DNA of 64,000 nucleotides, taken from positions 289,458-353,457 of the forward strand of contig JAACJU010000001.1 of the NCBI GenBank assembly GCA_021378565.1. The letters run 5' to 3'. Positions 1 to 64,000 of this stretch are shown here, piece by piece. A program made the position numbers and the translations under genes. How positions within the stretch are numbered: the stretch's first letter is position 1; each line of letters starts with the position of its first letter. The notes below the pieces were generated by a model. That model saw only the letters and a program-made list of their open reading frames with translations. It ran no database searches and was not told where the DNA came from. This DNA is from Arcobacter sp. LC1 (lineage in GTDB: Bacteria; Campylobacterota; Campylobacteria; Campylobacterales; Arcobacteraceae).

Positions 1-338
1 ATATGGCTTGCTTGTTGCAAGTAAATTCTTCATACGAAAAAAGTAAAAGTGGATTTTCTCCCAAGCATTGCTTAGATGCTTATAGAAATATAGAAAAAAA
101 TTGTCCAAGAATACAACTCCAAGGACTAATGTGCATAGGTGCAAATTCAAAAAATAAAGATGAAATCAAAAAAAGTTTTCTCTTAACAAAAAAATTTTAC
201 GAAGAAACTAAAAAAGAATTTAATGCAAAAATTTGCTCAATGGGCATGAGTAATGATTTTCAAGAAGCCATAGAGTGTGGTTCAAATATGATAAGAATTG
301 GAAGTGCTCTATTTAAAGAGTTTAAAGAATTTAAATAA
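1..338 (+). CDS. YggS/PLPBP-family pyridoxal phosphate-binding protein (3' part)
   Basis: The window opens inside this gene; about 111 codons remain and the reading frame runs in from the left edge. The visible part matches the second half of the YggS/PROSC family: a LLQVNSS strand followed by KSGFSP, the QGLMCIG strand, the C-terminal SMGMSNDFQEAIECG signature, and MIRIGSALF at the end, which forms the phosphate-binding side of the PLP site. Family members are single-domain TIM-barrel PLP carriers involved in vitamin B6 and amino-acid homeostasis, with no established catalytic reaction. It is convergent with trpC downstream, separated by about 50 bases. The catalytic lysine lies before the window and cannot be checked. 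Confidence 0.85.
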   Translation, partial: MACLLQVNSSYEKSKSGFSPKHCLDAYRNIEKNCPRIQLQGLMCIGANSKNKDEIKKSFLLTKKFYEETKKEFNAKICSMGMSNDFQEAIECGSNMIRIGSALFKEFKEFK

Positions 339-390
339 ATAAAAATCTTCAAAAATCTTAAATTCTAAATAGCTTTAAAAATTAAATATC

Positions 391-1182
391 TCAATACTTC
401 AAAGCATTTTTAAAATTTTTAATTTCATCTTTCATATTATCTTGACGCATAAAATGCTCTCCTATTAAAAAAGCATCTATACCTTGTGAATGTAATTTTT
501 TTAAAATTTTAGGGCTATCTAATCCACTTTCCGCAACTAAAACTTTACCCTTTGGTATTTTTGGAATTAATACTTCACAAAGTTTAAAATCAAGTTCAAA
601 GGTTTGCAAATTTCTATGGTTTATTCCTAAAATATTTGCTCCACACTTTAGTGCTTTTTGTAAATCTTGCTCATCATGTATTTCAAACAAAACTTCTAAT
701 CCAATATCTCTTGCAAAGTTAAATAGCTTTTTCAAATCTTTAAAATCTAGAGCTTTTGCAATCAGTAAAATAAAATCAGCTCCATAAATTAGTGCTTCTA
801 AAATTTGGTATTTATCAATTATAAAATCTTTTCTAAGTAAGGGCAAGGAAATATTTGCCTCTTTTAAAATCTCTAAATTTTTCAAAGAACCTTTAAAAAA
901 GTGTGGTTCAGTTAAAACAGATATTGCACTAACTCCAGCTTTTTCATAAACTCTAGCAAGTTTAAGAACATCAAAATCAGGACGAATCAATCCCTTGCTT
1001 GGACTTGCCTTTTTAAGCTCAGCTAAAATATTAATTTGATTTTTCTCACTAAGTGCTTTTAGGACATCTTTTATGATGATTTTTTTTGAAGATAATTTTT
1101 CCTCTAAAAGCTCAAAAGAAATTTTTTGTTTTTTAATCTCTAAATCATGACTTGTTTTTTTTAGAATCTCGTCTAAAATCAT
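391..1182 (-). CDS. trpC: Indole-3-glycerol-phosphate synthase
   Basis: This 263-residue protein has the usual length for TrpC, which converts carboxyphenylaminodeoxyribulose phosphate to indole-3-glycerol phosphate in tryptophan synthesis. Visible family motifs are AELKKASPSKG near residue 55 with the catalytic lysine, the VLTEPHFFKGS segment, PLLRKDFIID, the LGINHRNLQTF strand and VAESGL followed by a glycine-rich phosphate site near the C-terminus. The start ATG overlaps the TGA of the upstream TPR lipoprotein gene (ATGA), so the two are probably co-transcribed and translationally coupled. The gene is not in a trp operon here: no trpA, trpB, trpD or trpE is nearby, and trpF lies 3 kb away in a different gene group. 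The same TPR-lipoprotein/trpC pairing is known to me from C. jejuni. Confidence 0.95.
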   Translation of the reverse strand: MILDEILKKTSHDLEIKKQKISFELLEEKLSSKKIIIKDVLKALSEKNQINILAELKKASPSKGLIRPDFDVLKLARVYEKAGVSAISVLTEPHFFKGSLKNLEILKEANISLPLLRKDFIIDKYQILEALIYGADFILLIAKALDFKDLKKLFNFARDIGLEVLFEIHDEQDLQKALKCGANILGINHRNLQTFELDFKLCEVLIPKIPKGKVLVAESGLDSPKILKKLHSQGIDAFLIGEHFMRQDNMKDEIKNFKNALKY

Positions 1183-2609
1183 TTTTTAACTTTACTCTTG
1201 CTGATTTTGGTATGTTTTATATACTTTTGTTTTTTAATATCTGTACTTAACTTTTGCTTTTTATCATGATATTTTTTAGCAATTTTTATTTTATGATGTT
1301 TAGTTCTTTTTACTTTCTTGCTTATTTTTTTAATTTTACATTTTTGTATAGTATCCCAATGAAATTTAATATCTTTATCAATAAGCCCAACCTGCCCAAC
1401 AACTTTTTTCATAAGAATTTTTGCACTTTTGCATTGTCTTAATTTATATTCGCCCCAAGCTATAGAATCCATATAAGCTAAATTATTAGGTTCAGCTTTT
1501 AGAGCCTTTTTGGTTAAAGCCAAACCTTCTTTTATGTCAAGATTATATTTTATTAATAAATAACCTAGAAAATTTTGGTAAATTGGCATATTTGAAACGC
1601 TCAAAATATAACGCATTTTTTTAATAACAGATTTCAAAACACTTCTTTTATTTTCTGCACTTTGAAACTCTAAAACTGCTAATTTTGCATACATATTTAT
1701 ATCATTTGTCTTTTTATAAATCTTTTCTGATAATTTATATGCTTTCTCATAATCAAGATTTTTTTCGTATAAAGATAGTAGTTTAGCATTATCAAGATGT
1801 TTTACTTTTAAAAATTTTATAGCATCTTTTATATCTTTAATTTCTAAATAACTAACTAATAACTCTCCTACTTTTTTTTGCAATAATTTTTGCTTTTCAT
1901 TTCCATTCAAAGAATTATAAGTTCGTTTAAGAATCGAAATAACACCATCAAGATTATTATTTTCTCTATAAAAAGAAAAAAGTTTCATTCCTAAATCAAG
2001 ATTATATCCATGTAACCGTAAGTGCGTTTCAAGATACGATATAGCACTTTGTTTCTCATGCAATCTTGCATATAAAACATCAACTAAACTGATTAGATAC
2101 TTGGGCTTTAATTCTTTAAGATATATACTTTCAAAATACTTTGACGCTTCTTGATATTTCCCTTTTATGTAATAAATATTTGCAATTATTTCATATGTTC
2201 TTATATCGTCATCTTTTTTGATGAACAAAAGAGCTTTACTTAAAGCTTCATCATATTTTTTTACAGAAATCAGAGCAAGCAGATTAATATTAAAAATCTT
2301 AGCAGAATTTTTCAAAGTTGGATTATAATTTTCATCTACTAATGAAATAATTTCTTGATTTTCTTTTAAATAAAGGCATATTTGCAAAGCTTTATAAAGG
2401 TATTCGCCTCTGTGTGAATTATTAAAAAGTTTTAAATATAAATTCTTTGCACCCACATAATTTTTATTATGAATATCCTCAAAAGCAAACATAATATCTT
2501 GGTCTTCATTAGCATAGGCTTTTTTATTTATGGGTATCTGCTCTCGTGCACAAGATGTAAAAAAGATAACAAATAAAAGCAAAATCAAGCTTTTTTTACA
2601 TAAAGACAT
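1179..2609 (-). CDS. TPR-repeat outer-membrane-type lipoprotein
   Basis: The protein has about 476 residues and begins with a lipoprotein signal peptide: a basic start, a leucine/isoleucine-rich core and a FFTSC lipobox near residue 20. The mature part is entirely helical, with repeated tetratricopeptide-like units such as YEIIANIYYIKGKYQEASKYF, and it ends in a strongly basic lysine/histidine-rich tail of about 50 residues. Such proteins act as scaffolds in the periplasm or on the outer membrane; no enzyme motif is present. I chose the ATG at 2609 over a TTG one codon earlier because of the spacing to a GAGG ribosome-binding site. It is followed directly by trpC with a 4-base overlap. The function is unknown, and the basic tail could bind an anionic envelope polymer. 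Confidence 0.8.
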   Translation of the reverse strand: MSLCKKSLILLLFVIFFTSCAREQIPINKKAYANEDQDIMFAFEDIHNKNYVGAKNLYLKLFNNSHRGEYLYKALQICLYLKENQEIISLVDENYNPTLKNSAKIFNINLLALISVKKYDEALSKALLFIKKDDDIRTYEIIANIYYIKGKYQEASKYFESIYLKELKPKYLISLVDVLYARLHEKQSAISYLETHLRLHGYNLDLGMKLFSFYRENNNLDGVISILKRTYNSLNGNEKQKLLQKKVGELLVSYLEIKDIKDAIKFLKVKHLDNAKLLSLYEKNLDYEKAYKLSEKIYKKTNDINMYAKLAVLEFQSAENKRSVLKSVIKKMRYILSVSNMPIYQNFLGYLLIKYNLDIKEGLALTKKALKAEPNNLAYMDSIAWGEYKLRQCKSAKILMKKVVGQVGLIDKDIKFHWDTIQKCKIKKISKKVKRTKHHKIKIAKKYHDKKQKLSTDIKKQKYIKHTKISKSKVKK

Positions 2610-2662
2610 CAAAACCTCTTATTTTGTAGATACTTAGGGCTGTTATTGTACTATCTTTTGAC

Positions 2663-3373
2663 TTAGACTTTTGATTTTATACTATAAGTGTCACATTTTT
2701 TATATATATCTTTTACTTCTTGGGCAAACTTTTGCTCTTTAAAGACAATAAGTGGTTGAAAAACTCTCAATAAAGCTTTAGAGTTTTTCTTTAAAAAGAC
2801 TAGAACTAAGCTTGAATCTTTATTAATATTAGGATATACAAAACGCAAAGCCTCAATATTTAGAGAAAATTCATTGGCAAAAATAATAATATTTTTTAAT
2901 TGCTTAGCATCATAACAAAAAAAGATTTTGGTATTAACATTTGAGATTTTTGAGATTTTTCTCATAAATTCTCTTAATGGCAAAAAGTCATTATATCTAG
3001 CTATTCGAAATAAATTTTTCATAGATTTTTGTACATTTTCATGATAAAATGGAGGATTTGAAACTATGATATCAAATAAAGAGTCAAAATCAAGTTTTAA
3101 AAAATCACCCTTATAAAGTTTCTTATTTATTTTATTTATACTTGCATTTTTTTGGCTTAAAAAGCAAAATTTCTCTTGAAGCTCAACTTGATTTAACTGT
3201 AATTTTTTAAAATCTCTTGCAAGTAAAAGTCCCAAAATGCCACAACCGCTTCCAATATCAAGAAGTTCACCTTGGATATTTTTGTATTTCTCTAAGCATT
3301 TGCATGCAAAATCATACAAAAAATGTGTATCACTATTGTAACAATAGCCATCTTGAATTTGATACAATAGCAT
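2663..3373 (-). CDS. tRNA1(Val) A37 N6-methyltransferase-like protein
   Basis: This 236-residue class I SAM-dependent methyltransferase has the nucleotide-binding motif LLDIGSGCGILGLLLA near residue 37 and the N6-adenine catalytic motif VSNPPFY near residue 105. That combination fits the TrmN6/YfiC family, which methylates A37 of tRNA1(Val); other small RNA or protein N-methyltransferases share the NPPY/F motif. The N-terminal YQIQDGYCYNSDTHFLYDF segment resembles the YfiC substrate-gating region. The start ATG overlaps the stop of the upstream exonuclease gene by one base, so the two are in one transcript. The family assignment is firm, the exact substrate is inferred. Confidence 0.8.
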   Translation of the reverse strand: MLLYQIQDGYCYNSDTHFLYDFACKCLEKYKNIQGELLDIGSGCGILGLLLARDFKKLQLNQVELQEKFCFLSQKNASINKINKKLYKGDFLKLDFDSLFDIIVSNPPFYHENVQKSMKNLFRIARYNDFLPLREFMRKISKISNVNTKIFFCYDAKQLKNIIIFANEFSLNIEALRFVYPNINKDSSLVLVFLKKNSKALLRVFQPLIVFKEQKFAQEVKDIYKKCDTYSIKSKV

Positions 3374-4221
3374 TAAAGTGCCTTAGCAGTTTTTGAAAAT
3401 TCTATAAGCTCTTCGGTATTAAAATTATATTTTTCAATTTGCTCTAAAGACTCTTTTAAAACATAAGAAGCACTAAGCGCGTCACTATATGCTCTATGCT
3501 GGTTTGGAATATTAATATTTAATAATTCTTTTAAATAATCAAGCCCATATCTTGGAGCTTTAATTGTTCTTTTTGCCAATTTAATAGTACAAAGTTTTCT
3601 ATTTTGCAGTTTTCCTAAATCAAATTTTTCAAATAAATCAGAAATAAAATTATAATCAAAATTAACATCATGAGCCACAAAAACATCAGCAGCTAAAAAA
3701 ATCTTAAACTCTTGGAGTACATCTTCTAGCCTTGGGGCATTTACAAGCATTTGGGGATTTATATTTGTAACACCTTGAACATAAGTTGGGATTTGCTTAG
3801 CATAAACCAAAGATTCATATTTATCTAAAATATCTCCATTTTTATATTTTAAAGCACCGATTTCTATGATTTGTCCTTCTTGGACATTATTTCCATTTGT
3901 TTCAATATCAACTACACAAAAAACTTGATTTTTTATTTTAGTTTTTAGCGTTTGCAAGTAAACCAAATTTTTCTCAAAAACCAAAGGTAAACCATTTGCT
4001 AGTAAAAGCTCAGCTTCTAAGTCAGTATCTTGAAAAAACTTATCAGGGCATTTTTTTAAAAAACCATAAAATTCTTCTATTTGCATTTTTTTTCTTGCTA
4101 ATTTTGAAAATAGATTTTTTTCTAAATACTTATTATTATTTGTATTAGTATTTTTATCTAATTTGCCTTTTTTGTTTTTATGAATATCAGTATTCTTAGT
4201 ACAATTATTAGGATTTATCAT
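3373..4221 (-). CDS. DnaQ-like 3'-5' exonuclease
   Basis: A DEDDh-type exonuclease domain occupies roughly residues 95-270: Exo I is VVDIETNG (D and E), Exo II lies around VFVAHDVNFDYNFI, and Exo III is HRAYSDALSAS with the final histidine and aspartate. Proteins of this type are the epsilon proofreading subunit of DNA polymerase III or related stand-alone nucleases. The N-terminus contains an asparagine/lysine-rich low-complexity stretch that reads through the end of trpF. The ATG at 4221 gives the longest ATG-initiated product, but the true start may be the ATG at 4086, which removes the low-complexity part. It sits between trpF and the methyltransferase gene with overlaps on both sides, indicating an operon. 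Confidence 0.85.
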   Translation of the reverse strand: MINPNNCTKNTDIHKNKKGKLDKNTNTNNNKYLEKNLFSKLARKKMQIEEFYGFLKKCPDKFFQDTDLEAELLLANGLPLVFEKNLVYLQTLKTKIKNQVFCVVDIETNGNNVQEGQIIEIGALKYKNGDILDKYESLVYAKQIPTYVQGVTNINPQMLVNAPRLEDVLQEFKIFLAADVFVAHDVNFDYNFISDLFEKFDLGKLQNRKLCTIKLAKRTIKAPRYGLDYLKELLNINIPNQHRAYSDALSASYVLKESLEQIEKYNFNTEELIEFSKTAKAL

Positions 4222-4813
4222 CAAGTTCTTTTACACTTTTCATAAATTTTTTAACTAGGGTTTCATCTTTTATACCCTTTGTTTTTTCTAAAGAACTAGA
4301 TAAATCAAGAGCGTAAAAATCAAAAGAGATTAAGTCTTTTAAATAACTTTCATTTATGCCACCAGCTAAAATAATTTTAGAACAATCTAAGCTTTTTAAA
4401 AGTTCTAAGTCTAATTTTTTTCCACTTCCACCAAAACTTAGAGTAAAAGCATCGAGCAAATAAAAAGTATCTTTTTCTAAATTTTCTAAGTCTTTTTTAT
4501 CTTTAACTCTAAGCACTTTTATAGCCTTAATATTAAGCTTAGCAAAATCAAGGACATTTTTATCATCAATAATCTGCGCCAATTGCATCTTAGTTTCATT
4601 TGAAATTTTATTTATAAATTCAATACTTTCGTTTACAAAAAGTCCAACACTTAAAACAAAAGGAGGTAAAGATTTTATAATTTCTTTCGCCCTAATTGGG
4701 CTAATATATCTTGCACTTGGCTTATAAAAAACAAATCCAAGTGCATCAGCACCATACTTTGCACACATCAGAGCATCTTTTTTCGAAGTTAGACCACAAA
4801 TTTTTATTTTCAT
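4208..4813 (-). CDS. trpF: Phosphoribosylanthranilate isomerase
   Basis: This is a 201-residue TIM-barrel isomerase of tryptophan synthesis. It starts MKIKICGLTSKKDALM, where the cysteine of KICG is the catalytic base, followed by GADALGFVF and KPSARYIS. The catalytic aspartate is in the YLLDAF strand, and the phosphate-binding residues are in KIILAGGINE. I selected the ATG at 4813 instead of a TTG one codon upstream. It lies 7 bases after rpe and overlaps the exonuclease gene, so it is in a mixed metabolic operon rather than with other trp genes. Its intact motifs, together with intact trpC, suggest the tryptophan pathway is kept in this organism even though its genes are dispersed. Confidence 0.95.
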   Translation of the reverse strand: MKIKICGLTSKKDALMCAKYGADALGFVFYKPSARYISPIRAKEIIKSLPPFVLSVGLFVNESIEFINKISNETKMQLAQIIDDKNVLDFAKLNIKAIKVLRVKDKKDLENLEKDTFYLLDAFTLSFGGSGKKLDLELLKSLDCSKIILAGGINESYLKDLISFDFYALDLSSSLEKTKGIKDETLVKKFMKSVKELDDKS

Positions 4814-4820
4814 CAAAGTA

Positions 4821-5459
4821 CTATTTTAAAGAGTTTACGGCTTTTTTGTAATCGCCACTAGAAAAAACATAAGTTCCAGCTACAACTATATCAACTCCAG
4901 CTTCTTTTAGATTATTTATATTACTTTCATTTACTCCGCCATCAACTTCAATAAGGCATTTTGCACCTTGTATTTTTTCAAGTTCTTTTAAATTTTTTGC
5001 TTTTTGCAAGACATTTTTAATAAATCTTTGCCCTCCAAAACCAGGATTTACAGACATTAATAATACTAAATCCAAATCTTGCAAAAGATACTTTAAACTT
5101 TGTTCGCTAGTGTGAGGATTTAGCACAATCCCAGCTTTGATACCTAAAGATTTTATTTTTTGAATAAGTCTGTGGGGGTGTCTTTCACTCTCAAGATGAA
5201 AAGAAATAATTTCAGGTTTCAAAGGAGCAAATAAATCTATAAAAAAGTTATTATTATCAACCATTAGATGAATGTCAAGAGGCTTAGTAGCTAATTTTGC
5301 TATACTTTGCACGACTACGGGTCCCAAAGTCATATTTGGCACAAAATGCCCATCCATAACATCTACATGAATATAATCACAACCTGTTTCACAAATTGCT
5401 AAAATTTCTTCGTTTAATCTACCAAAATCAGCTGATAATACAGAAGGCGCTACAAGCAT
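4821..5459 (-). CDS. rpe: Ribulose-phosphate 3-epimerase
   Basis: A 212-residue protein of normal length for Rpe, which interconverts ribulose-5-phosphate and xylulose-5-phosphate in the pentose phosphate pathway. Diagnostic motifs are VAPSVLSADFG at the N-terminus, YIHVDVMDGHFVPNMTLGP with metal-binding histidine and catalytic aspartate, the HLMVD segment with a second metal histidine, LVLLMSVNPGFGGQRFI, and EVDGGV with the second catalytic aspartate. It is followed by trpF after 7 bases and probably shares a transcript with the downstream exonuclease gene. Cytoplasmic enzyme; no anomalies. Confidence 0.97.
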   Translation of the reverse strand: MLVAPSVLSADFGRLNEEILAICETGCDYIHVDVMDGHFVPNMTLGPVVVQSIAKLATKPLDIHLMVDNNNFFIDLFAPLKPEIISFHLESERHPHRLIQKIKSLGIKAGIVLNPHTSEQSLKYLLQDLDLVLLMSVNPGFGGQRFIKNVLQKAKNLKELEKIQGAKCLIEVDGGVNESNINNLKEAGVDIVVAGTYVFSSGDYKKAVNSLK

Positions 5460-5501
5460 TTCTTACCCTTTTAAAAATATTTTAATTATATCAAAAAAAT
5501 C

Positions 5502-6086
5502 TTATATTAAAGAGTAGTTCTTGTATTTTTCAAAAAACCAATAAAAAGATAAAATTAATCCTGAAGTTTTTGTTTTAGATTCATCAAAAATAAATGCCCT
5601 AACTTCTTTTAATGGCAAGAAATACAGCTCAATTTCTTCATCTTCTATACCACCGCCTTTATGAACTTTCATATTGTCATTAATATTTGCAAAAAATAAA
5701 GTAGATTTTGAACCGCTAACCCCAACATTTGAAAAAAAAGTTAGTATTTTTTCAATTTTTTTTGAAGGAATATCATAGCCACATTCTTCATCCACTTCTT
5801 CTTTTGCGATATTTACTAAGTCTTTATCTTTGTCTATTATTCCTGCACACAATTCATAAGTAAAGGTTCTTTTTTTATCATTTAAATAAACAGGAGCTCT
5901 AAATTGTTTGACCAATAAAAAAGCTTCTTTTTGTTTATCAAAAAGCAAAATTGAGACACTATCAAAGCACTCAACTGCTTCCCAAGTTTTATTTTTATTA
6001 TTTATATTATATGATAATTTTATGGGCTTTACATAATTTGGATTTTCTAGTTTCTCACCTTTAAGGTTTTTTATTATATTTTTCAT
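5502..6086 (-). CDS. NUDIX hydrolase, ADP-ribose/UDP-sugar pyrophosphatase type
   Basis: The protein has 194 residues. A NUDIX box is visible around residues 87-110: AGIIDKDKDLVNIAKEEVDEECGYD keeps the leading glycine, the EEVDEECG core and the metal-binding glutamates, although the usual REVxEE arginine is replaced by lysine-glutamate. The upstream LLVKQFRAPVY strand and the long spacing fit the ADP-ribose/UDP-glucose pyrophosphatase subgroup (NudF/UGPPase-like) rather than the small MutT type. It lies 9 bases after the znuB-like gene on the same strand. The substrate cannot be decided from sequence; a nucleotide-sugar diphosphatase role is an inference. Confidence 0.85.
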   Translation of the reverse strand: MKNIIKNLKGEKLENPNYVKPIKLSYNINNKNKTWEAVECFDSVSILLFDKQKEAFLLVKQFRAPVYLNDKKRTFTYELCAGIIDKDKDLVNIAKEEVDEECGYDIPSKKIEKILTFFSNVGVSGSKSTLFFANINDNMKVHKGGGIEDEEIELYFLPLKEVRAFIFDESKTKTSGLILSFYWFFEKYKNYSLI

Positions 6087-6095
6087 TGTTTTTAA

Positions 6096-6908
6096 CTATT
6101 GCTCCAAACTAACGCATTTTGCATATATTTTAACCAAAATAAAAATGAACAATGAAACCAAAATAATACAAGCTCCACTTGAAATATTTGTGTAATATGA
6201 AATACTCAATCCAATTAAGGTAAAAACCAAAGATAAAAACACAGATACAAGCATCATTTTAGATAAATTATTGCAAAACATTCTGGCAATATATGGAGGA
6301 ATACTAAGCAAAGCAATCACTAAAATAAGTCCAACAATTTGAATAAGGGCAACTATACTAAAAGCACAAAGAACTAAAATCAAAGTATAAATTACATTGA
6401 CTTTTACGCCACGCAAAGCTGCAAATTCACTATCATAAGACACAGCTAAAAATTCTTTATAAAAAACTCCCACTAAAACAACCACTAAAATATCTAAAAC
6501 CAAAGTATAATAAATATCAAGTCTTGAAACTGATAAAATTGAACCAAACAAATAAGAAAGCAAATCAACATTATAGCCACTCGTTAAGTCAATAAAAACT
6601 ATACCAATAGCCATGCCCCCAGCCCAGATAATACCAATAGTTGCGTCCAGCTTGGTTCGCTCTTTTAGCGTTAAAACTGCGATAATCAAAGCTGCAATTA
6701 TGGCAAAAATACTAGCGCCTAAAATAATAGGCAAAGAAAAAAATACAGCAAGCCCAATACCGCCGTAAGAGCAATGCGCTATTCCACCTGCTAAATAAGA
6801 CATTTTATTTACTACAACTAAAGAGCCTATGATTCCAGCTGCAACAGAAACTAAAATAGAAGCTAAAAAAGCATTTTGCATAAACTGATAAGAAAACATA
6901 TCAAGCAT
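6096..6908 (-). CDS. znuB: Metal ABC transporter permease (ZnuB/MntB family)
   Basis: The protein has about 270 residues and eight or nine hydrophobic segments, with the conserved GIIGSLVVVNKMSYLAGGIAHCSYGGIGLAV segment near the N-terminus and a GLILVIALLSIPPYIARM region typical of ABC-3 family permeases for zinc, manganese or iron. The ATG at 6908 is preferred because AAGGGAGGG lies just upstream and because an earlier in-frame start would overlap znuC. Only one base separates it from the znuC stop, so the two form one operon. No periplasmic zinc-binding protein (znuA) is in the window, so the metal specificity is inferred. Confidence 0.88.
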   Translation of the reverse strand: MLDMFSYQFMQNAFLASILVSVAAGIIGSLVVVNKMSYLAGGIAHCSYGGIGLAVFFSLPIILGASIFAIIAALIIAVLTLKERTKLDATIGIIWAGGMAIGIVFIDLTSGYNVDLLSYLFGSILSVSRLDIYYTLVLDILVVVLVGVFYKEFLAVSYDSEFAALRGVKVNVIYTLILVLCAFSIVALIQIVGLILVIALLSIPPYIARMFCNNLSKMMLVSVFLSLVFTLIGLSISYYTNISSGACIILVSLFIFILVKIYAKCVSLEQ

Positions 6909-6909
6909 T

Positions 6910-7659
6910 TTAAACCCTCCCTTTTTCTTCTTGTTTTTTGCCCAAAGCATTTAAAATCTCAACTTCGCATAAATGCCCTTCTCGTGACAAAGAATGCTGA
7001 TTTATTTTGTCAATTTTATGACAAACAATTTGGCGATTTACATGCACTACATTTTTTGCATAATTTAAAAGCAAAGATATATCATGGCTAATTACAACAA
7101 TCGCCATATTAATATTTAGATTATTTAAAAGCTTATAAATAACTCTTTGCCCTTCTACATCTATACTTGCTGTTGGCTCATCCAAAAATAATATTTTAGG
7201 AGTGCAACAAAGTGCTCTTGCTATAAAAACCCTTTGTCTTTGCCCACCTGAGAGTGAACCTATCTTGTAGTTTTCATATTCAAGCATTCCAACTTGCTCC
7301 AGCGATTTTCTAGCGCAAGCAATATCACTCTTATCGTATGAAAAAAACTTTCTTCTTTTGAAATTATGTGCCATTAATACGACTTCTAAAACTCTTATAG
7401 GAAAATCTAGGTTTAAATTTGTATTTTGAGGAACATAACCTAAAAAATTATTACTTTCTTTTAAAATTACTTCTCCACTTCTTGGCTTTAAGATATTTAA
7501 AATTAGTTTAACAAGAGTAGTTTTACCACCACCATTTGGACCAATTATCGCTAAGAAATCATTTTCAAAAATATTCAAGCAAATATCATCTAAAACATTA
7601 GTTTTATTATCATATGAAAAAGATACATTTTTAAGCTCTATAATTTTTTTAGTTTTCAA
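6910..7659 (-). CDS. znuC: Metal ABC transporter ATP-binding protein
   Basis: This 249-residue ABC ATPase has Walker A IIGPNGGGKTTLVKLI, the Q-loop in LGYVPQNTN, the signature GSLSGGQRQRVFIARAL, Walker B PKILFLDEPTASID and the switch histidine in VVISHDIS. The pattern and the partner permease place it in the zinc/manganese importer group. The start is a TTG preceded by TAAGG, 8 bases after the hemH stop; no ATG is available nearby. It would energise the permease encoded immediately downstream. The C-terminal tail after the switch loop is rich in histidine and cysteine, which might relate to metal sensing, but that is speculation. Confidence 0.9.
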   Translation of the reverse strand: MKTKKIIELKNVSFSYDNKTNVLDDICLNIFENDFLAIIGPNGGGKTTLVKLILNILKPRSGEVILKESNNFLGYVPQNTNLNLDFPIRVLEVVLMAHNFKRRKFFSYDKSDIACARKSLEQVGMLEYENYKIGSLSGGQRQRVFIARALCCTPKILFLDEPTASIDVEGQRVIYKLLNNLNINMAIVVISHDISLLLNYAKNVVHVNRQIVCHKIDKINQHSLSREGHLCEVEILNALGKKQEEKGRV

Positions 7660-7667
7660 AATAAGCC

Positions 7668-8603
7668 TTAGTTTTTAAGTAAATTTATAAGCTTGGCCAC
7701 AAAATCATCTTTATCATTTGGACAGGCGCAAACTATGTAATCTTTAATCTCACATTCTTTTGCAACCTCTTTGTACTCAACAGATAGCTCAAATTTAGTT
7801 TCACTATTGTCAACAATAAATGATATTGGGTAAATTATAACTTTTTGTTTTTTTAACTCTTTAAGTCTAGTCCCTAAAGATGGTGTAAGCCACTTAATAG
7901 GCCCTAGTTTTGATTGATAAGCCAAAGATACAGACTTATATTTTATGTTTTGTTTATCAAGCATTTTTTGCAAAATTTTAACTTCTTCTTGAATATGTTT
8001 TTGATAAGGATCACCATTTTTTATTATTTTTTGAGGTAAGGCGTGAGCTGAAAAGATAATATTATAATCATCACTATAAACACTTCCATTTTTTAAATTT
8101 TTCTTAATTTCATTTATAATTACTTGGTTATAAACTTCATCCTTATAAAAAGGCTCTATCACTTTTTGCGTATAAGAAGAATCAAGAAGCCCATCAAAAT
8201 CTTCTAAACTTGATTTTGTTGTTGTGGTTGAATAGTGAGGATATAAAGGCAAAAATATCACATCTTTTATCTTCTTTTCTTCTAATTCTAGTAAAACATC
8301 TTTAGCAAAAGGTGGAGTATATCGCATTGCATAAGTAACATAATAATCCTTACCTAGTTTGCTTTGAAGTTTCTTTTTTAGTTTATCACTAAATTCATAA
8401 ATTGGCGAACATCCCCCTATTTTCTCATAATTTTTCCAAGACTCATCAAGTCTTCTTGAAACTATAAAAGATGCTAGAAGTGAACGAAAAATTTTGCTTT
8501 TCGTAGTAATAATATTTTTATCATTAAACATATTTTTTAAAAATAATGACAATTCCTTTTTATTTCTTGCTCCACCCATATTAAGTAAAATTACAGCTTT
8601 CAT
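7668..8603 (-). CDS. hemH: Ferrochelatase
   Basis: A 311-residue protein matching the length of bacterial HemH, which inserts ferrous iron into protoporphyrin IX as the last step of protohaem synthesis. Family motifs are the N-terminal AVILLNMGG, GGCSPIYEFS near residue 62, VTYAMRYTPPF, LPLYPHYSTTTT, the catalytic histidine in IFSAHALPQKII, and VIIYPISFIVDNSETKFEL near the C-terminus. It is followed after 8 bases by the znuC-type ATPase gene, so haem synthesis and metal import are co-transcribed. The product is needed for the several c-type and b-type haem proteins suggested by this window. Confidence 0.95.
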   Translation of the reverse strand: MKAVILLNMGGARNKKELSLFLKNMFNDKNIITTKSKIFRSLLASFIVSRRLDESWKNYEKIGGCSPIYEFSDKLKKKLQSKLGKDYYVTYAMRYTPPFAKDVLLELEEKKIKDVIFLPLYPHYSTTTTKSSLEDFDGLLDSSYTQKVIEPFYKDEVYNQVIINEIKKNLKNGSVYSDDYNIIFSAHALPQKIIKNGDPYQKHIQEEVKILQKMLDKQNIKYKSVSLAYQSKLGPIKWLTPSLGTRLKELKKQKVIIYPISFIVDNSETKFELSVEYKEVAKECEIKDYIVCACPNDKDDFVAKLINLLKN

Positions 8604-8654
8604 TTTTTTCCTTTTTCCTTTTTCTTTATTTATTTCAAATTTTATTTAGATTTA

Positions 8655-9236
8655 TTAATCTAATTTTATTATTTTACTAGCACACCAAGACGCTAAATCT
8701 TCATCGTGTGTTATAAGTATAATAGCCAAACTATCTAAATATTTAAGCAAAAATTTCATAAAGTCCAAAGAAATAATATTATCCAAAGCCGAACTAGGTT
8801 CATCACAAAGCAAAACCTTAGGGTGCATTAAAATTGCCCTTAGTATAGAACATCTTTGCAAAAGTCCACCACTTAAAAATTCAGGTTTTTTGTAAATATC
8901 ATCTTCTTTAAGATTGAGATTTTTTAAAATCTTTAAAAATTCAATTCTTTTTGGAATTTTTGCTACATCTTCAAGTTGGTTTATTATGCTAAAAGACTGA
9001 TGGAAAGAAGTATAGGGATCTTGAGAAATAATAGCTAAGTCTTTACACATTATTTTGCCCTTGTTTGGTTTCAAATTTTTACATATTAATTCTAGAAGTG
9101 TAGTTTTTCCGCTTCCACTTGAACCAAGAATTGCCAAAATTTCACCTTTATAGACTTTTAAAGAAAAATCTTTGAAAATTTGTGTACTCTTATAAGCAAA
9201 ATCAATACTATCTATGTCAAGAACTAATTCTTTAAT
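8655..9236 (-). CDS. Orphan ABC ATP-binding protein, NikE/DppF-like, without a standard start codon
   Basis: The domain is a complete but short ABC ATPase: Walker A AILGSSGSGKTTLLEL, a Q-loop AIISQDPYTSFHQSF as in nickel/peptide importers, signature FLSGGLLQRCSILRA, Walker B VLLCDEPSSALD and switch ILITHDED. Sequence upstream of the TTG at 9137 (ELVLDIDSIDFAYKST, then FKDFSLKVYKGEIL) is clearly the normal ABC N-terminus, so translation must start earlier. Between an in-frame stop just before 9245 and 9137 there is no ATG, GTG or TTG. The best candidates are ATC at 9239 or ATT at 9236, which follow an AAAGGAAA ribosome-binding site at suitable spacing; 9236 is used here. No permease or binding-protein gene is adjacent. 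It may be functional with a rare start codon or a recently disabled gene. Confidence 0.75.
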   Translation of the reverse strand: MKELVLDIDSIDFAYKSTQIFKDFSLKVYKGEILAILGSSGSGKTTLLELICKNLKPNKGKIMCKDLAIISQDPYTSFHQSFSIINQLEDVAKIPKRIEFLKILKNLNLKEDDIYKKPEFLSGGLLQRCSILRAILMHPKVLLCDEPSSALDNIISLDFMKFLLKYLDSLAIILITHDEDLASWCASKIIKLD

Positions 9237-9351
9237 GATTTGTTTCCTTTAAGGTTTATTATTGCTAATATTATACAAGAAAATTAATCGTTAAATCTTT
9301 AATTAAAGTTTTTTTTGCTAAACTTCGAAATACATAACTTAAGGAGAATAT

Positions 9352-9639
9352 ATGAAAAAAATTGTATTAGCAACTTTGATTTTAAGTGCTTTCGCGTTTG
9401 GTGCTAGTTTTGCTACCTGTGCAGCTTGCCATGGAGCAAAAGCTGAAAAACATGCTTTAGGAAAATCTAAAATTATTGCAGGTTGGTCAGTTAAAAAAGT
9501 TGAACATGCGTTAAAAGGTTACAAAGCAGGTACTTTTGGTGGAGCACTAAAAGGAATTATGAAAGGTCAAGCTTCAAAATTAAGCGATGCAGATATGGCA
9601 TCTTTGGCTAAACAAATTTCAAAATTTCCAAAACCATAG
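9352..9639 (+). CDS. Small periplasmic cytochrome c (c553 type)
   Basis: This 95-residue protein has a cleavable signal peptide (KKIVLATLILSAFAFGASFA) and a single haem c attachment site CAACH near residue 23, with a later methionine in KGIMKGQ as likely axial ligand. It fits the class I cytochrome c553 family found in epsilonproteobacteria, which shuttles electrons from the bc1 complex to the cbb3 oxidase in the periplasm. It is a single-gene unit: a good AAGGAG site precedes the ATG and a stem-loop terminator follows. It is divergent from the ABC gene and convergent with ccoS/ccoI, whose products assemble the probable downstream oxidase. Confidence 0.93.
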   Translation: MKKIVLATLILSAFAFGASFATCAACHGAKAEKHALGKSKIIAGWSVKKVEHALKGYKAGTFGGALKGIMKGQASKLSDADMASLAKQISKFPKP

Positions 9640-9649
9640 TTTGAAGCTT

Positions 9650-9690
9650 CAAGTAACCTTTTAGGTTACTTGGCTTTAATCTTTTATACT
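9650..9690 (+). terminator. Stem-loop terminator after the cytochrome c gene
   Basis: A perfect 9-base-pair stem, CAAGTAACC with GGTTACTTG around a five-base TTTTA loop, begins 10 bases after the stop codon and is followed by a T-rich stretch (ctttaatctttt). This has the form of an intrinsic terminator. It also lies close to the end of the convergent ccoS gene and could act in both directions. Confidence 0.75.
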
Positions 9691-9721
9691 TTAAAATTTA
9701 TTCATAATAAACAATAAATAT

Positions 9722-9946
9722 TTATACTTTTTTATTACTTTTAATCAAATCTTGTTTTTCTTGTTCTTGTTTTTTTTCTTTAGCAATTGCGTCATTTAAA
9801 TCATCTTCACTATCAAATAATAAGCCGTCCATCATCTTTTTTGTATCATCAAATTGCCCAGTTTTAACAGACCAGATAAAAAATACAAGCATTGCAGAAC
9901 TAACAAGCAAAGCAACTACTAACATCATAACTAAAATTCCAAACAT
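9722..9946 (-). CDS. ccoS: cbb3-type cytochrome oxidase maturation protein CcoS
   Basis: A 74-residue protein with one N-terminal membrane segment and the CcoS hallmark FFIWSVKTGQFDDTKKMMDGLLFD, followed by an acidic and then charged tail. CcoS is required for cofactor insertion into the cbb3-type haem-copper oxidase. Its ATG directly abuts the stop of the ccoI gene, the usual ccoI-ccoS arrangement, so the pair is one operon. The oxidase structural genes ccoNOQP are not in this window. Confidence 0.93.
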   Translation of the reverse strand: MFGILVMMLVVALLVSSAMLVFFIWSVKTGQFDDTKKMMDGLLFDSEDDLNDAIAKEKKQEQEKQDLIKSNKKV

Positions 9947-12385
9947 TTATTTATCCTTTTGTCTAATTCTAAATGAATTTGCCACCACAAGCAAAGAAGA
10001 TAAGCTCATAGATAAAGCAGCAAATAAAGGTATAACATAACCAAAAATTGCTAAAGGCACAGTGATTAGATTGTACAAAAGCGAAATAATTAAATTTTGT
10101 TTTATGAAAAAATAAGTTCGCTTCGAGATTCTAAAGGCATCATGTAAAGAATTTAAAGTATTATTTAAAAGCACAATATCGCTAATAGAAATAGAAATAT
10201 CAGCCCCCGCACCCATAACAATCCCAATATCAGCCGTAGATAAAGCAAGACTATCATTTAAGCCATCTCCAACCATAACCACAATGTTGTTGTTCTTTTT
10301 TAATTCTTTGATAGTCTCAGCCTTTTGTAAAGGGTTTAAATGCGCTTTATAATTATCAATGCCAAGTTTTAAACAAAGCTTTTTAGCAACGCTAGCGTTA
10401 TCCCCCGTTAGCATTAGTATTTCTAATTTCATTTTTTTCATTTTTTCTATAAAATCTTTGGCATTTTCTTTTATCTCATCTTCAAGCTCAAAACTAACTT
10501 TACACTCATCACTCAAGGCAAACAAATACAAGCTATTTCCTTTGGTATTTTCAAAATCATATTTTATTTTATATTCATCAAAAAGCTCTTTATTCCCGCC
10601 TAGAATCTTAAGCCCTTGATAGCTTGCTTGCATACCTCTTGCTTGAATATTTTTGAGTCCTTTTAAACTAAGGTTTTCTATATTTTTATATTTTTGTTTT
10701 AGATATCTAGCTATTGCTTGACTAACTAAATGCTCAGAACTAGAAACCAAAGCGTACAAAAGTCCTAATTCTTTTTGGCTTAGCTTTGAGTTTTGTATAA
10801 AATTTATAACTTTAAGTTTTCCTTTTGTTAGCGTTCCTGTTTTGTCAAGCACCAAAGTATTCGCTCTTGCTAAAGTTTCAATATGCTTAGCTTCTTTAAA
10901 AAGTAATGATTTTTTTGCTAGAAGATTAATACCTATCAAAGAAGCAATTGGAGTTGCAAGTGCTAAAGCGCAAGGGCAAGCTATCACAATTACAGAAATT
11001 GAAACGATAAAAGCCTTCTCAAAAGAAGAAGCATTTGGCGCAAAATACAAAGTTCCACCAAAAAAATACCAGAAAACAAAAGAAAGACAAGCAAGACTTA
11101 AAATAGTGAAAGTAAAATATTTAGAGATTGCATTTGCCCTATTTTCAATATTTGATTTTGAGCTAAGAGAATCTTCAAGCAAGGTCACTATTGAGTTCAA
11201 AGTAGAGTTTGCAAAATTTTTCAACACCTTAAATCTAATAAGCCCGTCAGTATTTATAGTTCCTGAGCAGATTTTTGAGCCTATTTTTTTGTAAACTGTT
11301 TGTGCCTCACCTGTAATACTTGATTCATCAAAGTTTGCCTCACCTTGTGTGACTTCTCCATCAACCATAGCTTTTTGCCCAGCTTTTAGCAAAATTATAT
11401 CTCCAACTTTTATCTCATCCAATGAGATTATTTTTGCTTGTCCATTTTTTATAACATTCGCTTCAAGTGGCAAAGAAGATTTTATTTTGTCTAAAGTATC
11501 ACTAGCTGATTTTTTACCGATAAGCTCTAGGTACTTACCGACTAAAACAAAAGTTATAATCATAGTTACAGAATCAAAATAAGTACCCCCTGCACCTCCA
11601 AGCATTACATAAACTGAGTAAAAATACGTAAGACTTGCTCCTGTGATTACCAAAAAATCCATATTTAAAAACTTATTTTTCAAACCATAATAAGCGCCTT
11701 TGTAAAAAAGTGAACCTGAATAAAACAAAACAGGCGTAGATAAAATAAATTCACCAAAATGAATCAAGCTTGTCACATCTTTATTAATTCCTGTAAAAAA
11801 ACCTGTATATTTTGCTAAAGAAAGCATCATAATATTCATACTAGCAAAAACAGCAATCATCATTTTTATTATATAAATTCTTTTTCTTTTGAGTGACTTT
11901 TGCTCAACAACACTTGCATCATAAGCATAAGCGTTGTATCCTATGCTTCGTATTTTTAAAATAATTTCTGAGAGTTTTATTTTGTTTTTATTATAAATAA
12001 TTTTTGCTTTATTAGTTGAAAAGTTAATGCTAGCTTCTTTTACTCCAGACAAATTTATCAAAACTTTTTCATTCAGCCACACACAAGCAGCACAGTGAAT
12101 TCCCTCAATAATCAAATCAACTCTAGTAAAACCATCTTCAGTAGTTTTTAAAAAACGCTCTTCAAAAGAAATATTATCAAACTTTGCTAAGTCATCATTT
12201 GCACTTTCTATGGGTGGTGCGATTGTATTATTTCCTAGTTTTTCATAAAATGATTCTAAGCCACCTGCGTTTAAAATCTCATAAACACTTTTACATCCCA
12301 AGCAACAAAAATACTTGTCACCAGATTTAAGCATTATATCTTCATCAAATTCTAAGTGACAATGCGAGCATTTCACTCTTGGCAT
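9947..12385 (-). CDS. ccoI: Copper-translocating P-type ATPase for cbb3 oxidase assembly
   Basis: The 812-residue protein is a P1B-type ATPase. The N-terminus carries a cysteine-rich cluster (CSHCHLEF then FCCLGC), followed by a heavy-metal-associated domain with GIHCAACVW near residue 95. Eight membrane segments follow, with the CPCALALATP ion-binding motif. The phosphorylation site is DKTGTLTKG, the ATP-binding motif is GGNKELF and the hinge is MVGDGLNDSLAL. The cysteine-rich extension plus the adjoining ccoS identify it as CcoI/FixI, which exports copper towards the periplasm for insertion into cbb3 oxidase, rather than a detoxifying CopA. Its start overlaps the end of the short asparaginase gene by 13 bases. 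Confidence 0.93.
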   Translation of the reverse strand: MPRVKCSHCHLEFDEDIMLKSGDKYFCCLGCKSVYEILNAGGLESFYEKLGNNTIAPPIESANDDLAKFDNISFEERFLKTTEDGFTRVDLIIEGIHCAACVWLNEKVLINLSGVKEASINFSTNKAKIIYNKNKIKLSEIILKIRSIGYNAYAYDASVVEQKSLKRKRIYIIKMMIAVFASMNIMMLSLAKYTGFFTGINKDVTSLIHFGEFILSTPVLFYSGSLFYKGAYYGLKNKFLNMDFLVITGASLTYFYSVYVMLGGAGGTYFDSVTMIITFVLVGKYLELIGKKSASDTLDKIKSSLPLEANVIKNGQAKIISLDEIKVGDIILLKAGQKAMVDGEVTQGEANFDESSITGEAQTVYKKIGSKICSGTINTDGLIRFKVLKNFANSTLNSIVTLLEDSLSSKSNIENRANAISKYFTFTILSLACLSFVFWYFFGGTLYFAPNASSFEKAFIVSISVIVIACPCALALATPIASLIGINLLAKKSLLFKEAKHIETLARANTLVLDKTGTLTKGKLKVINFIQNSKLSQKELGLLYALVSSSEHLVSQAIARYLKQKYKNIENLSLKGLKNIQARGMQASYQGLKILGGNKELFDEYKIKYDFENTKGNSLYLFALSDECKVSFELEDEIKENAKDFIEKMKKMKLEILMLTGDNASVAKKLCLKLGIDNYKAHLNPLQKAETIKELKKNNNIVVMVGDGLNDSLALSTADIGIVMGAGADISISISDIVLLNNTLNSLHDAFRISKRTYFFIKQNLIISLLYNLITVPLAIFGYVIPLFAALSMSLSSLLVVANSFRIRQKDK

Positions 12386-12882
12386 TCAAACTTCCCTAAA
12401 GCTTTATTTTTTATGATTTTTTTATGATTTTTTACAAGTCCATGCATACTTATAAAAATTCCTTTTTCTGCACTTGTACTTAAAAATCCAAATCCTAAGC
12501 AAAAATTTGCGCAAGCTTCTAACTCATCAAAAGAAAAAGGAATCATAGCACCCGTCAAGACAAGGCATTTATTTTTTAAATTTAGCTCTTTATCTAAAAA
12601 CTCAGCAGTTATATTCATAGTATCTGTTCCGTGGACTATCAATACTTTTTCATAATTCTTTATAGATTTTGTAATTTCTTGTCTATCTTTTGTATCTAAA
12701 TCCAAAGAATCTTTGTAGATTATCCCCTTTACATCAATGCTCATATTATCTTTAAAAGTAGCAATTATTTTTTGGATTTTTTCATTGTTTTGTAAAATCT
12801 CTAGTTTTCCATTTAGCTGATTATAGCTTTTATTAAAAGTCCCACCTGTATTCAAAATAAGTATTTTTTGTGAATTTTCCAT
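12373..12882 (-). CDS. Short asparaginase-family protein (N-terminal domain only)
   Basis: The 169 residues cover only the N-terminal domain of type I/II L-asparaginases. The first catalytic threonine motif is ILNTGGTFNKS and the second is VLIVHGTDTMNITAEFL, followed by LTGAMIPFSF. Canonical asparaginases have about 330 residues with a second C-terminal domain that is absent here. Since both catalytic threonine motifs are intact and the frame ends in an ordered overlap with ccoI, I read this as a short-form family member rather than a fragment, although degeneration cannot be excluded. A role in asparagine or related amide hydrolysis is inferred only. Confidence 0.75.
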   Translation of the reverse strand: MENSQKILILNTGGTFNKSYNQLNGKLEILQNNEKIQKIIATFKDNMSIDVKGIIYKDSLDLDTKDRQEITKSIKNYEKVLIVHGTDTMNITAEFLDKELNLKNKCLVLTGAMIPFSFDELEACANFCLGFGFLSTSAEKGIFISMHGLVKNHKKIIKNKALGKFECQE

Positions 12883-12960
12883 ATTTATCTCTTATATTAA
12901 TATTTTATTTCTTGATTAGATGCTAAAATGAATTACTAGGTTTAGTACCTAAAATCAAAA

Positions 12961-13590
12961 TTAACTTTCGTCAATCCATTTTAAAGATACTTTTTCTTTA
13001 TCATACAAAGTGCTTTTAAGAAGTGCAACTCTAGCAATAGATAATAAATCCTTGACACAAGTTTTTAAATCATCATTAATCAAAAAATAATCATATTTAT
13101 GAATAAAATCCATTTCTCTTTGTGCATTTTCTAATCTCGTAGCAATATTTTCTTCTTCATCAGTTTTTCTTAAGCTTAATCTTTTTTTCAGACTTTCTAA
13201 AGTTGGGCTAGTTATAAAAACTGAAGTTAATGCAAAAGCTAACTTTTTTCTTATAATTTCATGTCCTTGAACATCAATGTCAAAAATAATCAATTTATCA
13301 TCTTTTAGGGCATCTCTTGTAGCTTTTAAGCTAGTTCCGTAATAATTATCATGCACCCTAGCCCATTCTAAAAATTCTCCCTTACTTATGCCTTTTTCAA
13401 ATTCTTCTTTAGAAGTAAAATAATAGTCTTTTGCCTCAATCTCACCTATTCTTTTTTCTCTTGTAGTTGTAGAAACTGAAAAATAATAATTATCTATATT
13501 TTTTATAAGCTCAGAAATTAAAGAAGATTTGCCACAACCACTAGGTCCAGAAATTACAAGCAAAGCTCCGCTTCTACAAGTCTTCATCAT
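12961..13590 (-). CDS. gmk: Guanylate kinase
   Basis: This 209-residue enzyme phosphorylates GMP to GDP. The P-loop is VISGPSGCGKSSL, the GMP-binding region is FSVSTTTREKRIGEIEAKDYYF, EFLEWARVHDNYYGTS follows, and the lid region RLSLRKTDEEENIATRLENA carries conserved arginines. Two in-frame ATG codons occur at the start; the first is used. The start overlaps the end of the upstream acidic-protein gene by about 17 bases. The order rpsB-tsf-ABC-acidic protein-gmk resembles C. jejuni, but there fliR lies between the ABC gene and the acidic-protein gene. Confidence 0.96.
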   Translation of the reverse strand: MMKTCRSGALLVISGPSGCGKSSLISELIKNIDNYYFSVSTTTREKRIGEIEAKDYYFTSKEEFEKGISKGEFLEWARVHDNYYGTSLKATRDALKDDKLIIFDIDVQGHEIIRKKLAFALTSVFITSPTLESLKKRLSLRKTDEEENIATRLENAQREMDFIHKYDYFLINDDLKTCVKDLLSIARVALLKSTLYDKEKVSLKWIDES

Positions 13591-14578
13591 CTTCTTTCAA
13601 ATGTAGTTTTAAATTAATTTTTTCACCTCTTAATAAATCATTTACAATTTTTGGATCAAGCTTTTTAAACATTGACCTAAATTCTTTAAATTTTACATTA
13701 TCTAAACCTAAATCTAAATTATCATCTGTGTATCCCTGCTTTTTAAATTCTTCCAATCTAGCTTCATCAATCGCCTTATCTATTATTTCAGATAAGTCTT
13801 CCATATTGCTAGCTTTCTTTTTTGTTTCTTTCTTTTCTATTTTTTCAATTTTTTCTATTTTTCTTTCTTGTTTTTTTATTTGCCTTTTTTCCCTAGATAA
13901 AATACCTTTTATTTTTGATAATTCAGTTTTATCAAGAATACCTCCAGCTTCGGGATTTTGTTTTAATAAAACTATACTTTCATCTTCATTAGAATCATCA
14001 GAAAAATTATCTGATATTTTAGAGTTATTGGAAATTCTTGAATTATGAGAACTACTGATAGAATGTTCTTTTTTTATATTTTTTGGAATTTTTATGTCGC
14101 TAAGATTTCTAGAGTTTACTTTTCTAGGAGAATTTAAAACTTTTTTGTTAAAGCTTAAATCTTCTTCTTTTCGTTTTCTTGGTTCTTCATCAAAGTTAAT
14201 ATTATTTGCCAAAGACTCAAGGTATATTTTTTCGTGCTCTTTTGAAAGCTCTATTCGCTCACTTCTCTTTTTTTCTCTTAAAATAACTTGCTCTTTATCC
14301 AAAAGTGAAGAAAGCTCTTTTGGCAAAAAAGGACTTCTTATAGAAAAATCTTGTTTTATATTTACAACATTTTTACTTGAGCTAATAAGTCCGAAAGTAA
14401 GGCAAGATTTTTGTAAATGTTCAAAATCGCCTATAAATTTTTCATGAATAATTATCATATCATATTTTTTAGCTAAAACGGTATTGTTTTGAACATCAAT
14501 TTCAAGTCCAATTTTTTTAGCTATTAGTTTAAAAATATTATTAATCATTAAAATATCACAAACTAATAAAAGCTTCAC
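13574..14578 (-). CDS. Charged, low-complexity protein of unknown function (Cj1178c-like position)
   Basis: The 334-residue protein has an N-terminal region of about 110 residues that looks like a small alpha/beta domain (KLLLVCDILMINNIFKLIAKK, then YDMIIIHEKF). A middle stretch is disordered and rich in serine, asparagine and lysine with repeated KIEKIEKIEKKE units. The C-terminal part is ordered and acidic, ending LHLKEDDEDL. The start is a GTG overlapping the TGA of the ABC gene. In C. jejuni a protein described as highly acidic occupies the equivalent place beside fliR and gmk. No catalytic motif is recognised. The repeat-rich centre may vary in length between strains. Confidence 0.7.
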   Translation of the reverse strand: MKLLLVCDILMINNIFKLIAKKIGLEIDVQNNTVLAKKYDMIIIHEKFIGDFEHLQKSCLTFGLISSSKNVVNIKQDFSIRSPFLPKELSSLLDKEQVILREKKRSERIELSKEHEKIYLESLANNINFDEEPRKRKEEDLSFNKKVLNSPRKVNSRNLSDIKIPKNIKKEHSISSSHNSRISNNSKISDNFSDDSNEDESIVLLKQNPEAGGILDKTELSKIKGILSREKRQIKKQERKIEKIEKIEKKETKKKASNMEDLSEIIDKAIDEARLEEFKKQGYTDDNLDLGLDNVKFKEFRSMFKKLDPKIVNDLLRGEKINLKLHLKEDDEDL

Positions 14579-15228
14579 TTTATTTCCTTAAGCTCCAAAT
14601 TTTCTAATTTATATATTTTATCACAAAAATTTGGTAAATCATTCTCATGAGTCACCAAAATCAAGGCTGCTTCATTATATTTTACATAATCAAATAAAAT
14701 CTTCATAAGATTTTTAGAATTTTCTTGATCCAAATTCCCACTTGGCTCATCAGCAAAAATTATTTTTGGTTTTTTACTAAGTATTCTAGCAACTGATAAT
14801 CTTTGCTGTTGACCACCGCTTAATTCGCCAACCCCTAAATCTAGGACTTTTGTTATATCCATTTTTTCTAAAAGTTCGTAATCCAATTCTTTTTTTGAAA
14901 GTAAGCTAGAAATTTTTAGATTTTCTCTAGCACTAAAACCACGAAACAAATAATGTGCTTGAAATATTATACCAAAATCTTCTCTTCTTATTTTTAAAAG
15001 TTCTTTATTTTTTATTTTATATAGATTTCTTCCAAGAAATTTTACTTCTCCAGATTTAGGATGAAGCAAAGATGAAAGAATATTTAAAAGTGTAGATTTG
15101 CCACTCCCACTTTTTCCTAAGATTGCAAGTGAAGAATGATTTTGTATTTTAAAGCTTACATTTTTAAATAAGTCATAATCAAAATTATGACTTACATCAT
15201 TAGCTTCAAGCAAAATATCGTTTGTCAT
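14575..15228 (-). CDS. ABC transporter ATP-binding protein, LolD/FtsE-like
   Basis: This 217-residue ABC ATPase has Walker A AILGKSGSGKSTLLNIL, a Q-loop at FGIIFQAHYLFRGFSARENL, signature GVGELSGGQQQRLSVARIL, Walker B PKIIFADEPSGNLDQENS and switch LILVTHEND. This pattern belongs to the MacB/LolD/FtsE group, whose partners are four-helix MacB-type permeases with periplasmic domains. No such permease is adjacent, so the partner must be encoded elsewhere. The gene lies between tsf and the acidic-protein gene. A role in lipoprotein release or efflux is family-level inference. Confidence 0.85.
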   Translation of the reverse strand: MTNDILLEANDVSHNFDYDLFKNVSFKIQNHSSLAILGKSGSGKSTLLNILSSLLHPKSGEVKFLGRNLYKIKNKELLKIRREDFGIIFQAHYLFRGFSARENLKISSLLSKKELDYELLEKMDITKVLDLGVGELSGGQQQRLSVARILSKKPKIIFADEPSGNLDQENSKNLMKILFDYVKYNEAALILVTHENDLPNFCDKIYKLENLELKEIK

Positions 15229-15250
15229 TTTATTTTGCCTAAACTACTAT

Positions 15251-16303
15251 TTACTTAGCCATTTGCTTAGCAACTTCAGCAGCAAAGTCTTCTTCTTTTT
15301 TTTCAATTCCCTCACCTAGTTCAAAACGAACATATTCGACTAATTCGATTGAAGCATCAACTTCTTTTATAGCTTCTTTTACGCTTAACTTGTCGTTCAT
15401 TACATAAGCTTGGCTTAAAAGCGCCATTCTTTGGTCTAGTTGAGTATTATCTTCTATAAATCTTTGCACCTGTCCTGGAATTATTTTATCCCAAATTTTT
15501 TCAGGTTTTCCTTGTTTTTTTAGCTCATCTTGCATATTTTGCTTAGCTTTTTGCAATACTTCGCTTGTAATTTGAGACATACTTACAAACTCAGGAATTT
15601 TTTTCAAAGGTTTGCTTAATCGTTTCAGCTCATCATTTTGCGCTTGAATTTCAGCTTTAATAGCTCTTGTTTCATCTTCAATAAATTTAGCATCTAAATC
15701 TTCAAAAGAGATTACAGAAGGTTTCATAGCGCTTGCATGCATAGAAAGATTTTTCAAAAGTTTTATAGTTTTTTCTTTTGCATCATCTTGGCATTTTGCT
15801 GCTAAAATAACCCCTACTTTTCCATTTGCATGAACATATCCGTTAACAACACCATCTTTAACTTCAATCGTAGCCATTTTCCTAGCCACAATATTTTCAC
15901 CAATTGTTGATATTTTCTCATTCAAAAATTCTACAAAATTTTGCCCATTAATTGTAGTTTCTTTAAGTTCTTCACTATTTTTGCAAGTTGAGTTTTGAAC
16001 ATGACTTGTAATATCTTTTGTTAACTCAATAAAATTAGCATTTTTTGCTACAAAATCTGTTTGCGCATTTACTTCTGTCATAGTAGCTTTTGCAAAATCA
16101 TCAGCTACTAAAATAGTTATTAAACCCTCAGATGCTACATTTCCAGCTTTTTTTGCAGCTTTACTAAGCCCAGCTTCACGAAGTGCTTGTACTGCATTTT
16201 TCAAATCCCCATCAGTTTCATTTAGGGCATTTTTGCAATCAAGCATTCCTGCGCCAGTCATCTCTCTTAATTGTTTTATTAATTTTAGAGTTGAACCTGA
16301 CAT
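15251..16303 (-). CDS. tsf: Elongation factor Ts
   Basis: The 350-residue protein is the nucleotide-exchange factor for EF-Tu. It begins with the UBA-like domain including LIKQLREMTGAGMLDCKNAL, followed by the classical TEVNAQTDFVAKN motif near residue 77, which contacts EF-Tu. The core domain contains VNGYVHANGKVGVILAA and the C-terminal module holds FVSMSQITSEVLQKAKQNM. The length agrees with epsilonproteobacterial EF-Ts, which is longer than the E. coli protein. It lies one base after rpsB and is certainly co-transcribed with it. Confidence 0.97.
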   Translation of the reverse strand: MSGSTLKLIKQLREMTGAGMLDCKNALNETDGDLKNAVQALREAGLSKAAKKAGNVASEGLITILVADDFAKATMTEVNAQTDFVAKNANFIELTKDITSHVQNSTCKNSEELKETTINGQNFVEFLNEKISTIGENIVARKMATIEVKDGVVNGYVHANGKVGVILAAKCQDDAKEKTIKLLKNLSMHASAMKPSVISFEDLDAKFIEDETRAIKAEIQAQNDELKRLSKPLKKIPEFVSMSQITSEVLQKAKQNMQDELKKQGKPEKIWDKIIPGQVQRFIEDNTQLDQRMALLSQAYVMNDKLSVKEAIKEVDASIELVEYVRFELGEGIEKKEEDFAAEVAKQMAK

Positions 16304-16304
16304 T

Positions 16305-17183
16305 TTATTCCTTTACTTCTTGAACTTCTTCGTCAACTTTTTTTGTTTCTTCTTTAGCTTCTTTTTCACCCTCAGCAAGAGCTTCAGCTACAACTTCTTT
16401 AACTTCTTTTTCGCTTATTTCTTCTTTTTTTGTTTCTTCTTTAATAACTGCAATATCTTCTTCATTTGGAACAAGCTCTTCAAGTTCCTCTCCGTTTGCC
16501 TCAGCAAGCTCAGCCTTACCTTCGTTTATTGCTGCTGCCATTTCGTTACAAAATAAATGAATTGAACGAATAGCATCATCATTTCCAGGAATTGGATAAT
16601 CAACAACATCAGGATCACAATTTGTATCAAGTGGAGCAACAACTTTAATCCCTAATCTTCTAGCTTCAGCAATAGCAATTTTTTCTTTTACAGCATCAAG
16701 CACAAACATCAAATCAGGCAATTTTTCCATATCTTTGATACCGCCTAGATAAAGCTCAAGTTTTATTTCTTTTCTTGAAAGCATCAAGGCTTCTTTTTTT
16801 GTAAGTAAGTCTAATTGACCTTCTTCTCTCATTTTTTTAATAACTTCAAGTTTTCTAATTGATCTTTTTATTGTTCCGTAGTTTGTAAGCATTCCGCCTA
16901 ACCATCTATAATTTACATAAGGCATACCGCAAGAAATAGCAGCATCTTTAACAGCTGAACTAGCTTGTTTTTTTGTACCCACGAAAATCATACTTTGACC
17001 ATCAGCAGCTGCGTCTTTAACTACGTTATAAGTGTATCTAAAATATCTAAGTGTTTTTTGCAAATCAATAATATAAATATTTTTTCTTACTCCAAAAATA
17101 TATTTCTTCATTTTCGGATTCCATCTTCTCGTTTGGTGTCCAAAGTGCACACCACATTCTAGTAAGTCTTTCATAGTAACCAT
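16305..17183 (-). CDS. rpsB: 30S ribosomal protein S2
   Basis: Residues [18 protein letters not shown], followed by [20 protein letters not shown], are the universal S2 N-terminus and fix the start at the ATG at 17183, which is preceded by GAGGAG. A longer reading frame to 17252 exists but runs through structured leader sequence. The core includes [21 protein letters not shown] and the [20 protein letters not shown] segment. The C-terminal 70 residues form an acidic, lysine/glutamate-rich tail that is longer than in E. coli S2. tsf follows after one base. The upstream leader contains overlapping inverted repeats, described separately. Confidence 0.97.
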
Positions 17184-17250
17184 ATATTTACTCCTCGTAA
17201 TTGTTTTTGGCTTTTCTCCTCTGTATCCATAGATACCAATAAATTGGTAC
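17184..17250 (-). promoter_or_regulatory. Structured leader of rpsB-tsf with overlapping inverted repeats
   Basis: On the minus strand the leader contains TACCAAT-TT-ATTGGTA, a 7-bp stem at 17234-17249, immediately followed by GTATC-TATG-GATAC, a 5-bp stem. The two share the bases GTA, so the hairpins overlap and could be mutually exclusive. A GAG-rich stretch and the rpsB ribosome-binding site follow within about 30 bases. In E. coli, rpsB-tsf is autoregulated by S2 through its leader; a similar role here is an inference from position and structure only. Confidence 0.4.
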
Positions 17251-17471
17251 AAGCCTGTCTTAAGAATTGATACATGTGAAGTCCTTATTTTTTTCTAAGG
17301 TTTTGGATTTTAGCTAAAAAACATTTAAGCTTTGTTTAAAATAGCTTTACAAAATAAAAAAGCAGATATATAAAGAGTTAATTATGGAAGTATTAGAATA
17401 ATATTTAAGATAAATTATCTTCTTTGTATCACTTTAAAATCTTAAATTTCTAGAATTAGAATAGATTTTAT

Positions 17472-18320
17472 CTATTTCAAATCAAAATATTCTTTTGCCT
17501 TGGAAATATCAAGTAAAATTTGCTCTTTTAAAGCAGAAAAATCATTAAATTTTTTGTTTTCTCTTAGAAACTTTAAAAACATTACATTTACATCCTTAAA
17601 ATCCTTGTCTGCACTTAAACCAAGGCCAAAATCCTTATTTAAAATATGGCATTCCAAAGCAAAATTCCCATCTGTTGTTTGCCTATGTCCTAAAAATGTT
17701 AAGCTTTCATAGTTAGTTCCATCAAGACAAGTTTTAGTCAAATAAACTCCAGATTTTGGAAGTAAAAACTCACTTTTTCCAAGATTAATAGTAGGAACAA
17801 AAACTTTTTTACCTAGTCCTTGACCTTTTATGTGCCTAGCTTCTATCCCATAAGTTCTACCTAAAAAAGTATTTGCTTGGCTTAAATCTGTGTTTTGTAA
17901 CATTTGCCTTATTAATCTTGAATGTACGGGAATGGTATTTATACAAAATTCTTTTAAAACAAAAACTTTACCTTTAAAATATTCTTTAAGTTTTTCTATT
18001 CCAGCTTGTCTATTTTTGCCAAATGCAAAATCAAAACCAACTAAAATCTCTTCTAAAGCAGGAAAATCTTTTTCTAAAAAAGCAATAAAAGTTTTTGCAT
18101 CTAAGTTTTTAATATCACTAAGATTATAATAAAAAATTTGAAAATTTGTATATTTTTGTCTATTTTTTTTTGGGCTTAAATTTGCATAATCATTCTCAAT
18201 AGCCAAAATCGCCCCATTATCTTTATCTAGGTGCGAAAATAGCTCTTGATGTGCCTTGTGCATACCATCAAAACCACCAAGAGCCAAAGCCTTTACATTT
18301 TTTTTATCCATCATTTTCAT
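17472..18320 (-). CDS. ribF: Bifunctional riboflavin kinase / FAD synthetase
   Basis: The 282-residue protein has an N-terminal FMN adenylyltransferase domain with the nucleotidyltransferase motif ALGGFDGMHKAHQELF and, further on, VGFDFAFGKNRQAG. The C-terminal riboflavin kinase domain has the GLGKKVFVPTINLG motif (family form GxxxGfPTAN), followed by GVYLTK and the ALECHILNKDFGL region. It converts riboflavin to FMN and then FAD. The start lies directly at the stop of tlyA, and the tlyA-ribF order is shared with C. jejuni. The adenylyltransferase region is somewhat divergent but keeps its key glycine and histidine residues. Confidence 0.92.
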   Translation of the reverse strand: MKMMDKKNVKALALGGFDGMHKAHQELFSHLDKDNGAILAIENDYANLSPKKNRQKYTNFQIFYYNLSDIKNLDAKTFIAFLEKDFPALEEILVGFDFAFGKNRQAGIEKLKEYFKGKVFVLKEFCINTIPVHSRLIRQMLQNTDLSQANTFLGRTYGIEARHIKGQGLGKKVFVPTINLGKSEFLLPKSGVYLTKTCLDGTNYESLTFLGHRQTTDGNFALECHILNKDFGLGLSADKDFKDVNVMFLKFLRENKKFNDFSALKEQILLDISKAKEYFDLK

Positions 18321-19037
18321 CTAAGTATTTTTCTTTTTAAAATAATAAAAATACTCAGTATTTCCATTTTTTCCTAATACTTCACTAGGCAAGGTTAAAC
18401 GCAAATCCCAGCCAATATTTTTGGCTTCTTCTTCAAAACTTTTCATAGCTAAAACAATAGCATTTTCATTCATAACCTTACCTTTTTTATTTCTTTTTAC
18501 ATTTTTTCCCACTTCAAACTGAGGCTTAAAAAGCAAAACTATTTCACTTTTTGCTAAACTATCAATGTTTTTCAAAAGCAAAGATAAACTAATAAAAGAA
18601 ACATCACAAGTAAGCAAATCAAAATCACAAGTTTGATCAAAATCCCTTAAATCACAATTTTCAAAAAGTTGTATTTTCTCATTTGTCCTTAAGCTAGAAT
18701 GCAGTTGCTTACTCCCCACATCAACACAATACACTTCATTTGCACCACGTTGCAAAAGCACTTGTGCAAAACCCCCAGTGCTTGAGCCAACATCAAGAAC
18801 TCGTTTTTTGTTTACATCAATTCCAGCACTTGCTAAGAAAATTTTTAGCTTCTCGCCTGCTCTTGAAACTAAAGCTTCATCATCTAAAATCTCAAGTTTT
18901 GTGTCTTCGCTAATTTCAAAAGAAGGCTTTTTTACTGCTAAGCCACCGATTAAAACCTTAGAAGCCTTTATAAGTTCAGCTGCTTTATTTCTACTTTGGA
19001 TACCAAAATGTTTGTATAAATATAAATCTAATCTCAT
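18321..19037 (-). CDS. tlyA: TlyA-family rRNA 2'-O-methyltransferase / hemolysin A homologue
   Basis: The 238 residues comprise an N-terminal S4 RNA-binding domain (RLDLYLYKHFGIQSRNKAAELIKA) and a C-terminal FtsJ-like methyltransferase domain with the SAM motif VLDVGSSTGGFAQVLL. The catalytic lysine and aspartate lie in the CDVSFISLS and LLFKPQFEVG strands. TlyA proteins 2'-O-methylate 16S and/or 23S rRNA cytidines and affect capreomycin sensitivity; the length without a long N-terminal extension fits the short type known in Campylobacter. It is the first gene of the pair tlyA-ribF. Confidence 0.92.
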   Translation of the reverse strand: MRLDLYLYKHFGIQSRNKAAELIKASKVLIGGLAVKKPSFEISEDTKLEILDDEALVSRAGEKLKIFLASAGIDVNKKRVLDVGSSTGGFAQVLLQRGANEVYCVDVGSKQLHSSLRTNEKIQLFENCDLRDFDQTCDFDLLTCDVSFISLSLLLKNIDSLAKSEIVLLFKPQFEVGKNVKRNKKGKVMNENAIVLAMKSFEEEAKNIGWDLRLTLPSEVLGKNGNTEYFYYFKKKNT

Positions 19038-19104
19038 GTATGGATTATATCTTTTATTTTTAAAATTTTTGCTTTAAATCCTTTTAAATAACTTTTGTGT
19101 ATCA

Positions 19105-19132
19105 TTGTAAAAATAAAACAATAATTTTACAA
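19105..19132 (+). repeat. Inverted repeat in front of the T2SS operon
   Basis: TTGTAAAA and TTTTACAA form an 8-bp inverted repeat with a 12-base loop. The right arm touches the AAGGA ribosome-binding site of gspG. It could be an operator or an mRNA hairpin that occludes the site. The AT-rich composition makes chance occurrence possible. Confidence 0.3.
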
Positions 19133-19141
19133 GGATAAGAT

Positions 19142-19546
19142 TTGAAAATATTCAAAAGACTAAAAAATACAAAAAAAGCCTTTACTTTGATGGAGCTTAT
19201 GATTGTCATAATAATCCTAGGACTTCTTGCAGCTTTTATTTTGCCAAATTTAATAGGCAAAAGTGATGAGGCGAAAAATAAAATTACTTGTATTCAAATG
19301 AAAAATATCACCCAAGCTTTAAAAATGTATAAAGTGGACAATGGCGCTTATCCAAGCACAGAAGATGGACTTAAAATCTTAGTAAAAGATAAATACTTTG
19401 ATGGAAATAAATTGCCGACTGATCCTTGGAAAAATAACTTTATCTATACTTCAGATGGACAAGGAAATTTTGAAATTATATCTCTAGGACTTAATAAAAA
19501 AGAAGGTGGAGGAGATGATATTTACTATACAAAATGTAGTAAATAA
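19142..19546 (+). CDS. gspG: Type II secretion major pseudopilin GspG
   Basis: This 134-residue protein has the class III prepilin signal KKAFTLMELMIVIIILGLLAAFILP: cleavage is expected before the phenylalanine, with the conserved glutamate at +5. The residue before the cut is alanine instead of the usual glycine. The C-terminal domain has the GspG calcium-site region, with YPSTEDGLKILVKDKYF, LPTDPWKNNFIY and GLNKKEGGGDDIYYT. It forms the pseudopilus shaft that drives secretion through the outer membrane secretin. The start is TTG with AAGGA upstream. It is the first gene of a 12-gene operon. Confidence 0.93.
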   Translation: MKIFKRLKNTKKAFTLMELMIVIIILGLLAAFILPNLIGKSDEAKNKITCIQMKNITQALKMYKVDNGAYPSTEDGLKILVKDKYFDGNKLPTDPWKNNFIYTSDGQGNFEIISLGLNKKEGGGDDIYYTKCSK

Positions 19547-19554
19547 GCTTAAGA

Positions 19555-20118
19555 ATGCTAATGCCAAAAGCCATAAAAGAAAAACTATATTCTAAGGCTT
19601 TTAGCTTAGTTGAGCTTATTTTAGTTGTTCTGCTTATCTTTTTAATTTATTTTTTTGCTTATCACTACATAAGTTTCGACAAATACAAACCTATAAAAAC
19701 TACAATGAACTTAATGAATCTAAAAGAGCAACTTTTAAAAATAAACTTTAAAACAAGTATTAGCCTAAAATGCTTTAACGATGGCAAAATATGCTTACTT
19801 TTTAAAGATGAAGAAAAAAAACCAATAGGCAAGATTAGTAACTTTTTTCAAGCAAAGCCACAAGTTTTTGAATATTCAAACAAAGAAAAAGAGCTGATTT
19901 ATTCACCTGTTTATTTAAAGGGGTTTGAGTATTCAAGACCTTGTTTTGTTTATACAATTTCATCTTTTTTTAAAAGTAGTGAGTTGATAGTTAAAACAAA
20001 AAATAAAGGAATTTATATTTTTAATTCTATTTTTACTAAGCCAAAAAAAGTTAAAAATTTTGACCAAGTATCTAACTACTTTCAAGATGCAAAAGACAAG
20101 GCAAGAGATGCTTTTTAA
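19555..20118 (+). CDS. gspH: Minor pseudopilin, GspH-like
   Basis: The 187-residue protein carries a prepilin-type N-terminus SKAFSLVELILVVLLIFLIYFF with glutamate at +5 and alanine at -1. Beyond the hydrophobic helix, the sequence is weakly conserved and includes cysteines in ISLKCFNDGKICLLF. Position just after gspG and size fit GspH, which forms part of the pseudopilus tip with I, J and K, but the globular domain cannot be assigned firmly. The end overlaps gspF. Confidence 0.65.
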   Translation: MLMPKAIKEKLYSKAFSLVELILVVLLIFLIYFFAYHYISFDKYKPIKTTMNLMNLKEQLLKINFKTSISLKCFNDGKICLLFKDEEKKPIGKISNFFQAKPQVFEYSNKEKELIYSPVYLKGFEYSRPCFVYTISSFFKSSELIVKTKNKGIYIFNSIFTKPKKVKNFDQVSNYFQDAKDKARDAF

Positions 20119-21322
20119 ATATCAAGGAATTGATGCAAAGGGCAAAAAAATAAAAGCCAAAATCGGAGCAAATTCTTTAGATGAAGCAAAAGCAAAATTA
20201 AGAAATAAAAGAATAATTTATACACAAATAAAAGAAGAAGTTTTTTCTTTTGGAAATTTTTCATTTAAAAGAAAATATAAAATAAAAGCTCAAACCTTAG
20301 CCAATATTTCAAGAGATTTAAGCATTTATTTACAAGCAAATTTAAGCATAATCCAAGCTCTGGGACTTATCAAAGAACAATATAAAACAAACAAAAAACT
20401 CCTAGCTTTTTTTGAATCCTTAAGTGCATATTTGCAAGAAGGTAAAAATTTTTACACAGCTTTAGAAAAACAAGATTATGTAATCTTGCCACAGTTTTAC
20501 AAACAAAGTATAAAAATAAGTGAAGATGGAGGTCTTTTAGCGCAAGTTTTAGTTGAGCTTTCAAATTTTTTAAAAGAGCAAAGCAAGCTAAGTAAACAAA
20601 TGAGCTCAGCCCTAGCCTATCCTTTATTTATACTTTTTGTATCTTTTGGAATGCTTGGATTTATGCTTAGTTTTATAGTTCCAAAAATAACTCAAATTTT
20701 TACACAATTTGACCAAGCACTACCTGCAAGTACACAATTTGTTATAAATCTTGGAAACTTTTTCTCAGCAAATTACGCCTATATTATTTTTATCATTGTT
20801 GCCTTTATTCTAATTTTTAGTTTCTGTCTAAAAAGATTTGATAAATTTAAATTTTTGCTTGATAAGTTTTTATTAAAAGTTCCTTTTTTAAATTCGTTGA
20901 TTGAAGCTAGTGAACTTAGTCGCTTTGCTTATATGAATAGCTTGCTTATAAAATCTGGCGTGCCAATAGTTCAAGCATTTAAGTTAAGTGCAAATATACT
21001 GAAAAACACTGTATATAAAAAAATATTTTTAGAAGCTTCTAAAAAAGTAGTCGAAGGACAAAGATTATCAAAGATTTTAGATGCAAATAAAATACACAAA
21101 ATTGCGCCTAGCTTTGTCCACGCTATTGCCATAGGTGAAGAAACAAGTGGGCTAAGTGACATCTTATCTAATCTTGCGATTTTATATAATGAAGCCAATA
21201 AAGATAAAATAACTATTTTTTTAGCCCTGCTTGAGCCTATTTTGATGCTTATCGTAGGAAGTAGCATAGGATTTATTGTTATTTCTATGCTTTTACCTAT
21301 TTTTTCTATGAATTTGCATTAA
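20108..21322 (+). CDS. gspF: Type II secretion inner-membrane platform protein GspF
   Basis: About 404 residues starting MLFKYQGIDAKGKKIKAKI, the usual GspF/PilC N-terminus. Two T2SSF domains follow: the first around ISRDLSIYLQANLSIIQAL, the second around LSRFAYMNSLLIKSGVPIVQAF. Three membrane segments are visible near residues 175-200, 220-250 and 375-400. GspF couples the GspE ATPase to pseudopilus assembly. I chose the ATG at 20108, preceded by AAGG and overlapping the gspH stop, rather than start codons 7 or 16 codons earlier. Confidence 0.9.
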   Translation: MLFKYQGIDAKGKKIKAKIGANSLDEAKAKLRNKRIIYTQIKEEVFSFGNFSFKRKYKIKAQTLANISRDLSIYLQANLSIIQALGLIKEQYKTNKKLLAFFESLSAYLQEGKNFYTALEKQDYVILPQFYKQSIKISEDGGLLAQVLVELSNFLKEQSKLSKQMSSALAYPLFILFVSFGMLGFMLSFIVPKITQIFTQFDQALPASTQFVINLGNFFSANYAYIIFIIVAFILIFSFCLKRFDKFKFLLDKFLLKVPFLNSLIEASELSRFAYMNSLLIKSGVPIVQAFKLSANILKNTVYKKIFLEASKKVVEGQRLSKILDANKIHKIAPSFVHAIAIGEETSGLSDILSNLAILYNEANKDKITIFLALLEPILMLIVGSSIGFIVISMLLPIFSMNLH

Positions 21323-21339
21323 GGTATCTAGGATAAATT

Positions 21340-22026
21340 ATGATTAATAAGAAAAAAATGAAAAAATCAATAATTTTACTTATAACTTTATTTTTTATAA
21401 GCATAATATCTTTGTATATTTTATCAAACCTAGCAGACACAAGCAAGCTTATAAAACGAAGCTCTTATGTTACAAACATAACACAAATCCAAATCAGTAT
21501 GGAAAATATCAAAAAACAATTAATAAGTTTAAATAAGAAAAATCCTGAATTATTAAGCTCTTTATTTTCATCTAAATCTGATGGCTTATCATTTAATTTA
21601 GCTTACAAAAATATTAAAGCTGTAATTTTTCTAAATAAAATAACGGATGAAGATATAATCCATTCAGATATAAATAAATTAGCCATAGGCGATGCACAAA
21701 GTTTACAATATTACAAAAAGCTTTTCAAAGAAAACCATGTTTATAATTTTGGCGATTTTTTTCAAATTTTAAAAGAATATAAAATTAAATATTTAAAAGT
21801 TACAAACTTTAAGCAGATATATTATATTATAGATAAATTTAAGAGAGTTACAAACAATAATGATATAGATAAAATCAAAAATCAATTTTATATTTTTGAT
21901 GAAAATTCTGATGTGCTAAAATGCCAAATAAATGTAAAAGTTTCAGATTTACAGGCAAAAAGTACTTTTTTATTAGATACAAAAAGTGGTGGAATTGAAA
22001 ACTATAAATTTTTTATCAAAAAATAA
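21340..22026 (+). CDS. Putative T2SS minor pseudopilin, GspK-like
   Basis: The 228-residue protein starts with a short basic segment and a strong hydrophobic helix (KKSIILLITLFFISIISLYIL) like a pseudopilin but without the +5 glutamate. GspK is the one pseudopilin that naturally lacks that glutamate, so the feature and the operon position support GspK. It is, however, shorter than typical GspK (about 320 residues), and the helical insertion domain is not recognised. Its end overlaps the start of the GspL-like gene. An alternative is a lineage-specific platform protein. Confidence 0.55.
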   Translation: MINKKKMKKSIILLITLFFISIISLYILSNLADTSKLIKRSSYVTNITQIQISMENIKKQLISLNKKNPELLSSLFSSKSDGLSFNLAYKNIKAVIFLNKITDEDIIHSDINKLAIGDAQSLQYYKKLFKENHVYNFGDFFQILKEYKIKYLKVTNFKQIYYIIDKFKRVTNNNDIDKIKNQFYIFDENSDVLKCQINVKVSDLQAKSTFLLDTKSGGIENYKFFIKK

Positions 22027-22942
22027 ATTTACAAAAATACTGCTTACTAAAAATAATCAAATTATAAAACACGCAGATAAAGAAAAATTTGACATTATCT
22101 TAAGTCCTGAATTTTACTGGGTTAGATTTTTTACGATTCCTTTTGAAACTAAAAAAAATATCTCAAAACTCTTGCCTGCTTTATTTGAAGATTTTCTTGA
22201 CAAGGATAATGAATATGAATATTACGCTTTAAAAGAAAAAGATAATACCTATTTATGTTTCGCCTATGATAGTAAAAAAATAGCTCTTTTGTTAAAAGAG
22301 TTTGAGATTAATGTTTTAGATATAAATGCTATTTATTTTGCTCAAAATGAGCTAAAAAACTATTCTTATTTTAAACTCAATGATTCTTCTTTTTCGTATA
22401 TTAATGATATTTTAGTAAAAATTCCGCAAGATATATCCATAAAAAATAAAGATGAAAGAGAAGTTAACCTAAGTAAAGTAGAATTATCTAAACATAAAAT
22501 CAACATTAAACTCTATTCAAATTTTCTAAATCAAAAATACATAAATGTTATTTCGATTTTAGCCTTAATATTGATTTGTTTAAACATAGCTAAAATTTTT
22601 GAATTGGGCGATAATGTAAAAAATTTAGAACAAAAAATAACTTATGAAAAACAAGTTTCAAAGCTTCCTCAAACTATGTTTCAAACAAAATCTATTTTAT
22701 CAAGTTTAAAAAGAAAAATTTCCAAACAAAAAAAGATAAGAGATAGAATTGAACTAATCTTGAGATATCCAAAATTTTCTAAAATTAACAAAATAACAAG
22801 TCTAAAGTACAAACAAAATCATTTTGAACTTATAATATCTTCTAATGATATTGTTGATTTTAAAAAGTACCTAAAAAATGCTGGCTTAAAAGTGACAACA
22901 GACTCTAACAAGCAAAATCATAAACTAAGATTTAGATTATAA
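21986..22942 (+). CDS. T2SS cytoplasmic-membrane protein, GspL-like
   Basis: The 318-residue protein has an N-terminal cytoplasmic part of about 185 residues with the segment VRFFTIPFETKKNISKLLPAL, reminiscent of the actin-like fold of GspL/PilM. One membrane helix lies near residue 192-212 (VISILALILICLNIAKIF), followed by a coiled coil and a small periplasmic alpha/beta domain. This topology is that of GspL, which recruits GspE to the membrane and binds GspM. It starts at a GTG inside the end of the preceding gene and ends overlapping the next gene's ATG. Confidence 0.65.
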   Translation: MVELKTINFLSKNKFTKILLTKNNQIIKHADKEKFDIILSPEFYWVRFFTIPFETKKNISKLLPALFEDFLDKDNEYEYYALKEKDNTYLCFAYDSKKIALLLKEFEINVLDINAIYFAQNELKNYSYFKLNDSSFSYINDILVKIPQDISIKNKDEREVNLSKVELSKHKINIKLYSNFLNQKYINVISILALILICLNIAKIFELGDNVKNLEQKITYEKQVSKLPQTMFQTKSILSSLKRKISKQKKIRDRIELILRYPKFSKINKITSLKYKQNHFELIISSNDIVDFKKYLKNAGLKVTTDSNKQNHKLRFRL

Positions 22943-23337
22943 TGCTTAGAAAAATAAACCCCTTACATTTATTGGCACTTATTCTTATACTTTGTTTTTT
23001 GTCTTTTATTATACTATTTTTTAAAGAAAACAAATTAACAAAAACTTTCATAGAAAAAAATAATATTTCACTTATTGCCAATAACTTTTCCCAACTTCAA
23101 AATAAATGGGCAAATCCAAAAAACAATAAAAAGAAAATAACTAATTTTCTAAAAACACATCATTTAAATACGAATAGTGAAGTTTTCGTAAGCTCAAATA
23201 TAGTAAAACTTAGTTTTAAAAATACAAATGAAAAAAAAATAAATGAAATTTTAACATATTTTTTAAACAATAATTTTTTTATTTTAGATATAAACCTAGA
23301 AGAAAACATCTTAGAATTTAAGGTAAAATTAAAATGA
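22942..23337 (+). CDS. T2SS protein, GspM-like
   Basis: A 131-residue protein with a single N-terminal membrane helix (LLALILILCFLSFIILFF) and a small periplasmic domain. Sequence conservation is low, as is normal for GspM. Its place directly after the GspL-like gene, with a one-base stop/start overlap, and its topology support the call. GspM stabilises GspL in the inner-membrane platform. Confidence 0.55.
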   Translation: MLRKINPLHLLALILILCFLSFIILFFKENKLTKTFIEKNNISLIANNFSQLQNKWANPKNNKKKITNFLKTHHLNTNSEVFVSSNIVKLSFKNTNEKKINEILTYFLNNNFFILDINLEENILEFKVKLK

Positions 23338-23855
23338 AAAATTCAAAAATTTTCTGGATTATTATCATTTTTATTTTAAGCTTTGAGATTTTTTTGCCTA
23401 AGAAAAATATTTATTATGCTCTTGAACATATTGCAAAAACAAATTATTTAAATATAAATGAAAAAAGTTTGAAAGAAAATCCCTTAAGTTTAGATATAAA
23501 AAATGCAAAAATATTTTATAGAGGTATTTTACTGGGGCACTTCAAAAATGCGAACCTAAAACTTTTTGGTTTTTATAATGAATTTTTAATAACAAATATT
23601 TCTTTTGCAAACTCTTTTGCAAAATTTATACCAAAAAATATAAAATATACTAAAATAAGTTATAGTATAATAAGTCCAAAAACAATAAAAATAAACTCCA
23701 AAGGAACTTTTGGAGAAATAAATGCCAACTTGGATATTTTTAAACAAAAAATAAATATTAAGCTCAAGCTTGCTAAAAACTACAATAAAACTTATAATTT
23801 TTTAAAATATATGAAATATAAAAAAGGAGATTACTTTTATGAATATAAGCTTTAA
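23334..23855 (+). CDS. T2SS protein, GspN-like
   Basis: The 173-residue protein has one N-terminal hydrophobic segment (FWIIIIFILSFEIFLP) and a beta-rich periplasmic remainder with NPLSLDIKNAKIFYRGILLG and alternating strand patterns, as in GspN. GspN is dispensable in several systems. The gene overlaps gspM and gspC by 4 and 17 bases. The assignment rests on order and topology, not on strong motifs. Confidence 0.5.
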   Translation: MKNSKIFWIIIIFILSFEIFLPKKNIYYALEHIAKTNYLNINEKSLKENPLSLDIKNAKIFYRGILLGHFKNANLKLFGFYNEFLITNISFANSFAKFIPKNIKYTKISYSIISPKTIKINSKGTFGEINANLDIFKQKINIKLKLAKNYNKTYNFLKYMKYKKGDYFYEYKL

Positions 23856-24669
23856 TCTTTTTATAAAAAAATATTATCCTTTTTTATTAACAATTTTTTT
23901 GGCATATGTACTTGGCTCTATTTTGTTTTTATTTTTACCTAAAACTGGCGTAAGCTATGTAGGCTCAAATTATTTACATCTAAAATATGAAAAATATTCT
24001 TATGCAAATACCTTTGGCCTAGAAAAAACAAAACAAAAAAATAAAGAAGATACAAACCCAAGAAATTCTTATCAAGATCTTGATAATTTTATTTTAAAAG
24101 GGCTTTATTCGGCTTCAGCAAAAAACGGCTGGGTAGTTCTAGAAGATAAAGATACAAAAATAACCCACATAGTATCTTTAAAAGAAAACTTTCAAGGCTA
24201 TACTTTAAATAAAGTATTTGAAAATTTTGCCGTCTTTAATAAGAATAATAAAAAATATAGATTGCAAATATACCATAAAGAACTAGACCTTGGCTACTTT
24301 GCAGATATTAAAAATCCTGATTCAAGCTCGAATGAAATTAGTGTTAATGAAAATTCTGTACAAATTCCAAGAAGGTATTTGAATACTTATATTAAAAATA
24401 CAAATAAAATTTGGCATAATATAGCAATAGCTGCTATCAAGAAAAAGGGTAAAATCAATGGTTTTAAGATTTATAATATAAGAAGAGGCAGTGTTTTTGA
24501 AAAAATTGGCTTAAAAAGAGGAGATATTATCAAGGCTGTAAACAATAGAGAATTAAAAAGCTATAATGATGCTTTTAGTGTTTATAAAGAGATTAATAAT
24601 TTATCTTATGTAACGCTAAAAATTATAAGAAAAGGTGAAGAAAAGGAGATAAATTATGAAATTAATTAG
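23839..24669 (+). CDS. gspC: T2SS inner-membrane/secretin linker GspC with PDZ domain
   Basis: The 276-residue protein has a short cytoplasmic start, one membrane helix (YPFLLTIFLAYVLGSILFLF), a linker, an HR domain around residues 85-150 (GLYSASAKNGWVVLEDKD, then LNKVFENFAVF) and a C-terminal PDZ domain (IYNIRRGSVFEKIGLKRGDI, then AVNNRELKSYNDAF). GspC binds the N0 domain of the GspD secretin and defines substrate selection. A PDZ-type GspC indicates a true T2SS rather than only a competence pseudopilus. It overlaps the gspD start by 14 bases. Confidence 0.85.
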   Translation: MNISFNLFIKKYYPFLLTIFLAYVLGSILFLFLPKTGVSYVGSNYLHLKYEKYSYANTFGLEKTKQKNKEDTNPRNSYQDLDNFILKGLYSASAKNGWVVLEDKDTKITHIVSLKENFQGYTLNKVFENFAVFNKNNKKYRLQIYHKELDLGYFADIKNPDSSSNEISVNENSVQIPRRYLNTYIKNTNKIWHNIAIAAIKKKGKINGFKIYNIRRGSVFEKIGLKRGDIIKAVNNRELKSYNDAFSVYKEINNLSYVTLKIIRKGEEKEINYEIN

Positions 24670-26611
24670 ACATTTTTGCTTTGTTTGTTTTATTTTTCTA
24701 AGTCTAGGTAATTTATATGCTAGTGAAAATATTAATATAAATTTTAATAATCTATCTATTGAAGATTTTATCAAATTAAGCTCAAAAATACTGCACAAAA
24801 ATATTTTATTATCGAGCGAAATTAAAGGAAATGTTGATTTTATACCAAATACAAAAATAAAAAAAGGCGATTTAATTCGTATCCTAAATTATACACTTGA
24901 GGCAAAAGGCTATACCCTTATAGAAAATAATAATATCTTAAGAATAGTTAAAATCAAAGATAGTGCGCATTATAATTTACCAGTTATAAGTTCTTCTTCA
25001 AAACCTAACTTTTATCAAATGGTAACAGAAGTTTTTTCTGTGCCAAATGAAAATGTTGATTATGTCGCTGGAAAAATCAAACACCTTATAAGCAAAGCTG
25101 GAAAAGTTTCTACTGATAGAAGTACAAATTCTTTGATTTTAACAGATTTCCCTGCAAATATTAAAACTATAAAACATATAATAACTCTTATGTCTAAAAA
25201 TTCAAAAAAAGATATAAGAGTAATAAAACTAAAAAATATAAATGCCTTGCAAACTCTAACAACACTAAAAAAAATGGCAGCATCTTTATATAATCCACAA
25301 GTACCCACTCAGAAAATGAGTATTTTGGCAAATAAAAATAATAATTCTATTATTATTATAGGCAAAAAAGAAAACACAGCTTATCTTAGCTCTTATGTAA
25401 AAAATATCGATAGCAAGGCTAGTTTAATTCGCCAAGTTGTTGAAGTCATTAAGCTAAAAAATGTTGAAGCTAAAAATGTTTTAGGAGTAATCACAGCAAT
25501 TATAGGAAAAAAGAAATACTCAAATCCTAGCTCAAAACCTTTCGCTTCAGCTGATGAAGAGTCTAACACTATTATTTTAATGGGTCCACAAAATGAAATA
25601 AAATATTTAAAAGAGCTAATCGGTAAACTTGACCAAGATAGATTGCAAGTTTATGTAAAAGCCAAAATTATTGAAGTAAGTGAAAATAAAATGAAAAATA
25701 TAGGAGTAAAATATGGCTTGCTTGGACTTTTTACAGGTGCAGGTGGTTTGCTTACTATTTCTTCAGAACTAAACAAAGGCGCTCCTATAGCTTTTGATCC
25801 TAGTCAATATGGGATTGATACTCCTACTATTACTAATGGCTTAGCTCTAGGTGCAACCATAAATTTATTAAAAGAAAATTATGCTGCAAATGTAGTCTCT
25901 GAGCCTTCAATTTTATGCATAAACAACAAAGAAAGCTCAATTTATGTAGGTAGCACAATATCAATAAAAACAGGTTCAAGCACTACAGATGGAGGCACAA
26001 TAAATGACTCTTACGAAAGAGAAGATGTTGGATTAACACTAAAAGTAAAACCTAGAATTTCAAACAAAAATAAAGTTATTTTAAGCGTAAAAACAATCCT
26101 AGAAGATGTATCTCAAACCAAAACAAACGACCAACCAGACACTTCAAAAAAAGAGGTAGAAACTACAGCGATTGTAAACAATGGGGAATCTATTATTTTG
26201 GGTGGCTTAATCAAAAATAAAGATGAAAAAACTGTTGATGGAGTTCCATTTTTAAGTGATATTCCTTGGCTTGGAAATTTGTTTAAAAATAAATATGATA
26301 TTAAAGATAAAATAAATCTTGTAATTATTATAACGCCTTATATAATTCCAAAATCAAAAGATTTAGCTTACGTAAGACGAGAGTTAGCAAGACTTAGAAT
26401 ACTTGAAGATAAATATACACAAAATATGTTATTAAATCTAAAAAAAGAAAGTCTAAAAAGACTAAAAGAAAAGGCAAAACAAGACAAGGAAATGAAAAAG
26501 ATAGACATAGAAACCAAAAAATTTAAAAGCAAAATACTAAAAGAAGAAAACAAAGACAAGAAAACAGATGCTAGAAAAGCCTATCTTAAAAAAACAGGAA
26601 TAAGTGATTAA
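24656..26611 (+). CDS. gspD: Type II secretion outer-membrane secretin GspD
   Basis: The 651-residue protein has a signal peptide (residues 1-22, ending LYAS), an N0/STN-type domain (about 25-95), N1 to N3 KH-like domains (about 115-340, with INALQTLTTLKK and LKNVEAKNVLGVI repeats), and the secretin channel domain (about 350-565). The latter includes VVSEPSILCINNKESSIYVG, VGLTLKVKPRIS, ESIILGGLIKN and VPFLSDIPWLGNLFK. A lysine-rich tail of about 70 residues follows. It forms the outer-membrane pore. A truncated, frameshifted second copy lies at 39914-41457. Confidence 0.95.
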   Translation: MKLIRHFCFVCFIFLSLGNLYASENININFNNLSIEDFIKLSSKILHKNILLSSEIKGNVDFIPNTKIKKGDLIRILNYTLEAKGYTLIENNNILRIVKIKDSAHYNLPVISSSSKPNFYQMVTEVFSVPNENVDYVAGKIKHLISKAGKVSTDRSTNSLILTDFPANIKTIKHIITLMSKNSKKDIRVIKLKNINALQTLTTLKKMAASLYNPQVPTQKMSILANKNNNSIIIIGKKENTAYLSSYVKNIDSKASLIRQVVEVIKLKNVEAKNVLGVITAIIGKKKYSNPSSKPFASADEESNTIILMGPQNEIKYLKELIGKLDQDRLQVYVKAKIIEVSENKMKNIGVKYGLLGLFTGAGGLLTISSELNKGAPIAFDPSQYGIDTPTITNGLALGATINLLKENYAANVVSEPSILCINNKESSIYVGSTISIKTGSSTTDGGTINDSYEREDVGLTLKVKPRISNKNKVILSVKTILEDVSQTKTNDQPDTSKKEVETTAIVNNGESIILGGLIKNKDEKTVDGVPFLSDIPWLGNLFKNKYDIKDKINLVIIITPYIIPKSKDLAYVRRELARLRILEDKYTQNMLLNLKKESLKRLKEKAKQDKEMKKIDIETKKFKSKILKEENKDKKTDARKAYLKKTGISD

Positions 26612-26614
26612 AAA

Positions 26615-28120
26615 ATGAAAAAGGAAGAATATCATAATACTTCTTTGACTCCTTTTGAGGCAAAAAACTATGAAAAGGCTTTGAAAAATTTTGTACTTTT
26701 TTCTAAAATTAATAATAAAATAACAATTATTCTGCACATTAAGCATACTAATATTTCTTATGATTATCTATCCAAGCAAGACCATTCTTATAAAATAAAA
26801 TTTGTTGATGAACAATCTTTTGAAAAACTTCAAAATAGATTTTTAGAACTCAATGCTGATAAGCAAATAGAAGATATTCAAAAAGCCCAAGAAGAAACAA
26901 AGATAGAAGATGATTTTGATATAAATGACTTTTTACAAACAAACTCAGATATTCTAAGTTCAGAAGATTCTGCCCCAATCATTAAGTTTGTTAATTCGCT
27001 TTTTTATCAAGCCATAAAGAAAAAATCATCAGATATTCACATAGAAATGCATGAATTTAAAGGTGAAGTAAGATATAGAATAAATGGAGTTTTACAAAAG
27101 CATATTGAACTTGATAAAAATATTATGGCTCTTGTGATTAGTCGTATAAAAGTTATCTCAAATCTTGATATTAGTGAAAAACGAATACCGCAAGATGGGC
27201 GAACACAAGTTAAAATTTCTGGAAAAACTCTTGATATTAGAGTTTCAGTTCTGCCCACCTTTTATGGTGAACGAATAGTTATGAGAATTTTGATGCAAAG
27301 TGAAGATATACCAAAACTTGATAAACTTGGATTTTCAGAAGAATGCACGCAAAACTTAGCAAAACTTGTACAAAACAGTTATGGTATGATTTTAGTAACT
27401 GGTCCTACAGGAAGTGGGAAATCCACAACCCTCCACTCCTTACTCCAACAAGTGCTAAGCTCACAAAAAAATATCATTACTATCGAAGATCCCGTAGAAT
27501 ATAAATCTGATAAAATCAACCAAATCCAAGCAAACCCAAAAGTTGGACTCACCTTTGCTTCAGGACTAAGGTCAATACTAAGACAAGATCCTGACATTGT
27601 TATGCTAGGAGAGATTAGGGATTATGAAACAGCTTCAATAGCCGTACAAGCCGCACTTACTGGGCATTTACTTTTTTCAACTTTGCACACAAACAGAGCG
27701 AGCGCTTCTATTATGCGTTTAGTTGATATGGGAATAGAAAAATTCTTAATCTCTTCTGCTTTGCTTGGAGTATTAGCGCAAAGATTAGTTAGGATTTTAT
27801 GCGAAGATTGCAAAAAAGAAGATAAGTTAGCTGATGCTTATTCAAAAGATTTTGCATTAAAAGAACATCATAAGATTTATAAAGCTGGAACTTGCAAAAA
27901 ATGTAATTTTACAGGATATTCAAGCAGAATAGCTATCGGAGAACTTTTTGTACTTAGTGACAAAATCAAAGCTTCTATAAAAGATAATGTTGATGATGAT
28001 AAGCTTTTAAAATTAGCTCTAGCTGATGGTATGACACCTTTGACAGAGCAGTTAAAGGCATTAGTTCAAGATGGTAAAACTTCTTTTGAAGAGGCGCTTA
28101 GAATTGGTATAAAAGATTGA
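26615..28120 (+). CDS. gspE: Type II secretion ATPase GspE
   Basis: The 501-residue protein has a variable N-terminal domain, then the secretion ATPase core: SDIHIEMHEFKGEVRYRING, Walker A LVTGPTGSGKSTTLHSL, the Asp box TIEDPVEYK, Walker B PDIVMLGEIRD, and the His box LTGHLLFSTLHTNRA. The tetracysteine zinc-binding subdomain (CEDC and CKKC) typical of GspE/PilB is present near residues 405-430. It powers pseudopilus extension at the cytoplasmic membrane. It begins 3 bases after gspD. Confidence 0.95.
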   Translation: MKKEEYHNTSLTPFEAKNYEKALKNFVLFSKINNKITIILHIKHTNISYDYLSKQDHSYKIKFVDEQSFEKLQNRFLELNADKQIEDIQKAQEETKIEDDFDINDFLQTNSDILSSEDSAPIIKFVNSLFYQAIKKKSSDIHIEMHEFKGEVRYRINGVLQKHIELDKNIMALVISRIKVISNLDISEKRIPQDGRTQVKISGKTLDIRVSVLPTFYGERIVMRILMQSEDIPKLDKLGFSEECTQNLAKLVQNSYGMILVTGPTGSGKSTTLHSLLQQVLSSQKNIITIEDPVEYKSDKINQIQANPKVGLTFASGLRSILRQDPDIVMLGEIRDYETASIAVQAALTGHLLFSTLHTNRASASIMRLVDMGIEKFLISSALLGVLAQRLVRILCEDCKKEDKLADAYSKDFALKEHHKIYKAGTCKKCNFTGYSSRIAIGELFVLSDKIKASIKDNVDDDKLLKLALADGMTPLTEQLKALVQDGKTSFEEALRIGIKD

Positions 28121-28515
28121 AAAAGGCCCTTTCTATGATAGAGCTTATTATTGCTGTTATTATACTAACCGTTGCTCTTGGCTCTTTAATAAATATAAGT
28201 AAGCAAAATCTTTTTTATCTTGGAAAATCAAAAAAAAGTATAAAAACAAATACTTATATAAGTTTAATAGCTTGCATAGATTCAAGCAAAAGTCCAAAAA
28301 AACAAAAAGTCTATTTGAGTGATTTAGTAAATTTTAAAAATGATGAATTAAGAAAAGATTTAAAAGAACAAAAAATACAAACATCTTTTAAAACAATTCC
28401 TAGCAAAGATACAAAGCTAAAAAATCTAAATTTAAATATGGATATTTTACAAAAAACTTATACTTTAAACAATAAACATTCCAGAAATTTCTATACTTTT
28501 GAGCTGAAATTATGA
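28117..28515 (+). CDS. gspI: Minor pseudopilin, GspI-like
   Basis: A 132-residue protein with a very short leader and prepilin motif KKALSMIELIIAVIILTVALGSL, alanine at -1 and glutamate at +5. Size (about 130 residues) and position before the GspJ-like gene support GspI, the core of the pseudopilus tip complex. The start is a TTG overlapping the gspE stop (TTGA). The globular domain is lysine-rich and weakly conserved. Confidence 0.75.
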   Translation: MKKALSMIELIIAVIILTVALGSLINISKQNLFYLGKSKKSIKTNTYISLIACIDSSKSPKKQKVYLSDLVNFKNDELRKDLKEQKIQTSFKTIPSKDTKLKNLNLNMDILQKTYTLNNKHSRNFYTFELKL

Positions 28516-29048
28516 AACAAAAAATAAAACTACTAAGAAATAAAGGCTTTACACTAATAGAAGTATTGATTAGTCTTAGTATATTTTTTATTATTTTATT
28601 ATTTTTATATAAAACCTTAGATTTAACAAAACATTCAAGTAGTTTTTATAAAAATAAACTTGAAGTTATGCGAGAAAATAATGATTTTAAAAACGTTTTT
28701 TATCAAGATTTTGCAAATGCAGACTCAAACTCCACTAAAAGTAAATTTTTTCTAAAAGAAGATAAAAATCAAAATTCAGTCATAAGCTATAAAAGCTCAA
28801 ATACTTATCATAATCCTTTTTTTACAAATATCACTTATTTTTTATCTAATCAAGGCGATTTACTAAGAGTAGAAAGTAAAAACCCTCTAAAAAGAGAAGG
28901 TGAAAATTATCAATATTCTTATGTGGATATTTTGAAAAAAAATATAAATATTTTTAAACTAAAAAAAATAAATCCTACAACTTTTGTTTTAGCTGTAAAA
29001 CAAAAAAATAAAAATATAAGTTATTTAAGTCTAAAAATTTTGAATTAG
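28512..29048 (+). CDS. gspJ: Minor pseudopilin, GspJ-like
   Basis: The 178-residue protein has the canonical prepilin motif KGFTLIEVLISLSIFFIILLFLY, with glycine at -1 and glutamate at +5, the only one of the four clear pseudopilins here with glycine at that place. Length and final position in the operon match GspJ, a tip component with GspI and GspK. It is the last gene of the T2SS operon; the next feature is an AlaX remnant on the other strand. Confidence 0.75.
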   Translation: MKQKIKLLRNKGFTLIEVLISLSIFFIILLFLYKTLDLTKHSSSFYKNKLEVMRENNDFKNVFYQDFANADSNSTKSKFFLKEDKNQNSVISYKSSNTYHNPFFTNITYFLSNQGDLLRVESKNPLKREGENYQYSYVDILKKNINIFKLKKINPTTFVLAVKQKNKNISYLSLKILN

Positions 29049-29061
29049 TTTCAAGATGCAC

Positions 29062-29262
29062 CTATTTAAAAATATAGCTAATCTTCACCCTGCCCTTTTT
29101 ACTTTTTACCTTTGTGATAATAACCAAGTCTAAATCTTTTAAACTATTTAGGTGAGTTCCACCACAAGAAATAGCATCATATTTTATTAGATTTAGTTTA
29201 TTTATAATTTTATTATCTTTAAGGTAAAAATATAGTATAATATAATAATCTAATTTAAAGGA
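29062..29262 (-). pseudogene. Remnant of an AlaX-type alanyl-tRNA editing hydrolase
   Basis: The minus-strand frame is open for about 66 codons but has no start codon in good position. It contains YDAISCGGTHLNSLKDLDLV and KKGRVKISYIFK before a TAG. CGGTH is the second zinc-binding motif of the alanyl-tRNA editing domain (AlaX and the AlaRS editing module), and the following pattern is also typical. The first half with the HxxxH zinc site is missing; its place is occupied by the promoter and start of the gene at 29268. I read this as the 3' end of a deleted alaX-like gene. Confidence 0.7.
29236..29241 (+). promoter_or_regulatory. -10 box of the first YbjQ-like gene
   Basis: TATAAT lies 27 bases before the ATG at 29268, with an AAGGATTA ribosome-binding site between. 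The surrounding 35 bases closely resemble the region before the paralogous gene at 29925, so the promoter was duplicated with the gene. No good -35 hexamer is seen. Confidence 0.5.
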
Positions 29263-29267
29263 TTAAT

Positions 29268-29729
29268 ATGACTTTAGAAAAAGAAATTATACTAATTTAT
29301 GGCTCAAAGCTACAAAATTTACAAACTTACAAAGTAGAAGTCAAAAAATTCATCAAAACAATAACAGTAAGCTTGCCCATCATAAGCTATGTAACAGCGT
29401 CTTCAAAAACGATTCAAGCTAAATTAGAAAAAGCTTTAAAAAAGAAAGCACTTGCAATTGGAGCGAACAGCATCATAGAAGTAAAATTTTTTGGAGATTT
29501 AAACACATCATTAAATGGCAATGCCGTTATACTTAAAAAAGAAATATTTGAAGAATTTGACAAAAAAAGAGAAGCCTTGAAAGTTTCGCAAAATAGTATC
29601 AAAAAAAGAAAACTGGAAGAAAAACAAGTGCTTTTTGAGCAAGAAGAATATATCATATTAGGATTTATGGTGCTTATTGCACTAACAATTATAGTAGTAT
29701 TTCTAACTTCAACGTATAATCAAAATTAA
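29268..29729 (+). CDS. YbjQ-like protein with C-terminal membrane anchor (copy 1)
   Basis: The 153-residue protein has an N-terminal domain of about 90 residues resembling the YbjQ/UPF0145 heavy-metal-binding-like fold: ILIYGSKLQNLQTYKVEV, then a helix ending KKALAIGANSIIEVKFFGDL and a final NGNAVILK strand. After a charged helix (EFDKKREALKVSQNSIKKRK) there is one C-terminal membrane helix (ILGFMVLIALTIIVVFL). It is a diverged tandem paralogue of the next gene. Function is unknown; the fold assignment is by pattern only. Confidence 0.65.
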   Translation: MTLEKEIILIYGSKLQNLQTYKVEVKKFIKTITVSLPIISYVTASSKTIQAKLEKALKKKALAIGANSIIEVKFFGDLNTSLNGNAVILKKEIFEEFDKKREALKVSQNSIKKRKLEEKQVLFEQEEYIILGFMVLIALTIIVVFLTSTYNQN

Positions 29730-29892
29730 CAAAAGTTTGACTTTATTTAGGTTAGATAAAAATTAGTTTTTTGCTTAATTTATAGATATTGTGTTTAAGA
29801 ATAAACTAGGCTAATAATAATTTTAAAAAAAGTGTATCAGTATTTTATTTAGGCTAAAGCTTCACTATTTTTAAGGTTAAAATATGCTATAT

Positions 29893-29898
29893 TATAAT
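29893..29898 (+). promoter_or_regulatory. -10 box of the second YbjQ-like gene
   Basis: TATAAT precedes the ATG at 29925 by 26 bases, with GTGGGAGA as ribosome-binding site. The upstream block (AAGGTTAAAATAT) matches AAGGTAAAAATAT before the first copy, indicating that gene and promoter were duplicated together. Confidence 0.5.
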
Positions 29899-29924
29899 AA
29901 TCAATTTATAAAGTGGGAGATATT

Positions 29925-30371
29925 ATGAGTTTAGAAAAAGAAGTTATGTTAGTTTATGGTTCAAACCTAGATATTTACAATATTAAAGTTAAAAAGTTTA
30001 TACAAGCAATTAGTGTGTCTATTGGTTCAGGTAGAACTGATTATTTTACTTCAGCAAGAGATAATACAAAAGCACAAGAAAAACTAAAAAATAAACTAAT
30101 ACAAAAAGCTTTAGAAGTTGGAGCTAATGGAGTAGTAGACGTCAAATCTTGTGGAGAACTTGGCTCATCATTAGGAGGCAATGCTGTAACACTTGAAGGG
30201 AAAGGATTTGAGGAGTTCGACAAAGAAAGAAAAATTTTAAAAGTTGAGAGACAGGAAAGAGAAAAAAAAGAGCTTGAGCTTAATAATGATAATAGTGTAA
30301 TGAAATGGGGTATAGGATTTTTTGTTGTTGCATTATTATCAATAGTATTAATATATTTTGCCTCTAAATAG
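29925..30371 (+). CDS. YbjQ-like protein with C-terminal membrane anchor (copy 2)
   Basis: The 148-residue protein is a paralogue of the gene at 29268: both start with a short LEKE segment and have VYGSNLDIYNIKVKKFIQAI, KALEVGANGVVDVKSCGELG and GGNAVTLEGKGFEEFDKERK at matching places, then a charged helix and a C-terminal membrane helix (WGIGFFVVALLSIVLIYF). The YbjQ-like pattern is clearer here than in copy 1 and keeps GANGVV and a cysteine. The ATG at 29925 is preferred to a GTG four codons earlier because of the GGGAG site. Each copy has its own promoter. The function is not known. Confidence 0.65.
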   Translation: MSLEKEVMLVYGSNLDIYNIKVKKFIQAISVSIGSGRTDYFTSARDNTKAQEKLKNKLIQKALEVGANGVVDVKSCGELGSSLGGNAVTLEGKGFEEFDKERKILKVERQEREKKELELNNDNSVMKWGIGFFVVALLSIVLIYFASK

Positions 30372-30372
30372 A

Positions 30373-30397
30373 CTAAACTATATTTTATATAGTTTAG
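30373..30397 (+). terminator. Stem-loop after the second YbjQ-like gene
   Basis: CTAAACTATA and TATAGTTTAG form a perfect 10-bp stem with a TTTTA loop, starting 2 bases after the stop codon. A strong T-run after the stem is absent, so it may protect the mRNA 3' end or act as a weak terminator. Confidence 0.5.
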
Positions 30398-30424
30398 CAG
30401 CCTATCCAACCCCAACGAACCTAT

Positions 30425-30707
30425 CTTTAAATAGTTTTTTTCATAATTTTATTTAAGCCCTCAAAGCTGATAAACTCAGGCAATTCAATAGTACTAGGAG
30501 AATAATCATTTAAACCTTATTTTTGATTTTTAGTGCTTTATTATGGCAATATTTTACAGGGTTATTTTTATCCCTTTTGCTTTTAGAACTATTATTATGT
30601 GCTTTAACATTTTTTAATCCATGGATTGTTTCATTAATAACTTTAGCAAAAAAATTCATCTCAAATATTGAAGCCATATATTTTAATGCCAATAAAAAAA
30701 ATCTCAA
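30425..30707 (-). pseudogene. Possible frameshifted remnant, unidentified
   Basis: This 413-base gap between the YbjQ-like gene and lysE contains a minus-strand frame of 65 codons (30510-30707: FFAKVINETIHGLKNVKAHN, then KYCHNKALKIKNKV). After a one-base shift near 30515 it continues as 28 codons (NDYSPSTIELPEFISFEGLN). The second piece has a protein-like, non-repetitive composition. Joined, they would give about 93 residues. I do not recognise the family. A plus-strand hydrophobic frame at 30523-30711 is the complement and probably spurious. The coding claim is weak. Confidence 0.25.
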
Positions 30708-30729
30708 ATAATAAAAATTCTTCTTAAAT

Positions 30730-30758
30730 TTGACATAAAAATTTGATTATAATATAAT
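30730..30758 (+). promoter_or_regulatory. Consensus sigma-70 promoter of the LysE gene
   Basis: TTGACA at 30730-30735 and TATAAT at 30753-30758 are separated by exactly 17 bases, a full E. coli-type consensus. The ATG at 30785 follows after 26 bases with AAAAAGGA as ribosome-binding site. Confidence 0.8.
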
Positions 30759-30784
30759 ATTAATTAATTAAAAAGGATTTTTCT

Positions 30785-31393
30785 ATGTTCTCAGTTAATT
30801 ATCTAATTGCAATATTATTATTTACAATTTCAACAAGTTTTACTCCAGGACCTAATAATTTTTTATTACTTAGCTCTGGTATGAAATTTGGATTAAGAAA
30901 AACTTGGGGACATATTTTTGGTATCGCAATAGGATTTCCTATAATGCTATTTATCGTAGGGCTTGTATTTTCAAGTATTGCAACACTAAGCACAATTTTA
31001 TTTAATATTCTAAGTATAATTGGAATGATATATTTAGCTTATCTAGCTTATAAAATTATTTTTTCAGATTTGTTATATAAAGAAAATTCCAAAACTAAAC
31101 CTATATCATTTTTACAAGCTGTATTATTTCAATGGATTAATCCAAAAGCTTGGGCAGGAGCTTTTAGTATAGCTTCGTCGTATATTGTGCTAGATTATAA
31201 TTTCTTGACTCAATTAATCTTTATATCATTGCTTTATTTTGTTCTTATAATCATCTCATCTATAACTTGGGTTATTTTTGGCTCTTTTGTTAAGAAAAAT
31301 GTTACAAAGCCAATATATTTAAAAACAATAAATATAGTTTTAGGAATATTATTAATAATTTCTATCATTCAAATGTTGCCTGAAAAATTCTAG
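30785..31393 (+). CDS. LysE/RhtB-family amino-acid exporter
   Basis: The 202-residue membrane protein has about six hydrophobic helices and the family signature TSFTPGPNNFLLLSSGMKFGLRKTWGHIFGI near the N-terminus. The second-half WINPKAWAGAFSIASS motif is also typical. Members export lysine, threonine, homoserine or related solutes by proton exchange; the substrate cannot be predicted here. It is monocistronic with a consensus promoter and lies beside a tRNA cluster on the opposite strand, a place where acquired genes often sit, although nothing else indicates transfer. Confidence 0.9.
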   Translation: MFSVNYLIAILLFTISTSFTPGPNNFLLLSSGMKFGLRKTWGHIFGIAIGFPIMLFIVGLVFSSIATLSTILFNILSIIGMIYLAYLAYKIIFSDLLYKENSKTKPISFLQAVLFQWINPKAWAGAFSIASSYIVLDYNFLTQLIFISLLYFVLIIISSITWVIFGSFVKKNVTKPIYLKTINIVLGILLIISIIQMLPEKF

Positions 31394-31449
31394 CAATTCT
31401 AAATAGAAAAAGAATTAAATAGTTTTAAAAAAAAAGCATAGTATTTAAA

Positions 31450-31526
31450 TGGCGCGGCCGACGAGATTTGAACTCGCGACCTCCTGCGTGACAGGCAGGC
31501 ATTCTAACCAGCTGAACTACGGCCGC
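31450..31526 (-). tRNA. tRNA-Asp (GTC)
   Basis: On the minus strand the gene begins GCGGCCGTAGTTCAGCTGG, has anticodon loop CTGTCAC with GTC, a T-arm with GTTCAAAT and ends with CGGCCGC plus discriminator G and an encoded CCA. The acceptor stem pairs in all seven positions. It is the last of four tRNA genes in this transcript. Confidence 0.95.
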
Positions 31527-31544
31527 ACTAAATACTTATAAAAA

Positions 31545-31620
31545 TGGTGGTCGATAGAAGACTCGAACTTCTGACGTCTACCTTGTAAGGGTAGCGCTCT
31601 ACCAACTGAGCTAATCGACC
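31545..31620 (-). tRNA. tRNA-Val (TAC)
   Basis: The minus-strand sequence begins GGTCGATTAGCTCAGTTGG, carries anticodon loop CTTACAA with TAC, GTTCGAGT in the T-arm, and ends ATCGACC-A-CCA, with a fully paired acceptor stem and encoded CCA. It lies between tRNA-Glu and tRNA-Asp. Confidence 0.95.
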
Positions 31621-31639
31621 TTGAAACTAATACTTATCT

Positions 31640-31714
31640 TGGTGACCCCAAGGGGACTTGAACCCCTGTAACAAGGATGAAAACCTTGGATCCTAACCAC
31701 TAGACGATGGGGCC
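31640..31714 (-). tRNA. tRNA-Glu (TTC)
   Basis: The minus-strand sequence begins GGCCCCATCGTCTAGTGG, the usual start of bacterial tRNA-Glu, and has anticodon loop TTTTCAT with TTC and GTTCAAGT in the T-arm. It ends TGGGGTC-A-CCA; one acceptor pair is G-U. CCA is encoded. Confidence 0.95.
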
Positions 31715-31747
31715 ACATTCAAAATATTATATTTACTTAATTTACAA

Positions 31748-31823
31748 TGGTGACCCGTGAAGGATTTGAACCTTCGGCCACTTCCTTAAAAGGGAAATGC
31801 TCTACCAGCTGAGCTAACGGGTC
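31748..31823 (-). tRNA. tRNA-Lys (TTT)
   Basis: The minus-strand sequence begins GACCCGTTAGCTCAGCTGG and has anticodon loop CTTTTAA with TTT and GTTCAAAT in the T-arm. It ends ACGGGTC-A-CCA, with a fully paired acceptor stem. It is the first gene of the tRNA operon Lys-Glu-Val-Asp. Confidence 0.95.
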
Positions 31824-31841
31824 TTTTGTAAAAGGAGAGGA

Positions 31842-31870
31842 ATTATACTTTTTTTTTCTATTTTTGTCAA
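31842..31870 (-). promoter_or_regulatory. Consensus sigma-70 promoter of the tRNA operon
   Basis: Reading the minus strand, TTGACA (31870-31865) and TATAAT (31847-31842) are separated by 17 bases. Transcription would start about 12 bases before tRNA-Lys. The rest of the 31824-32157 gap holds only AT-rich sequence and a possible TATACT -10 box at 32091-32096 for the small gene at 32158. Confidence 0.85.
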
Positions 31871-32157
31871 GACTCTATTAACATTTTCTATCAAAAAACT
31901 TAAATATTTTTTTTAACTCTCCAGCTTTGCTATTTTAAGCAAAATAAAAGAAAATATTTTTTTATAATATAGATTTTATGACTGGATAAAAGCAAGCAAA
32001 TTATTTTGAAGCTAAATGTTTATATTTTTGTGAATAAGAAGTTTTAAAAGTTATCAGTGCTATTTATTATTGCATAGTTTTAATTTATGTTATACTAACA
32101 ATATTATTTTCAATGAAAGCTTTTTTAAAAATAAAAATGAATTGGAGGATTTTTAAT

Positions 32158-32244
32158 ATGGCATCTTTACTTTTTGGAGGATTTAGCATAATAATAGTTT
32201 TTGGATTATTTTATTGGATAATTAAGCAAATAGAAAAGGCTTAA
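32158..32244 (+). CDS. 28-residue single-span membrane peptide
   Basis: A short frame of 28 codons starts at an ATG preceded by TTGGAGGA at ideal spacing and encodes one hydrophobic helix: MASLLFGGFSIIIVFGLFYW, then IIKQIEKA. The charge distribution (no charge before, lysines after) is that of a small inner-membrane peptide with its C-terminus in the cytoplasm. Small subunits of respiratory complexes look like this, but no such partner gene is near. The strong ribosome-binding site and possible -10 box make expression likely. Function unknown. Confidence 0.6.
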   Translation: MASLLFGGFSIIIVFGLFYWIIKQIEKA

Positions 32245-32331
32245 AAGCTTAGATTTTTAATGGGCGTTTTTGTCGTTAAAATGCTTTTTTAATTAAAAAG
32301 ATAAGCAAAAAATTTAAAGATTTACTTTATT

Positions 32332-32814
32332 TTACTTTAAAACTTCAAATAAAATACCTAAAGCAGTATTTGCACTTTCTTCTTGAATACTTTTTCTATC
32401 GCCTTTAAAATAATAATCATTAATGATTTCTTTATCTTCATAAAAAAGTCCAATAACTACCATGCCAAGTGGCTTTTCTTTTGAGCCACCATTTGGTCCA
32501 GCTACACCACTAAGAGCCAAAACATAATCAGCTTCAAACATATCTTTAGCACCAAGCATCATTGCAGATACCACTTCTTTGCTAACTGCGCCATGCTTTT
32601 CTAAACTAGCTTCACTAACATTTAAACATTTATTTTTTATATGATTTGAATATGTTACTATTGAGCCTTTGAAGATATCTGATGAGCCTGAAATGCTTGT
32701 GATTTTTGAAGCCACTAAGCCTCCTGTGCATGATTCTGCTAGGCTTAGCGTTTTGTTTTTTTGTCTTAGTTTGTCTTGCAATAAAAACATATCTTTAGAA
32801 GTAAATTCTTGCAT
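32332..32814 (-). CDS. CinA-family nicotinamide-nucleotide amidohydrolase
   Basis: The 160-residue protein is the stand-alone CinA C-terminal domain (PncC type): TLSLAESCTGGLVASKIT near the N-terminus with the active-site serine-cysteine region, GSIVTYSNHIKN, and DYVLALSGVAGPNGGSKEKP. PncC deamidates NMN to recycle NAD breakdown products in the cytoplasm. There is no N-terminal molybdopterin-binding domain, as is usual for PncC. It follows the mqo gene by 24 bases on the same strand. Confidence 0.92.
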   Translation of the reverse strand: MQEFTSKDMFLLQDKLRQKNKTLSLAESCTGGLVASKITSISGSSDIFKGSIVTYSNHIKNKCLNVSEASLEKHGAVSKEVVSAMMLGAKDMFEADYVLALSGVAGPNGGSKEKPLGMVVIGLFYEDKEIINDYYFKGDRKSIQEESANTALGILFEVLK

Positions 32815-32838
32815 TGTAAACCTTTATCCTTTCAAGGA

Positions 32839-34179
32839 TTATTCAGTCAAGTCGCTTAAAAATGTTTTTTTATCAAATTTTAATTTTAAATATGAAGTGA
32901 CTTTTTCTACATCCCTTTGAGCATTTCCTAAGCAAGATGTCGCACCTGGACTTGGAGTCATATTAAATATAATTCCATCTCCTGTATCTATCGAAGCTTC
33001 TCCAAGCATAAGTTTTTTTTCATCTTTATTTAAAACTTGAGGACGAACTCCACCAAATCCTTTTGCATATTCTATGTCATCTTCTTTTAAAGAAGGTACT
33101 ATTTTTCTAGCATCTTTTACAAAAAGTTTTTTATTTATAAAAGGCATTTCAAACATAATGTTTCTAAATATAAAATTTCTAATATCACTATCTTTTAATA
33201 AATCCCAAAAAATCTTAAGAATTTTTCCATCAAGATTCATAGTTTTTATAGCTTCAAAAAAAGTTCCAGATTTATATCTTTCTAATTTTGGCAATACAAG
33301 TGCAGTTGGTCCAAATCTTGTTTTATTATCAAGCAAAATATCAGGATCACCGTGTAAAGCTGCAAAAGGAAGCTTATCATTTTGCACCATATAAACTTTA
33401 CCGTTTAAAAGGTGTTTTTTAGTTACATAAAAACTCCCCGCAACTGAAAGACTTCCCATATGTTTACCATACCCCATATTATGAGCTAGATATAAAGAAT
33501 GAGCTCCAGCATCAACTACTACAAAATCAGCAGTAAAACTATCGCCGTTTTTAGTTTTTAAGGTATAAATATCATCTTTTTTAGTGATTTTAACTACATG
33601 AGAGTTAAAAAATATATCTGTAGTACTTCCCTTGCAAGTTTTTGCTTCTTTTATAAGTTCTTCAGTCATTTTGCCATAATCAACAGTAGTGTATTGGTCT
33701 TTTGCCCCCATAGCTATGATATTATCTGTTCTATCGCTACCATCAGGCATCTCAATCAATTTTGGTTCTAAAGTTTTTATTTTCTTTTTATCCCAAAGTT
33801 CAAGATAAGGAAACAATTCTTTAAATTCTTCATATCTTTTTGTGATAAATTTAACTTCTTCATCCCCTACTCCTAAAGCCATTTTTTGATGTTTAAACAT
33901 AATTTTATTTTCTAGCTTATGGTTCAAACAAAACTTTTCTATCATTTTTGCTGTTCTTCTTGTAATCTGTGCTTTTTCAAGCGTGTAGTTTGTTTCTATA
34001 TCACCTACATGAATAGTTTGTGAATTACTTGTTGCTTTGGTGTTTAATGTAGCTAATTCTTCATATTTTTCGAGCAAGCAAATACTTTTAATATCTGTAT
34101 ATTTTGCCATCTCATAAAACAAAGCTGCACCTGAAATACCACCACCAACAATTACTAAGTTATAATGCTTATCACTCAT
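32839..34179 (-). CDS. mqo: Malate:quinone oxidoreductase (epsilonproteobacterial type)
   Basis: A 446-residue FAD-dependent oxidoreductase with the dinucleotide-binding motif LVIVGGGISGAALFYEMAK at the N-terminus, the second FAD motif ADFVVVDAGAHSLYLA, and a C-terminal FAD-contact segment ending IIFNMTPSPGATSCLGNA. It resembles the Mqo of Helicobacter and Campylobacter, which is divergent from E. coli Mqo. It would oxidise malate to oxaloacetate and reduce menaquinone at the inner membrane. L-2-hydroxyglutarate oxidase (LhgO) has the same fold and is an alternative; the MTPSPGATSC motif favours Mqo. Confidence 0.85.
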   Translation of the reverse strand: MSDKHYNLVIVGGGISGAALFYEMAKYTDIKSICLLEKYEELATLNTKATSNSQTIHVGDIETNYTLEKAQITRRTAKMIEKFCLNHKLENKIMFKHQKMALGVGDEEVKFITKRYEEFKELFPYLELWDKKKIKTLEPKLIEMPDGSDRTDNIIAMGAKDQYTTVDYGKMTEELIKEAKTCKGSTTDIFFNSHVVKITKKDDIYTLKTKNGDSFTADFVVVDAGAHSLYLAHNMGYGKHMGSLSVAGSFYVTKKHLLNGKVYMVQNDKLPFAALHGDPDILLDNKTRFGPTALVLPKLERYKSGTFFEAIKTMNLDGKILKIFWDLLKDSDIRNFIFRNIMFEMPFINKKLFVKDARKIVPSLKEDDIEYAKGFGGVRPQVLNKDEKKLMLGEASIDTGDGIIFNMTPSPGATSCLGNAQRDVEKVTSYLKLKFDKKTFLSDLTE

Positions 34180-34399
34180 TTTAAATCTCCGCTTATTTAA
34201 AGTTTCTTGATATTAAGCTTAACATAAATAGATTTTTTTAAACTGAAATTATATTTTTAATATTAAAATGTTCAATTAAACTATGAAATACTATAAAAAA
34301 ATACTCAAACAAGAAAATATTATATTTTATCTTTTAAGCATTTTTTAGCTAAAATCTATCCTTATATTTAAGTATTTATTTTTATAAGGTTTAGAAAAT

Positions 34400-37132
34400 A
34401 TGGATTACAAAGACACACTATTATTGCCAGAAACAGCTTTTCCTATGCGAGGAAATTTACCGCAAAATGAGCCCAAAAAATACAAAAAATGGGATGATGA
34501 AAAAGTTTATGATAAGATGAAAGAGAAAAGAGCCGAAGCAAAAGAAAGCTTTACTTTGCACGATGGCCCCCCTTATGCAAATGGGAATTTACACATAGGA
34601 CATGCTTTAAACAAAATCTTAAAAGATATGGTTATTAAATATCATTATTTTCAAGGCAAATCCATAAGATATACTCCAGGTTGGGATTGTCATGGTTTGC
34701 CTATTGAGCAAAAAGTTGAAGAAAAAATAGGTAGAGAAAAGAAAAAGCTATTACCTAAAGAAAAGATTAGAGAACTTTGCCGTGAGCATGCTAAAAAATT
34801 TATTGATATTCAAAGAGATGAATTTAAAAACATGGGGGTTTTGGCAGATTGGGACAAGCCATATTTAACTATGGATTTTACTTTTGAAGCTAATATTTAT
34901 AAAGAATTATGCTCTATTGCCAAACAAGGACTAATAATTCAAAGAAGCAAACCTGTGTTTTGGTCATGGGCAGCACAAACTGCTTTGGCTGAAGCTGAAG
35001 TTGAATATAAAGATAAGGTATCGCCTTCAATTTATGTAAGTTTTAAGCTTCAAGATTTCGACGCTAGTATTATTATTTGGACTACAACGCCTTGGACAAT
35101 ACCAGCAAATACTGCAATTGCGTTAAATCCTGATGAACCTTATGTTTTAACAAGCGATAAATACATAGTTGCTAAAGCACTTTTTAAAAGCTTAAAAGAT
35201 GAAGGCATATTAAAAGGCGAAATTACAAAAGAATTAACTTCAAAATCATTAGAGCTAAAACTAGCTACAAATCCGATAAACGGAAGAGATTCAACTATTA
35301 TTTTAGCAAATCATGTTGTGATGGATAGTGGAACAGGCGCAGTACACACAGCTCCTGGACATGGGGAAGAGGATTATAAAGTTGCGCTTAAATACGGACT
35401 TGAAGTTTTAATGCCTGTTGGTCCAAATGGTGCTTATGATGAAACTTTGGTAAAACATAAGCTTCTTCCAAATGCAAAAGATTATGTTGGTATGAATGTT
35501 TTTAAAGCAAATGAGCATATTTTAGAGCTTTTAGGAAGTGCTTTACTTAAAAAAATTGACATAACTCACTCTTACCCACATTGTTGGAGAACGCACAAAC
35601 CTATAATTTTTAGAGCTACTAAACAATGGTTTATCGCACTTGATAAAACCTATGGAAAAAACAAACTAAGCCTTAGAAATCAAGCAAAAAAATCCATGGA
35701 AAATATAAAATTTTATCCAAAATGGGGATTTAATAGACTAAACGCCATGATAGAAAATCGTCCAGATTGGTGTATCTCACGACAAAGAGATTGGGGTGTG
35801 CCTATTGCATTTTTTAAAAATAAAAAAACTAATGAGATTGTTTATGATGAAAAGGTGCTAAATTATATAACCATGATTTTTGAAAAACATGGTTGTGATG
35901 CATGGTATAGTATGAGCATTGAAGAGCTTTTATTTCCAGGAAGTGGACTCAATCCAAAAGATTTAGAAAAAACTATGGATATACTTGATGTTTGGTTTGA
36001 TAGTGGCTCAACACAATTTGCTGTACTTAAATCAAAAGCTTATGACGCAGGTTCATACCCAGCTGATATGTATCTTGAGGGAAGTGACCAGCATAGAGGT
36101 TGGTTTCAATCTTCTTTATTAGTCTCCCTTGCTTCAAGAGAAATAGCACCGTATAAAGAGCTTTTAACTCACGGATTTTGTGTTGATGAAAATGGTGAGA
36201 AAATGAGTAAATCTAAAGGGAATGTAATTGCTCCTGATAAAATACTAAAAGAATTTGGTAGCGAAATACTTAGACTTTGGGTAGCAATGAGTGATTATCA
36301 ATCTGACTTAAAAATCTCAAAAAATATCTTAAAACAAATGAGTGAGCAATATAGAAAAATTAGAAATACTGCTAGATTTTTATTTGCAAATATTAGCGAT
36401 TTAGAAAAGCTAGTTGACTTAAGTAAACTAGGTGTTCTTGATATTTGGATTTTAAAAAGATCAAAAGAGGTTTTTGATGAAATTGATGGGTGTTTTAAAG
36501 CTTATGAATTTTCAAAAGGATTAAACAAACTAAACCAATTTTTAGTAGTTGATTTAAGTGGTATTTATCTTGATGTTTGCAAAGATAGATTATATTGTGA
36601 TGGTAAAAATGATTTACACAGAAGTTCTTCTCAAACTGTAATGGCCATGATATGCACTAAACTAATCTCTTGTCTAGCTCCAATTTTGACATACACTATG
36701 GATGAGCTTTTAGAATATGCACCAAAACTTATCAAAAAAGACTATAAAGATATTTTTGGCTTTGAAAATTACGAGCTTCCTAATATTAAATCTAGCTTTA
36801 ATGAAAACTTTTTATTAAAAGCTAAAGAGAAATTTAGTGAAATTATAGATAAACTAAAAAAAGAAAAAGAGATTAAAAGTACTCTTGAACTTGAAATTCA
36901 TACAAGTTGTGATATTATAAAAGATATTTCAAAACTTGAGCTAGAAGATTGGTTTTTAGTTAGTAATATTTCGTCTTCAAAAACAATAAATATCCTAAGC
37001 CAATTTCAAGTTGATGATGTAGAATTTCATATTTCAAAAATCAGTGCTTATAAGTGTCCAAGGTGTTGGAAATATAAAAGCGAAGCTGAGGATAAGCTTT
37101 GCCAAAGATGTGAAGGTGTGATTAAAAAATGA
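34400..37132 (+). CDS. ileS: Isoleucyl-tRNA synthetase
   Basis: The 910-residue class I synthetase has the HIGH motif in ANGNLHIGHALNKILKDM, the editing (CP1) domain with IIWTTTPWTIPANTAIALNP and TGAVHTAPGHGEEDY, the KMSKS motif in GEKMSKSKGNVI, and a C-terminal zinc finger CPRCWKYK and CQRC. All catalytic features are intact. It charges tRNA-Ile and hydrolyses mischarged valine. Its TGA overlaps the ATG of a 36-codon gene. Upstream about 220 bases separate it from the divergent mqo gene. Confidence 0.97.
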   Translation: MDYKDTLLLPETAFPMRGNLPQNEPKKYKKWDDEKVYDKMKEKRAEAKESFTLHDGPPYANGNLHIGHALNKILKDMVIKYHYFQGKSIRYTPGWDCHGLPIEQKVEEKIGREKKKLLPKEKIRELCREHAKKFIDIQRDEFKNMGVLADWDKPYLTMDFTFEANIYKELCSIAKQGLIIQRSKPVFWSWAAQTALAEAEVEYKDKVSPSIYVSFKLQDFDASIIIWTTTPWTIPANTAIALNPDEPYVLTSDKYIVAKALFKSLKDEGILKGEITKELTSKSLELKLATNPINGRDSTIILANHVVMDSGTGAVHTAPGHGEEDYKVALKYGLEVLMPVGPNGAYDETLVKHKLLPNAKDYVGMNVFKANEHILELLGSALLKKIDITHSYPHCWRTHKPIIFRATKQWFIALDKTYGKNKLSLRNQAKKSMENIKFYPKWGFNRLNAMIENRPDWCISRQRDWGVPIAFFKNKKTNEIVYDEKVLNYITMIFEKHGCDAWYSMSIEELLFPGSGLNPKDLEKTMDILDVWFDSGSTQFAVLKSKAYDAGSYPADMYLEGSDQHRGWFQSSLLVSLASREIAPYKELLTHGFCVDENGEKMSKSKGNVIAPDKILKEFGSEILRLWVAMSDYQSDLKISKNILKQMSEQYRKIRNTARFLFANISDLEKLVDLSKLGVLDIWILKRSKEVFDEIDGCFKAYEFSKGLNKLNQFLVVDLSGIYLDVCKDRLYCDGKNDLHRSSSQTVMAMICTKLISCLAPILTYTMDELLEYAPKLIKKDYKDIFGFENYELPNIKSSFNENFLLKAKEKFSEIIDKLKKEKEIKSTLELEIHTSCDIIKDISKLELEDWFLVSNISSSKTINILSQFQVDDVEFHISKISAYKCPRCWKYKSEAEDKLCQRCEGVIKK

Positions 37133-37239
37133 CCGAGCCAATAAGTTTTACCGTTATCTTTATAACTATACTTGTATTAGCGATAATTTCAGCTCTTAGC
37201 ATAGCTTATATTAAGTACAATAAACCTAAAAAAAGATAA
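37129..37239 (+). CDS. 36-residue membrane peptide between ileS and the NFU gene
   Basis: The ATG overlaps the ileS stop (ATGA), and the frame of 36 codons encodes MTEPISFTVIFITILVLAII, then SALSIAYIKYNKPKKR: a short acidic N-terminus, one membrane helix and a basic tail, consistent with an N-out, C-in inner-membrane peptide. It ends 3 bases before the NFU gene, so all three are one operon. I do not know a family. The exact coupling with both neighbours supports that it is translated. Confidence 0.6.
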   Translation: MTEPISFTVIFITILVLAIISALSIAYIKYNKPKKR

Positions 37240-37242
37240 GTT

Positions 37243-37524
37243 ATGATGCCCTTTAGTGATGAAGATTTAAAACCAGTCGTAGAAAAAACTCTTCTTACTA
37301 AAGTAGTGCCGATTTTAGCAAAATATCAAGGCTCTATTGAGCTTATTGATGTAAAAGATGCTAAAATTTATGTGAGTTTAACAGGTGCTTGTGGCTCTTG
37401 TCCTGCTAGTGCAAATACACTTAAGTTTATAGTACAAAAAGCATTAAGAGACCAAATTCATCCTGAACTAGAAGTAATTAGCACTAAGACTAAAAAGAAT
37501 TCAAGGCTAAAAAATGCTTTATAA
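37243..37524 (+). CDS. NFU-domain iron-sulfur scaffold protein
   Basis: The 93-residue protein consists of a single NifU C-terminal-type (NFU) domain with the ligand motif LTGACGSCPASANTLKF, where the two cysteines of CxxC bind a cluster between two subunits. The VPILAKYQGSIELIDVKDAK segment is also typical. It delivers Fe-S clusters to apoproteins. It lies in an operon after ileS and overlaps the start of the next gene by 11 bases. Confidence 0.92.
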   Translation: MMPFSDEDLKPVVEKTLLTKVVPILAKYQGSIELIDVKDAKIYVSLTGACGSCPASANTLKFIVQKALRDQIHPELEVISTKTKKNSRLKNAL

Positions 37525-38107
37525 AAAACGATTAGAAGAGCAAGCAAGTATAAATTTTGAACTAAAAGATTTCAAAAATGCACTTTTTTTCTATTCACAA
37601 TTAAGCTCACAAGAACCAAATAATAAAAAATACAAATTATATGCTTTGCTTTGTGATTTAGCTAGTGAAGATGAAGAAAAAGCCTTATCATTATATGATT
37701 ATTTTAGTATAGAACAAAATCAAACAAGTGAAACTCAAGCTTTAGAAAAAATTCATTCAATAGTCCAAGATTATGATGGAAATATTGATAAAATGTTAGA
37801 TTTACTGGGCAATATAAATATGCAAAACTTCGAATCTTTGGACGCAATTAATTATAATGATTTCAAGGAATTAGTGCAAAATAGAGGCTCTTTTAAACAA
37901 GCTTTTGAAGATATTATGTTTAGTACAAAAGTAGCGATTGAAAACAAAGATGATTTTTTTGATTTTGTAAATAAATTAATCGATAACAATTTTAACAATA
38001 CGGCCTACAGCTATCTTGATGGCTTTTATGAGTATTTCTCTTACGATAAAAGACAAGAAGAACTATACAAAAAACTAGAAGAAAAGAATATTGAACTTAA
38101 ACATTAG
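37514..38107 (+). CDS. Conserved-looking hypothetical protein, helical, TPR-like start
   Basis: The 197-residue, acidic and helical protein has an N-terminal segment like a tetratricopeptide hairpin (INFELKDFKNALFFYSQLSS). There is no signal peptide, membrane segment or enzyme motif. The gene overlaps the NFU gene (11 bases) and murE (17 bases), and a gene of unknown function in the comparable place between nifU-like and murE genes is known to me from C. jejuni. Function unknown. Confidence 0.7.
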   Translation: MLYKKRLEEQASINFELKDFKNALFFYSQLSSQEPNNKKYKLYALLCDLASEDEEKALSLYDYFSIEQNQTSETQALEKIHSIVQDYDGNIDKMLDLLGNINMQNFESLDAINYNDFKELVQNRGSFKQAFEDIMFSTKVAIENKDDFFDFVNKLIDNNFNNTAYSYLDGFYEYFSYDKRQEELYKKLEEKNIELKH

Positions 38108-39386
38108 GGGTACTTTTTTTAGTGATGATACTTCAAATTATGAAAAAGATTGTATATTTATAAAATCACAAAATAATCAAAAATACTTAGATACTAAAAC
38201 TTTAAAAAATTTAGAAAAAACTGCAAGAAAAGTAATACTAAGTTCAGAGCTTAAAAACTATATTGATTTAACAAAAATCAAAATCATAGGAATCACAGGA
38301 ACAAATGGGAAAACAACAACAGCATCTTTAATCCATCATTTGCTTCAAAAATCTGGTTTTAAATCAGCACTTCAAGGAACTAGAGGCTTTTTTATAAATG
38401 AAGAAAAAATAAAATCTTATAGCTTAACGACTCCAACTCAGCTAGAAAATTTTGCAAATATTGCAGAGGCTTTAGATAAATCTTGTAATTTTTTTGTGAT
38501 GGAAGTAAGCTCACACGCTTTAGCTCAAAATAGAATTGAAGGCTTAGAGTTTGGATTAAAGATTCTAAGTAACATCACCCAAGACCATCTTGATTATCAT
38601 AAAACTTTAGAAGAATATAGAAGAGTTAAAAATTCTTTTTTTCAAGATGAGGGGCTAAAACTAATAAATGCAGATGATAAATATGCAAAATATTACAAAA
38701 AAAATGCCTATACTTATGCCTTAGAAAATAATGCAGATTTTAAAATAAAAAGTTTTAAATTAAAGCCAAAACTTGAAGCAAGATTAGTTGCCAAAAATGA
38801 AGATATTGTTTTTCATTCTTCCTTGCTTGGTATTTTTAATATTTATAATCAAATCTCAGCTCTAGCAGGAGTTTTTTTACTTACTAACAAAAACCTAAAA
38901 GAGCTAGGAATTTTTTTGGAAGATTTTGGAGTTCTTGCTGGAAGAATGGAAATAATCTCAACAAGTCCTTTGATTATAGTTGATTTTGCTCATACCCCAG
39001 ATGGACTAGAGCAAGTTTTTAAAAGTTTTGAAAATAAAAATATCATAGCTCTTTTTGGTGCGGGTGGAGATAGGGATAAATCAAAAAGAAAAATTATGGG
39101 TGAACTTGCAAACAAATATTGTAAAAAAATATTTTTAACAAACGATAATCCAAGATTTGAAGATGAAAAAAATATTTTAGATGACATTGCAAGTGGAATA
39201 ACAAATAAGAATATTTTAAACATTATACCAAATAGAAAAGAAGCTATCAAAAAAGCTTACCATATAATGGATAGGGGAAAAGATGTTCTTCTAGTTTTAG
39301 GAAAAGGAGATGAGCCTTTCGAGCTTTTGAAAGGTAAAAAAATAATACAAAATGATAAAGACATCATAGAAAAACTTTTATTATAA
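38091..39386 (+). CDS. murE: UDP-MurNAc-tripeptide synthetase
   Basis: This 431-residue Mur ligase adds the third amino acid of the peptidoglycan stem peptide. The P-loop is IIGITGTNGKTTTASLIHH, followed by SYSLTTPTQLENF, VMEVSSHALAQNRIEG, QDHLDYHKTLEEY and, in the C-terminal domain, FGAGGDRDKSKR and LTNDNPRFED. The DNPR motif indicates meso-diaminopimelate as substrate. It is slightly shorter than E. coli MurE, mainly in the N-terminal domain, as is usual in this group. The start is a TTG within the upstream gene. Confidence 0.95.
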   Translation: MNLNIRGTFFSDDTSNYEKDCIFIKSQNNQKYLDTKTLKNLEKTARKVILSSELKNYIDLTKIKIIGITGTNGKTTTASLIHHLLQKSGFKSALQGTRGFFINEEKIKSYSLTTPTQLENFANIAEALDKSCNFFVMEVSSHALAQNRIEGLEFGLKILSNITQDHLDYHKTLEEYRRVKNSFFQDEGLKLINADDKYAKYYKKNAYTYALENNADFKIKSFKLKPKLEARLVAKNEDIVFHSSLLGIFNIYNQISALAGVFLLTNKNLKELGIFLEDFGVLAGRMEIISTSPLIIVDFAHTPDGLEQVFKSFENKNIIALFGAGGDRDKSKRKIMGELANKYCKKIFLTNDNPRFEDEKNILDDIASGITNKNILNIIPNRKEAIKKAYHIMDRGKDVLLVLGKGDEPFELLKGKKIIQNDKDIIEKLLL

Positions 39387-39518
39387 AATAAATTTTACCC
39401 AAATAAAATACATTTTTTACTTAATATTACTTAATAAATCTTATCTACTTTAATATTTACTAATCCTCTTATCAAAAAAACACTATGATTAAAACAATCT
39501 TATTTAAAGGTCAAAAAA

Positions 39519-39857
39519 ATGCATGGGGGAGAGAGAAAGCTCAGTCAAACAAAGAAAATTGAGCTTTTACTTAAGGAATATGAACAAATTGCAGTTTGCA
39601 CTAATAAAAAAAATTGTTTAGATAAAGAAATTGTTTTAAAAATATATAAAAAAATTGAAAACTCTTTTTCTAAAGTAGCAAAACTGAGAAAAGAAAATCT
39701 AAAAAATGAAACGATATTTTATATAGTTTTTGTTTTTTTAGAGATTTTCGAAAATAGTGATAAAGATTTTTTCAATAAACACTTAAAATATCAAATAGAT
39801 TATTATAAAAAAAACGGCCTAAGAAAAGAGCTAAATCACATGTATTTTAATTCCTAA
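39519..39857 (+). CDS. Hypothetical protein, small and basic
   Basis: The 112-residue helical protein starts MHGGERKLSQTKKIELLLKE at an ATG with AAAGG upstream. It has no signal peptide or clear membrane segment; a hydrophobic stretch ETIFYIVFVFLEIFE lies mid-sequence. The composition is rich in lysine and glutamate. It has its own 130-base upstream space after murE and is convergent with the secretin pseudogene. I recognise no family. Confidence 0.5.
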   Translation: MHGGERKLSQTKKIELLLKEYEQIAVCTNKKNCLDKEIVLKIYKKIENSFSKVAKLRKENLKNETIFYIVFVFLEIFENSDKDFFNKHLKYQIDYYKKNGLRKELNHMYFNS

Positions 39858-39913
39858 AAAATTAGAGATTAAAGGCTAGAAGTTAAAATTCTTATAATAA
39901 TCTAGTCAAAGCT

Positions 39914-41457
39914 TCAAGATTTAGTTTTATTTTCATCCATTATATTTATAAGCTTTTTAGTATAAATATTTTCAAGTTTTTTTAATCTTGCAAGTTTTAG
40001 TCTAAGTTTAGATAAATCTGCGCTTGTTGGCACTATAAAAGGCGTTATAATGATAAGTAAATTAACTTTATCATCAACTTCCATTTTATCTCTGAATAAA
40101 CTCCCAATCAAAGGAATATTGCCAAAAAATGGAACTTTTGTTTGGATTAAATCCTTATTTGTTTTAATAAGCCCACCCAAAATAGCAGCTTGCCCACTAT
40201 TTACTATACTTATTGTTTTAACTACTTTTTTACTTGTATCTGGGTTTTGCTCGTCACTTGAATTTGGTTTAATCCCCTCAAGCTTTGCTAAGATTTCTAA
40301 GGTTACTTTTGAATTGCTAGAGATTCTAGGGCGCACTCTTAAACTTAGCCCAATATCTTCTCTTCTAAATGATGCAGTAGTACCAGAACTTGCTGTTGTA
40401 GTGCCTGTTTGAAAGCTTTTAGTCTCACCTACATAGATATAGCTTTCTTCATTGTTTACACAAAGTATAGAGGGTTCTGATATTATATTTACAGCTTGAT
40501 CTCTTTTTAGCAAGTCTAGCGCTATTGAGACACCCAAAAGGCTTGATACATTAGAATTTTTACCAAGATATTTTGAAATATCTGTTCTTTTGAGTAGTTC
40601 TCCTCCTAAGTTTGCTGAAAAAACTCCAAAATCATTATCAAAGCCAACAAGTCCATATTTTACACCTATTTTTTTTATTTTTCTTTGGCTAATTTCTATG
40701 ATTTTAGCTTGAACATACACTTGAGGTTTTGGTAAATCAAGACGTTTCAATAATACTAAAAGCTTTGATATTTCTTCTTTTTGACCAAGCATAATCAAAG
40801 AATTTGATTCTTTATCGCTAGAAAATAAAGGTTTTTTATTTGGAGCTTTAAACACTTTGGATTTTAATAAAGTATTTAAAATATTTAAAGCATTTTTAGC
40901 CTCGATATTTTTCAGCGAAACTACTCTTATAACTTCTTGTAAATTTGGAGATTTTTTATCAATTCGTTTGATATATGCTTTTAAATATTTAAGAATAAAA
41001 GCACTAGCATTTATAAGTAAAGTATTATTTTTTTCATCAAGTAAAATACTTATATTTTGAAGCTCTTTTTTGTCTAAACTTTGGCTTAAATCTTTTAGTA
41101 AGGCTAATCTTAGCTCTTTTGCCCCTATATTTTTATAATTGCTAATTTTGTAAATTTATGTATCTTCTTGGTTTTAATAATCTCGTAAATATTTTTCTTT
41201 TTAACAAGTTTATAGCCCTTATCTTCTAAACTTTGTCTTAAAATACTTAGAAGTTTAGTTTTCAAAATCTTCTTTTTCGAAACAAAATTTATCTTAGATT
41301 TTATATTATAGTCTGATAGAATACTAATATTATTTATTTTTGCAGTTAATTCTATTAGTTTTTGAATTTTTATTGATTTAGCATTAAAATCGATATATTC
41401 ACTTGCATAAACAATTTGGAGAAAAAGTAAAAAAATCAAAGCATATTTTCTAAGCAT
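39914..41457 (-). pseudogene. Decayed second type II secretin gene (gspD-like)
   Basis: The gene is broken into two frames. The 5' part (41125-41457) encodes a signal peptide and N0 domain ending near KKNIYEIIKTKKIHKFTK, parallel to residues 1-113 of the intact GspD at 24656. The 3' part is open from 41155 to 39914 and lacks a plausible start. It resumes at a place equivalent to residue 195 of GspD (ELRLALLKDLSQSL), runs through an N3-like segment (SLKNIEAKNALNILNTL) and a complete-looking secretin domain (IISEPSILCVNNEESYIYVG, then AILGGLIKTNK). Thus about 80 residues around the N1 domain are deleted and the frame is shifted at the junction. No other gsp genes are adjacent. Confidence 0.85.
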
Positions 41458-41473
41458 TTTTTATCTTTCTATT

Positions 41474-41504
41474 ATGGTATTTAAATACCATTGATTATAA
41501 TCAA
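41474..41504. repeat. Two adjoining perfect palindromes upstream of the secretin pseudogene
   Basis: ATGGTATTTAAATACCAT (18 bp) and TTGATTATAATCAA (14 bp) are both perfect palindromes and share one base. They lie between the divergent secretin pseudogene and a small frame at 41571, in the position of operators. Dimeric repressor binding is a possibility. Confidence 0.45.
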
Positions 41505-41570
41505 ATTTTCATTAATAAGTATAATATTAAAATAAATAATTTATTAATATTTAATATATTGGAGATTTTA

Positions 41571-41624
41571 TGAAGATAATTATTGAGAATTTAGCTTACA
41601 AGCTAAAAGATTTTAGCTTGTGAA
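41571..41624 (+). other. Possible 17-codon leader-like frame ending in a hairpin
   Basis: An ATG preceded by TTGGAGA begins a 17-codon frame, MKIIIENLAYKLKDFSL, that ends in a TGA. Its last third coincides with a perfect inverted repeat ACAAGCTAAAA-GA-TTTTAGCTTGT at 41598-41621. The layout resembles a leader peptide with an attenuator-like stem, but nothing is encoded downstream on this strand and no T-run follows. It may instead serve as a 3' stem for the AsmA-like gene on the minus strand. Confidence 0.25.
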
Positions 41625-41630
41625 GTATAT

Positions 41631-43115
41631 TTATTTGAAGATTTTGCTTAAATTTAGTCTACGCCCTATTTTGCTTCCTATTCTTTTTTTAAATTGTGCT
41701 TCTACTAGTTTAGATAAATCAACTTTCATATCAGGATGCTTAAGATCACCAGAAATTCTTGAATCAAAAACTGCCTTTTTAATTTTTATTCTAAGTATAG
41801 AATCAATTTTTAACTTTTTAAGATTTATTGTCGAAGATAAAACTTTGATTCGAGTATTCTTACTTTGCATATCAAGTTTTGAGTTTAAAATATCTTGATC
41901 AATCTTAGAATCAAAAAATATTTTCTTGTAAATCTCAGAATTTAAATCAAAACTAGTAAATTTAATAAGCATTTCACTTAATTGATTTTTCATAAAATGT
42001 CCATCACTCATTTCCCCTTTTAAATCTCCTATTTTCTTTTTAAGATTATAAGATATTTTTGCACTAGTGTAAGAGTCAAAAATTTGAGGGTAAGATAACA
42101 TTTTTAGAAAACTTTTAAGTCTCACATGGTTTAAGTTGGCATTTAAATTATTATTTTTCAAAACAAAGCTAAGCTCACCACCTAGTAAGAATGAATGTCC
42201 ATCAATAATAAGATTTTTTGATTTTTTGATTTTACCTAAGATATTCACTTCTCCTTGAAGTTTTGCACCAGAAATATTATTAAGTACAGCTAAATTTGGA
42301 ACAAAAACTTGATAAGAAGCGTTTAAAGCTTTGTCTTCTAAATCGTATGTGCTTTTTTTGATTTTTATATTTCCCAAGTTTGAGTCTAGCTCCATAGAAC
42401 TTGCAATATTAGTATTTTTTAAAATGCTAGAAGATGTAGAATCAAGACTTATATCTTTTTTTATTCCTAAAGAAAAATCATCATTTAATTTATTTTTAGA
42501 TAATTTTACACCTGAAAGCTTAGTCGTAACATTTCCATCTAGTTTATGTATATTTGCATTTTTTATATTGGCTTTTAGTTCAAGTGTACCACCAGCTACA
42601 TAAGAACTTTTTCCTAACATTGCTTCTAGTGCTTTTACTTGTAAATTTTTTGCATCAAGTTTAAGACTCGTCAAATGTGAACCATTTAAACCGATAGTAT
42701 AATTACCTTCTCCACCTGCTAGTTTTTCTATTCCCTTTATAAGATATTTTTCATGCTTACCTTTTATAGTCCCTTTGGATAAAAGAGCACCACTAAAGTT
42801 TTGTTTTAAACTCTTAGCCAAAGGTTGTAAATCTGTAATATTTTCATCATAAACTAAATCAAGTCCTAAAGTAAAAATGGAAATATTACCCCCAATACTT
42901 AACTTTGCACCCTTAAAACTTGCATCTAGCCTAAGTTTATTTGGTCTCAAAACAAATTTATTTATTTTAAAGTCAAGATTTTTATATTTTTTATTTATTC
43001 TTTTTTGGGCAATTTGTGCACCAAGACCATTTCCAAAAGGAGAAAATGCCAAGAAGTAACAAAGGACTAAAACCACGATAACTACGGCCAGTATGCCAAG
43101 TAATATTTTTTTCAT
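41631..43115 (-). CDS. AsmA-family-like envelope protein
   Basis: The 494-residue protein has one N-terminal membrane anchor (KKILLGILAVVIVVLVLCYF) and a long periplasmic beta-rich region with repeated strand motifs such as KLDAKNLQVKALEAML and LQGEVNILGKIKKSK, ending in a basic helix (KRIGSKIGRRLNLSKIFK). This layout resembles the AsmA/TamB-like superfamily, which includes bridge proteins for lipid traffic between membranes, but similarity is by pattern only. It is divergent from the Fur-box operon starting at 43283, so its promoter may share that region. Confidence 0.6.
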   Translation of the reverse strand: MKKILLGILAVVIVVLVLCYFLAFSPFGNGLGAQIAQKRINKKYKNLDFKINKFVLRPNKLRLDASFKGAKLSIGGNISIFTLGLDLVYDENITDLQPLAKSLKQNFSGALLSKGTIKGKHEKYLIKGIEKLAGGEGNYTIGLNGSHLTSLKLDAKNLQVKALEAMLGKSSYVAGGTLELKANIKNANIHKLDGNVTTKLSGVKLSKNKLNDDFSLGIKKDISLDSTSSSILKNTNIASSMELDSNLGNIKIKKSTYDLEDKALNASYQVFVPNLAVLNNISGAKLQGEVNILGKIKKSKNLIIDGHSFLLGGELSFVLKNNNLNANLNHVRLKSFLKMLSYPQIFDSYTSAKISYNLKKKIGDLKGEMSDGHFMKNQLSEMLIKFTSFDLNSEIYKKIFFDSKIDQDILNSKLDMQSKNTRIKVLSSTINLKKLKIDSILRIKIKKAVFDSRISGDLKHPDMKVDLSKLVEAQFKKRIGSKIGRRLNLSKIFK

Positions 43116-43193
43116 TCGAACTCTTTATTTGTCTTTTTTTTAATTTTAAATTATATCGCAAAAAGCTTAAAAATATATCATTTAAAGAATTTT

Positions 43194-43212
43194 GATATTT
43201 ATTATCATTATT
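43194..43212. promoter_or_regulatory. Fur box upstream of the imelysin operon
   Basis: GATATTTATTATCATTATT matches the 19-bp Fur consensus at 15 positions by hand count. TATAAT boxes lie at 43224-43229 and 43237-43242, just downstream, so a bound Fur would overlap or abut the promoter. A second weaker AT-rich match (aattatcataatt) begins at 43251. Iron repression of the operon is therefore likely. Confidence 0.65.
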
Positions 43213-43282
43213 AAGGTTATTTTTATAATCTCTTTGTATAATTCCATATTAATTATCATAATTAAAATTAAGGAGTAAGAAA

Positions 43283-44656
43283 ATGTTTACAAAGTCAAAA
43301 TTATTACTATCTTGCCTAGGATTATTATTACTAGCAAGTGGTTGCGCCACATCTGATATACAAGATGTTAGTTACAAAACAACAGCAAAGCACATTAACG
43401 CTAGAGTTTTATTAAGAACATACGGAAATATTGCAAGTGTATCTTACGCTGCTGCGCTAAGAGATGCTAAGTTATTACAAAAATCAATTGATATTTTTGT
43501 TGCACACCCAACAAAAATAAACCAACAAGATGCAAAAGCAGCTTGGTTAAACTCAAGAGAAAGCTATTTACAAACTGAAGCTTTTAGATTATCAAATGGT
43601 CCGATTGATGCAGATGGTTCTATAAAAAACAGTATTTGGGCCGCTAAAAAATATAGTCTTTTAGTTGGTGGTGGAATTGAAGGTGAGATAAATCCTTGGC
43701 CGCTTGATGAAAACATGATTGACTACACCATAGATGCACATTACAAAAGAACTCATCATAATATCATTGACACAAGAGGAGTTTTTAATCCAGGGGGAGA
43801 AGATCCAAAGCCTGTAAATGTAAGAAAAATCACAGCAAAAGCACTAAGAGCATTAAACGCAAATGGTGGGGATGCAAATGTGGCAGCTGGATACCACGCT
43901 ATCGAGTTTTTACTTTGGGGACAAGACCAAGATTATCATAACTTTATGGCTGATAAGATAACTCACGGACCTTTAGTAGCAGGACTTAGATCTTATACTG
44001 ACTATACAACTGCAAAATATGCAAACAGAAGAAAAGCTTATTTAAAAGTAGTTACTGATTTATTAGTAAAAGATTTAGCAAAAGTAAACACAGCCTGGAA
44101 TGGGAAGGCAATGTACAGAAAATCTCTTATAGGAGAATTAAAAGGCAAAGATGCTTCTAAAAATCTTCCAAGCAAAGTAGCTTTAAAGCAAATTTTCATA
44201 GGTATTGGAACGTTCTTAAAATCTGAATTAGCAAATGAGCGAATTGCAGTTGCTGTTTTAACTCCTAGTGAAGAAGATGAACATTCTTGCTTTTCTGATA
44301 ATACCAACAGAGATATATATCAAAATTATATGGGTGCAAAAAATATCATAATGGGAACTTATGATGGGCTGGATTTCGGAGTGTCATTTATAAATACTCT
44401 TGATGCTAAAACAAAAGCTAAAATGCTTAAATTAATGAATTCGATTGAATTAAAATTTGATTCAGTAAATTCAATAGCTAGAGTTTCTAGACACTTTGAT
44501 TGGCAAATTAGACCAAATGACCCTCAGCATATAGTTTTAATTAACCTAAAAAATCAACTAAGACACTTAGGTGATATGATGGTTAAGATTGCAAAAGCAA
44601 ATGGAATCAATTTAACTACAAGTGATGTAACTGATCCAGATGAGACTAAAGTTTAA
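43283..44656 (+). CDS. Imelysin-family lipoprotein (IrpA-like)
   Basis: The 457-residue protein has a lipoprotein signal (SCLGLLLLASGC) and the imelysin (peptidase M75) fold. The signature GxHxxE is intact in NVAAGYHAIEFLLWGQDQDY near residue 210. Other conserved blocks are TAKHINARVLLRTYGNIASV, NPGGEDPKPVNVRKITAKAL and HSCFSDNTNRDIYQNYMGA. Members are iron-regulated outer-envelope proteins; peptidase activity has been questioned and an iron-related role is likely. It is the first gene of a Fur-box operon with one-base overlap into the di-haem oxidoreductase gene. Confidence 0.9.
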   Translation: MFTKSKLLLSCLGLLLLASGCATSDIQDVSYKTTAKHINARVLLRTYGNIASVSYAAALRDAKLLQKSIDIFVAHPTKINQQDAKAAWLNSRESYLQTEAFRLSNGPIDADGSIKNSIWAAKKYSLLVGGGIEGEINPWPLDENMIDYTIDAHYKRTHHNIIDTRGVFNPGGEDPKPVNVRKITAKALRALNANGGDANVAAGYHAIEFLLWGQDQDYHNFMADKITHGPLVAGLRSYTDYTTAKYANRRKAYLKVVTDLLVKDLAKVNTAWNGKAMYRKSLIGELKGKDASKNLPSKVALKQIFIGIGTFLKSELANERIAVAVLTPSEEDEHSCFSDNTNRDIYQNYMGAKNIIMGTYDGLDFGVSFINTLDAKTKAKMLKLMNSIELKFDSVNSIARVSRHFDWQIRPNDPQHIVLINLKNQLRHLGDMMVKIAKANGINLTTSDVTDPDETKV

Positions 44657-45948
44657 TGAAAAAAATTCTCAGATTTTTTGTAGTAGCGAGTATTCTTGCT
44701 ACTACACTTTTTGGTTTTGATACAAGAGTTCCAAATCTAAATAACAAGCAAATAGATAAATTTATCTTAGGTTTAAGTTTTTTCTCAAAACCATGGGTAC
44801 CCGCTCCAACAGCTACAACAGCCAGAGATGGACTTGGACCTTTATTTAGCTCAAATTCTTGCAACCACTGTCACCAAAACAATACAGGTGGCTATGTTTA
44901 CAATAATAAAGGCGAGGTAAGTAGAGAAATGGTTCCAAGATTGTCAATGCCAGGAAAAGTAGCAAAAAATAGTCACTTAGGATTTATTCCTACGCCTCAT
45001 TATGGTGCGCAATTATCAATAAACGGCACAGTTGGAGTACCTTTTGAGGGAAGATTAGAGCTTAAATATACAAAAATAAAAATTACTTTTCCTGATAAAA
45101 GTGTAGTTTATTTAAGAAATCCACATTATTCAATTAAACATTTACAATATGGAAAATTAGCAAAAAATTATATTTTAAGTGTTAGAAGAGGACCACCTTT
45201 GATAGGAGTTGGATATATAGAAGATATTTCACAAAAAGATATATTAAAAAATGTTGATGTAAATGATAAAAATCATGATGGTATAAGTGGAAAAGCTAAT
45301 TATGTTTATGATATAAAAGCAAAAAAGTTTGCTCTTGGTTTGTATGATTATAAAGATTATGCGCCAACATTAAGACAACAAGTTGCAACTGCTATGCACA
45401 ATGACATGAGTTTAAATACTACTTATTTCACAAAAGATAATTGTACAAAGGTAGAAAAAGCTTGTTTGAATGCACCAAAACCTTTTGACGCTATTGATGC
45501 TCCTGATTTTAGAATTGACGCAATTGCTTATTATATAGAAAAATTACAAATTCCAAAATCAGCTAAAAATATAGACAAAAAAGGTCAAAAACTTTTTGCA
45601 TCTTTAGAATGTGCGCTTTGTCATATTCCTACTTTTAAAAATAAAAAGGGAGGTTTTTTACATCCTTATAGTGATTTTTTACTTCATGATATGGGTAAAG
45701 CTTTGGGTGACAAAAGAAGTGAATATTTAGCCAAAGGAGATGAATGGAGAACGACTCCACTTTGGGGCATGAATTACAGAGTCCACAAATCAAATACAAA
45801 ACAAGTATTTTTACATGATGGAAGAGCTAGAACCGTGCAAGAAGCTATTTTATGGCATGGCGGAGAAGCAAAAAAATCAAAAGAATATTTTATGCATCTT
45901 GATAAAAAAGATAGAGAGCATTTGATAAATTACGTAAAAGGATTATAA
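44656..45948 (+). CDS. Di-haem c oxidoreductase (COG3488 thiol-oxidoreductase-like)
   Basis: The 430-residue exported protein has a signal peptide (RFFVVASILATTLFGFD) and two haem c sites: SNSCNHCHQNNTGG near residue 70 and SLECALCHIPTF near residue 320. Conserved features include GLGPLFSSNSC, IDAIAYYIEKLQIP, TPLWGMNYRVHKS and FLHDGRARTVQEAILWHGGEA. The family (COG3488) is related to di-haem peroxidases and is regularly encoded beside imelysin genes. It probably oxidises or reduces an iron-linked or thiol substrate in the periplasm. Translational coupling with the imelysin genes supports a shared complex or pathway. Confidence 0.9.
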   Translation: MKKILRFFVVASILATTLFGFDTRVPNLNNKQIDKFILGLSFFSKPWVPAPTATTARDGLGPLFSSNSCNHCHQNNTGGYVYNNKGEVSREMVPRLSMPGKVAKNSHLGFIPTPHYGAQLSINGTVGVPFEGRLELKYTKIKITFPDKSVVYLRNPHYSIKHLQYGKLAKNYILSVRRGPPLIGVGYIEDISQKDILKNVDVNDKNHDGISGKANYVYDIKAKKFALGLYDYKDYAPTLRQQVATAMHNDMSLNTTYFTKDNCTKVEKACLNAPKPFDAIDAPDFRIDAIAYYIEKLQIPKSAKNIDKKGQKLFASLECALCHIPTFKNKKGGFLHPYSDFLLHDMGKALGDKRSEYLAKGDEWRTTPLWGMNYRVHKSNTKQVFLHDGRARTVQEAILWHGGEAKKSKEYFMHLDKKDREHLINYVKGL

Positions 45949-45949
45949 A

Positions 45950-46906
45950 ATGAAGAAGATATTATTAGCACTAATCTTGTTTTTTTCTTTGCTTAGCGCA
46001 AATGAAAGTATAACAAAAAGTATTTTGACTAATGTTTTGCAAAAGCAAATAAAAAATGCAATAACTGCAGTTACTGAGCTACAAAAGACTAAAAAAAGCC
46101 AAGATTTCTATGCTCTTGTTAGAGCTTGGAAAAAGGTTCAAGCTTCTTATGTAGCTGGAGATATTGATCCTAGCAGTATTGATACTCCAAGGCTTATTGA
46201 TATGTATCACAATTCAAATGATGATTTAAATGCTCAGATGAAGCTAATCATGCTTTCAAATGATGGCTTAAAAATAAGCCTTTTTAAGAATTCATATAAA
46301 AGCATAAATGCCCTTGAGTATTTACTTTTTACTAAAGATAAGATTTCTAAAACAAGGAAAAAACAAGCTCTTGAAATTGTTTTAAAAAATATTAAAAGCA
46401 AACTAGAATCTATCCAAAAAGTATATACCTTGAAAAATTCAAAAGTTTTTTTAGACAATGAAGTTGGAGCTTATTCTATGCTAGTAAATCAGCTAATACC
46501 TTCAGTGTTTAAACTAAAAGATTGGAGAATTGGAGAACCTTCTGGCTTAGCTCAAAAATACTTAGGAAAGCCAAACGCTAAAAGAGCTGAATACCCTTTG
46601 GCAAAAGCTAGTTTTATGGCGATTGACGCTGTAATTGATGCAAATTTAGCTTTAGTTGCAAAACAAAAGTATAAAAATTTATATCAATACGCTGTAAAAA
46701 AAGGTTATAAAAAAGAAATTAATCAAATAGTAATGCAACTAAAAATTGCTTCTAAAATAAGTAAAAATATAGATACAGAAGATTTTGGAACAAAAAAAGT
46801 TAAAAAGCTATTTAAAGCACTTAGTAATTTACAGCAAGAATATCAAGGATTATTTGTTTTATCACTAAATATTCCTCTTAGAATTATTGAGGCTGATGGC
46901 GACTAA
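45950..46906 (+). CDS. Second imelysin-family periplasmic protein (COG3489-like)
   Basis: The 318-residue protein has an N-terminal signal peptide (KKILLALILFFSLLSAN) and weak imelysin features: AWKKVQASYVAGDIDPSSID, SINALEYLLFTKD and FMAIDAVIDANLALVAK. At the GxHxxE site the sequence is SINALE, so the histidine is replaced by asparagine; this half of the pair may not bind the same ligand as the first imelysin. It starts one base after the di-haem gene and its stop overlaps the next ATG (TAATG). The pairing of a COG3487-type and a COG3489-type imelysin around a COG3488 protein is a known arrangement. Confidence 0.8.
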   Translation: MKKILLALILFFSLLSANESITKSILTNVLQKQIKNAITAVTELQKTKKSQDFYALVRAWKKVQASYVAGDIDPSSIDTPRLIDMYHNSNDDLNAQMKLIMLSNDGLKISLFKNSYKSINALEYLLFTKDKISKTRKKQALEIVLKNIKSKLESIQKVYTLKNSKVFLDNEVGAYSMLVNQLIPSVFKLKDWRIGEPSGLAQKYLGKPNAKRAEYPLAKASFMAIDAVIDANLALVAKQKYKNLYQYAVKKGYKKEINQIVMQLKIASKISKNIDTEDFGTKKVKKLFKALSNLQQEYQGLFVLSLNIPLRIIEADGD

Positions 46907-47931
46907 TGGATAATTTATTTTATGAATATATTTTAAATCCTTCAAAAAGAATATATTGGCTATATATTCTTTCATCGATTTTAATATCTTTAGTATATTT
47001 ATATTTTCATAAAAATGAACGAAAATTAATATTTTCAAAAAAATATTGGCTTCATAAAAGCACAAGATTAGACTTTTATTATTTTTTCATTTCTCATTTT
47101 ATAAAAGTTTTAATCTTATTGCCAATGCTTTTTGGAGTAAAAGAAGTAGCAATTTTTACTTATAGAATTTTACTTAAAAACTTTGGCTTTTATCTTAATG
47201 TTGATTTTACTTATGGACAAATAATATTGTTTTACACCTTGGCAATTTTTATTTTTAGCGACTTATCAAGATATTTTTTACATAGATTATTGCATACAAA
47301 TAAATTTTTATGGAGATTTCACAAAGTTCATCATAGCGCTAAGATTTTAAATCCTCTAACATTTTATAGGGTTCATCCTTTGGAGAATTTTTTATTTGGG
47401 TTAAGATATTCTTTGGTGATTGGAATAGTTACAGGAGTTTTTATTTATTTCTTTGGAGCAAAATTTAATATTTATAGTATTTTTGGAGTAAACATTTTCT
47501 TATTTATTTTTTCTATACTTGGAACAAACCTAAGACATTCACCTATAAAATTATCTTATTTAAAATATCTTGAATATATTTTTATATCTCCAAGACAACA
47601 CCAAATCCACCATTCAGTAAAATTTTATAATAAAAATTTTGGAGGCTATTTAGCTATATGGGATACGCTTTTTGGCTCACTCAAATTATCAAGTGAAGCA
47701 AAAATAATAAAATTGGGATTAAGAAAAAAGGAGATGAAAAATTACGAAACAGTTGGGGGCTTATTATTTAGTCCTTTAATTTTCAAAAGGAAGGAAAACA
47801 ATGAAAAATATAAAGAATGTAAAGACTATAAAAAATTTAATTTTATGTATTTTAGGAATATTTTTGTTAAGTGCTTGCACCTCTGCAAATCTATCAAAAA
47901 CAGATTTAAGGGAGCAAAAGGCTTTAGGTAA
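46906..47931 (+). CDS. Sterol desaturase / fatty acid hydroxylase-like membrane protein
   Basis: The 341-residue membrane protein has the three di-iron histidine clusters of the superfamily: HRLLH and HKVHH near residues 125-145, and HQIHH near residue 227. Five or so hydrophobic helices surround them. Such enzymes hydroxylate lipids or other hydrophobic substrates at a di-iron centre. The final 43 codons overlap the start of the next gene by 131 bases and have an odd tail (KYKECKDYKKFNFMYFRNIF) dictated by the other frame, so the original stop codon may have been lost. Presence in a Fur-box operon suggests an iron-dependent lipid modification. Confidence 0.82.
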   Translation: MDNLFYEYILNPSKRIYWLYILSSILISLVYLYFHKNERKLIFSKKYWLHKSTRLDFYYFFISHFIKVLILLPMLFGVKEVAIFTYRILLKNFGFYLNVDFTYGQIILFYTLAIFIFSDLSRYFLHRLLHTNKFLWRFHKVHHSAKILNPLTFYRVHPLENFLFGLRYSLVIGIVTGVFIYFFGAKFNIYSIFGVNIFLFIFSILGTNLRHSPIKLSYLKYLEYIFISPRQHQIHHSVKFYNKNFGGYLAIWDTLFGSLKLSSEAKIIKLGLRKKEMKNYETVGGLLFSPLIFKRKENNEKYKECKDYKKFNFMYFRNIFVKCLHLCKSIKNRFKGAKGFR

Positions 47932-48985
47932 TGCTTTGTTCCATGACAAAGCACTCTCAGCACACAACAACGAAGCGTGCGCAACCTGCCATAATCCTAA
48001 AAAAGCATTTACGGACAATAGAGGAAATGGAGTAAATAATGCAGCTTCTTTAGGAAGTAATGGAAAATCAATAGGAAATAGAAGTGCACCATCTGTAACT
48101 TACGCCCTATTCTCTCCAAAATTTTATTATAACAAGAAAAAAGGTGAATACACAGGCGGGCAATTTTGGGATGGAAGAGCACCAACTGAAGCAGACCAAG
48201 CAGGTGCACCACCTACAAATCCAGGTGAAATGGGAATGAAAGACAAAAGTACACTTATGAAAAAACTAGAAAAAAATCCTTATTATAAAAGTTCTTTTAA
48301 AAAACTATATGGTAGTGATATATTTAAAAATTCCAATCTAGCATATTTAAAAATGACTGAAGCTATCCAAGCTTATGAACATGAGAAAAAATTTTATAGA
48401 TTTGATTCTAAGTATGACAGGTATTTAAAAGACGAATATATGCCAACTGAACTTGAAGATTTAGGTATTTCTTTATTTTTCTCAAACAATAATACTTCTT
48501 GCTCAAAATGCCACATGTTAAAAGGCGAAGATAGACAAGGGGAAACTTTTACAAATTATGAATACAGAAATATTGGTATTCCAATAAACAAAGAATTAAG
48601 ATCTAAAAATGGCATTGCACTAAGCACAATCGACAATGGACTTTATCAAAATCCTTTGGTTCATAAAGATCCAAACACTAAGGGTAAATTTAAAATTCCA
48701 ACTCTAAGAAATGTAGCAATTACAGCCCCTTATATGCATAATGGAATATTTAAACACTTAAGAACAGTTGTTGAGTTTTATGACCATTACAATAATCCAA
48801 AAAGAAAAATAAACCCAGAGACTCACAAACCTTGGGCAAAACCTCAGTATGCACCAACTGTAGCATACAAATATGGGAAAAAAGAGTTAAGAGCTAAACC
48901 TTTAAATGAAAGAAAAATAAAAGCTCTTGTTGCATTTATGAGAATGTTGACTGATAAAAGATATGAGTATTTACTTAAAAAGTAA
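47801..48985 (+). CDS. Di-haem cytochrome c peroxidase-family lipoprotein
   Basis: The 394-residue protein has a lipoprotein signal (LCILGIFLLSAC) and two haem c sites: EACATCHNPKKAF near residue 66 and TSCSKCHML near residue 230. Conserved peroxidase blocks are NRSAPSVTYALFSPKFYY, GGQFWDGRAPTEADQAGAPP, FKIPTLRNVAITAPYMHNG and VVEFYDHYN. It belongs to the CcpA/MauG superfamily. A strong AAGGAAGG site lies before the ATG at 47801, inside the previous gene. Last gene of the operon, followed by a terminator. Its lipid anchor differs from soluble CcpA. Confidence 0.9.
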   Translation: MKNIKNVKTIKNLILCILGIFLLSACTSANLSKTDLREQKALGNALFHDKALSAHNNEACATCHNPKKAFTDNRGNGVNNAASLGSNGKSIGNRSAPSVTYALFSPKFYYNKKKGEYTGGQFWDGRAPTEADQAGAPPTNPGEMGMKDKSTLMKKLEKNPYYKSSFKKLYGSDIFKNSNLAYLKMTEAIQAYEHEKKFYRFDSKYDRYLKDEYMPTELEDLGISLFFSNNNTSCSKCHMLKGEDRQGETFTNYEYRNIGIPINKELRSKNGIALSTIDNGLYQNPLVHKDPNTKGKFKIPTLRNVAITAPYMHNGIFKHLRTVVEFYDHYNNPKRKINPETHKPWAKPQYAPTVAYKYGKKELRAKPLNERKIKALVAFMRMLTDKRYEYLLKK

Positions 48986-49018
48986 AAAAATGTAAAAGTA
49001 GAAAAGCCAACTCGTATA

Positions 49019-49055
49019 AATATGCCTAGAATCTCTCTAGGCATATTATTTTCTT
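49019..49055 (+). terminator. Terminator of the imelysin operon
   Basis: AATATGCCTAGA and TCTAGGCATATT form a perfect 12-bp stem around an ATCTC loop (49019-49047), followed by ATTTTCTT. It begins 33 bases after the cytochrome c peroxidase stop. Confidence 0.85.
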
Positions 49056-49199
49056 ATCAAATTTTCAAAAAAAACTAAGCCAATCAAAATATTTTACATA
49101 ATTTATTTATAGTATTTAAAAAATAAGCTTTTTCAAAGGCAAAAAAACATAAAATCAAAATTATACTAATTACACAATTAATCACTTAAAGGGAACAAA

Positions 49200-49688
49200 A
49201 TGAAAAATCTATATATTATAAGGCATGCACAAAAAAATCAGGAAGAAAGTATTTTAGATGATTTTGATAAACCACTCACAAGTTTAGGAGAAAAACAAGC
49301 AAACAATCTTGGAAAAAACATTAATGAACTTGGCATTAAACCTGATTTATTTGTCTCAAGCCCAGCACTTAGAGCAAAAACTACAGCGCAGATTATAGCT
49401 AAGCAGATAGACTACAAAAAAGAAATAGTTTTTAATGAAAATATCTATAAAGCGCAAATGAATGAACTTAAAGAAATAGTATCATATACTTACGATGAAG
49501 TTGAAAATCTTTTTCTTGTAGGGCATAATCCTTCTTTAACAGCACTTTTGCTTCATCTTACAGATTTCAAAGAAAAATTTACCATGAGTAGTTTTGCTTG
49601 TATTGAATTTGATTGTTCTTCTTGGATAGATATTAGCCCAAATAATGCTAAATTAACAATGCTTATAAAAAATCATTTAGATTTATAA
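49200..49688 (+). CDS. SixA-like histidine phosphatase
   Basis: The 162-residue protein has the histidine phosphatase motif NLYIIRHAQKNQEE at the N-terminus and the second active-site histidine in LFLVGHNPSLTALLLHL. DDFDKPLTSLGEKQANNLGK and VSSPALRAKTTAQIIA match SixA-type phosphohistidine phosphatases. It is monocistronic and convergent with mnmE. The physiological substrate is not evident. Confidence 0.9.
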   Translation: MKNLYIIRHAQKNQEESILDDFDKPLTSLGEKQANNLGKNINELGIKPDLFVSSPALRAKTTAQIIAKQIDYKKEIVFNENIYKAQMNELKEIVSYTYDEVENLFLVGHNPSLTALLLHLTDFKEKFTMSSFACIEFDCSSWIDISPNNAKLTMLIKNHLDL

Positions 49689-49708
49689 GATATTTTTAGT
49701 TTTTTATT

Positions 49709-51043
49709 TTACTTGCCAAGACAAAAACTTGAAAACATAACATCAAGCATTTGTTCGTTTTTGTAAACTTTTGTAATACTTGAAATTTCCTCTAAAGCTT
49801 CATTTATATGAAAAGAAAAAAGTTCTAGTTCCATATCCTCTAAAGGCGCAAAGGCTTCATTAATAGCTTTTAAACAGCCTTTAGTTGCATTTATTTGTCT
49901 TTGAGAATTTAAGCTTAAGCCTTCAGAGTCATTTTTGCTATTTAGCAAGTCCTCTAACACTTTAAATAGTTTTGAAACATCTTCTTTTGCACTTAAATTT
50001 ATAGGATTTTTTAAAACACTAGAATCAAATTTGGCTTGTAAATCGCATTTATTTAAAATAAAAATCTTATCTTTTTTTGAGTCTCCTAGGAGCTTTAAAA
50101 TGTGCTTATCTTCTTCATCAATTTTTTTAGAATTATCAAAAATTGCCAAAATTATATCAGCTTCATTTGAAATACCAAGAGATTTTTCAACTCCTTGTTT
50201 TTCTATAAAATCATTTGTTTTTCTAATTCCTGCAGTATCTACAATTTTGATTAAGTGAGTTCCTATCTTAATATTTTCTTCTATACTATCTCTTGTAGTT
50301 CCTGCAATCTCACTAACAATTGCTCTATTATTATTTAGCATTTTATTTAAAAGTGAAGATTTGCCAACATTTGGCTTTCCAATTATTGCTACCTTAAAAC
50401 CTTCAATTAAACCTTCTCTTCTTTTGCTAAGAGTTAAAATATTTTTTAGCTCAATTTGCAGATTTGTAAGTTTAGTTTTTATATCTTTTTCTATATCTTT
50501 TGGTAAATCATCTTCAGCGTAATCAATGCTAACCTCACTAAAAGCTAAGATATTAAGCAAGTCACTTCTTGCGTCTTCTACAAAGTTTTTTAAATCCCCT
50601 CTTAGTGTTTTTGCCAAAATCCTAAGCCCATCTTCGCTTCTTGATTCAATCATTGAAGCAATAGCCTCAGCTTTTGATAAATCCATTTTATTATTTAAAA
50701 AGGCTCTTTTTGAAAATTCTCCAGCTTGTGCTAGCCTAGCGCCTAAAGTTAGTAATTGCTTTAATAAAAATTCGCTTAAAATATACCCACCATGGCATTG
50801 AAACTCAACTATGTCTTCACCTGTAAAAGAAAAAGGCGCTTTAAAATAAATGACAAGACCTTCATCAAAAAAATCACCTTTACTATCGTGTAATGAACAT
50901 AAATGAGCAAATCTTGGAGTAAAATTTTGTTTTTTTGTGATTTTTTTTGCAAGAGCAAGGGCATTTTTTCCGCTAAGTCTTAAGATTGAAATTGAGGCTA
51001 AACCATTTGCTGTAGCTTGAGCTGCAATAGTGTCATCAAGCAT
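49709..51043 (-). CDS. mnmE: tRNA uridine-5-carboxymethylaminomethyl GTPase
   Basis: The 444-residue protein has an N-terminal formyl-THF-binding domain (MLDDTIAAQATANGLASISI, then FTGEDIVEFQCHGG), a helical domain, and an inserted G domain with VAIIGKPNVGKSSLLNKM, IAGTTRD, DTAGIR and NKCD. It ends with the conserved CLGK motif. With MnmG it modifies the wobble uridine of several tRNAs. It overlaps the jag gene by 8 bases and ends the rpmH-mnmE block. Confidence 0.96.
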   Translation of the reverse strand: MLDDTIAAQATANGLASISILRLSGKNALALAKKITKKQNFTPRFAHLCSLHDSKGDFFDEGLVIYFKAPFSFTGEDIVEFQCHGGYILSEFLLKQLLTLGARLAQAGEFSKRAFLNNKMDLSKAEAIASMIESRSEDGLRILAKTLRGDLKNFVEDARSDLLNILAFSEVSIDYAEDDLPKDIEKDIKTKLTNLQIELKNILTLSKRREGLIEGFKVAIIGKPNVGKSSLLNKMLNNNRAIVSEIAGTTRDSIEENIKIGTHLIKIVDTAGIRKTNDFIEKQGVEKSLGISNEADIILAIFDNSKKIDEEDKHILKLLGDSKKDKIFILNKCDLQAKFDSSVLKNPINLSAKEDVSKLFKVLEDLLNSKNDSEGLSLNSQRQINATKGCLKAINEAFAPLEDMELELFSFHINEALEEISSITKVYKNEQMLDVMFSSFCLGK

Positions 51044-51947
51044 TTTGTTGATTTGGATTTCTGTACTCGTTTACGAGTACATATTTTTCACCTTTTTTGT
51101 TTGTTTTTACTGCTACATATTTATCAGGAAATTCTTCTCTTAATTTTTTTAAAACAATATGCACTAAAATTCCATCTAAAGGCTTAGTTTTACAATACCC
51201 TTTTTCTTTTATTATTTCAATAATAGGCTCAAGATATTTAAAAAGTGTTTGTTCTTGGTTTCTTAAAAATTGTGCTATTTCCAATCTCAGCATTAAATCA
51301 TATTTATCATTTATCCAATTAAATAAGACATATGATAAAGCTTTGTATCTATAGCCTTTTTTTCCGATTAACAGCATACAATCAGGTCCATCAAATTCTA
51401 CATAAATTGTATTTTCATCATAAAACTCAACTTTTACTAAAAAAATATCAAAGCAAGAATAAGAAAATAAAAGCTCAATTTTCTCTTTAATTTCATCTAT
51501 TATATCACTTCTATCTTTTTTGACAACAATTTTAATATTAGGTAATTCTTCGTTATCGCAGTCATAAAATTTATCAAATATTTTTTCTTTACTAGGAATT
51601 TGTGGGTCATTTAAAAATCTATCAAATTTTTTTCTTGGAGTGTTTTCTTCTTGGAACTTAGTGCCTTGATTTGTATCAAGATTCATTTCTTCTATTTTTA
51701 TATTATTACCATATCTTTTATTTTTTGAACAATCTTTTTTATAATCATTATGTTCTCTAAATTTTCTTTTGACTTTTATAATAACATTTTTCGCACAAAG
51801 TCCAAAAAATCCTCTTCTTGGCTTTTGAATTATTTGTATATCAAGGTCATTTATAGAGCAAGAATATTTTGCACTTGCAAGATGATAAGCTTCTTCAATA
51901 TATCTTGCTTCAAAAAATTTTGCCTTATCTTCAAGCTTATTTTTCAT
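51036..51947 (-). CDS. jag: RNA-binding protein Jag/KhpB
   Basis: About 303 residues: an N-terminal Jag_N domain (FFEARYIEEAYHLASAKYSC, then RGFFGL), a variable linker of about 110 residues, a KH domain (around LLIGKKGYRYKALSYVLFNW), and an R3H domain at the C-terminus. The family associates with YidC genes and binds RNA, influencing cell division in Gram-positive bacteria. I placed the start at the ATG at 51947, which follows the yidC stop by one base; an earlier TTG would lie inside yidC. Confidence 0.9.
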   Translation of the reverse strand: MKNKLEDKAKFFEARYIEEAYHLASAKYSCSINDLDIQIIQKPRRGFFGLCAKNVIIKVKRKFREHNDYKKDCSKNKRYGNNIKIEEMNLDTNQGTKFQEENTPRKKFDRFLNDPQIPSKEKIFDKFYDCDNEELPNIKIVVKKDRSDIIDEIKEKIELLFSYSCFDIFLVKVEFYDENTIYVEFDGPDCMLLIGKKGYRYKALSYVLFNWINDKYDLMLRLEIAQFLRNQEQTLFKYLEPIIEIIKEKGYCKTKPLDGILVHIVLKKLREEFPDKYVAVKTNKKGEKYVLVNEYRNPNQQNA

Positions 51948-51948
51948 T

Positions 51949-53583
51949 TTAATGTCCGGCTTTTGCTCTTTGTTTTTCAAAAACTTTATTTATATAAAAC
52001 TGTTGACCTGCTGTAAACAAGTTATTTACAAACCAATAAAGTGTAAGTCCAGCTGGGAACCATAGGAAGAAGAAAGTAAAAATTACAGGTAAAAACTGAA
52101 ATATTTTTCTCTGAGTTGGATCTTGCATAGTATTTGGAGTGATTCTTTGTTGCAAATACATTGTTATTCCCATCAAAATAGGCAAGATATAATATGGGTC
52201 CATCAAAGCTAAATCGTGAATCCAAAAAATCCAAGGTGCACCTTTTAGCTCAATAGAGTTTAACAAGACCCTATATATTGCGAAAAATACAGGAATTTGA
52301 AGAACCATAGGCAAACACCCACCCATAGGATTTGCGCCATGCTTTTTGTAAAGTTCCATCATATGTGTTGATTGTTTTTGCTTATCGCCTTTATATTTTG
52401 CTTGTAATTCTTTTATTTTTGGTGCAAGAGTTTTTAATCTTTGCATAGAAATCATACCTTTATATGATAAAGGAAATAAAATTAATTTTACAATAAGCGT
52501 CAATAAAACAATAGTCCAACCCCAGTTGCCTACGATATTATGAATAGCTTGCAAGAAAGAAAACATTGGTCTAGCAATAAAAGTAAACCAACCATATTCT
52601 ATAACATCAGTTAAATGTGGGTTTAAAGCTTTCAAAGCCTTATGGTCTTTTGGTCCAATATAACCAGACAAACTTATGCTTTTATTTACTTTAATAAAAA
52701 GTTCAGGACTTTTATTTGCACTTGGCACTGCTGTTACATTCATAGGATTTTTAAAGTTATAAAGTAAAGTTGTGTAATATCTATCAAAACCTGAAATAAA
52801 CTGCACATTTTTGTAGCTCTGAGATTTATCAAGTTTTTCATCTTTTATAACATCAGATGAGCCGTTATTGTTACTTACAATTGCCCCATGGTCAGCATAC
52901 ATATCGACAATAACATCAGGTCTATAACCAGAAGTTATAAAAAATGGCTTATTTGCACTTGCAACTAAATCGTAATGCCCGTCAGGATAAAAAGTAAGTT
53001 TCTTTGTTAGTGTTGTGCCTTTAAGTTTTTGAGTTAGCACTAAAACCTTAGTTTTGTTACTTGCGTCAAGATATTTAGCATTTGCACTTACATCAGTCTT
53101 AAAAGCTTGTACATTTAATTTTGTATCTACAAATCTAACTTCAAGAGGTTTAAGTTGATTTTTGTCAAAAAGCTTAATCTGCTTACCTTCTTTATCTACA
53201 AATCTTTTTTGTAAAAGTGTAACTTGAGCAATTCTACCCAATTTATCAATCTCAAATAAATCATTTTTTGTTTTAACACTTAATAAAATATCTTTTTTTG
53301 AAATATTTTTAAAACTTGCATTTTTAGCTGAATTTGAAGAATGCTTAGTAAAATGTAAAATTGTGCTTGTTATTGAAGAATCAGATTTTGGTGCTACTTT
53401 TGTATTTGTACCTGCAACAGAATTTACAGTTGTTTGAGCTTTTGCTTTGGCTTTAGCCTGTATTGCATTTAAAGCATTATCCCTAGGTTGCACATATAAA
53501 TAATCATATGCTATAAAAAATATAAAAGCTATAAAAATAGCTATAAAAATTCTCTTTTGTCCACCGCCGTCTAAATTATTCAT
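51949..53583 (-). CDS. yidC: Membrane protein insertase YidC
   Basis: The 544-residue protein has an N-terminal membrane helix (RIFIAIFIAFIFFIAYDYLY), a large periplasmic beta-domain (about residues 60-320) and five C-terminal helices beginning at NWGWTIVLLTLIVKLILFPL. The hydrophilic groove arginine is in PLSYKGMISMQRL, followed by NPMGGCLPMVLQIPVFFAIY and FFLWFPAGLTLYWFVNN. It inserts inner-membrane proteins with or without Sec. It overlaps yidD by 8 bases. Confidence 0.96.
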   Translation of the reverse strand: MNNLDGGGQKRIFIAIFIAFIFFIAYDYLYVQPRDNALNAIQAKAKAKAQTTVNSVAGTNTKVAPKSDSSITSTILHFTKHSSNSAKNASFKNISKKDILLSVKTKNDLFEIDKLGRIAQVTLLQKRFVDKEGKQIKLFDKNQLKPLEVRFVDTKLNVQAFKTDVSANAKYLDASNKTKVLVLTQKLKGTTLTKKLTFYPDGHYDLVASANKPFFITSGYRPDVIVDMYADHGAIVSNNNGSSDVIKDEKLDKSQSYKNVQFISGFDRYYTTLLYNFKNPMNVTAVPSANKSPELFIKVNKSISLSGYIGPKDHKALKALNPHLTDVIEYGWFTFIARPMFSFLQAIHNIVGNWGWTIVLLTLIVKLILFPLSYKGMISMQRLKTLAPKIKELQAKYKGDKQKQSTHMMELYKKHGANPMGGCLPMVLQIPVFFAIYRVLLNSIELKGAPWIFWIHDLALMDPYYILPILMGITMYLQQRITPNTMQDPTQRKIFQFLPVIFTFFFLWFPAGLTLYWFVNNLFTAGQQFYINKVFEKQRAKAGH

Positions 53584-53935
53584 ATTTTATATTCCAATCT
53601 TTATTTTTAATTAATAAATATTTATTTTTTTTGCTTTTCACATACCAATATTTGACATCAATTTTTTTATATAAGACATTTTTGGTATCAAGTTTTACAA
53701 GTGGATAGTCTATTCCGCCTGCAAATAGTTGATTACATCGTAAAATCCTTGTAATTGTAAAATAACTTGCCTTAAAAAATGAATTCTTATCAAAGTTTTC
53801 CAAAGCATATTGTGAACATGTTGGATAATACCTACAACAGCCGTAAGAAAAAACAGATAAAAACCTTTGATAAAATTTAATTAAGGCTTTGACAAATCCT
53901 AAGCAAAACTTTGAAAAAAAATGAAAAAATATCAT
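53576..53935 (-). CDS. yidD: YidD membrane protein insertion efficiency factor
   Basis: The 119-residue protein has the hallmark SVFSYGCCRYYPTCSQYALEN near residue 30, with the conserved cysteines, followed by a membrane-associated helix and RILRCNQLFAGGIDYPLV. The C-terminal third is lysine-rich. It assists YidC-dependent insertion. The start overlaps the rnpA stop by 4 bases, and the end overlaps yidC by 8 bases. Confidence 0.92.
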   Translation of the reverse strand: MIFFHFFSKFCLGFVKALIKFYQRFLSVFSYGCCRYYPTCSQYALENFDKNSFFKASYFTITRILRCNQLFAGGIDYPLVKLDTKNVLYKKIDVKYWYVKSKKNKYLLIKNKDWNIKYE

Positions 53936-54264
53936 ACAAGTCCAAGTTTTTTAAAAGCAAAGGTAAAATCTTTTTCGATTTTAGTAAATTCACTTTCATT
54001 CATAGCGTTTTTAATAACAAAAATAAAAAAACCCTCTTTAAGTCTAGCTTCATTTTCAAGTATAATTGCTCTCATTCTTCTTTTGCATTTATTCCGTCTG
54101 ATTGCATTTCCTACTTTTTTTGAAGCCACAAAAGCTATCTTTAAACTAGTACTTGGAGAAAAAAAAACGACAAAATTGTGAGTGTGCCACCTTTTGCCGT
54201 TTTTATAAATATTTTGAAAATCTTTTGACTTGTTAATTCTATGTTTTTGATTTAAACAGCTAAT
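53932..54264 (-). CDS. rnpA: Ribonuclease P protein component, probable ATT start
   Basis: The RNR signature [20 protein letters not shown] identifies RnpA. The protein must begin well before the GTG at 54129, because the family N-terminus is present upstream in frame ([20 protein letters not shown], then FVVFFSPST). Between the in-frame stop at 54286-54288 and that GTG there is no ATG, GTG or TTG. ATT at 54264 gives 110 residues, a normal length, and overlaps the end of rpmH by 13 bases. Translation coupled to rpmH could allow a rare start codon. It pairs with the RNase P RNA to mature tRNA 5' ends. Confidence 0.85.
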
Positions 54265-54386
54265 CTCTTTCTGCCTTTTGCTCTTCTAGCATTTATTGTT
54301 CTTCTTCCATTTTTTGTCTTCATTCTAAGTCTAAACCCGTGAGTTCTTTTTCTTGGGGTATTATGTGGTTGGTAAGTTCTTTTCAT
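54252..54386 (-). CDS. rpmH: 50S ribosomal protein L34
   Basis: The 44-residue basic protein [20 protein letters not shown] with [19 protein letters not shown] is the universal L34. It heads the conserved gene order rpmH-rnpA-yidD-yidC-jag-mnmE. In this class of bacteria dnaA and the origin are not necessarily adjacent, and here clpB lies upstream, so this is not evidence of the origin. Confidence 0.97.
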
Positions 54387-54420
54387 TTACTTCTTGCCTT
54401 TTTACAAAATTAAGTCCGAG

Positions 54421-54426
54421 ATTATA
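54421..54426 (-). promoter_or_regulatory. -10 box of the rpmH operon
   Basis: On the minus strand TATAAT ends about 34 bases before the rpmH ATG, with AAGGCAAGAAG as ribosome-binding region. A 7-bp stem TAGCATT/AATGCTA at 54445-54463 just upstream probably belongs to the end of the clpB transcript. Confidence 0.5.
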
Positions 54427-54476
54427 TTTAAATTCTCCTTAGAATAGCATTAATAAAATGCTAGTACATTAATATT

Positions 54477-57050
54477 TTAAAATTTAGCTTTGATTTCTCC
54501 ATCTACAAAATCAAACAAAACATTAGCACCCTCTTTTAGTTCATCTTTTAAAATCAAATCTGCAAGTTTATCCTCTACAAGCTCATATAAAGCCCGTTTT
54601 AGTGGTCTTGCTCCATAAACTGGATCAAATCCTGCCTTAGCTATAAATTCTTTTGCATGGGTCGTAAGAGAAATATTAATATCTTGCGTTCTTGCTCTAA
54701 TTTTAAGATCTTCAAACATAAGTTCAACAATTTTTGTAATTGCTTGCAAATCAAGTTGCTCAAAAATAATTATATCATCTAAACGATTTAAAAACTCAGG
54801 TCTAAATGCAAGTTTTAGCTCAGCTAAAACTGCACTTTTTCGCTCTTCCTTGTCTTTTATTTCTAAGATTTTAGAACTTCCTAGGTTTGAGGTTAGAATA
54901 ATAATAGTATTTTTAAAATCAATCGTAACACCTTTATTGTCAGTTAATCTTCCATCATCTAAGACTTGCAAAAGGATATTAAAAACATCAGGATGTGCTT
55001 TTTCAATCTCATCAAAAAGTACAACACTATAAGGTTTTCTTCTAACAGCCTCACTTAACTGCCCACCTTCTTCATATCCTACATACCCAGGAGCTGCACC
55101 AATTAGTCTGCTGACATCATGTTTTTGCATATATTCACTCATATCAAATCTTATTAAATTTTTCTCGTTATCAAATAAAAATTTAGCCAAAGTTTTTGCA
55201 CTTTGTGTTTTTCCTACTCCAGTTGGACCCAAAAATAAGAATGAGCCAATAGGGCGATTAGCTTCTGAAAGTCCTGCTTTATTTCGTTTAATTGCTTTTG
55301 CAATTGCTTCCACTGCTGCGTCTTGACCTATTACATCTTTTTTAAGTTCACTTGCAACTTGTAAAATTCTTTCTTTTTCACTTTTTAGCATTTTTGATAC
55401 AGGAATACCGCTCCATTTTGAGACAATGCTAGCAATTGATTCTTCATCAACACAATTTCTAAGCAAAGTTCCATTTTCTTGCATTTTTTTCCATTTTTGC
55501 TTATTTTGTTCAATTTCTTTATTTAATTGTGGAATTTCTCCATATTCAATCTTAGCGGCTTCATCAAATTTTGCATCTCTTTTAGCATTTTGCGCTTTTG
55601 TAGTTAGTTCTTCAATCTTGATTTTTATATTTGAACTTGCATCAAATGTTTCTTTTTCATTTTCAAATTGTCTTTGAAGTTTAATTTGTTCTTCTTTTAA
55701 ATTTGCTAATTCTTTTTCAAGTTCACTCAGCCTTTTACTATTTTTCTTAGATTTTTCCATCAAAAGTGCTTCTTTTTCTACTTGCAAACTAGAAAGTTCA
55801 GCTTTTATTTTCGAAAGTGGCAAGGGCTCACTTTCAATTTGCATTTTAAGCTCTGCTGCGGCTTCATCTATTAAATCAATTGCCTTATCTGGCAAAAATC
55901 TATCACTTATATATCTATCACTTAATTTTGCAGCTGCAACTAAAGCACTATCATTTATTGTAACATTATGATAAGTCTCTAACCTTTGTTTTACCCCTCT
56001 TAAAATTTGCAAGGCTTCATTTACGCTAGGCTCATTTACATTTATTGGCATAAATCTTCTTTGCAAGGCTGTATCTTTTTCTATGTATTTTCTATATTCT
56101 TTTAGCGTGGTTGCACCTATGGTGTGAAGTTCGCCTCTTGCAAGTGCAGGTTTTAAAATATTTGCAGCATCCATGCTTCCCTCACTTGCCCCCGCTCCAA
56201 CTATGGTGTGAATTTCATCAATAAAAAGGATAATATTCCCTGCTTTTTTAACTTCTGTTATCACAGATTTTAATCTATCCTCAAACTCTCCTCTGTATTT
56301 TGCACCTGCGATTAAAGCACTCATATCAAGGCTAAGAACTCTTTTATTTGCTAAAGATGTAGGCACATCTTTATTTACAATTCTTTGAGCTAAGCCCTCA
56401 GCAATTGCAGTTTTTCCAGTTCCAGGCTCACCTAATAATATAGGATTATTTTTTGTTTTTCTTATTAAGATTTGCATCATTCTATTTATTTGTTCTTCTC
56501 TTCCAATAACAGGCTCTAAGTCTCCATCAAGCGCTAATTTATTTAAATCATTTGCATATTTTTCTAAAGCTTCAAGATTTTCATCAGCAGATGCAGAGTT
56601 GATTTTAGCTCCATTTCTAAGCTCTTCTAATGTTTTTTTGAGTTCACTCATATCAAGATATTTTGAAAATATTTCTTTAAACACTTTATTTTGTAAGTTT
56701 GCTAAAATCCAAATATCTGCACTTAAAAAAGTGTCTCCATTTTTTGTCATTAAGCCCTCAGCTTTAAAAAATGAATCTAAAAGATTTTTTGATATTTGTA
56801 TATTTTCTTTGCTGATGTTTGATACTTGGGGCAAGGTATTTGCCTTAGAAATAATATCAAGTTCAAGTGCTTTTTGTCCAAAATTTAGTTTATTTAAAAC
56901 TTGATTTAAAATAGAATTTGTATTTGTTAGCATTGCCCAAAGCATATGCAAAATCTCTACTTCTTGATTTTTATTATGTAAGGCTAACGCTACACCTTGG
57001 TCTAGTGTTTCACCCATTTGATTTGTTAATTTTTCTAGAATATTAGTCAT
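54477..57050 (-). CDS. clpB: ATP-dependent chaperone ClpB
   Basis: About 857 residues in the ClpB layout: an N domain, a first AAA+ module with [20 protein letters not shown] and [15 protein letters not shown] in two-residue register, a long coiled-coil middle domain (residues about 400-520), and a second AAA+ module with [20 protein letters not shown] and [20 protein letters not shown]. There is no ClpP-binding IGL loop, and the middle domain identifies it as the disaggregase ClpB. The ATG at 57050 is preferred to an upstream GTG because of the GGAG site. A CIRCE operator and a consensus promoter precede it. Confidence 0.97.
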
Positions 57051-57052
57051 AA

Positions 57053-57079
57053 TTAGCACTCCTTTTATTTAACTGCTAA
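57053..57079 (-). promoter_or_regulatory. CIRCE-like operator (HrcA) at clpB
   Basis: On the minus strand TTAGCAGTT-N9-GAGTGCTAA fits the CIRCE consensus TTAGCACTC-N9-GAGTGCTAA with two changes in the left half. It ends two bases before the clpB ATG and includes the GGAG ribosome-binding site. It lies directly downstream of the promoter at 57084-57112, the usual layout for HrcA repression of heat-shock genes. Confidence 0.8.
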
Positions 57080-57083
57080 CGTG

Positions 57084-57112
57084 ATTATATTACTTTAGCT
57101 TCTTAATGTCAA
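57084..57112 (-). promoter_or_regulatory. Consensus sigma-70 promoter of clpB
   Basis: TTGACA (57112-57107) and TATAAT (57089-57084) with a 17-base spacer lie on the minus strand just upstream of the CIRCE element. Confidence 0.85.
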
Positions 57113-57169
57113 GTATTTATCTTTATTAAACTAAGTTTTTTTGTGTTAGTATTTAAAAAAGGAGTTTTT

Positions 57170-57718
57170 ATGAAGGGTTTATGCGGTATTGATGAAGCTG
57201 GACGAGGAGCTTTAGCTGGAGATTTAGCGATTTGTGGAGTGTTATTTAAAAAAAATATTAAAGGATTAAAAGACTCGAAACAAATAAGCCCTAAAAAAAG
57301 AGAAGTATTTTATGAAGAAATAACAAAAAACTCTATTTATCACAAAGTTTTCATAAGTGCAAAAGATATTGACAAACTAGGACTTAGCAAGTGTTTTAAA
57401 ATTGCCTTAGAAGAAATAATGTCAAAAATTCCTGCTAAAACTTATCTTTTTGATGGAAATACAAATTATAAAGTGCAAAACTTAGAATGCAAGATTAAGG
57501 CTGATGAGAGTGTGCCTGAAGTTAGTGCAGCTTCAATATTAGCAAAGGTCTCAAGAGATAGAGATATGATTAAACTTAGTGAAACTTATCCAGTTTATGG
57601 CTTTGAAAAACACAAAGGTTACGGAACTAAAGCGCATATCCAAGCTATTAAAAATCATGGCCTAAGCAAAATTCACAGAAAAAGTTTTAGGCTCAAAGCT
57701 TTAGAATTTCAATTCTAA
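57170..57718 (+). CDS. rnhB: Ribonuclease HII
   Basis: A 182-residue enzyme that nicks RNA in RNA-DNA hybrids. Active-site motifs are LCGIDEAGRGALAGDLAICG (D and E), GLKDSKQISPKKRE, YLFDGN (metal aspartate) and KADESVPEVSAASILAKVSRDRDM. The ATG at 57170 with AAGGAG upstream is preferred to a start nine codons earlier. It is divergent from clpB and convergent with the RCK protein gene. Confidence 0.95.
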   Translation: MKGLCGIDEAGRGALAGDLAICGVLFKKNIKGLKDSKQISPKKREVFYEEITKNSIYHKVFISAKDIDKLGLSKCFKIALEEIMSKIPAKTYLFDGNTNYKVQNLECKIKADESVPEVSAASILAKVSRDRDMIKLSETYPVYGFEKHKGYGTKAHIQAIKNHGLSKIHRKSFRLKALEFQF

Positions 57719-57752
57719 AATATAATAATTCAAAGACTAAAAATAAACCTTA

Positions 57753-58445
57753 TTAGGAAAATTTTTCATTAAATTTTTTAATATTATCTTTATCGCCAAT
57801 AACTACCAAAACATCACTTTTTTCAAACTTGTACTTTATAGTTTTTATATTAAAAATAAAGCTAGATTTTTTTGTTTTGCTCATGACGCCTAAAAGTACA
57901 AGGCCAAAATCCTTATGAGATTTGAAAGTTTCTAAATCAAGTCCCAAAAATGGAGAAGCCCTATTTATGTGAATTTCCTCAATATCAAGATTTGCATGCC
58001 CTAAAAGTATCGTATCAAGCACCTCTAAAACTCTAGGCTTCGTTAAATGTCTAAATATTCTAGCAGCTCCTATTTTGTTTGGATTTAATACCTTTGTAGC
58101 CCCTGCTAATAAAACTTTTTCACTCTCAATATTATCTTTAGCTATTGAGATTATTTTTAAACTATGGTTTAAATTTCTAGCTGATAAAACTACAAAAAGA
58201 TTATTTTTTTCATTTCCACTTATGCAAAATAAAGAATCAATATTTTTTTCTTTTATGCCAATATCTTCTAGTTCACTATCTTTTAATAATTGGCTATTGA
58301 ATGTTTCAAAGCCATCATAACTTGCCTTTTTTATATTTTTTTCATCAAAATCAACGATTAAAATATCAAAGTCTTTTTTTGTTAAAATACTTGCTATTTT
58401 ATGACCGAGTGGTGAATAACCGTAAATTATTACTTTTTTTTTCAT
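57753..58445 (-). CDS. Stand-alone RCK/TrkA-N domain protein
   Basis: This 230-residue cytoplasmic protein has a Rossmann fold with KVIIYGYSPLGHKIASIL at the N-terminus and ILIVDFDEKNIKKASYDGF following it, plus a TrkA-C-like C-terminal domain (ASPFLGLDLETFKSHKDFGL). This is the RCK type that gates K+ channels and transporters. Its ATG overlaps the stop of the upstream channel gene (ATGA), so the two are a translationally coupled pair and may form one gating ring. The GxGxxG nucleotide motif is modified (GYSPLG), so nucleotide binding is uncertain. Confidence 0.85.
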   Translation of the reverse strand: MKKKVIIYGYSPLGHKIASILTKKDFDILIVDFDEKNIKKASYDGFETFNSQLLKDSELEDIGIKEKNIDSLFCISGNEKNNLFVVLSARNLNHSLKIISIAKDNIESEKVLLAGATKVLNPNKIGAARIFRHLTKPRVLEVLDTILLGHANLDIEEIHINRASPFLGLDLETFKSHKDFGLVLLGVMSKTKKSSFIFNIKTIKYKFEKSDVLVVIGDKDNIKKFNEKFS

Positions 58446-59986
58446 ATTTTTTCCATAAAATCCATTTTAATTTCTCTTATCGAATCTAGTTGTCCAATAA
58501 CAATAAAAGTATTTTTTTCTTTTACAATAAATTCCTCGCCAGTAGGAGAAAAAATAAATTCGCCGAATTCATTCAAGACACCGAGTAAAATCAAAGAATA
58601 TGAATCAAAATTAATTTTATTAATATCTTTATTGGTAATATTCATATTCTCAGAAATCTCAATTTCATCAACATGTACTTGCATATCGTTATTTACCAAT
58701 AAATTATCAATTGCCTCAAAAGCTATCGCTTGTCTTATATATTCACTTGCAATATAAGCACCTAAATCATTTCTATTTACTATAAAATCAGCTCCAGCAA
58801 GTTTGAGTTTACTTCCTAGTTCCTCATCATTTGCTCTTGCTATAATTTTTATTTTAGGATTTAGTGTTTTTACACTAAGTACAATCGATAAATTTGTTAA
58901 ATCATCATCACTTGTAGCAATAACAGTACTTGCACCCTTAGCAATTCCAAGTTCTCTTAAGATATTTACATTACTTGGATCTGCTTTTATAGCCAAAAAT
59001 TTCTTCTCTTTTGCTGCTTTTATATTTTCATTACTATTATCAATTATTAAAAACTTTGTTTTATCTTCATAGAAATATTCAGCTAAGGTTTTTCCCATTA
59101 TTTTATAGCCACAAATTACTATAAAACTTTTTATTTTGTTTACTTCGTGTTCTACCCTTTTTTGCTTTAAGCTAGCCATTTTTTCACTTAATCCCGTTGT
59201 TACGATAGAAGTTGAAAAAGCAATAACCAAAAAGCCATTTATTATAAGTAAAAGTGTAACAAACTTACCCTCAGGAGTGATAGGAACAATATCTCCATAA
59301 CCAACAGTAGCAATAGTAATCATAGCCCAGTAAACAGCATCAAAATAATTATGGATATTTGTATTTATACCATTTCCCTCATAAACAAAGAAAATAGTTG
59401 AACCAAAAAATACTACAATACCTGTCAAAATGGCTAGAGTATAAAGCTCAAATTTTCTCTCAGCAAAAATTTGCAAAAATTCTTTTAAGGAGTTTGCATA
59501 ACGCAAAATTTTGAGTAATCTAAATAATAAAAAAATTCTTAGTATTCTAATAGGTCTATAATAAGGCAAGATAGCGAGTAAATCAACTATTGACATAGGA
59601 GATAGCATAAAAGCTATTTTATTTCTTAAAACTTTAGTAAGGCTAAACAAAAATCTAAACTTTTTTCTTAAAAAAATAGCTTGTTCATAATCTTTTAAAA
59701 TTATATCTCTAATATTTGAATGTACCCAAACTCTAGAAATCCATTCAACAATAAAAATCAAAATTGCAGTATATTCATAAGTATCAAGCCAAAAAATATC
59801 ATGATGATTAACATCATAAATCAAAATTCCAATAGTGCTAAGGACTAAAAAAATCATAAAAGTATCAAAATAAACCTTATAAGTGCAAGAATTATTGTCT
59901 AAAATATTTTTAAAAAATCCTTTTATAAATTTATACTTCTTGGATTTATCCAAAAAGTATAAAAATTTTATTAATATTTTTAGCAA
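58442..59986 (-). CDS. Six-helix voltage-sensor-like potassium channel with RCK domain
   Basis: The 514-residue protein has a membrane part of six helices: S1-S3 (residues about 40-135), an S4-like helix [20 protein letters not shown] with regularly spaced arginines, and a pore region with the selectivity filter TIATVGYGD near residue 230. A cytoplasmic RCK domain starts near residue 285 ([17 protein letters not shown]) with [20 protein letters not shown] and a TrkA-C part. The start is TTG, overlapping the leuA remnant's stop. It forms a K+ channel in the inner membrane. No adjacent Trk or Ktr transporter exists. Confidence 0.88.
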
Positions 59987-60567
59987 ATTTCAAGCCCTTT
60001 CTTAAGATATTTTTGAAACATTTTTATCCTTTGGCTTTGGAATATATAAGAATTTAAAGAAGTTAAATAAGCCTTTGCAGTCGAAAACACTGAGTTTACT
60101 TTATAATCTTTTAAAATACCCTCATGTTTAGTTATTTTATCAATCGTTTTAAAAATTGCGCTCATAATAGTTTTTGCACCAGCATTTATAAGAGCGTCAA
60201 CTGCTTTTTTGATTACCGCATCTTCTTTCATTTTTAGCTTATACTGCATATGAATTTTTGATGTAGCTATGAAAGTATGGATTCTTTTGTGTTTTGCAAG
60301 TTCTAAGCTTTTTCCAGCTTGTTTGATATCATTTTCTACTGCTCTATTTAAAGAGCACATTATAGGCTTGCTAAGGTTTGAGCAAATCGCAGATATTGCG
60401 TCATAATCGCCTAAAGAAGCGGCTACAAAGCCAACTTCTATAACATCTACGCCTAAATTTTCTAATTGTAAAGCAAATTTAACTTTTTCGTTTGTGTTCA
60501 TAGAACACCCAGGACTTTGCTCTCCGTCTCTTAAACTTGTATCGAAGATTATTATTTGATTTTTCAT
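59980..60567 (-). pseudogene. leuA: Collapsed leuA (2-isopropylmalate synthase) with several in-frame deletions
   Basis: The 195-codon frame starts like Leu[21 protein letters not shown], then [20 protein letters not shown] and [20 protein letters not shown]. After about residue 120 it jumps to NAGAKTI (normally followed by NLPDTVGY), then to the C-terminal regulatory-domain pieces [20 protein letters not shown] and [11 protein letters not shown]. The metal-binding HxH motif, the GERAGN region and most of the barrel are missing; normal LeuA has about 510 residues. The frame stays open through all junctions, and the stop overlaps the channel gene start. The product cannot be a working synthase. 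Confidence 0.88.
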
Positions 60568-60619
60568 TTTTAATACCTAAATTTTTTACTTATTTTTGGT
60601 ATCGTAATGAAATGAAAAT

Positions 60620-62563
60620 TTACACTTTTTTGTCTTCTTCTTTTTCTTTTTTTTCACTGTGTAAATCTTCATCTTCAAAAACGCTACCACCATTTGCTTT
60701 TATTATTTCTCTAACTCTTTCTCCTGAAATCACTTCAGTTTCGAGGAGTTCGCCAGCCATTTCATTAATGGATTTTGAGTTTTCTTCGAGAGTTTCGAGC
60801 ACATGGAGGTATCTTTCATCTAAGGTATTTTTTATAAAGCTGTCAAGCTCTTTAGCAGTTTGCTCAGAATAATCTTTTTGACTTTGTCCACCTATAAATT
60901 GGTTTGTTCTTTTTTCTAAAACCATAAGTCCCGCAATATCACTCATTCCATATACACAAGCCATAGATTTTATAATATCAGTCGCCCGTTCTAAGTCATT
61001 TCCAGCGCCTGTTGAAATTTCATTAATAAAAACTTTTTCAGCAGCTCGTCCACCTAAAAGTACATCAATTTCAGCGATTAACTCATGTTTTTGCATAAGA
61101 TATTTATTTTCTTCTGGAGTATTTAATGTATAACCTAAGGCTGCAAGTCCTCTTGGTACAATAGACACTTTATTTACTTTTTTAGCGCCTTTTGTAACTT
61201 CAGCGATAAGCGCATGTCCACTTTCGTGAAATGCTACAATTTTTCTTTCTTTTTCAGAAATTCTTCTTGATTTTTTCTCTAAACCAGCAATTTGTCGTTC
61301 AACTGCCTCTTTGAAATCCACATGCGCAACTTCATCTTTGTTTTCTCGTCCTGCTAACAATGCAGCCTCATTTATAATATTTGCTAAATCAGCTCCAGCT
61401 AGTCCAGCTGTCATCCTAGCTACTTCTTCAAGAACTACATCTTTAGCTAATTTCACATCTTTAATATGTACTTTTAAAATTTCAATTCTACCTTCGTAAT
61501 CAGGTTTATCTACTAAAACTTGTCTATCAAAACGACCAGGTCTTAAAAGCGCAGGATCTAGCACTTCGGGTCTATTTGTAGCTGCTAAAACGATAACAGG
61601 TGCACCATCAGAAGAAAAACCATCCATCTCAGCTAAAAGTTGATTTAATGTTTGTTCTCGTTCATCATTTCCACCCATTGGCCCACCACTTGCTCTACTT
61701 TTTCCAATAGCGTCAATCTCATCAATAAAAATAATAGAAGGAGCTACTTTTTTAGCTTGCTCAAATAAATCTCTTACCCTACTTGCTCCAACGCCTACAA
61801 ACATTTCAATAAAACTAGAACCAGTAACAGAAAGAAATTGCACTTCAGCTTCACCAGCAACTGCCTTAGCTAAAAGTGTTTTTCCAGTTCCAGGAGGTCC
61901 AACTAAAAGTACACCTTTTGGAATTTGTGCGCCTAATTTTACATATCTTTGGGGGCTTCTTAAAAAATCAACAATCTCAGCTACTTCTTCCTTGGCTTCC
62001 TTGTTTCCAGCCATATCATCAAAGTTAACATTAGGTTTCTCAGAATTTATCATTTTTTTAGAACTTCCAATTCCTAGAAGTCCTCCGCCACCGCCCATTG
62101 ATTTTTGCATTTTTTTAGCAAGAAACATCCAAATAGCAAAAAATATAAATATTGGTAAAATCCAGCCAAATAACATATCAGAAACTACGTTATCTTCACT
62201 AACCCCACTATAAGATATTTTTGACTTTTCCAAATCTGGAATTAAGCTCAAATCTGGAATTACTCTTCTTGCTACATAAACTGTACCTCTTGAATTTAAA
62301 GATTTTTCCATTCCTTTAATCTTTGTATTTCCAATTGTTACATAATCAACTTGCTTATTTTTAATCAAACTTTTTAGTTTAGAATAAGAGACGTTTCTTG
62401 TGCTTGTGCTTGAATTTGACAAAGAAAAATTATCTAAGCCACCTTGAGAGAAAAATGTTTTAAATATCACTATTACGACTACTGCAAAAATTACAAAAAC
62501 CAAAAGTGGATTATTGTTAAAAAAATTCCCACCTTGATTATTGTTATTATCCTGATTGTTCAT
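60620..62563 (-). CDS. ftsH: ATP-dependent zinc metalloprotease FtsH
   Basis: About 647 residues: an asparagine-rich start, two membrane helices (near 25-40 and 135-150) enclosing a periplasmic domain, then the AAA+ domain with [31 protein letters not shown] and the SRH region [20 protein letters not shown]. The zinc protease domain has [10 protein letters not shown] and a distal aspartate in [13 protein letters not shown]. It degrades membrane and regulatory proteins. The ATG at 62563 overlaps the prmA stop. It lies downstream of prmA as in other epsilonproteobacteria. Confidence 0.97.
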
Positions 62564-63390
62564 CAATTATCATCCTTGTTATTTTCTTTTAAAACTATTG
62601 TAAGCCAAGCGTTTTTATTTACTTTTTCTAAAAGCTCAAAGCCTTCAAATTTAGCAAGAATTTTATTTTCATATTTTTCTAAAATACCTGATAAAATCAA
62701 GATTCCATTTTTATTAATTTTTTCTTTTAAATCACTTGCTAAGTGCAGTAAAACATCAGCTACAATATTAGCCAATATTATATCGTATTTTTTGTTAGCT
62801 AAGCTCTCTAAACTTAAAGTTGATTCTAAAAAATTCAAAGAATTTAAAATAAAGTTACTAAGGCTTGATTCTAGGGCTTGTTTGTCATTGTCACAAATCG
62901 TAACCTGTGCTCCAATCTTAGCACAAGACAAAGCCAAAATACCACTTCCACAGCCTAAATCTAAGACTTTTTTATCTTTTTTCACATATTTTGCTAGCAT
63001 TTGTATACAAGCTTGAGTACTTTCATGATGACCTGAACCAAAGGCAAGTGCTGGATTTACTATAATATTTTCACGCCCCTCTTTGGGCTTAGTCCAAGTT
63101 GGATGTATATAAAAAGGAGGTATTTCGATAGGTTTTACTCCAGCTTTATATTTTTCTATCCAATCTTCATTTTCGCAAATTTTTTCTATAAATTCGCACT
63201 TTACATCTATTTTTTTTGCAAATTTTTCAAATCCATCTCTAACATTATTTAAGCTTTCTTCATCTCTTAAAATCAATCCTTTTTTATTCTCTTCAAAGCA
63301 AAGCCCTAAAAGATTAGCAAGTTCTAAAAAACTATTAAGTGATTCATCTGGGTAAATTCTTAGTTCATAATATTTTTGTTTTTCTAACAA
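62563..63390 (-). CDS. prmA: Ribosomal protein L11 methyltransferase
   Basis: The 275-residue protein has the PrmA-specific NPALAFGSGHHESTQACIQM segment, the SAM motif VLDLGCGSGILALSCAKIGA, and the NIVADVLLHLA motif that replaces NPPY in this family. The N-terminal domain is shorter than in E. coli. It starts with TTG preceded by AAGGAAA. The stop overlaps ftsH. In C. jejuni cheY is directly upstream; here a dus gene is instead. Confidence 0.93.
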   Translation of the reverse strand: MLEKQKYYELRIYPDESLNSFLELANLLGLCFEENKKGLILRDEESLNNVRDGFEKFAKKIDVKCEFIEKICENEDWIEKYKAGVKPIEIPPFYIHPTWTKPKEGRENIIVNPALAFGSGHHESTQACIQMLAKYVKKDKKVLDLGCGSGILALSCAKIGAQVTICDNDKQALESSLSNFILNSLNFLESTLSLESLANKKYDIILANIVADVLLHLASDLKEKINKNGILILSGILEKYENKILAKFEGFELLEKVNKNAWLTIVLKENNKDDN

Positions 63391-63436
63391 AAGTTTCCTT
63401 TCTTAAATAGTATAATTTTAAATTTTTAAGATAATA

Positions 63437-64000
63437 TTAAAAAATAAAAAAATCTTCTAAAAGTTTTTTGACTTTCAAAGGCTCTGAGATTTTATTTATT
63501 TTTTGTCTAAATTCATTTGCACCGTTTAAGCCTTTTGAATAAGTATGAAGATGTTTTCTAAATAAAACTACCCCATAATCTCCATAAAATTCTAGCATTT
63601 TAGAAAAATGCTCTTGTACGATTTGCGCTTTTAACAAAGGTGATATTTCTTCTTCATTATTTTTTATTTGATGAAAAATCCAAGGCTTACCAATAGCGCC
63701 TCTACCAATCATAAGTCCGTTTGCTTTTGTAAACTCTAATACTTCTTTAGCCTTTGCCAAATCTTTTATATCTCCATTTGCAATGATAGGAACCTTGACA
63801 CTGGATTTTATATCTTTAATAGCGCCATAATCAACCTCAGATTTATACCCTCCAGCCCTAGTCCTTCCGTGCACACAAATAAAATCAACTCCACAAGCTT
63901 CAACAACTTTTGAAATCTCGATAGGTTTTTTTTCAACTACGCCTATTCTGATTTTTGCTGAAGTATATTTTTTTTTTGAATTTAGTTTTATAGTGCTTAG
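63437..64000 (-). CDS. tRNA-dihydrouridine synthase, Dus family (3' part)
   Basis: The gene runs off the right edge of the window; about 187 codons are visible. Family motifs are the lysine-arginine strand AKIRIG, VDFICVHGRTRAGGYKSEVD with the FMN-binding histidine and arginine, KVPIIANGDIKD, and NGLMIGRGAIGKPWIFHQI. The C-terminal helical RNA-binding domain includes LHTYSKGL. The enzyme reduces uridines in tRNA D-loops using FMN. The catalytic cysteine is outside the window. Confidence 0.93.
   Translation of the reverse strand, partial: LSTIKLNSKKKYTSAKIRIGVVEKKPIEISKVVEACGVDFICVHGRTRAGGYKSEVDYGAIKDIKSSVKVPIIANGDIKDLAKAKEVLEFTKANGLMIGRGAIGKPWIFHQIKNNEEEISPLLKAQIVQEHFSKMLEFYGDYGVVLFRKHLHTYSKGLNGANEFRQKINKISEPLKVKKLLEDFFIF

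Follow-up and report, generated by a model that had tools for sequence, protein, structure and literature searches.

A conserved imelysin operon with a Fur box, a membrane hydroxylase and a MauG-type enzyme in Arcobacter sp. LC1

Described imelysin systems and the layout of the locus

Imelysins are widespread, iron-regulated proteins, but their mechanism is unsettled. The imelysin operons PA4370-PA4373 of Pseudomonas aeruginosa and VC1264-VC1266 of Vibrio cholerae are Fur-regulated (PMC3143127), and the five-gene set of Arcobacter sp. LC1 is a variant of this kind of operon. It has the same order of an imelysin, a di-haem protein and a GxxxxE-type imelysin, and apparently also the Fur control, judged here from a conserved Fur box. 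In contrast to the described operons, it continues with genes for a membrane hydroxylase and for an enzyme of the MauG type, and its first imelysin forms a distinct subfamily.

Two further systems are instructive. In EfeUOB and Fet3-Ftr1, as may be the case here, an iron-binding M75 protein and/or an oxidase feeds an importer; EfeM, itself an M75 protein, is able to bind Fe, Cu and Zn. However, Pfam finds neither a cupredoxin domain on the imelysins nor a DyP-type gene in the operon described here, and the Arcobacter sp. LC1 genome has no match to the FTR1-type permease family PF03239, for which the controls matched. In CorA/CorB and MopE copper uptake, a metal-repressed envelope binding protein is likewise co-transcribed with a MauG/CCP-like di-haem protein: corA-corB is copper-repressed, and a Trp of the binding protein is converted to kynurenine (PMC3912023). 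The metal is copper there and putatively iron here, and the copper-binding protein is not known as an imelysin relative. Our search of the open literature found no paper describing an imelysin together with a desaturase, MauG or DUF4856 as a set, and the five-gene set appears to be undescribed as such.

The features of the locus are collected in Table 1, where the window is the whole stretch of 64,000 nucleotides that was analysed. The original prediction of a five-gene operon is borne out, with ORFs at the expected positions and Pfam matches above the curated cut-offs for all five proteins. The imelysins, DHOR and the desaturase-like protein keep their assignments, whereas the fifth protein does not. 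The five ORFs abut over positions 43283-48985. Neighbouring genes share one base in a TAATG overlap or are separated by 1 bp, a spacing that suggests translational coupling. For the last gene pair the overlap amounts to 131 bp, since the hydroxylase ORF of the window extends beyond the usual end.

Table 1. Features of the operon region in the window
Feature	Position	Strand	Details
Fur box	43194..43212		GATATTTATTATCATTATT; 15/19 forward, 16/19 versus reverse complement
Sigma-70-like promoter	TTATCA 43202-43207, TATAAT 43224-43229		best in scan (10/12)
Palindrome	43249..43265		TTAATTATCATAATTAA; perfect, 17 nt, immediately 5' of first start codon
Imelysin 1 (Im1)	43283..44656	+	PF09375 (Peptidase_M75), E 3.4e-54
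Di-haem oxidoreductase (DHOR)	44656..45948	+	PF06537, E 2.3e-70
Terminator-like hairpin	44679..44706	+	TGTAGTAGCGAGTATTCTTGCTACTACA then CTTTTT; within DHOR signal-peptide codons
Imelysin 2 (Im2)	45950..46906	+	PF09375 (Peptidase_M75), E 3.1e-12
Integral membrane di-iron-type hydroxylase	46906..47931	+	FA_hydroxylase PF04116, E 3.4e-25
MauG-type di-haem c-type enzyme	47801..48985	+	CCP_MauG (Pfam); 44% identity to P. denitrificans MauG
Intrinsic-terminator-like hairpin at operon end	49019..49047	+	12-pair stem then ATTTTCTTAT

Regulatory elements, distribution and genomic context

The Fur box, which had been predicted as a 15/19 match, was confirmed, and is the top-scoring site across the 64-kb window. 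When the upstream region was shuffled 1000 times, 6 of the shuffled sequences reached a score of 15. The box overlaps the -35 element TTATCA of the best sigma-70-like promoter, and it is conserved in orthologous loci: 43 of 52 Arcobacteraceae loci have a site of at least 15/19 ahead of the operon (0.4 expected from shuffles), and 24 of 27 loci outside this family have one of at least 13/19 (5.3 expected). Control of the operon by Fur, which would bind to the box, is supported by sequence, and the set is probably switched on when the bacteria are short of iron. The palindrome partly coincides with a 13/19 Fur-consensus match, and is possibly a second Fur site. The hairpin after the Im1 gene shows covariation within the family, and is probably an intra-operon attenuator or an mRNA stabiliser. 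An Rfam search at low threshold gave a single match, to the histone stem-loop, at chance level and under its gathering score.

The association of the desaturase-like and di-haem genes with the imelysin core, set as a check of the original proposal, holds within the Arcobacteraceae and across phyla. Of 52 Arcobacteraceae loci that were read, 49 carry all five genes in the same order, and the set is also found in Sulfurovum, Sulfurospirillum, Taylorella, Advenella, Pelistega, Pasteurellaceae and Moraxella. It is therefore a widespread module that is not peculiar to the Arcobacter sp. LC1 genome.

In other lineages, copies of the module have iron genes as neighbours, in agreement with the link to iron that had been proposed. 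The Pasteurellaceae copies adjoin an FTR1 permease and FbpB/FbpC-like genes, and an FbpA-like gene lies beside loci L118 and L124 (assigned by reading in L124). The Fur gene adjoins locus L129, and ferritin adjoins L123 and L126. In locus L199, a multicopper oxidase gene follows the hydroxylase gene, in the slot that is filled by mauG in L200, and the same FbpABC-like genes are directly downstream in both loci (the FbpA-like protein by Pfam). In Fet3/Ftr1 iron uptake, a multicopper oxidase of this sort serves as the ferroxidase (PMC9174327). The Arcobacter sp. LC1 genome encodes an FbpA-like protein (45% identity). Within the window itself no iron-transport gene adjoins the operon, which counts against a role in iron acquisition. 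An iron role of the module is well supported by context.

The encoded proteins

Im1 is of the ICMP/IrpA type, and is a predicted lipoprotein (LLASGC) with 7xrx as the nearest structure. Its GxHxxE motif reads G203YHAIE208, with G203, H205 and E208 invariant. Imelysin 1 proteins of this kind score at least 444 bits to the family profile, compared to less than 250 for classical imelysins, and the DQDY motif is particular to this subfamily of the five-gene operons. Im2 is PA4372/VC1266-like, has a signal peptide and matches structure 3pf0 weakly; it has lost the GxHxxE histidine, and the motif region reads INALE. DHOR has a signal peptide and two CXXCH motifs. Its structure model bears a remote resemblance to CCP and to the gamma subunit of hydrazine synthase, and a fold search with the model returned remote matches only.

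The fourth protein has the histidine boxes of the fatty acid hydroxylase / sterol desaturase superfamily of membrane proteins with a di-iron site. Ten histidines (H126, 130, 139, 142, 143, 157, 211, 232, 235 and 236) are invariant in 38 sequences.

The fifth protein had been predicted to be a cytochrome c peroxidase, but it is not one of the classical kind. It is 44% identical to MauG of Paracoccus denitrificans over 344 residues, and scores 425 bits to MauG versus 82-112 bits to classical bacterial CCP structures. The haem ligands are H64 and H238, and Y327 aligns with MauG Tyr294, the sixth ligand of the low-spin haem, which is kept in 59 of 59 copies; in a CCP, Met or His occupies this position (PMC7567364). 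The two CXXCH haem sites and the equivalents of Gln103, Pro107 and Glu113 are likewise present in 59/59 each. Judged by its sequence, the fifth protein is related to MauG, an enzyme that modifies proteins, and is not an ordinary peroxidase. With 74.6 bits it stays below the cut-off (443.85) of the NCBIfam equivalog for TTQ MauG. A role in methylamine metabolism, as for MauG itself, is disfavoured in that the methylamine dehydrogenase (MADH) light chain (PF02975) was matched in 0 of 104 genomes, but this is a weak result, as no control genome matched either. The predicted lipid anchor is represented in the window by a lipobox (LLSAC), but a crude lipobox pattern occurs in only 24 of 51 orthologues, so that anchoring as a conserved trait is unsupported.

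Possible functions of the module

We favour a role of the module in Fur-repressed iron acquisition in the envelope, with imelysins that bind iron and haem oxidases that act before import, and consider the chances of this explanation to be about even. Upon iron starvation, Im1 would be made in excess via the attenuator hairpin, and the other four proteins in smaller amounts. The task of both imelysins would be to bind iron, whether at the outer membrane or within the periplasm. With peroxide or oxygen as the oxidant, DHOR and the MauG-type protein would then act on the bound cargo, most probably by turning Fe(II) into Fe(III) or by oxidising an iron ligand. The oxidised cargo would then be handed to a ferric importer, of the FbpABC type in Arcobacter sp. 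LC1, and of the FTR1 or FbpABC type elsewhere. The membrane di-iron protein would hydroxylate a lipid or lipophilic ligand required for the imelysin step, although this substrate is speculative. MauG is known for the modification of protein side chains and not for iron oxidation, which counts against the iron-oxidase role. Moreover, two imelysins from elsewhere bound neither ferric ion nor haem by thermofluor (PMC3143127).

Alternatively, the MauG-type enzyme might generate a metal site by oxidising a Trp or Tyr in an imelysin or in DHOR, as an iron counterpart of CorA/CorB and MopE. This is possible, if on the unlikely side. The corA-corB precedent speaks for it, as do the invariant Trp 139 and 272 and the nearly invariant Trp 88 and 212 of Im1, and the presence of mauG next to four classical imelysin operons (L210, L212, L214, L215). 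Also in its favour, the examined catalytic residues of MauG are kept, except for Trp199 and, in part, Trp93. Unlike in the case of MauG, the operon partners here are iron proteins. Against the idea, Trp199, which mediates electron hopping to preMADH in MauG, is missing in all 59 copies. Moreover, comparison with classical operons without mauG revealed no Trp specifically conserved in Im1 or DHOR of the five-gene operons, and the residues that distinguish five-gene from classical operons are unchanged where the multicopper oxidase replaces mauG.

A pathway built around a lipid or lipophilic ligand is improbable. In it, the hydroxylase would produce a hydroxylated lipid or a membrane iron carrier for the imelysins to bind, with recycling by the haem enzymes. 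In its favour, two unrelated operons link this hydroxylase subfamily to imelysins, and the closest NCBIfam model of the hydroxylase is the ornithine lipid hydroxylase OlsE, though far below the cut-off. The second operon, DUF4856-imelysin-TonB receptor-hydroxylase, is present in 18 of 24 outgroup loci and was seen in Pseudoalteromonas, Flavobacteriales and Myxococcales; it has the TonB receptor and DUF4856 where the five-gene set has di-haem enzymes and Im2. However, the five-gene operon is devoid of synthesis genes for any carrier, and no solved relative of the hydroxylase was found by sequence, nor any significant PDB match in a fold search.

Peroxide defence in iron starvation, with the fifth protein removing H2O2 separately from iron capture, would fit its CCP_MauG Pfam family and haem motifs common to peroxidases, but is very unlikely in view of the Tyr ligand and the bit scores. 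That five envelope genes under Fur control are merely co-regulated and belong to no common pathway is most unlikely, since gene order is kept in distant lineages, the pairwise distances of all five proteins correlate (r 0.73-0.91, 51 loci), and, among 249 genomes sampled from the phylum, each one with a strong match to imelysin 1 also encodes the hydroxylase a short way downstream.

The DUF4856-type second operon, the multicopper oxidase in the mauG slot and the covarying hairpin after the Im1 gene are newly noted here. The link between hydroxylase and imelysin in two unrelated operons, and the multicopper oxidase that seems to stand in for MauG in one lineage, are hints from comparison that imelysins may work by way of an oxidised iron or ligand. 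It is rather doubtful that an imelysin is given an oxidised amino-acid ligand by the MauG-type enzyme, and/or that the hydroxylase produces an iron carrier derived from the membrane. If true, the oxidised imelysin ligand would be the iron-uptake counterpart of kynurenine-based copper binding. With the five-gene set, three enzymes are identified as companions of imelysins, one of them of the MauG type, which points to concrete chemistry for this family.

Organization and conservation of the operon

The five abutting open reading frames in the 1.86 Mb genome carrying the window give Pfam matches above the cut-off to imelysin, DHOR, imelysin, FA_hydroxylase and CCP_MauG, in this order. The original prediction of a five-gene operon behind a Fur box is borne out, and the box is the best in the window. 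Upstream of imelysin 1, a Fur box with at least 15 of 19 matching positions is found in 43 of the 52 Arcobacteraceae loci compared (0.4 expected from dinucleotide shuffles). Beyond the family, a box with at least 13 of 19 matches is present in 24 of 27 loci of the five-gene type (5.3 expected).

Features of the operon in the window and of two irregular family loci (L062, L073)
Feature	Position	Strand	Remarks
Fur box	43194-43212		top-scoring in the window; overlaps the -35 hexamer of the best upstream promoter-like site
Perfect 17-nt palindrome	43249-43265
Five abutting ORFs	43283-48985	+
Terminator-like hairpin (strong stem, then a U run)	44679-44706	+	between imelysin 1 and DHOR, within DHOR signal-peptide codons
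Hydroxylase/mauG frame overlap	47801-47931		131 bp; in relatives the frames usually overlap by between a few and about 60 bp
Terminator-like hairpin	49019-49047		3' of the five ORFs
Shortened DHOR frame	L062:3995-4864		apparent; possible frameshift
Transposase ORF and truncated DHOR	L073:6712-8528		side by side; remaining operon genes lost in this family member

Of 104 family genomes, 73 contain imelysin 1, 75 contain the hydroxylase and 87 encode relatives of the fifth protein; the orthologues occupy corresponding places. The survey of gene neighbourhoods, suggested earlier as a check, shows that the hydroxylase and the fifth, di-haem gene are kept with the imelysin core elsewhere: all five genes occur in order in 49 of the 52 family loci examined in detail. 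Three loci depart from this: in L073 a transposase ORF occupies the place of most of the operon, and in L083 and L084 the fifth gene is not next to the others. Across 51 complete loci, the pairwise distances of the five proteins are correlated (r 0.73-0.91, Mantel p 0.001), with a contribution from shared species history. In the phylum, a strong imelysin 1 match occurs in 12 of 249 sampled genomes, each of which carries the hydroxylase a short way downstream.

The hydroxylase profile was also run against 84,980 species genomes, and the best 80 of 474 relatives were retained. In 56 of these best 80, including those of Sulfurovum, Sulfurospirillum, Taylorella, Advenella, Pelistega, Bisgaardia, Spirabiliibacterium and Moraxella, the hydroxylase shares an operon with an imelysin of the five-gene type. 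For the other 24, 18 loci carry DUF4856, imelysin, TonB receptor and hydroxylase. This second type (L142-L166) occurs in marine Gammaproteobacteria, Flavobacteriales and Myxococcales; no literature on DUF4856 was found in the open library searched. The hydroxylase is tied to imelysins in two operon types, a linkage that may fade further out, since the sample comprises only its closest relatives. Ten histidines are invariant in 38 hydroxylases drawn from both types. The predicted hydroxylase model (pLDDT 86.8) had no match among solved structures.

The three-gene imelysin core is already known. Classical operons share the same first three genes, whereas here a hydroxylase and a MauG-type gene are added. 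In the open library, with subscription literature outside the scope, we found no paper joining imelysin with this hydroxylase or MauG as a set.

Hairpin between imelysin 1 and DHOR

The mean folding z-score at the imelysin 1/DHOR junction is -4.66 over the 52 family loci, with values below -2 in 98% of them, compared with 6% and 35% at the DHOR/imelysin 2 and imelysin 2/hydroxylase junctions. The weaker fold signal at the latter is seen in about one third of genomes. An alignment of 43 sequences shows two-sided changes at 13 of the 17 pairs, amounting to 36 cells, against 8.6 in shuffles and 7-20 in slid controls; as nine of the 52 loci, with hard-to-align hairpins, are omitted and the hairpin of the window is out of register there, this count describes the family consensus and not the window copy. 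The hairpin probably favours imelysin 1 by partial termination or mRNA stabilization.

The fifth gene and its replacement by a multicopper oxidase

The fifth gene, predicted to encode a cytochrome c peroxidase, is by sequence MauG-type instead. With its family profile, Paracoccus MauG scores 425 bits, the di-haem enzyme 6e1c 124 bits and classical bacterial peroxidases 82-112 bits; the protein encoded in the window shares 44% identity with MauG across 344 residues. In the established MauG numbering, which agrees with positions in the chain, equivalents of His35, Gln103, Pro107, Glu113, His205 and Tyr294 are present in 59 of 59 proteins, and that of Trp93 in 35. The fifth protein is not a MauG in the strict sense, because it scores below the NCBIfam equivalog cut-off and a Trp199 equivalent is found in none of the 59. 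The tyrosine is the criterion that tells MauG from CCP (PMC7567364).

In 369 genomes of the class containing Moraxella macacae, imelysin 1 matches split into 660-699 bits (five genomes) and below 250 bits. In the high-scoring group, Moraxella itself, L197 and L200 have all five genes. In L199 the first four genes (imelysin, DHOR, imelysin, hydroxylase) are followed by a multicopper oxidase, and in L198 the oxidase comes after imelysin and DHOR; FbpABC-like genes come next in both. In L200, mauG fills the oxidase slot upstream of the same transport genes. The oxidase of L198 and L199 has a Tat-like start. A MauG-type gene also adjoins four low-scoring classical loci (L210, L212, L214, L215). 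The residues that set apart the five-gene imelysin 1, such as Q216, D217, Y218, E330 and H404, are identical with mauG or with the oxidase and are therefore no marker of a MauG target.

Genomic context and possible function

Pasteurellaceae copies are flanked by FTR1 and FbpB/FbpC-like genes. The window's genome encodes an FbpA-like protein elsewhere and no FTR1. Ferritins adjoin L123 and L126, and in L129 a Fur gene precedes and an FMN-binding protein follows. In seven loci examined, mostly of Sulfurovum and Sulfurimonas (L121, L123, L129, L131, L133, L134, L138), an outer-membrane porin-like gene, with a beta-barrel match under the cut-off, lies between hydroxylase and mauG; FMN-binding-like proteins are next in some.

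The operon, the Fur box, the protein families, their conservation and the hairpin are all evident from sequence. The multicopper oxidase in the mauG slot hints at oxidation as the shared function. The main rival explanation is that the fifth enzyme may mature a partner protein, as has been proposed for CorA/CorB (PMC3912023). In the simplest reading, the oxidation would be ferroxidation ahead of a ferric importer, and the context, together with the literature on PA4370 and VC1264 (PMC3143127), points to iron uptake as the probable function of the operon.
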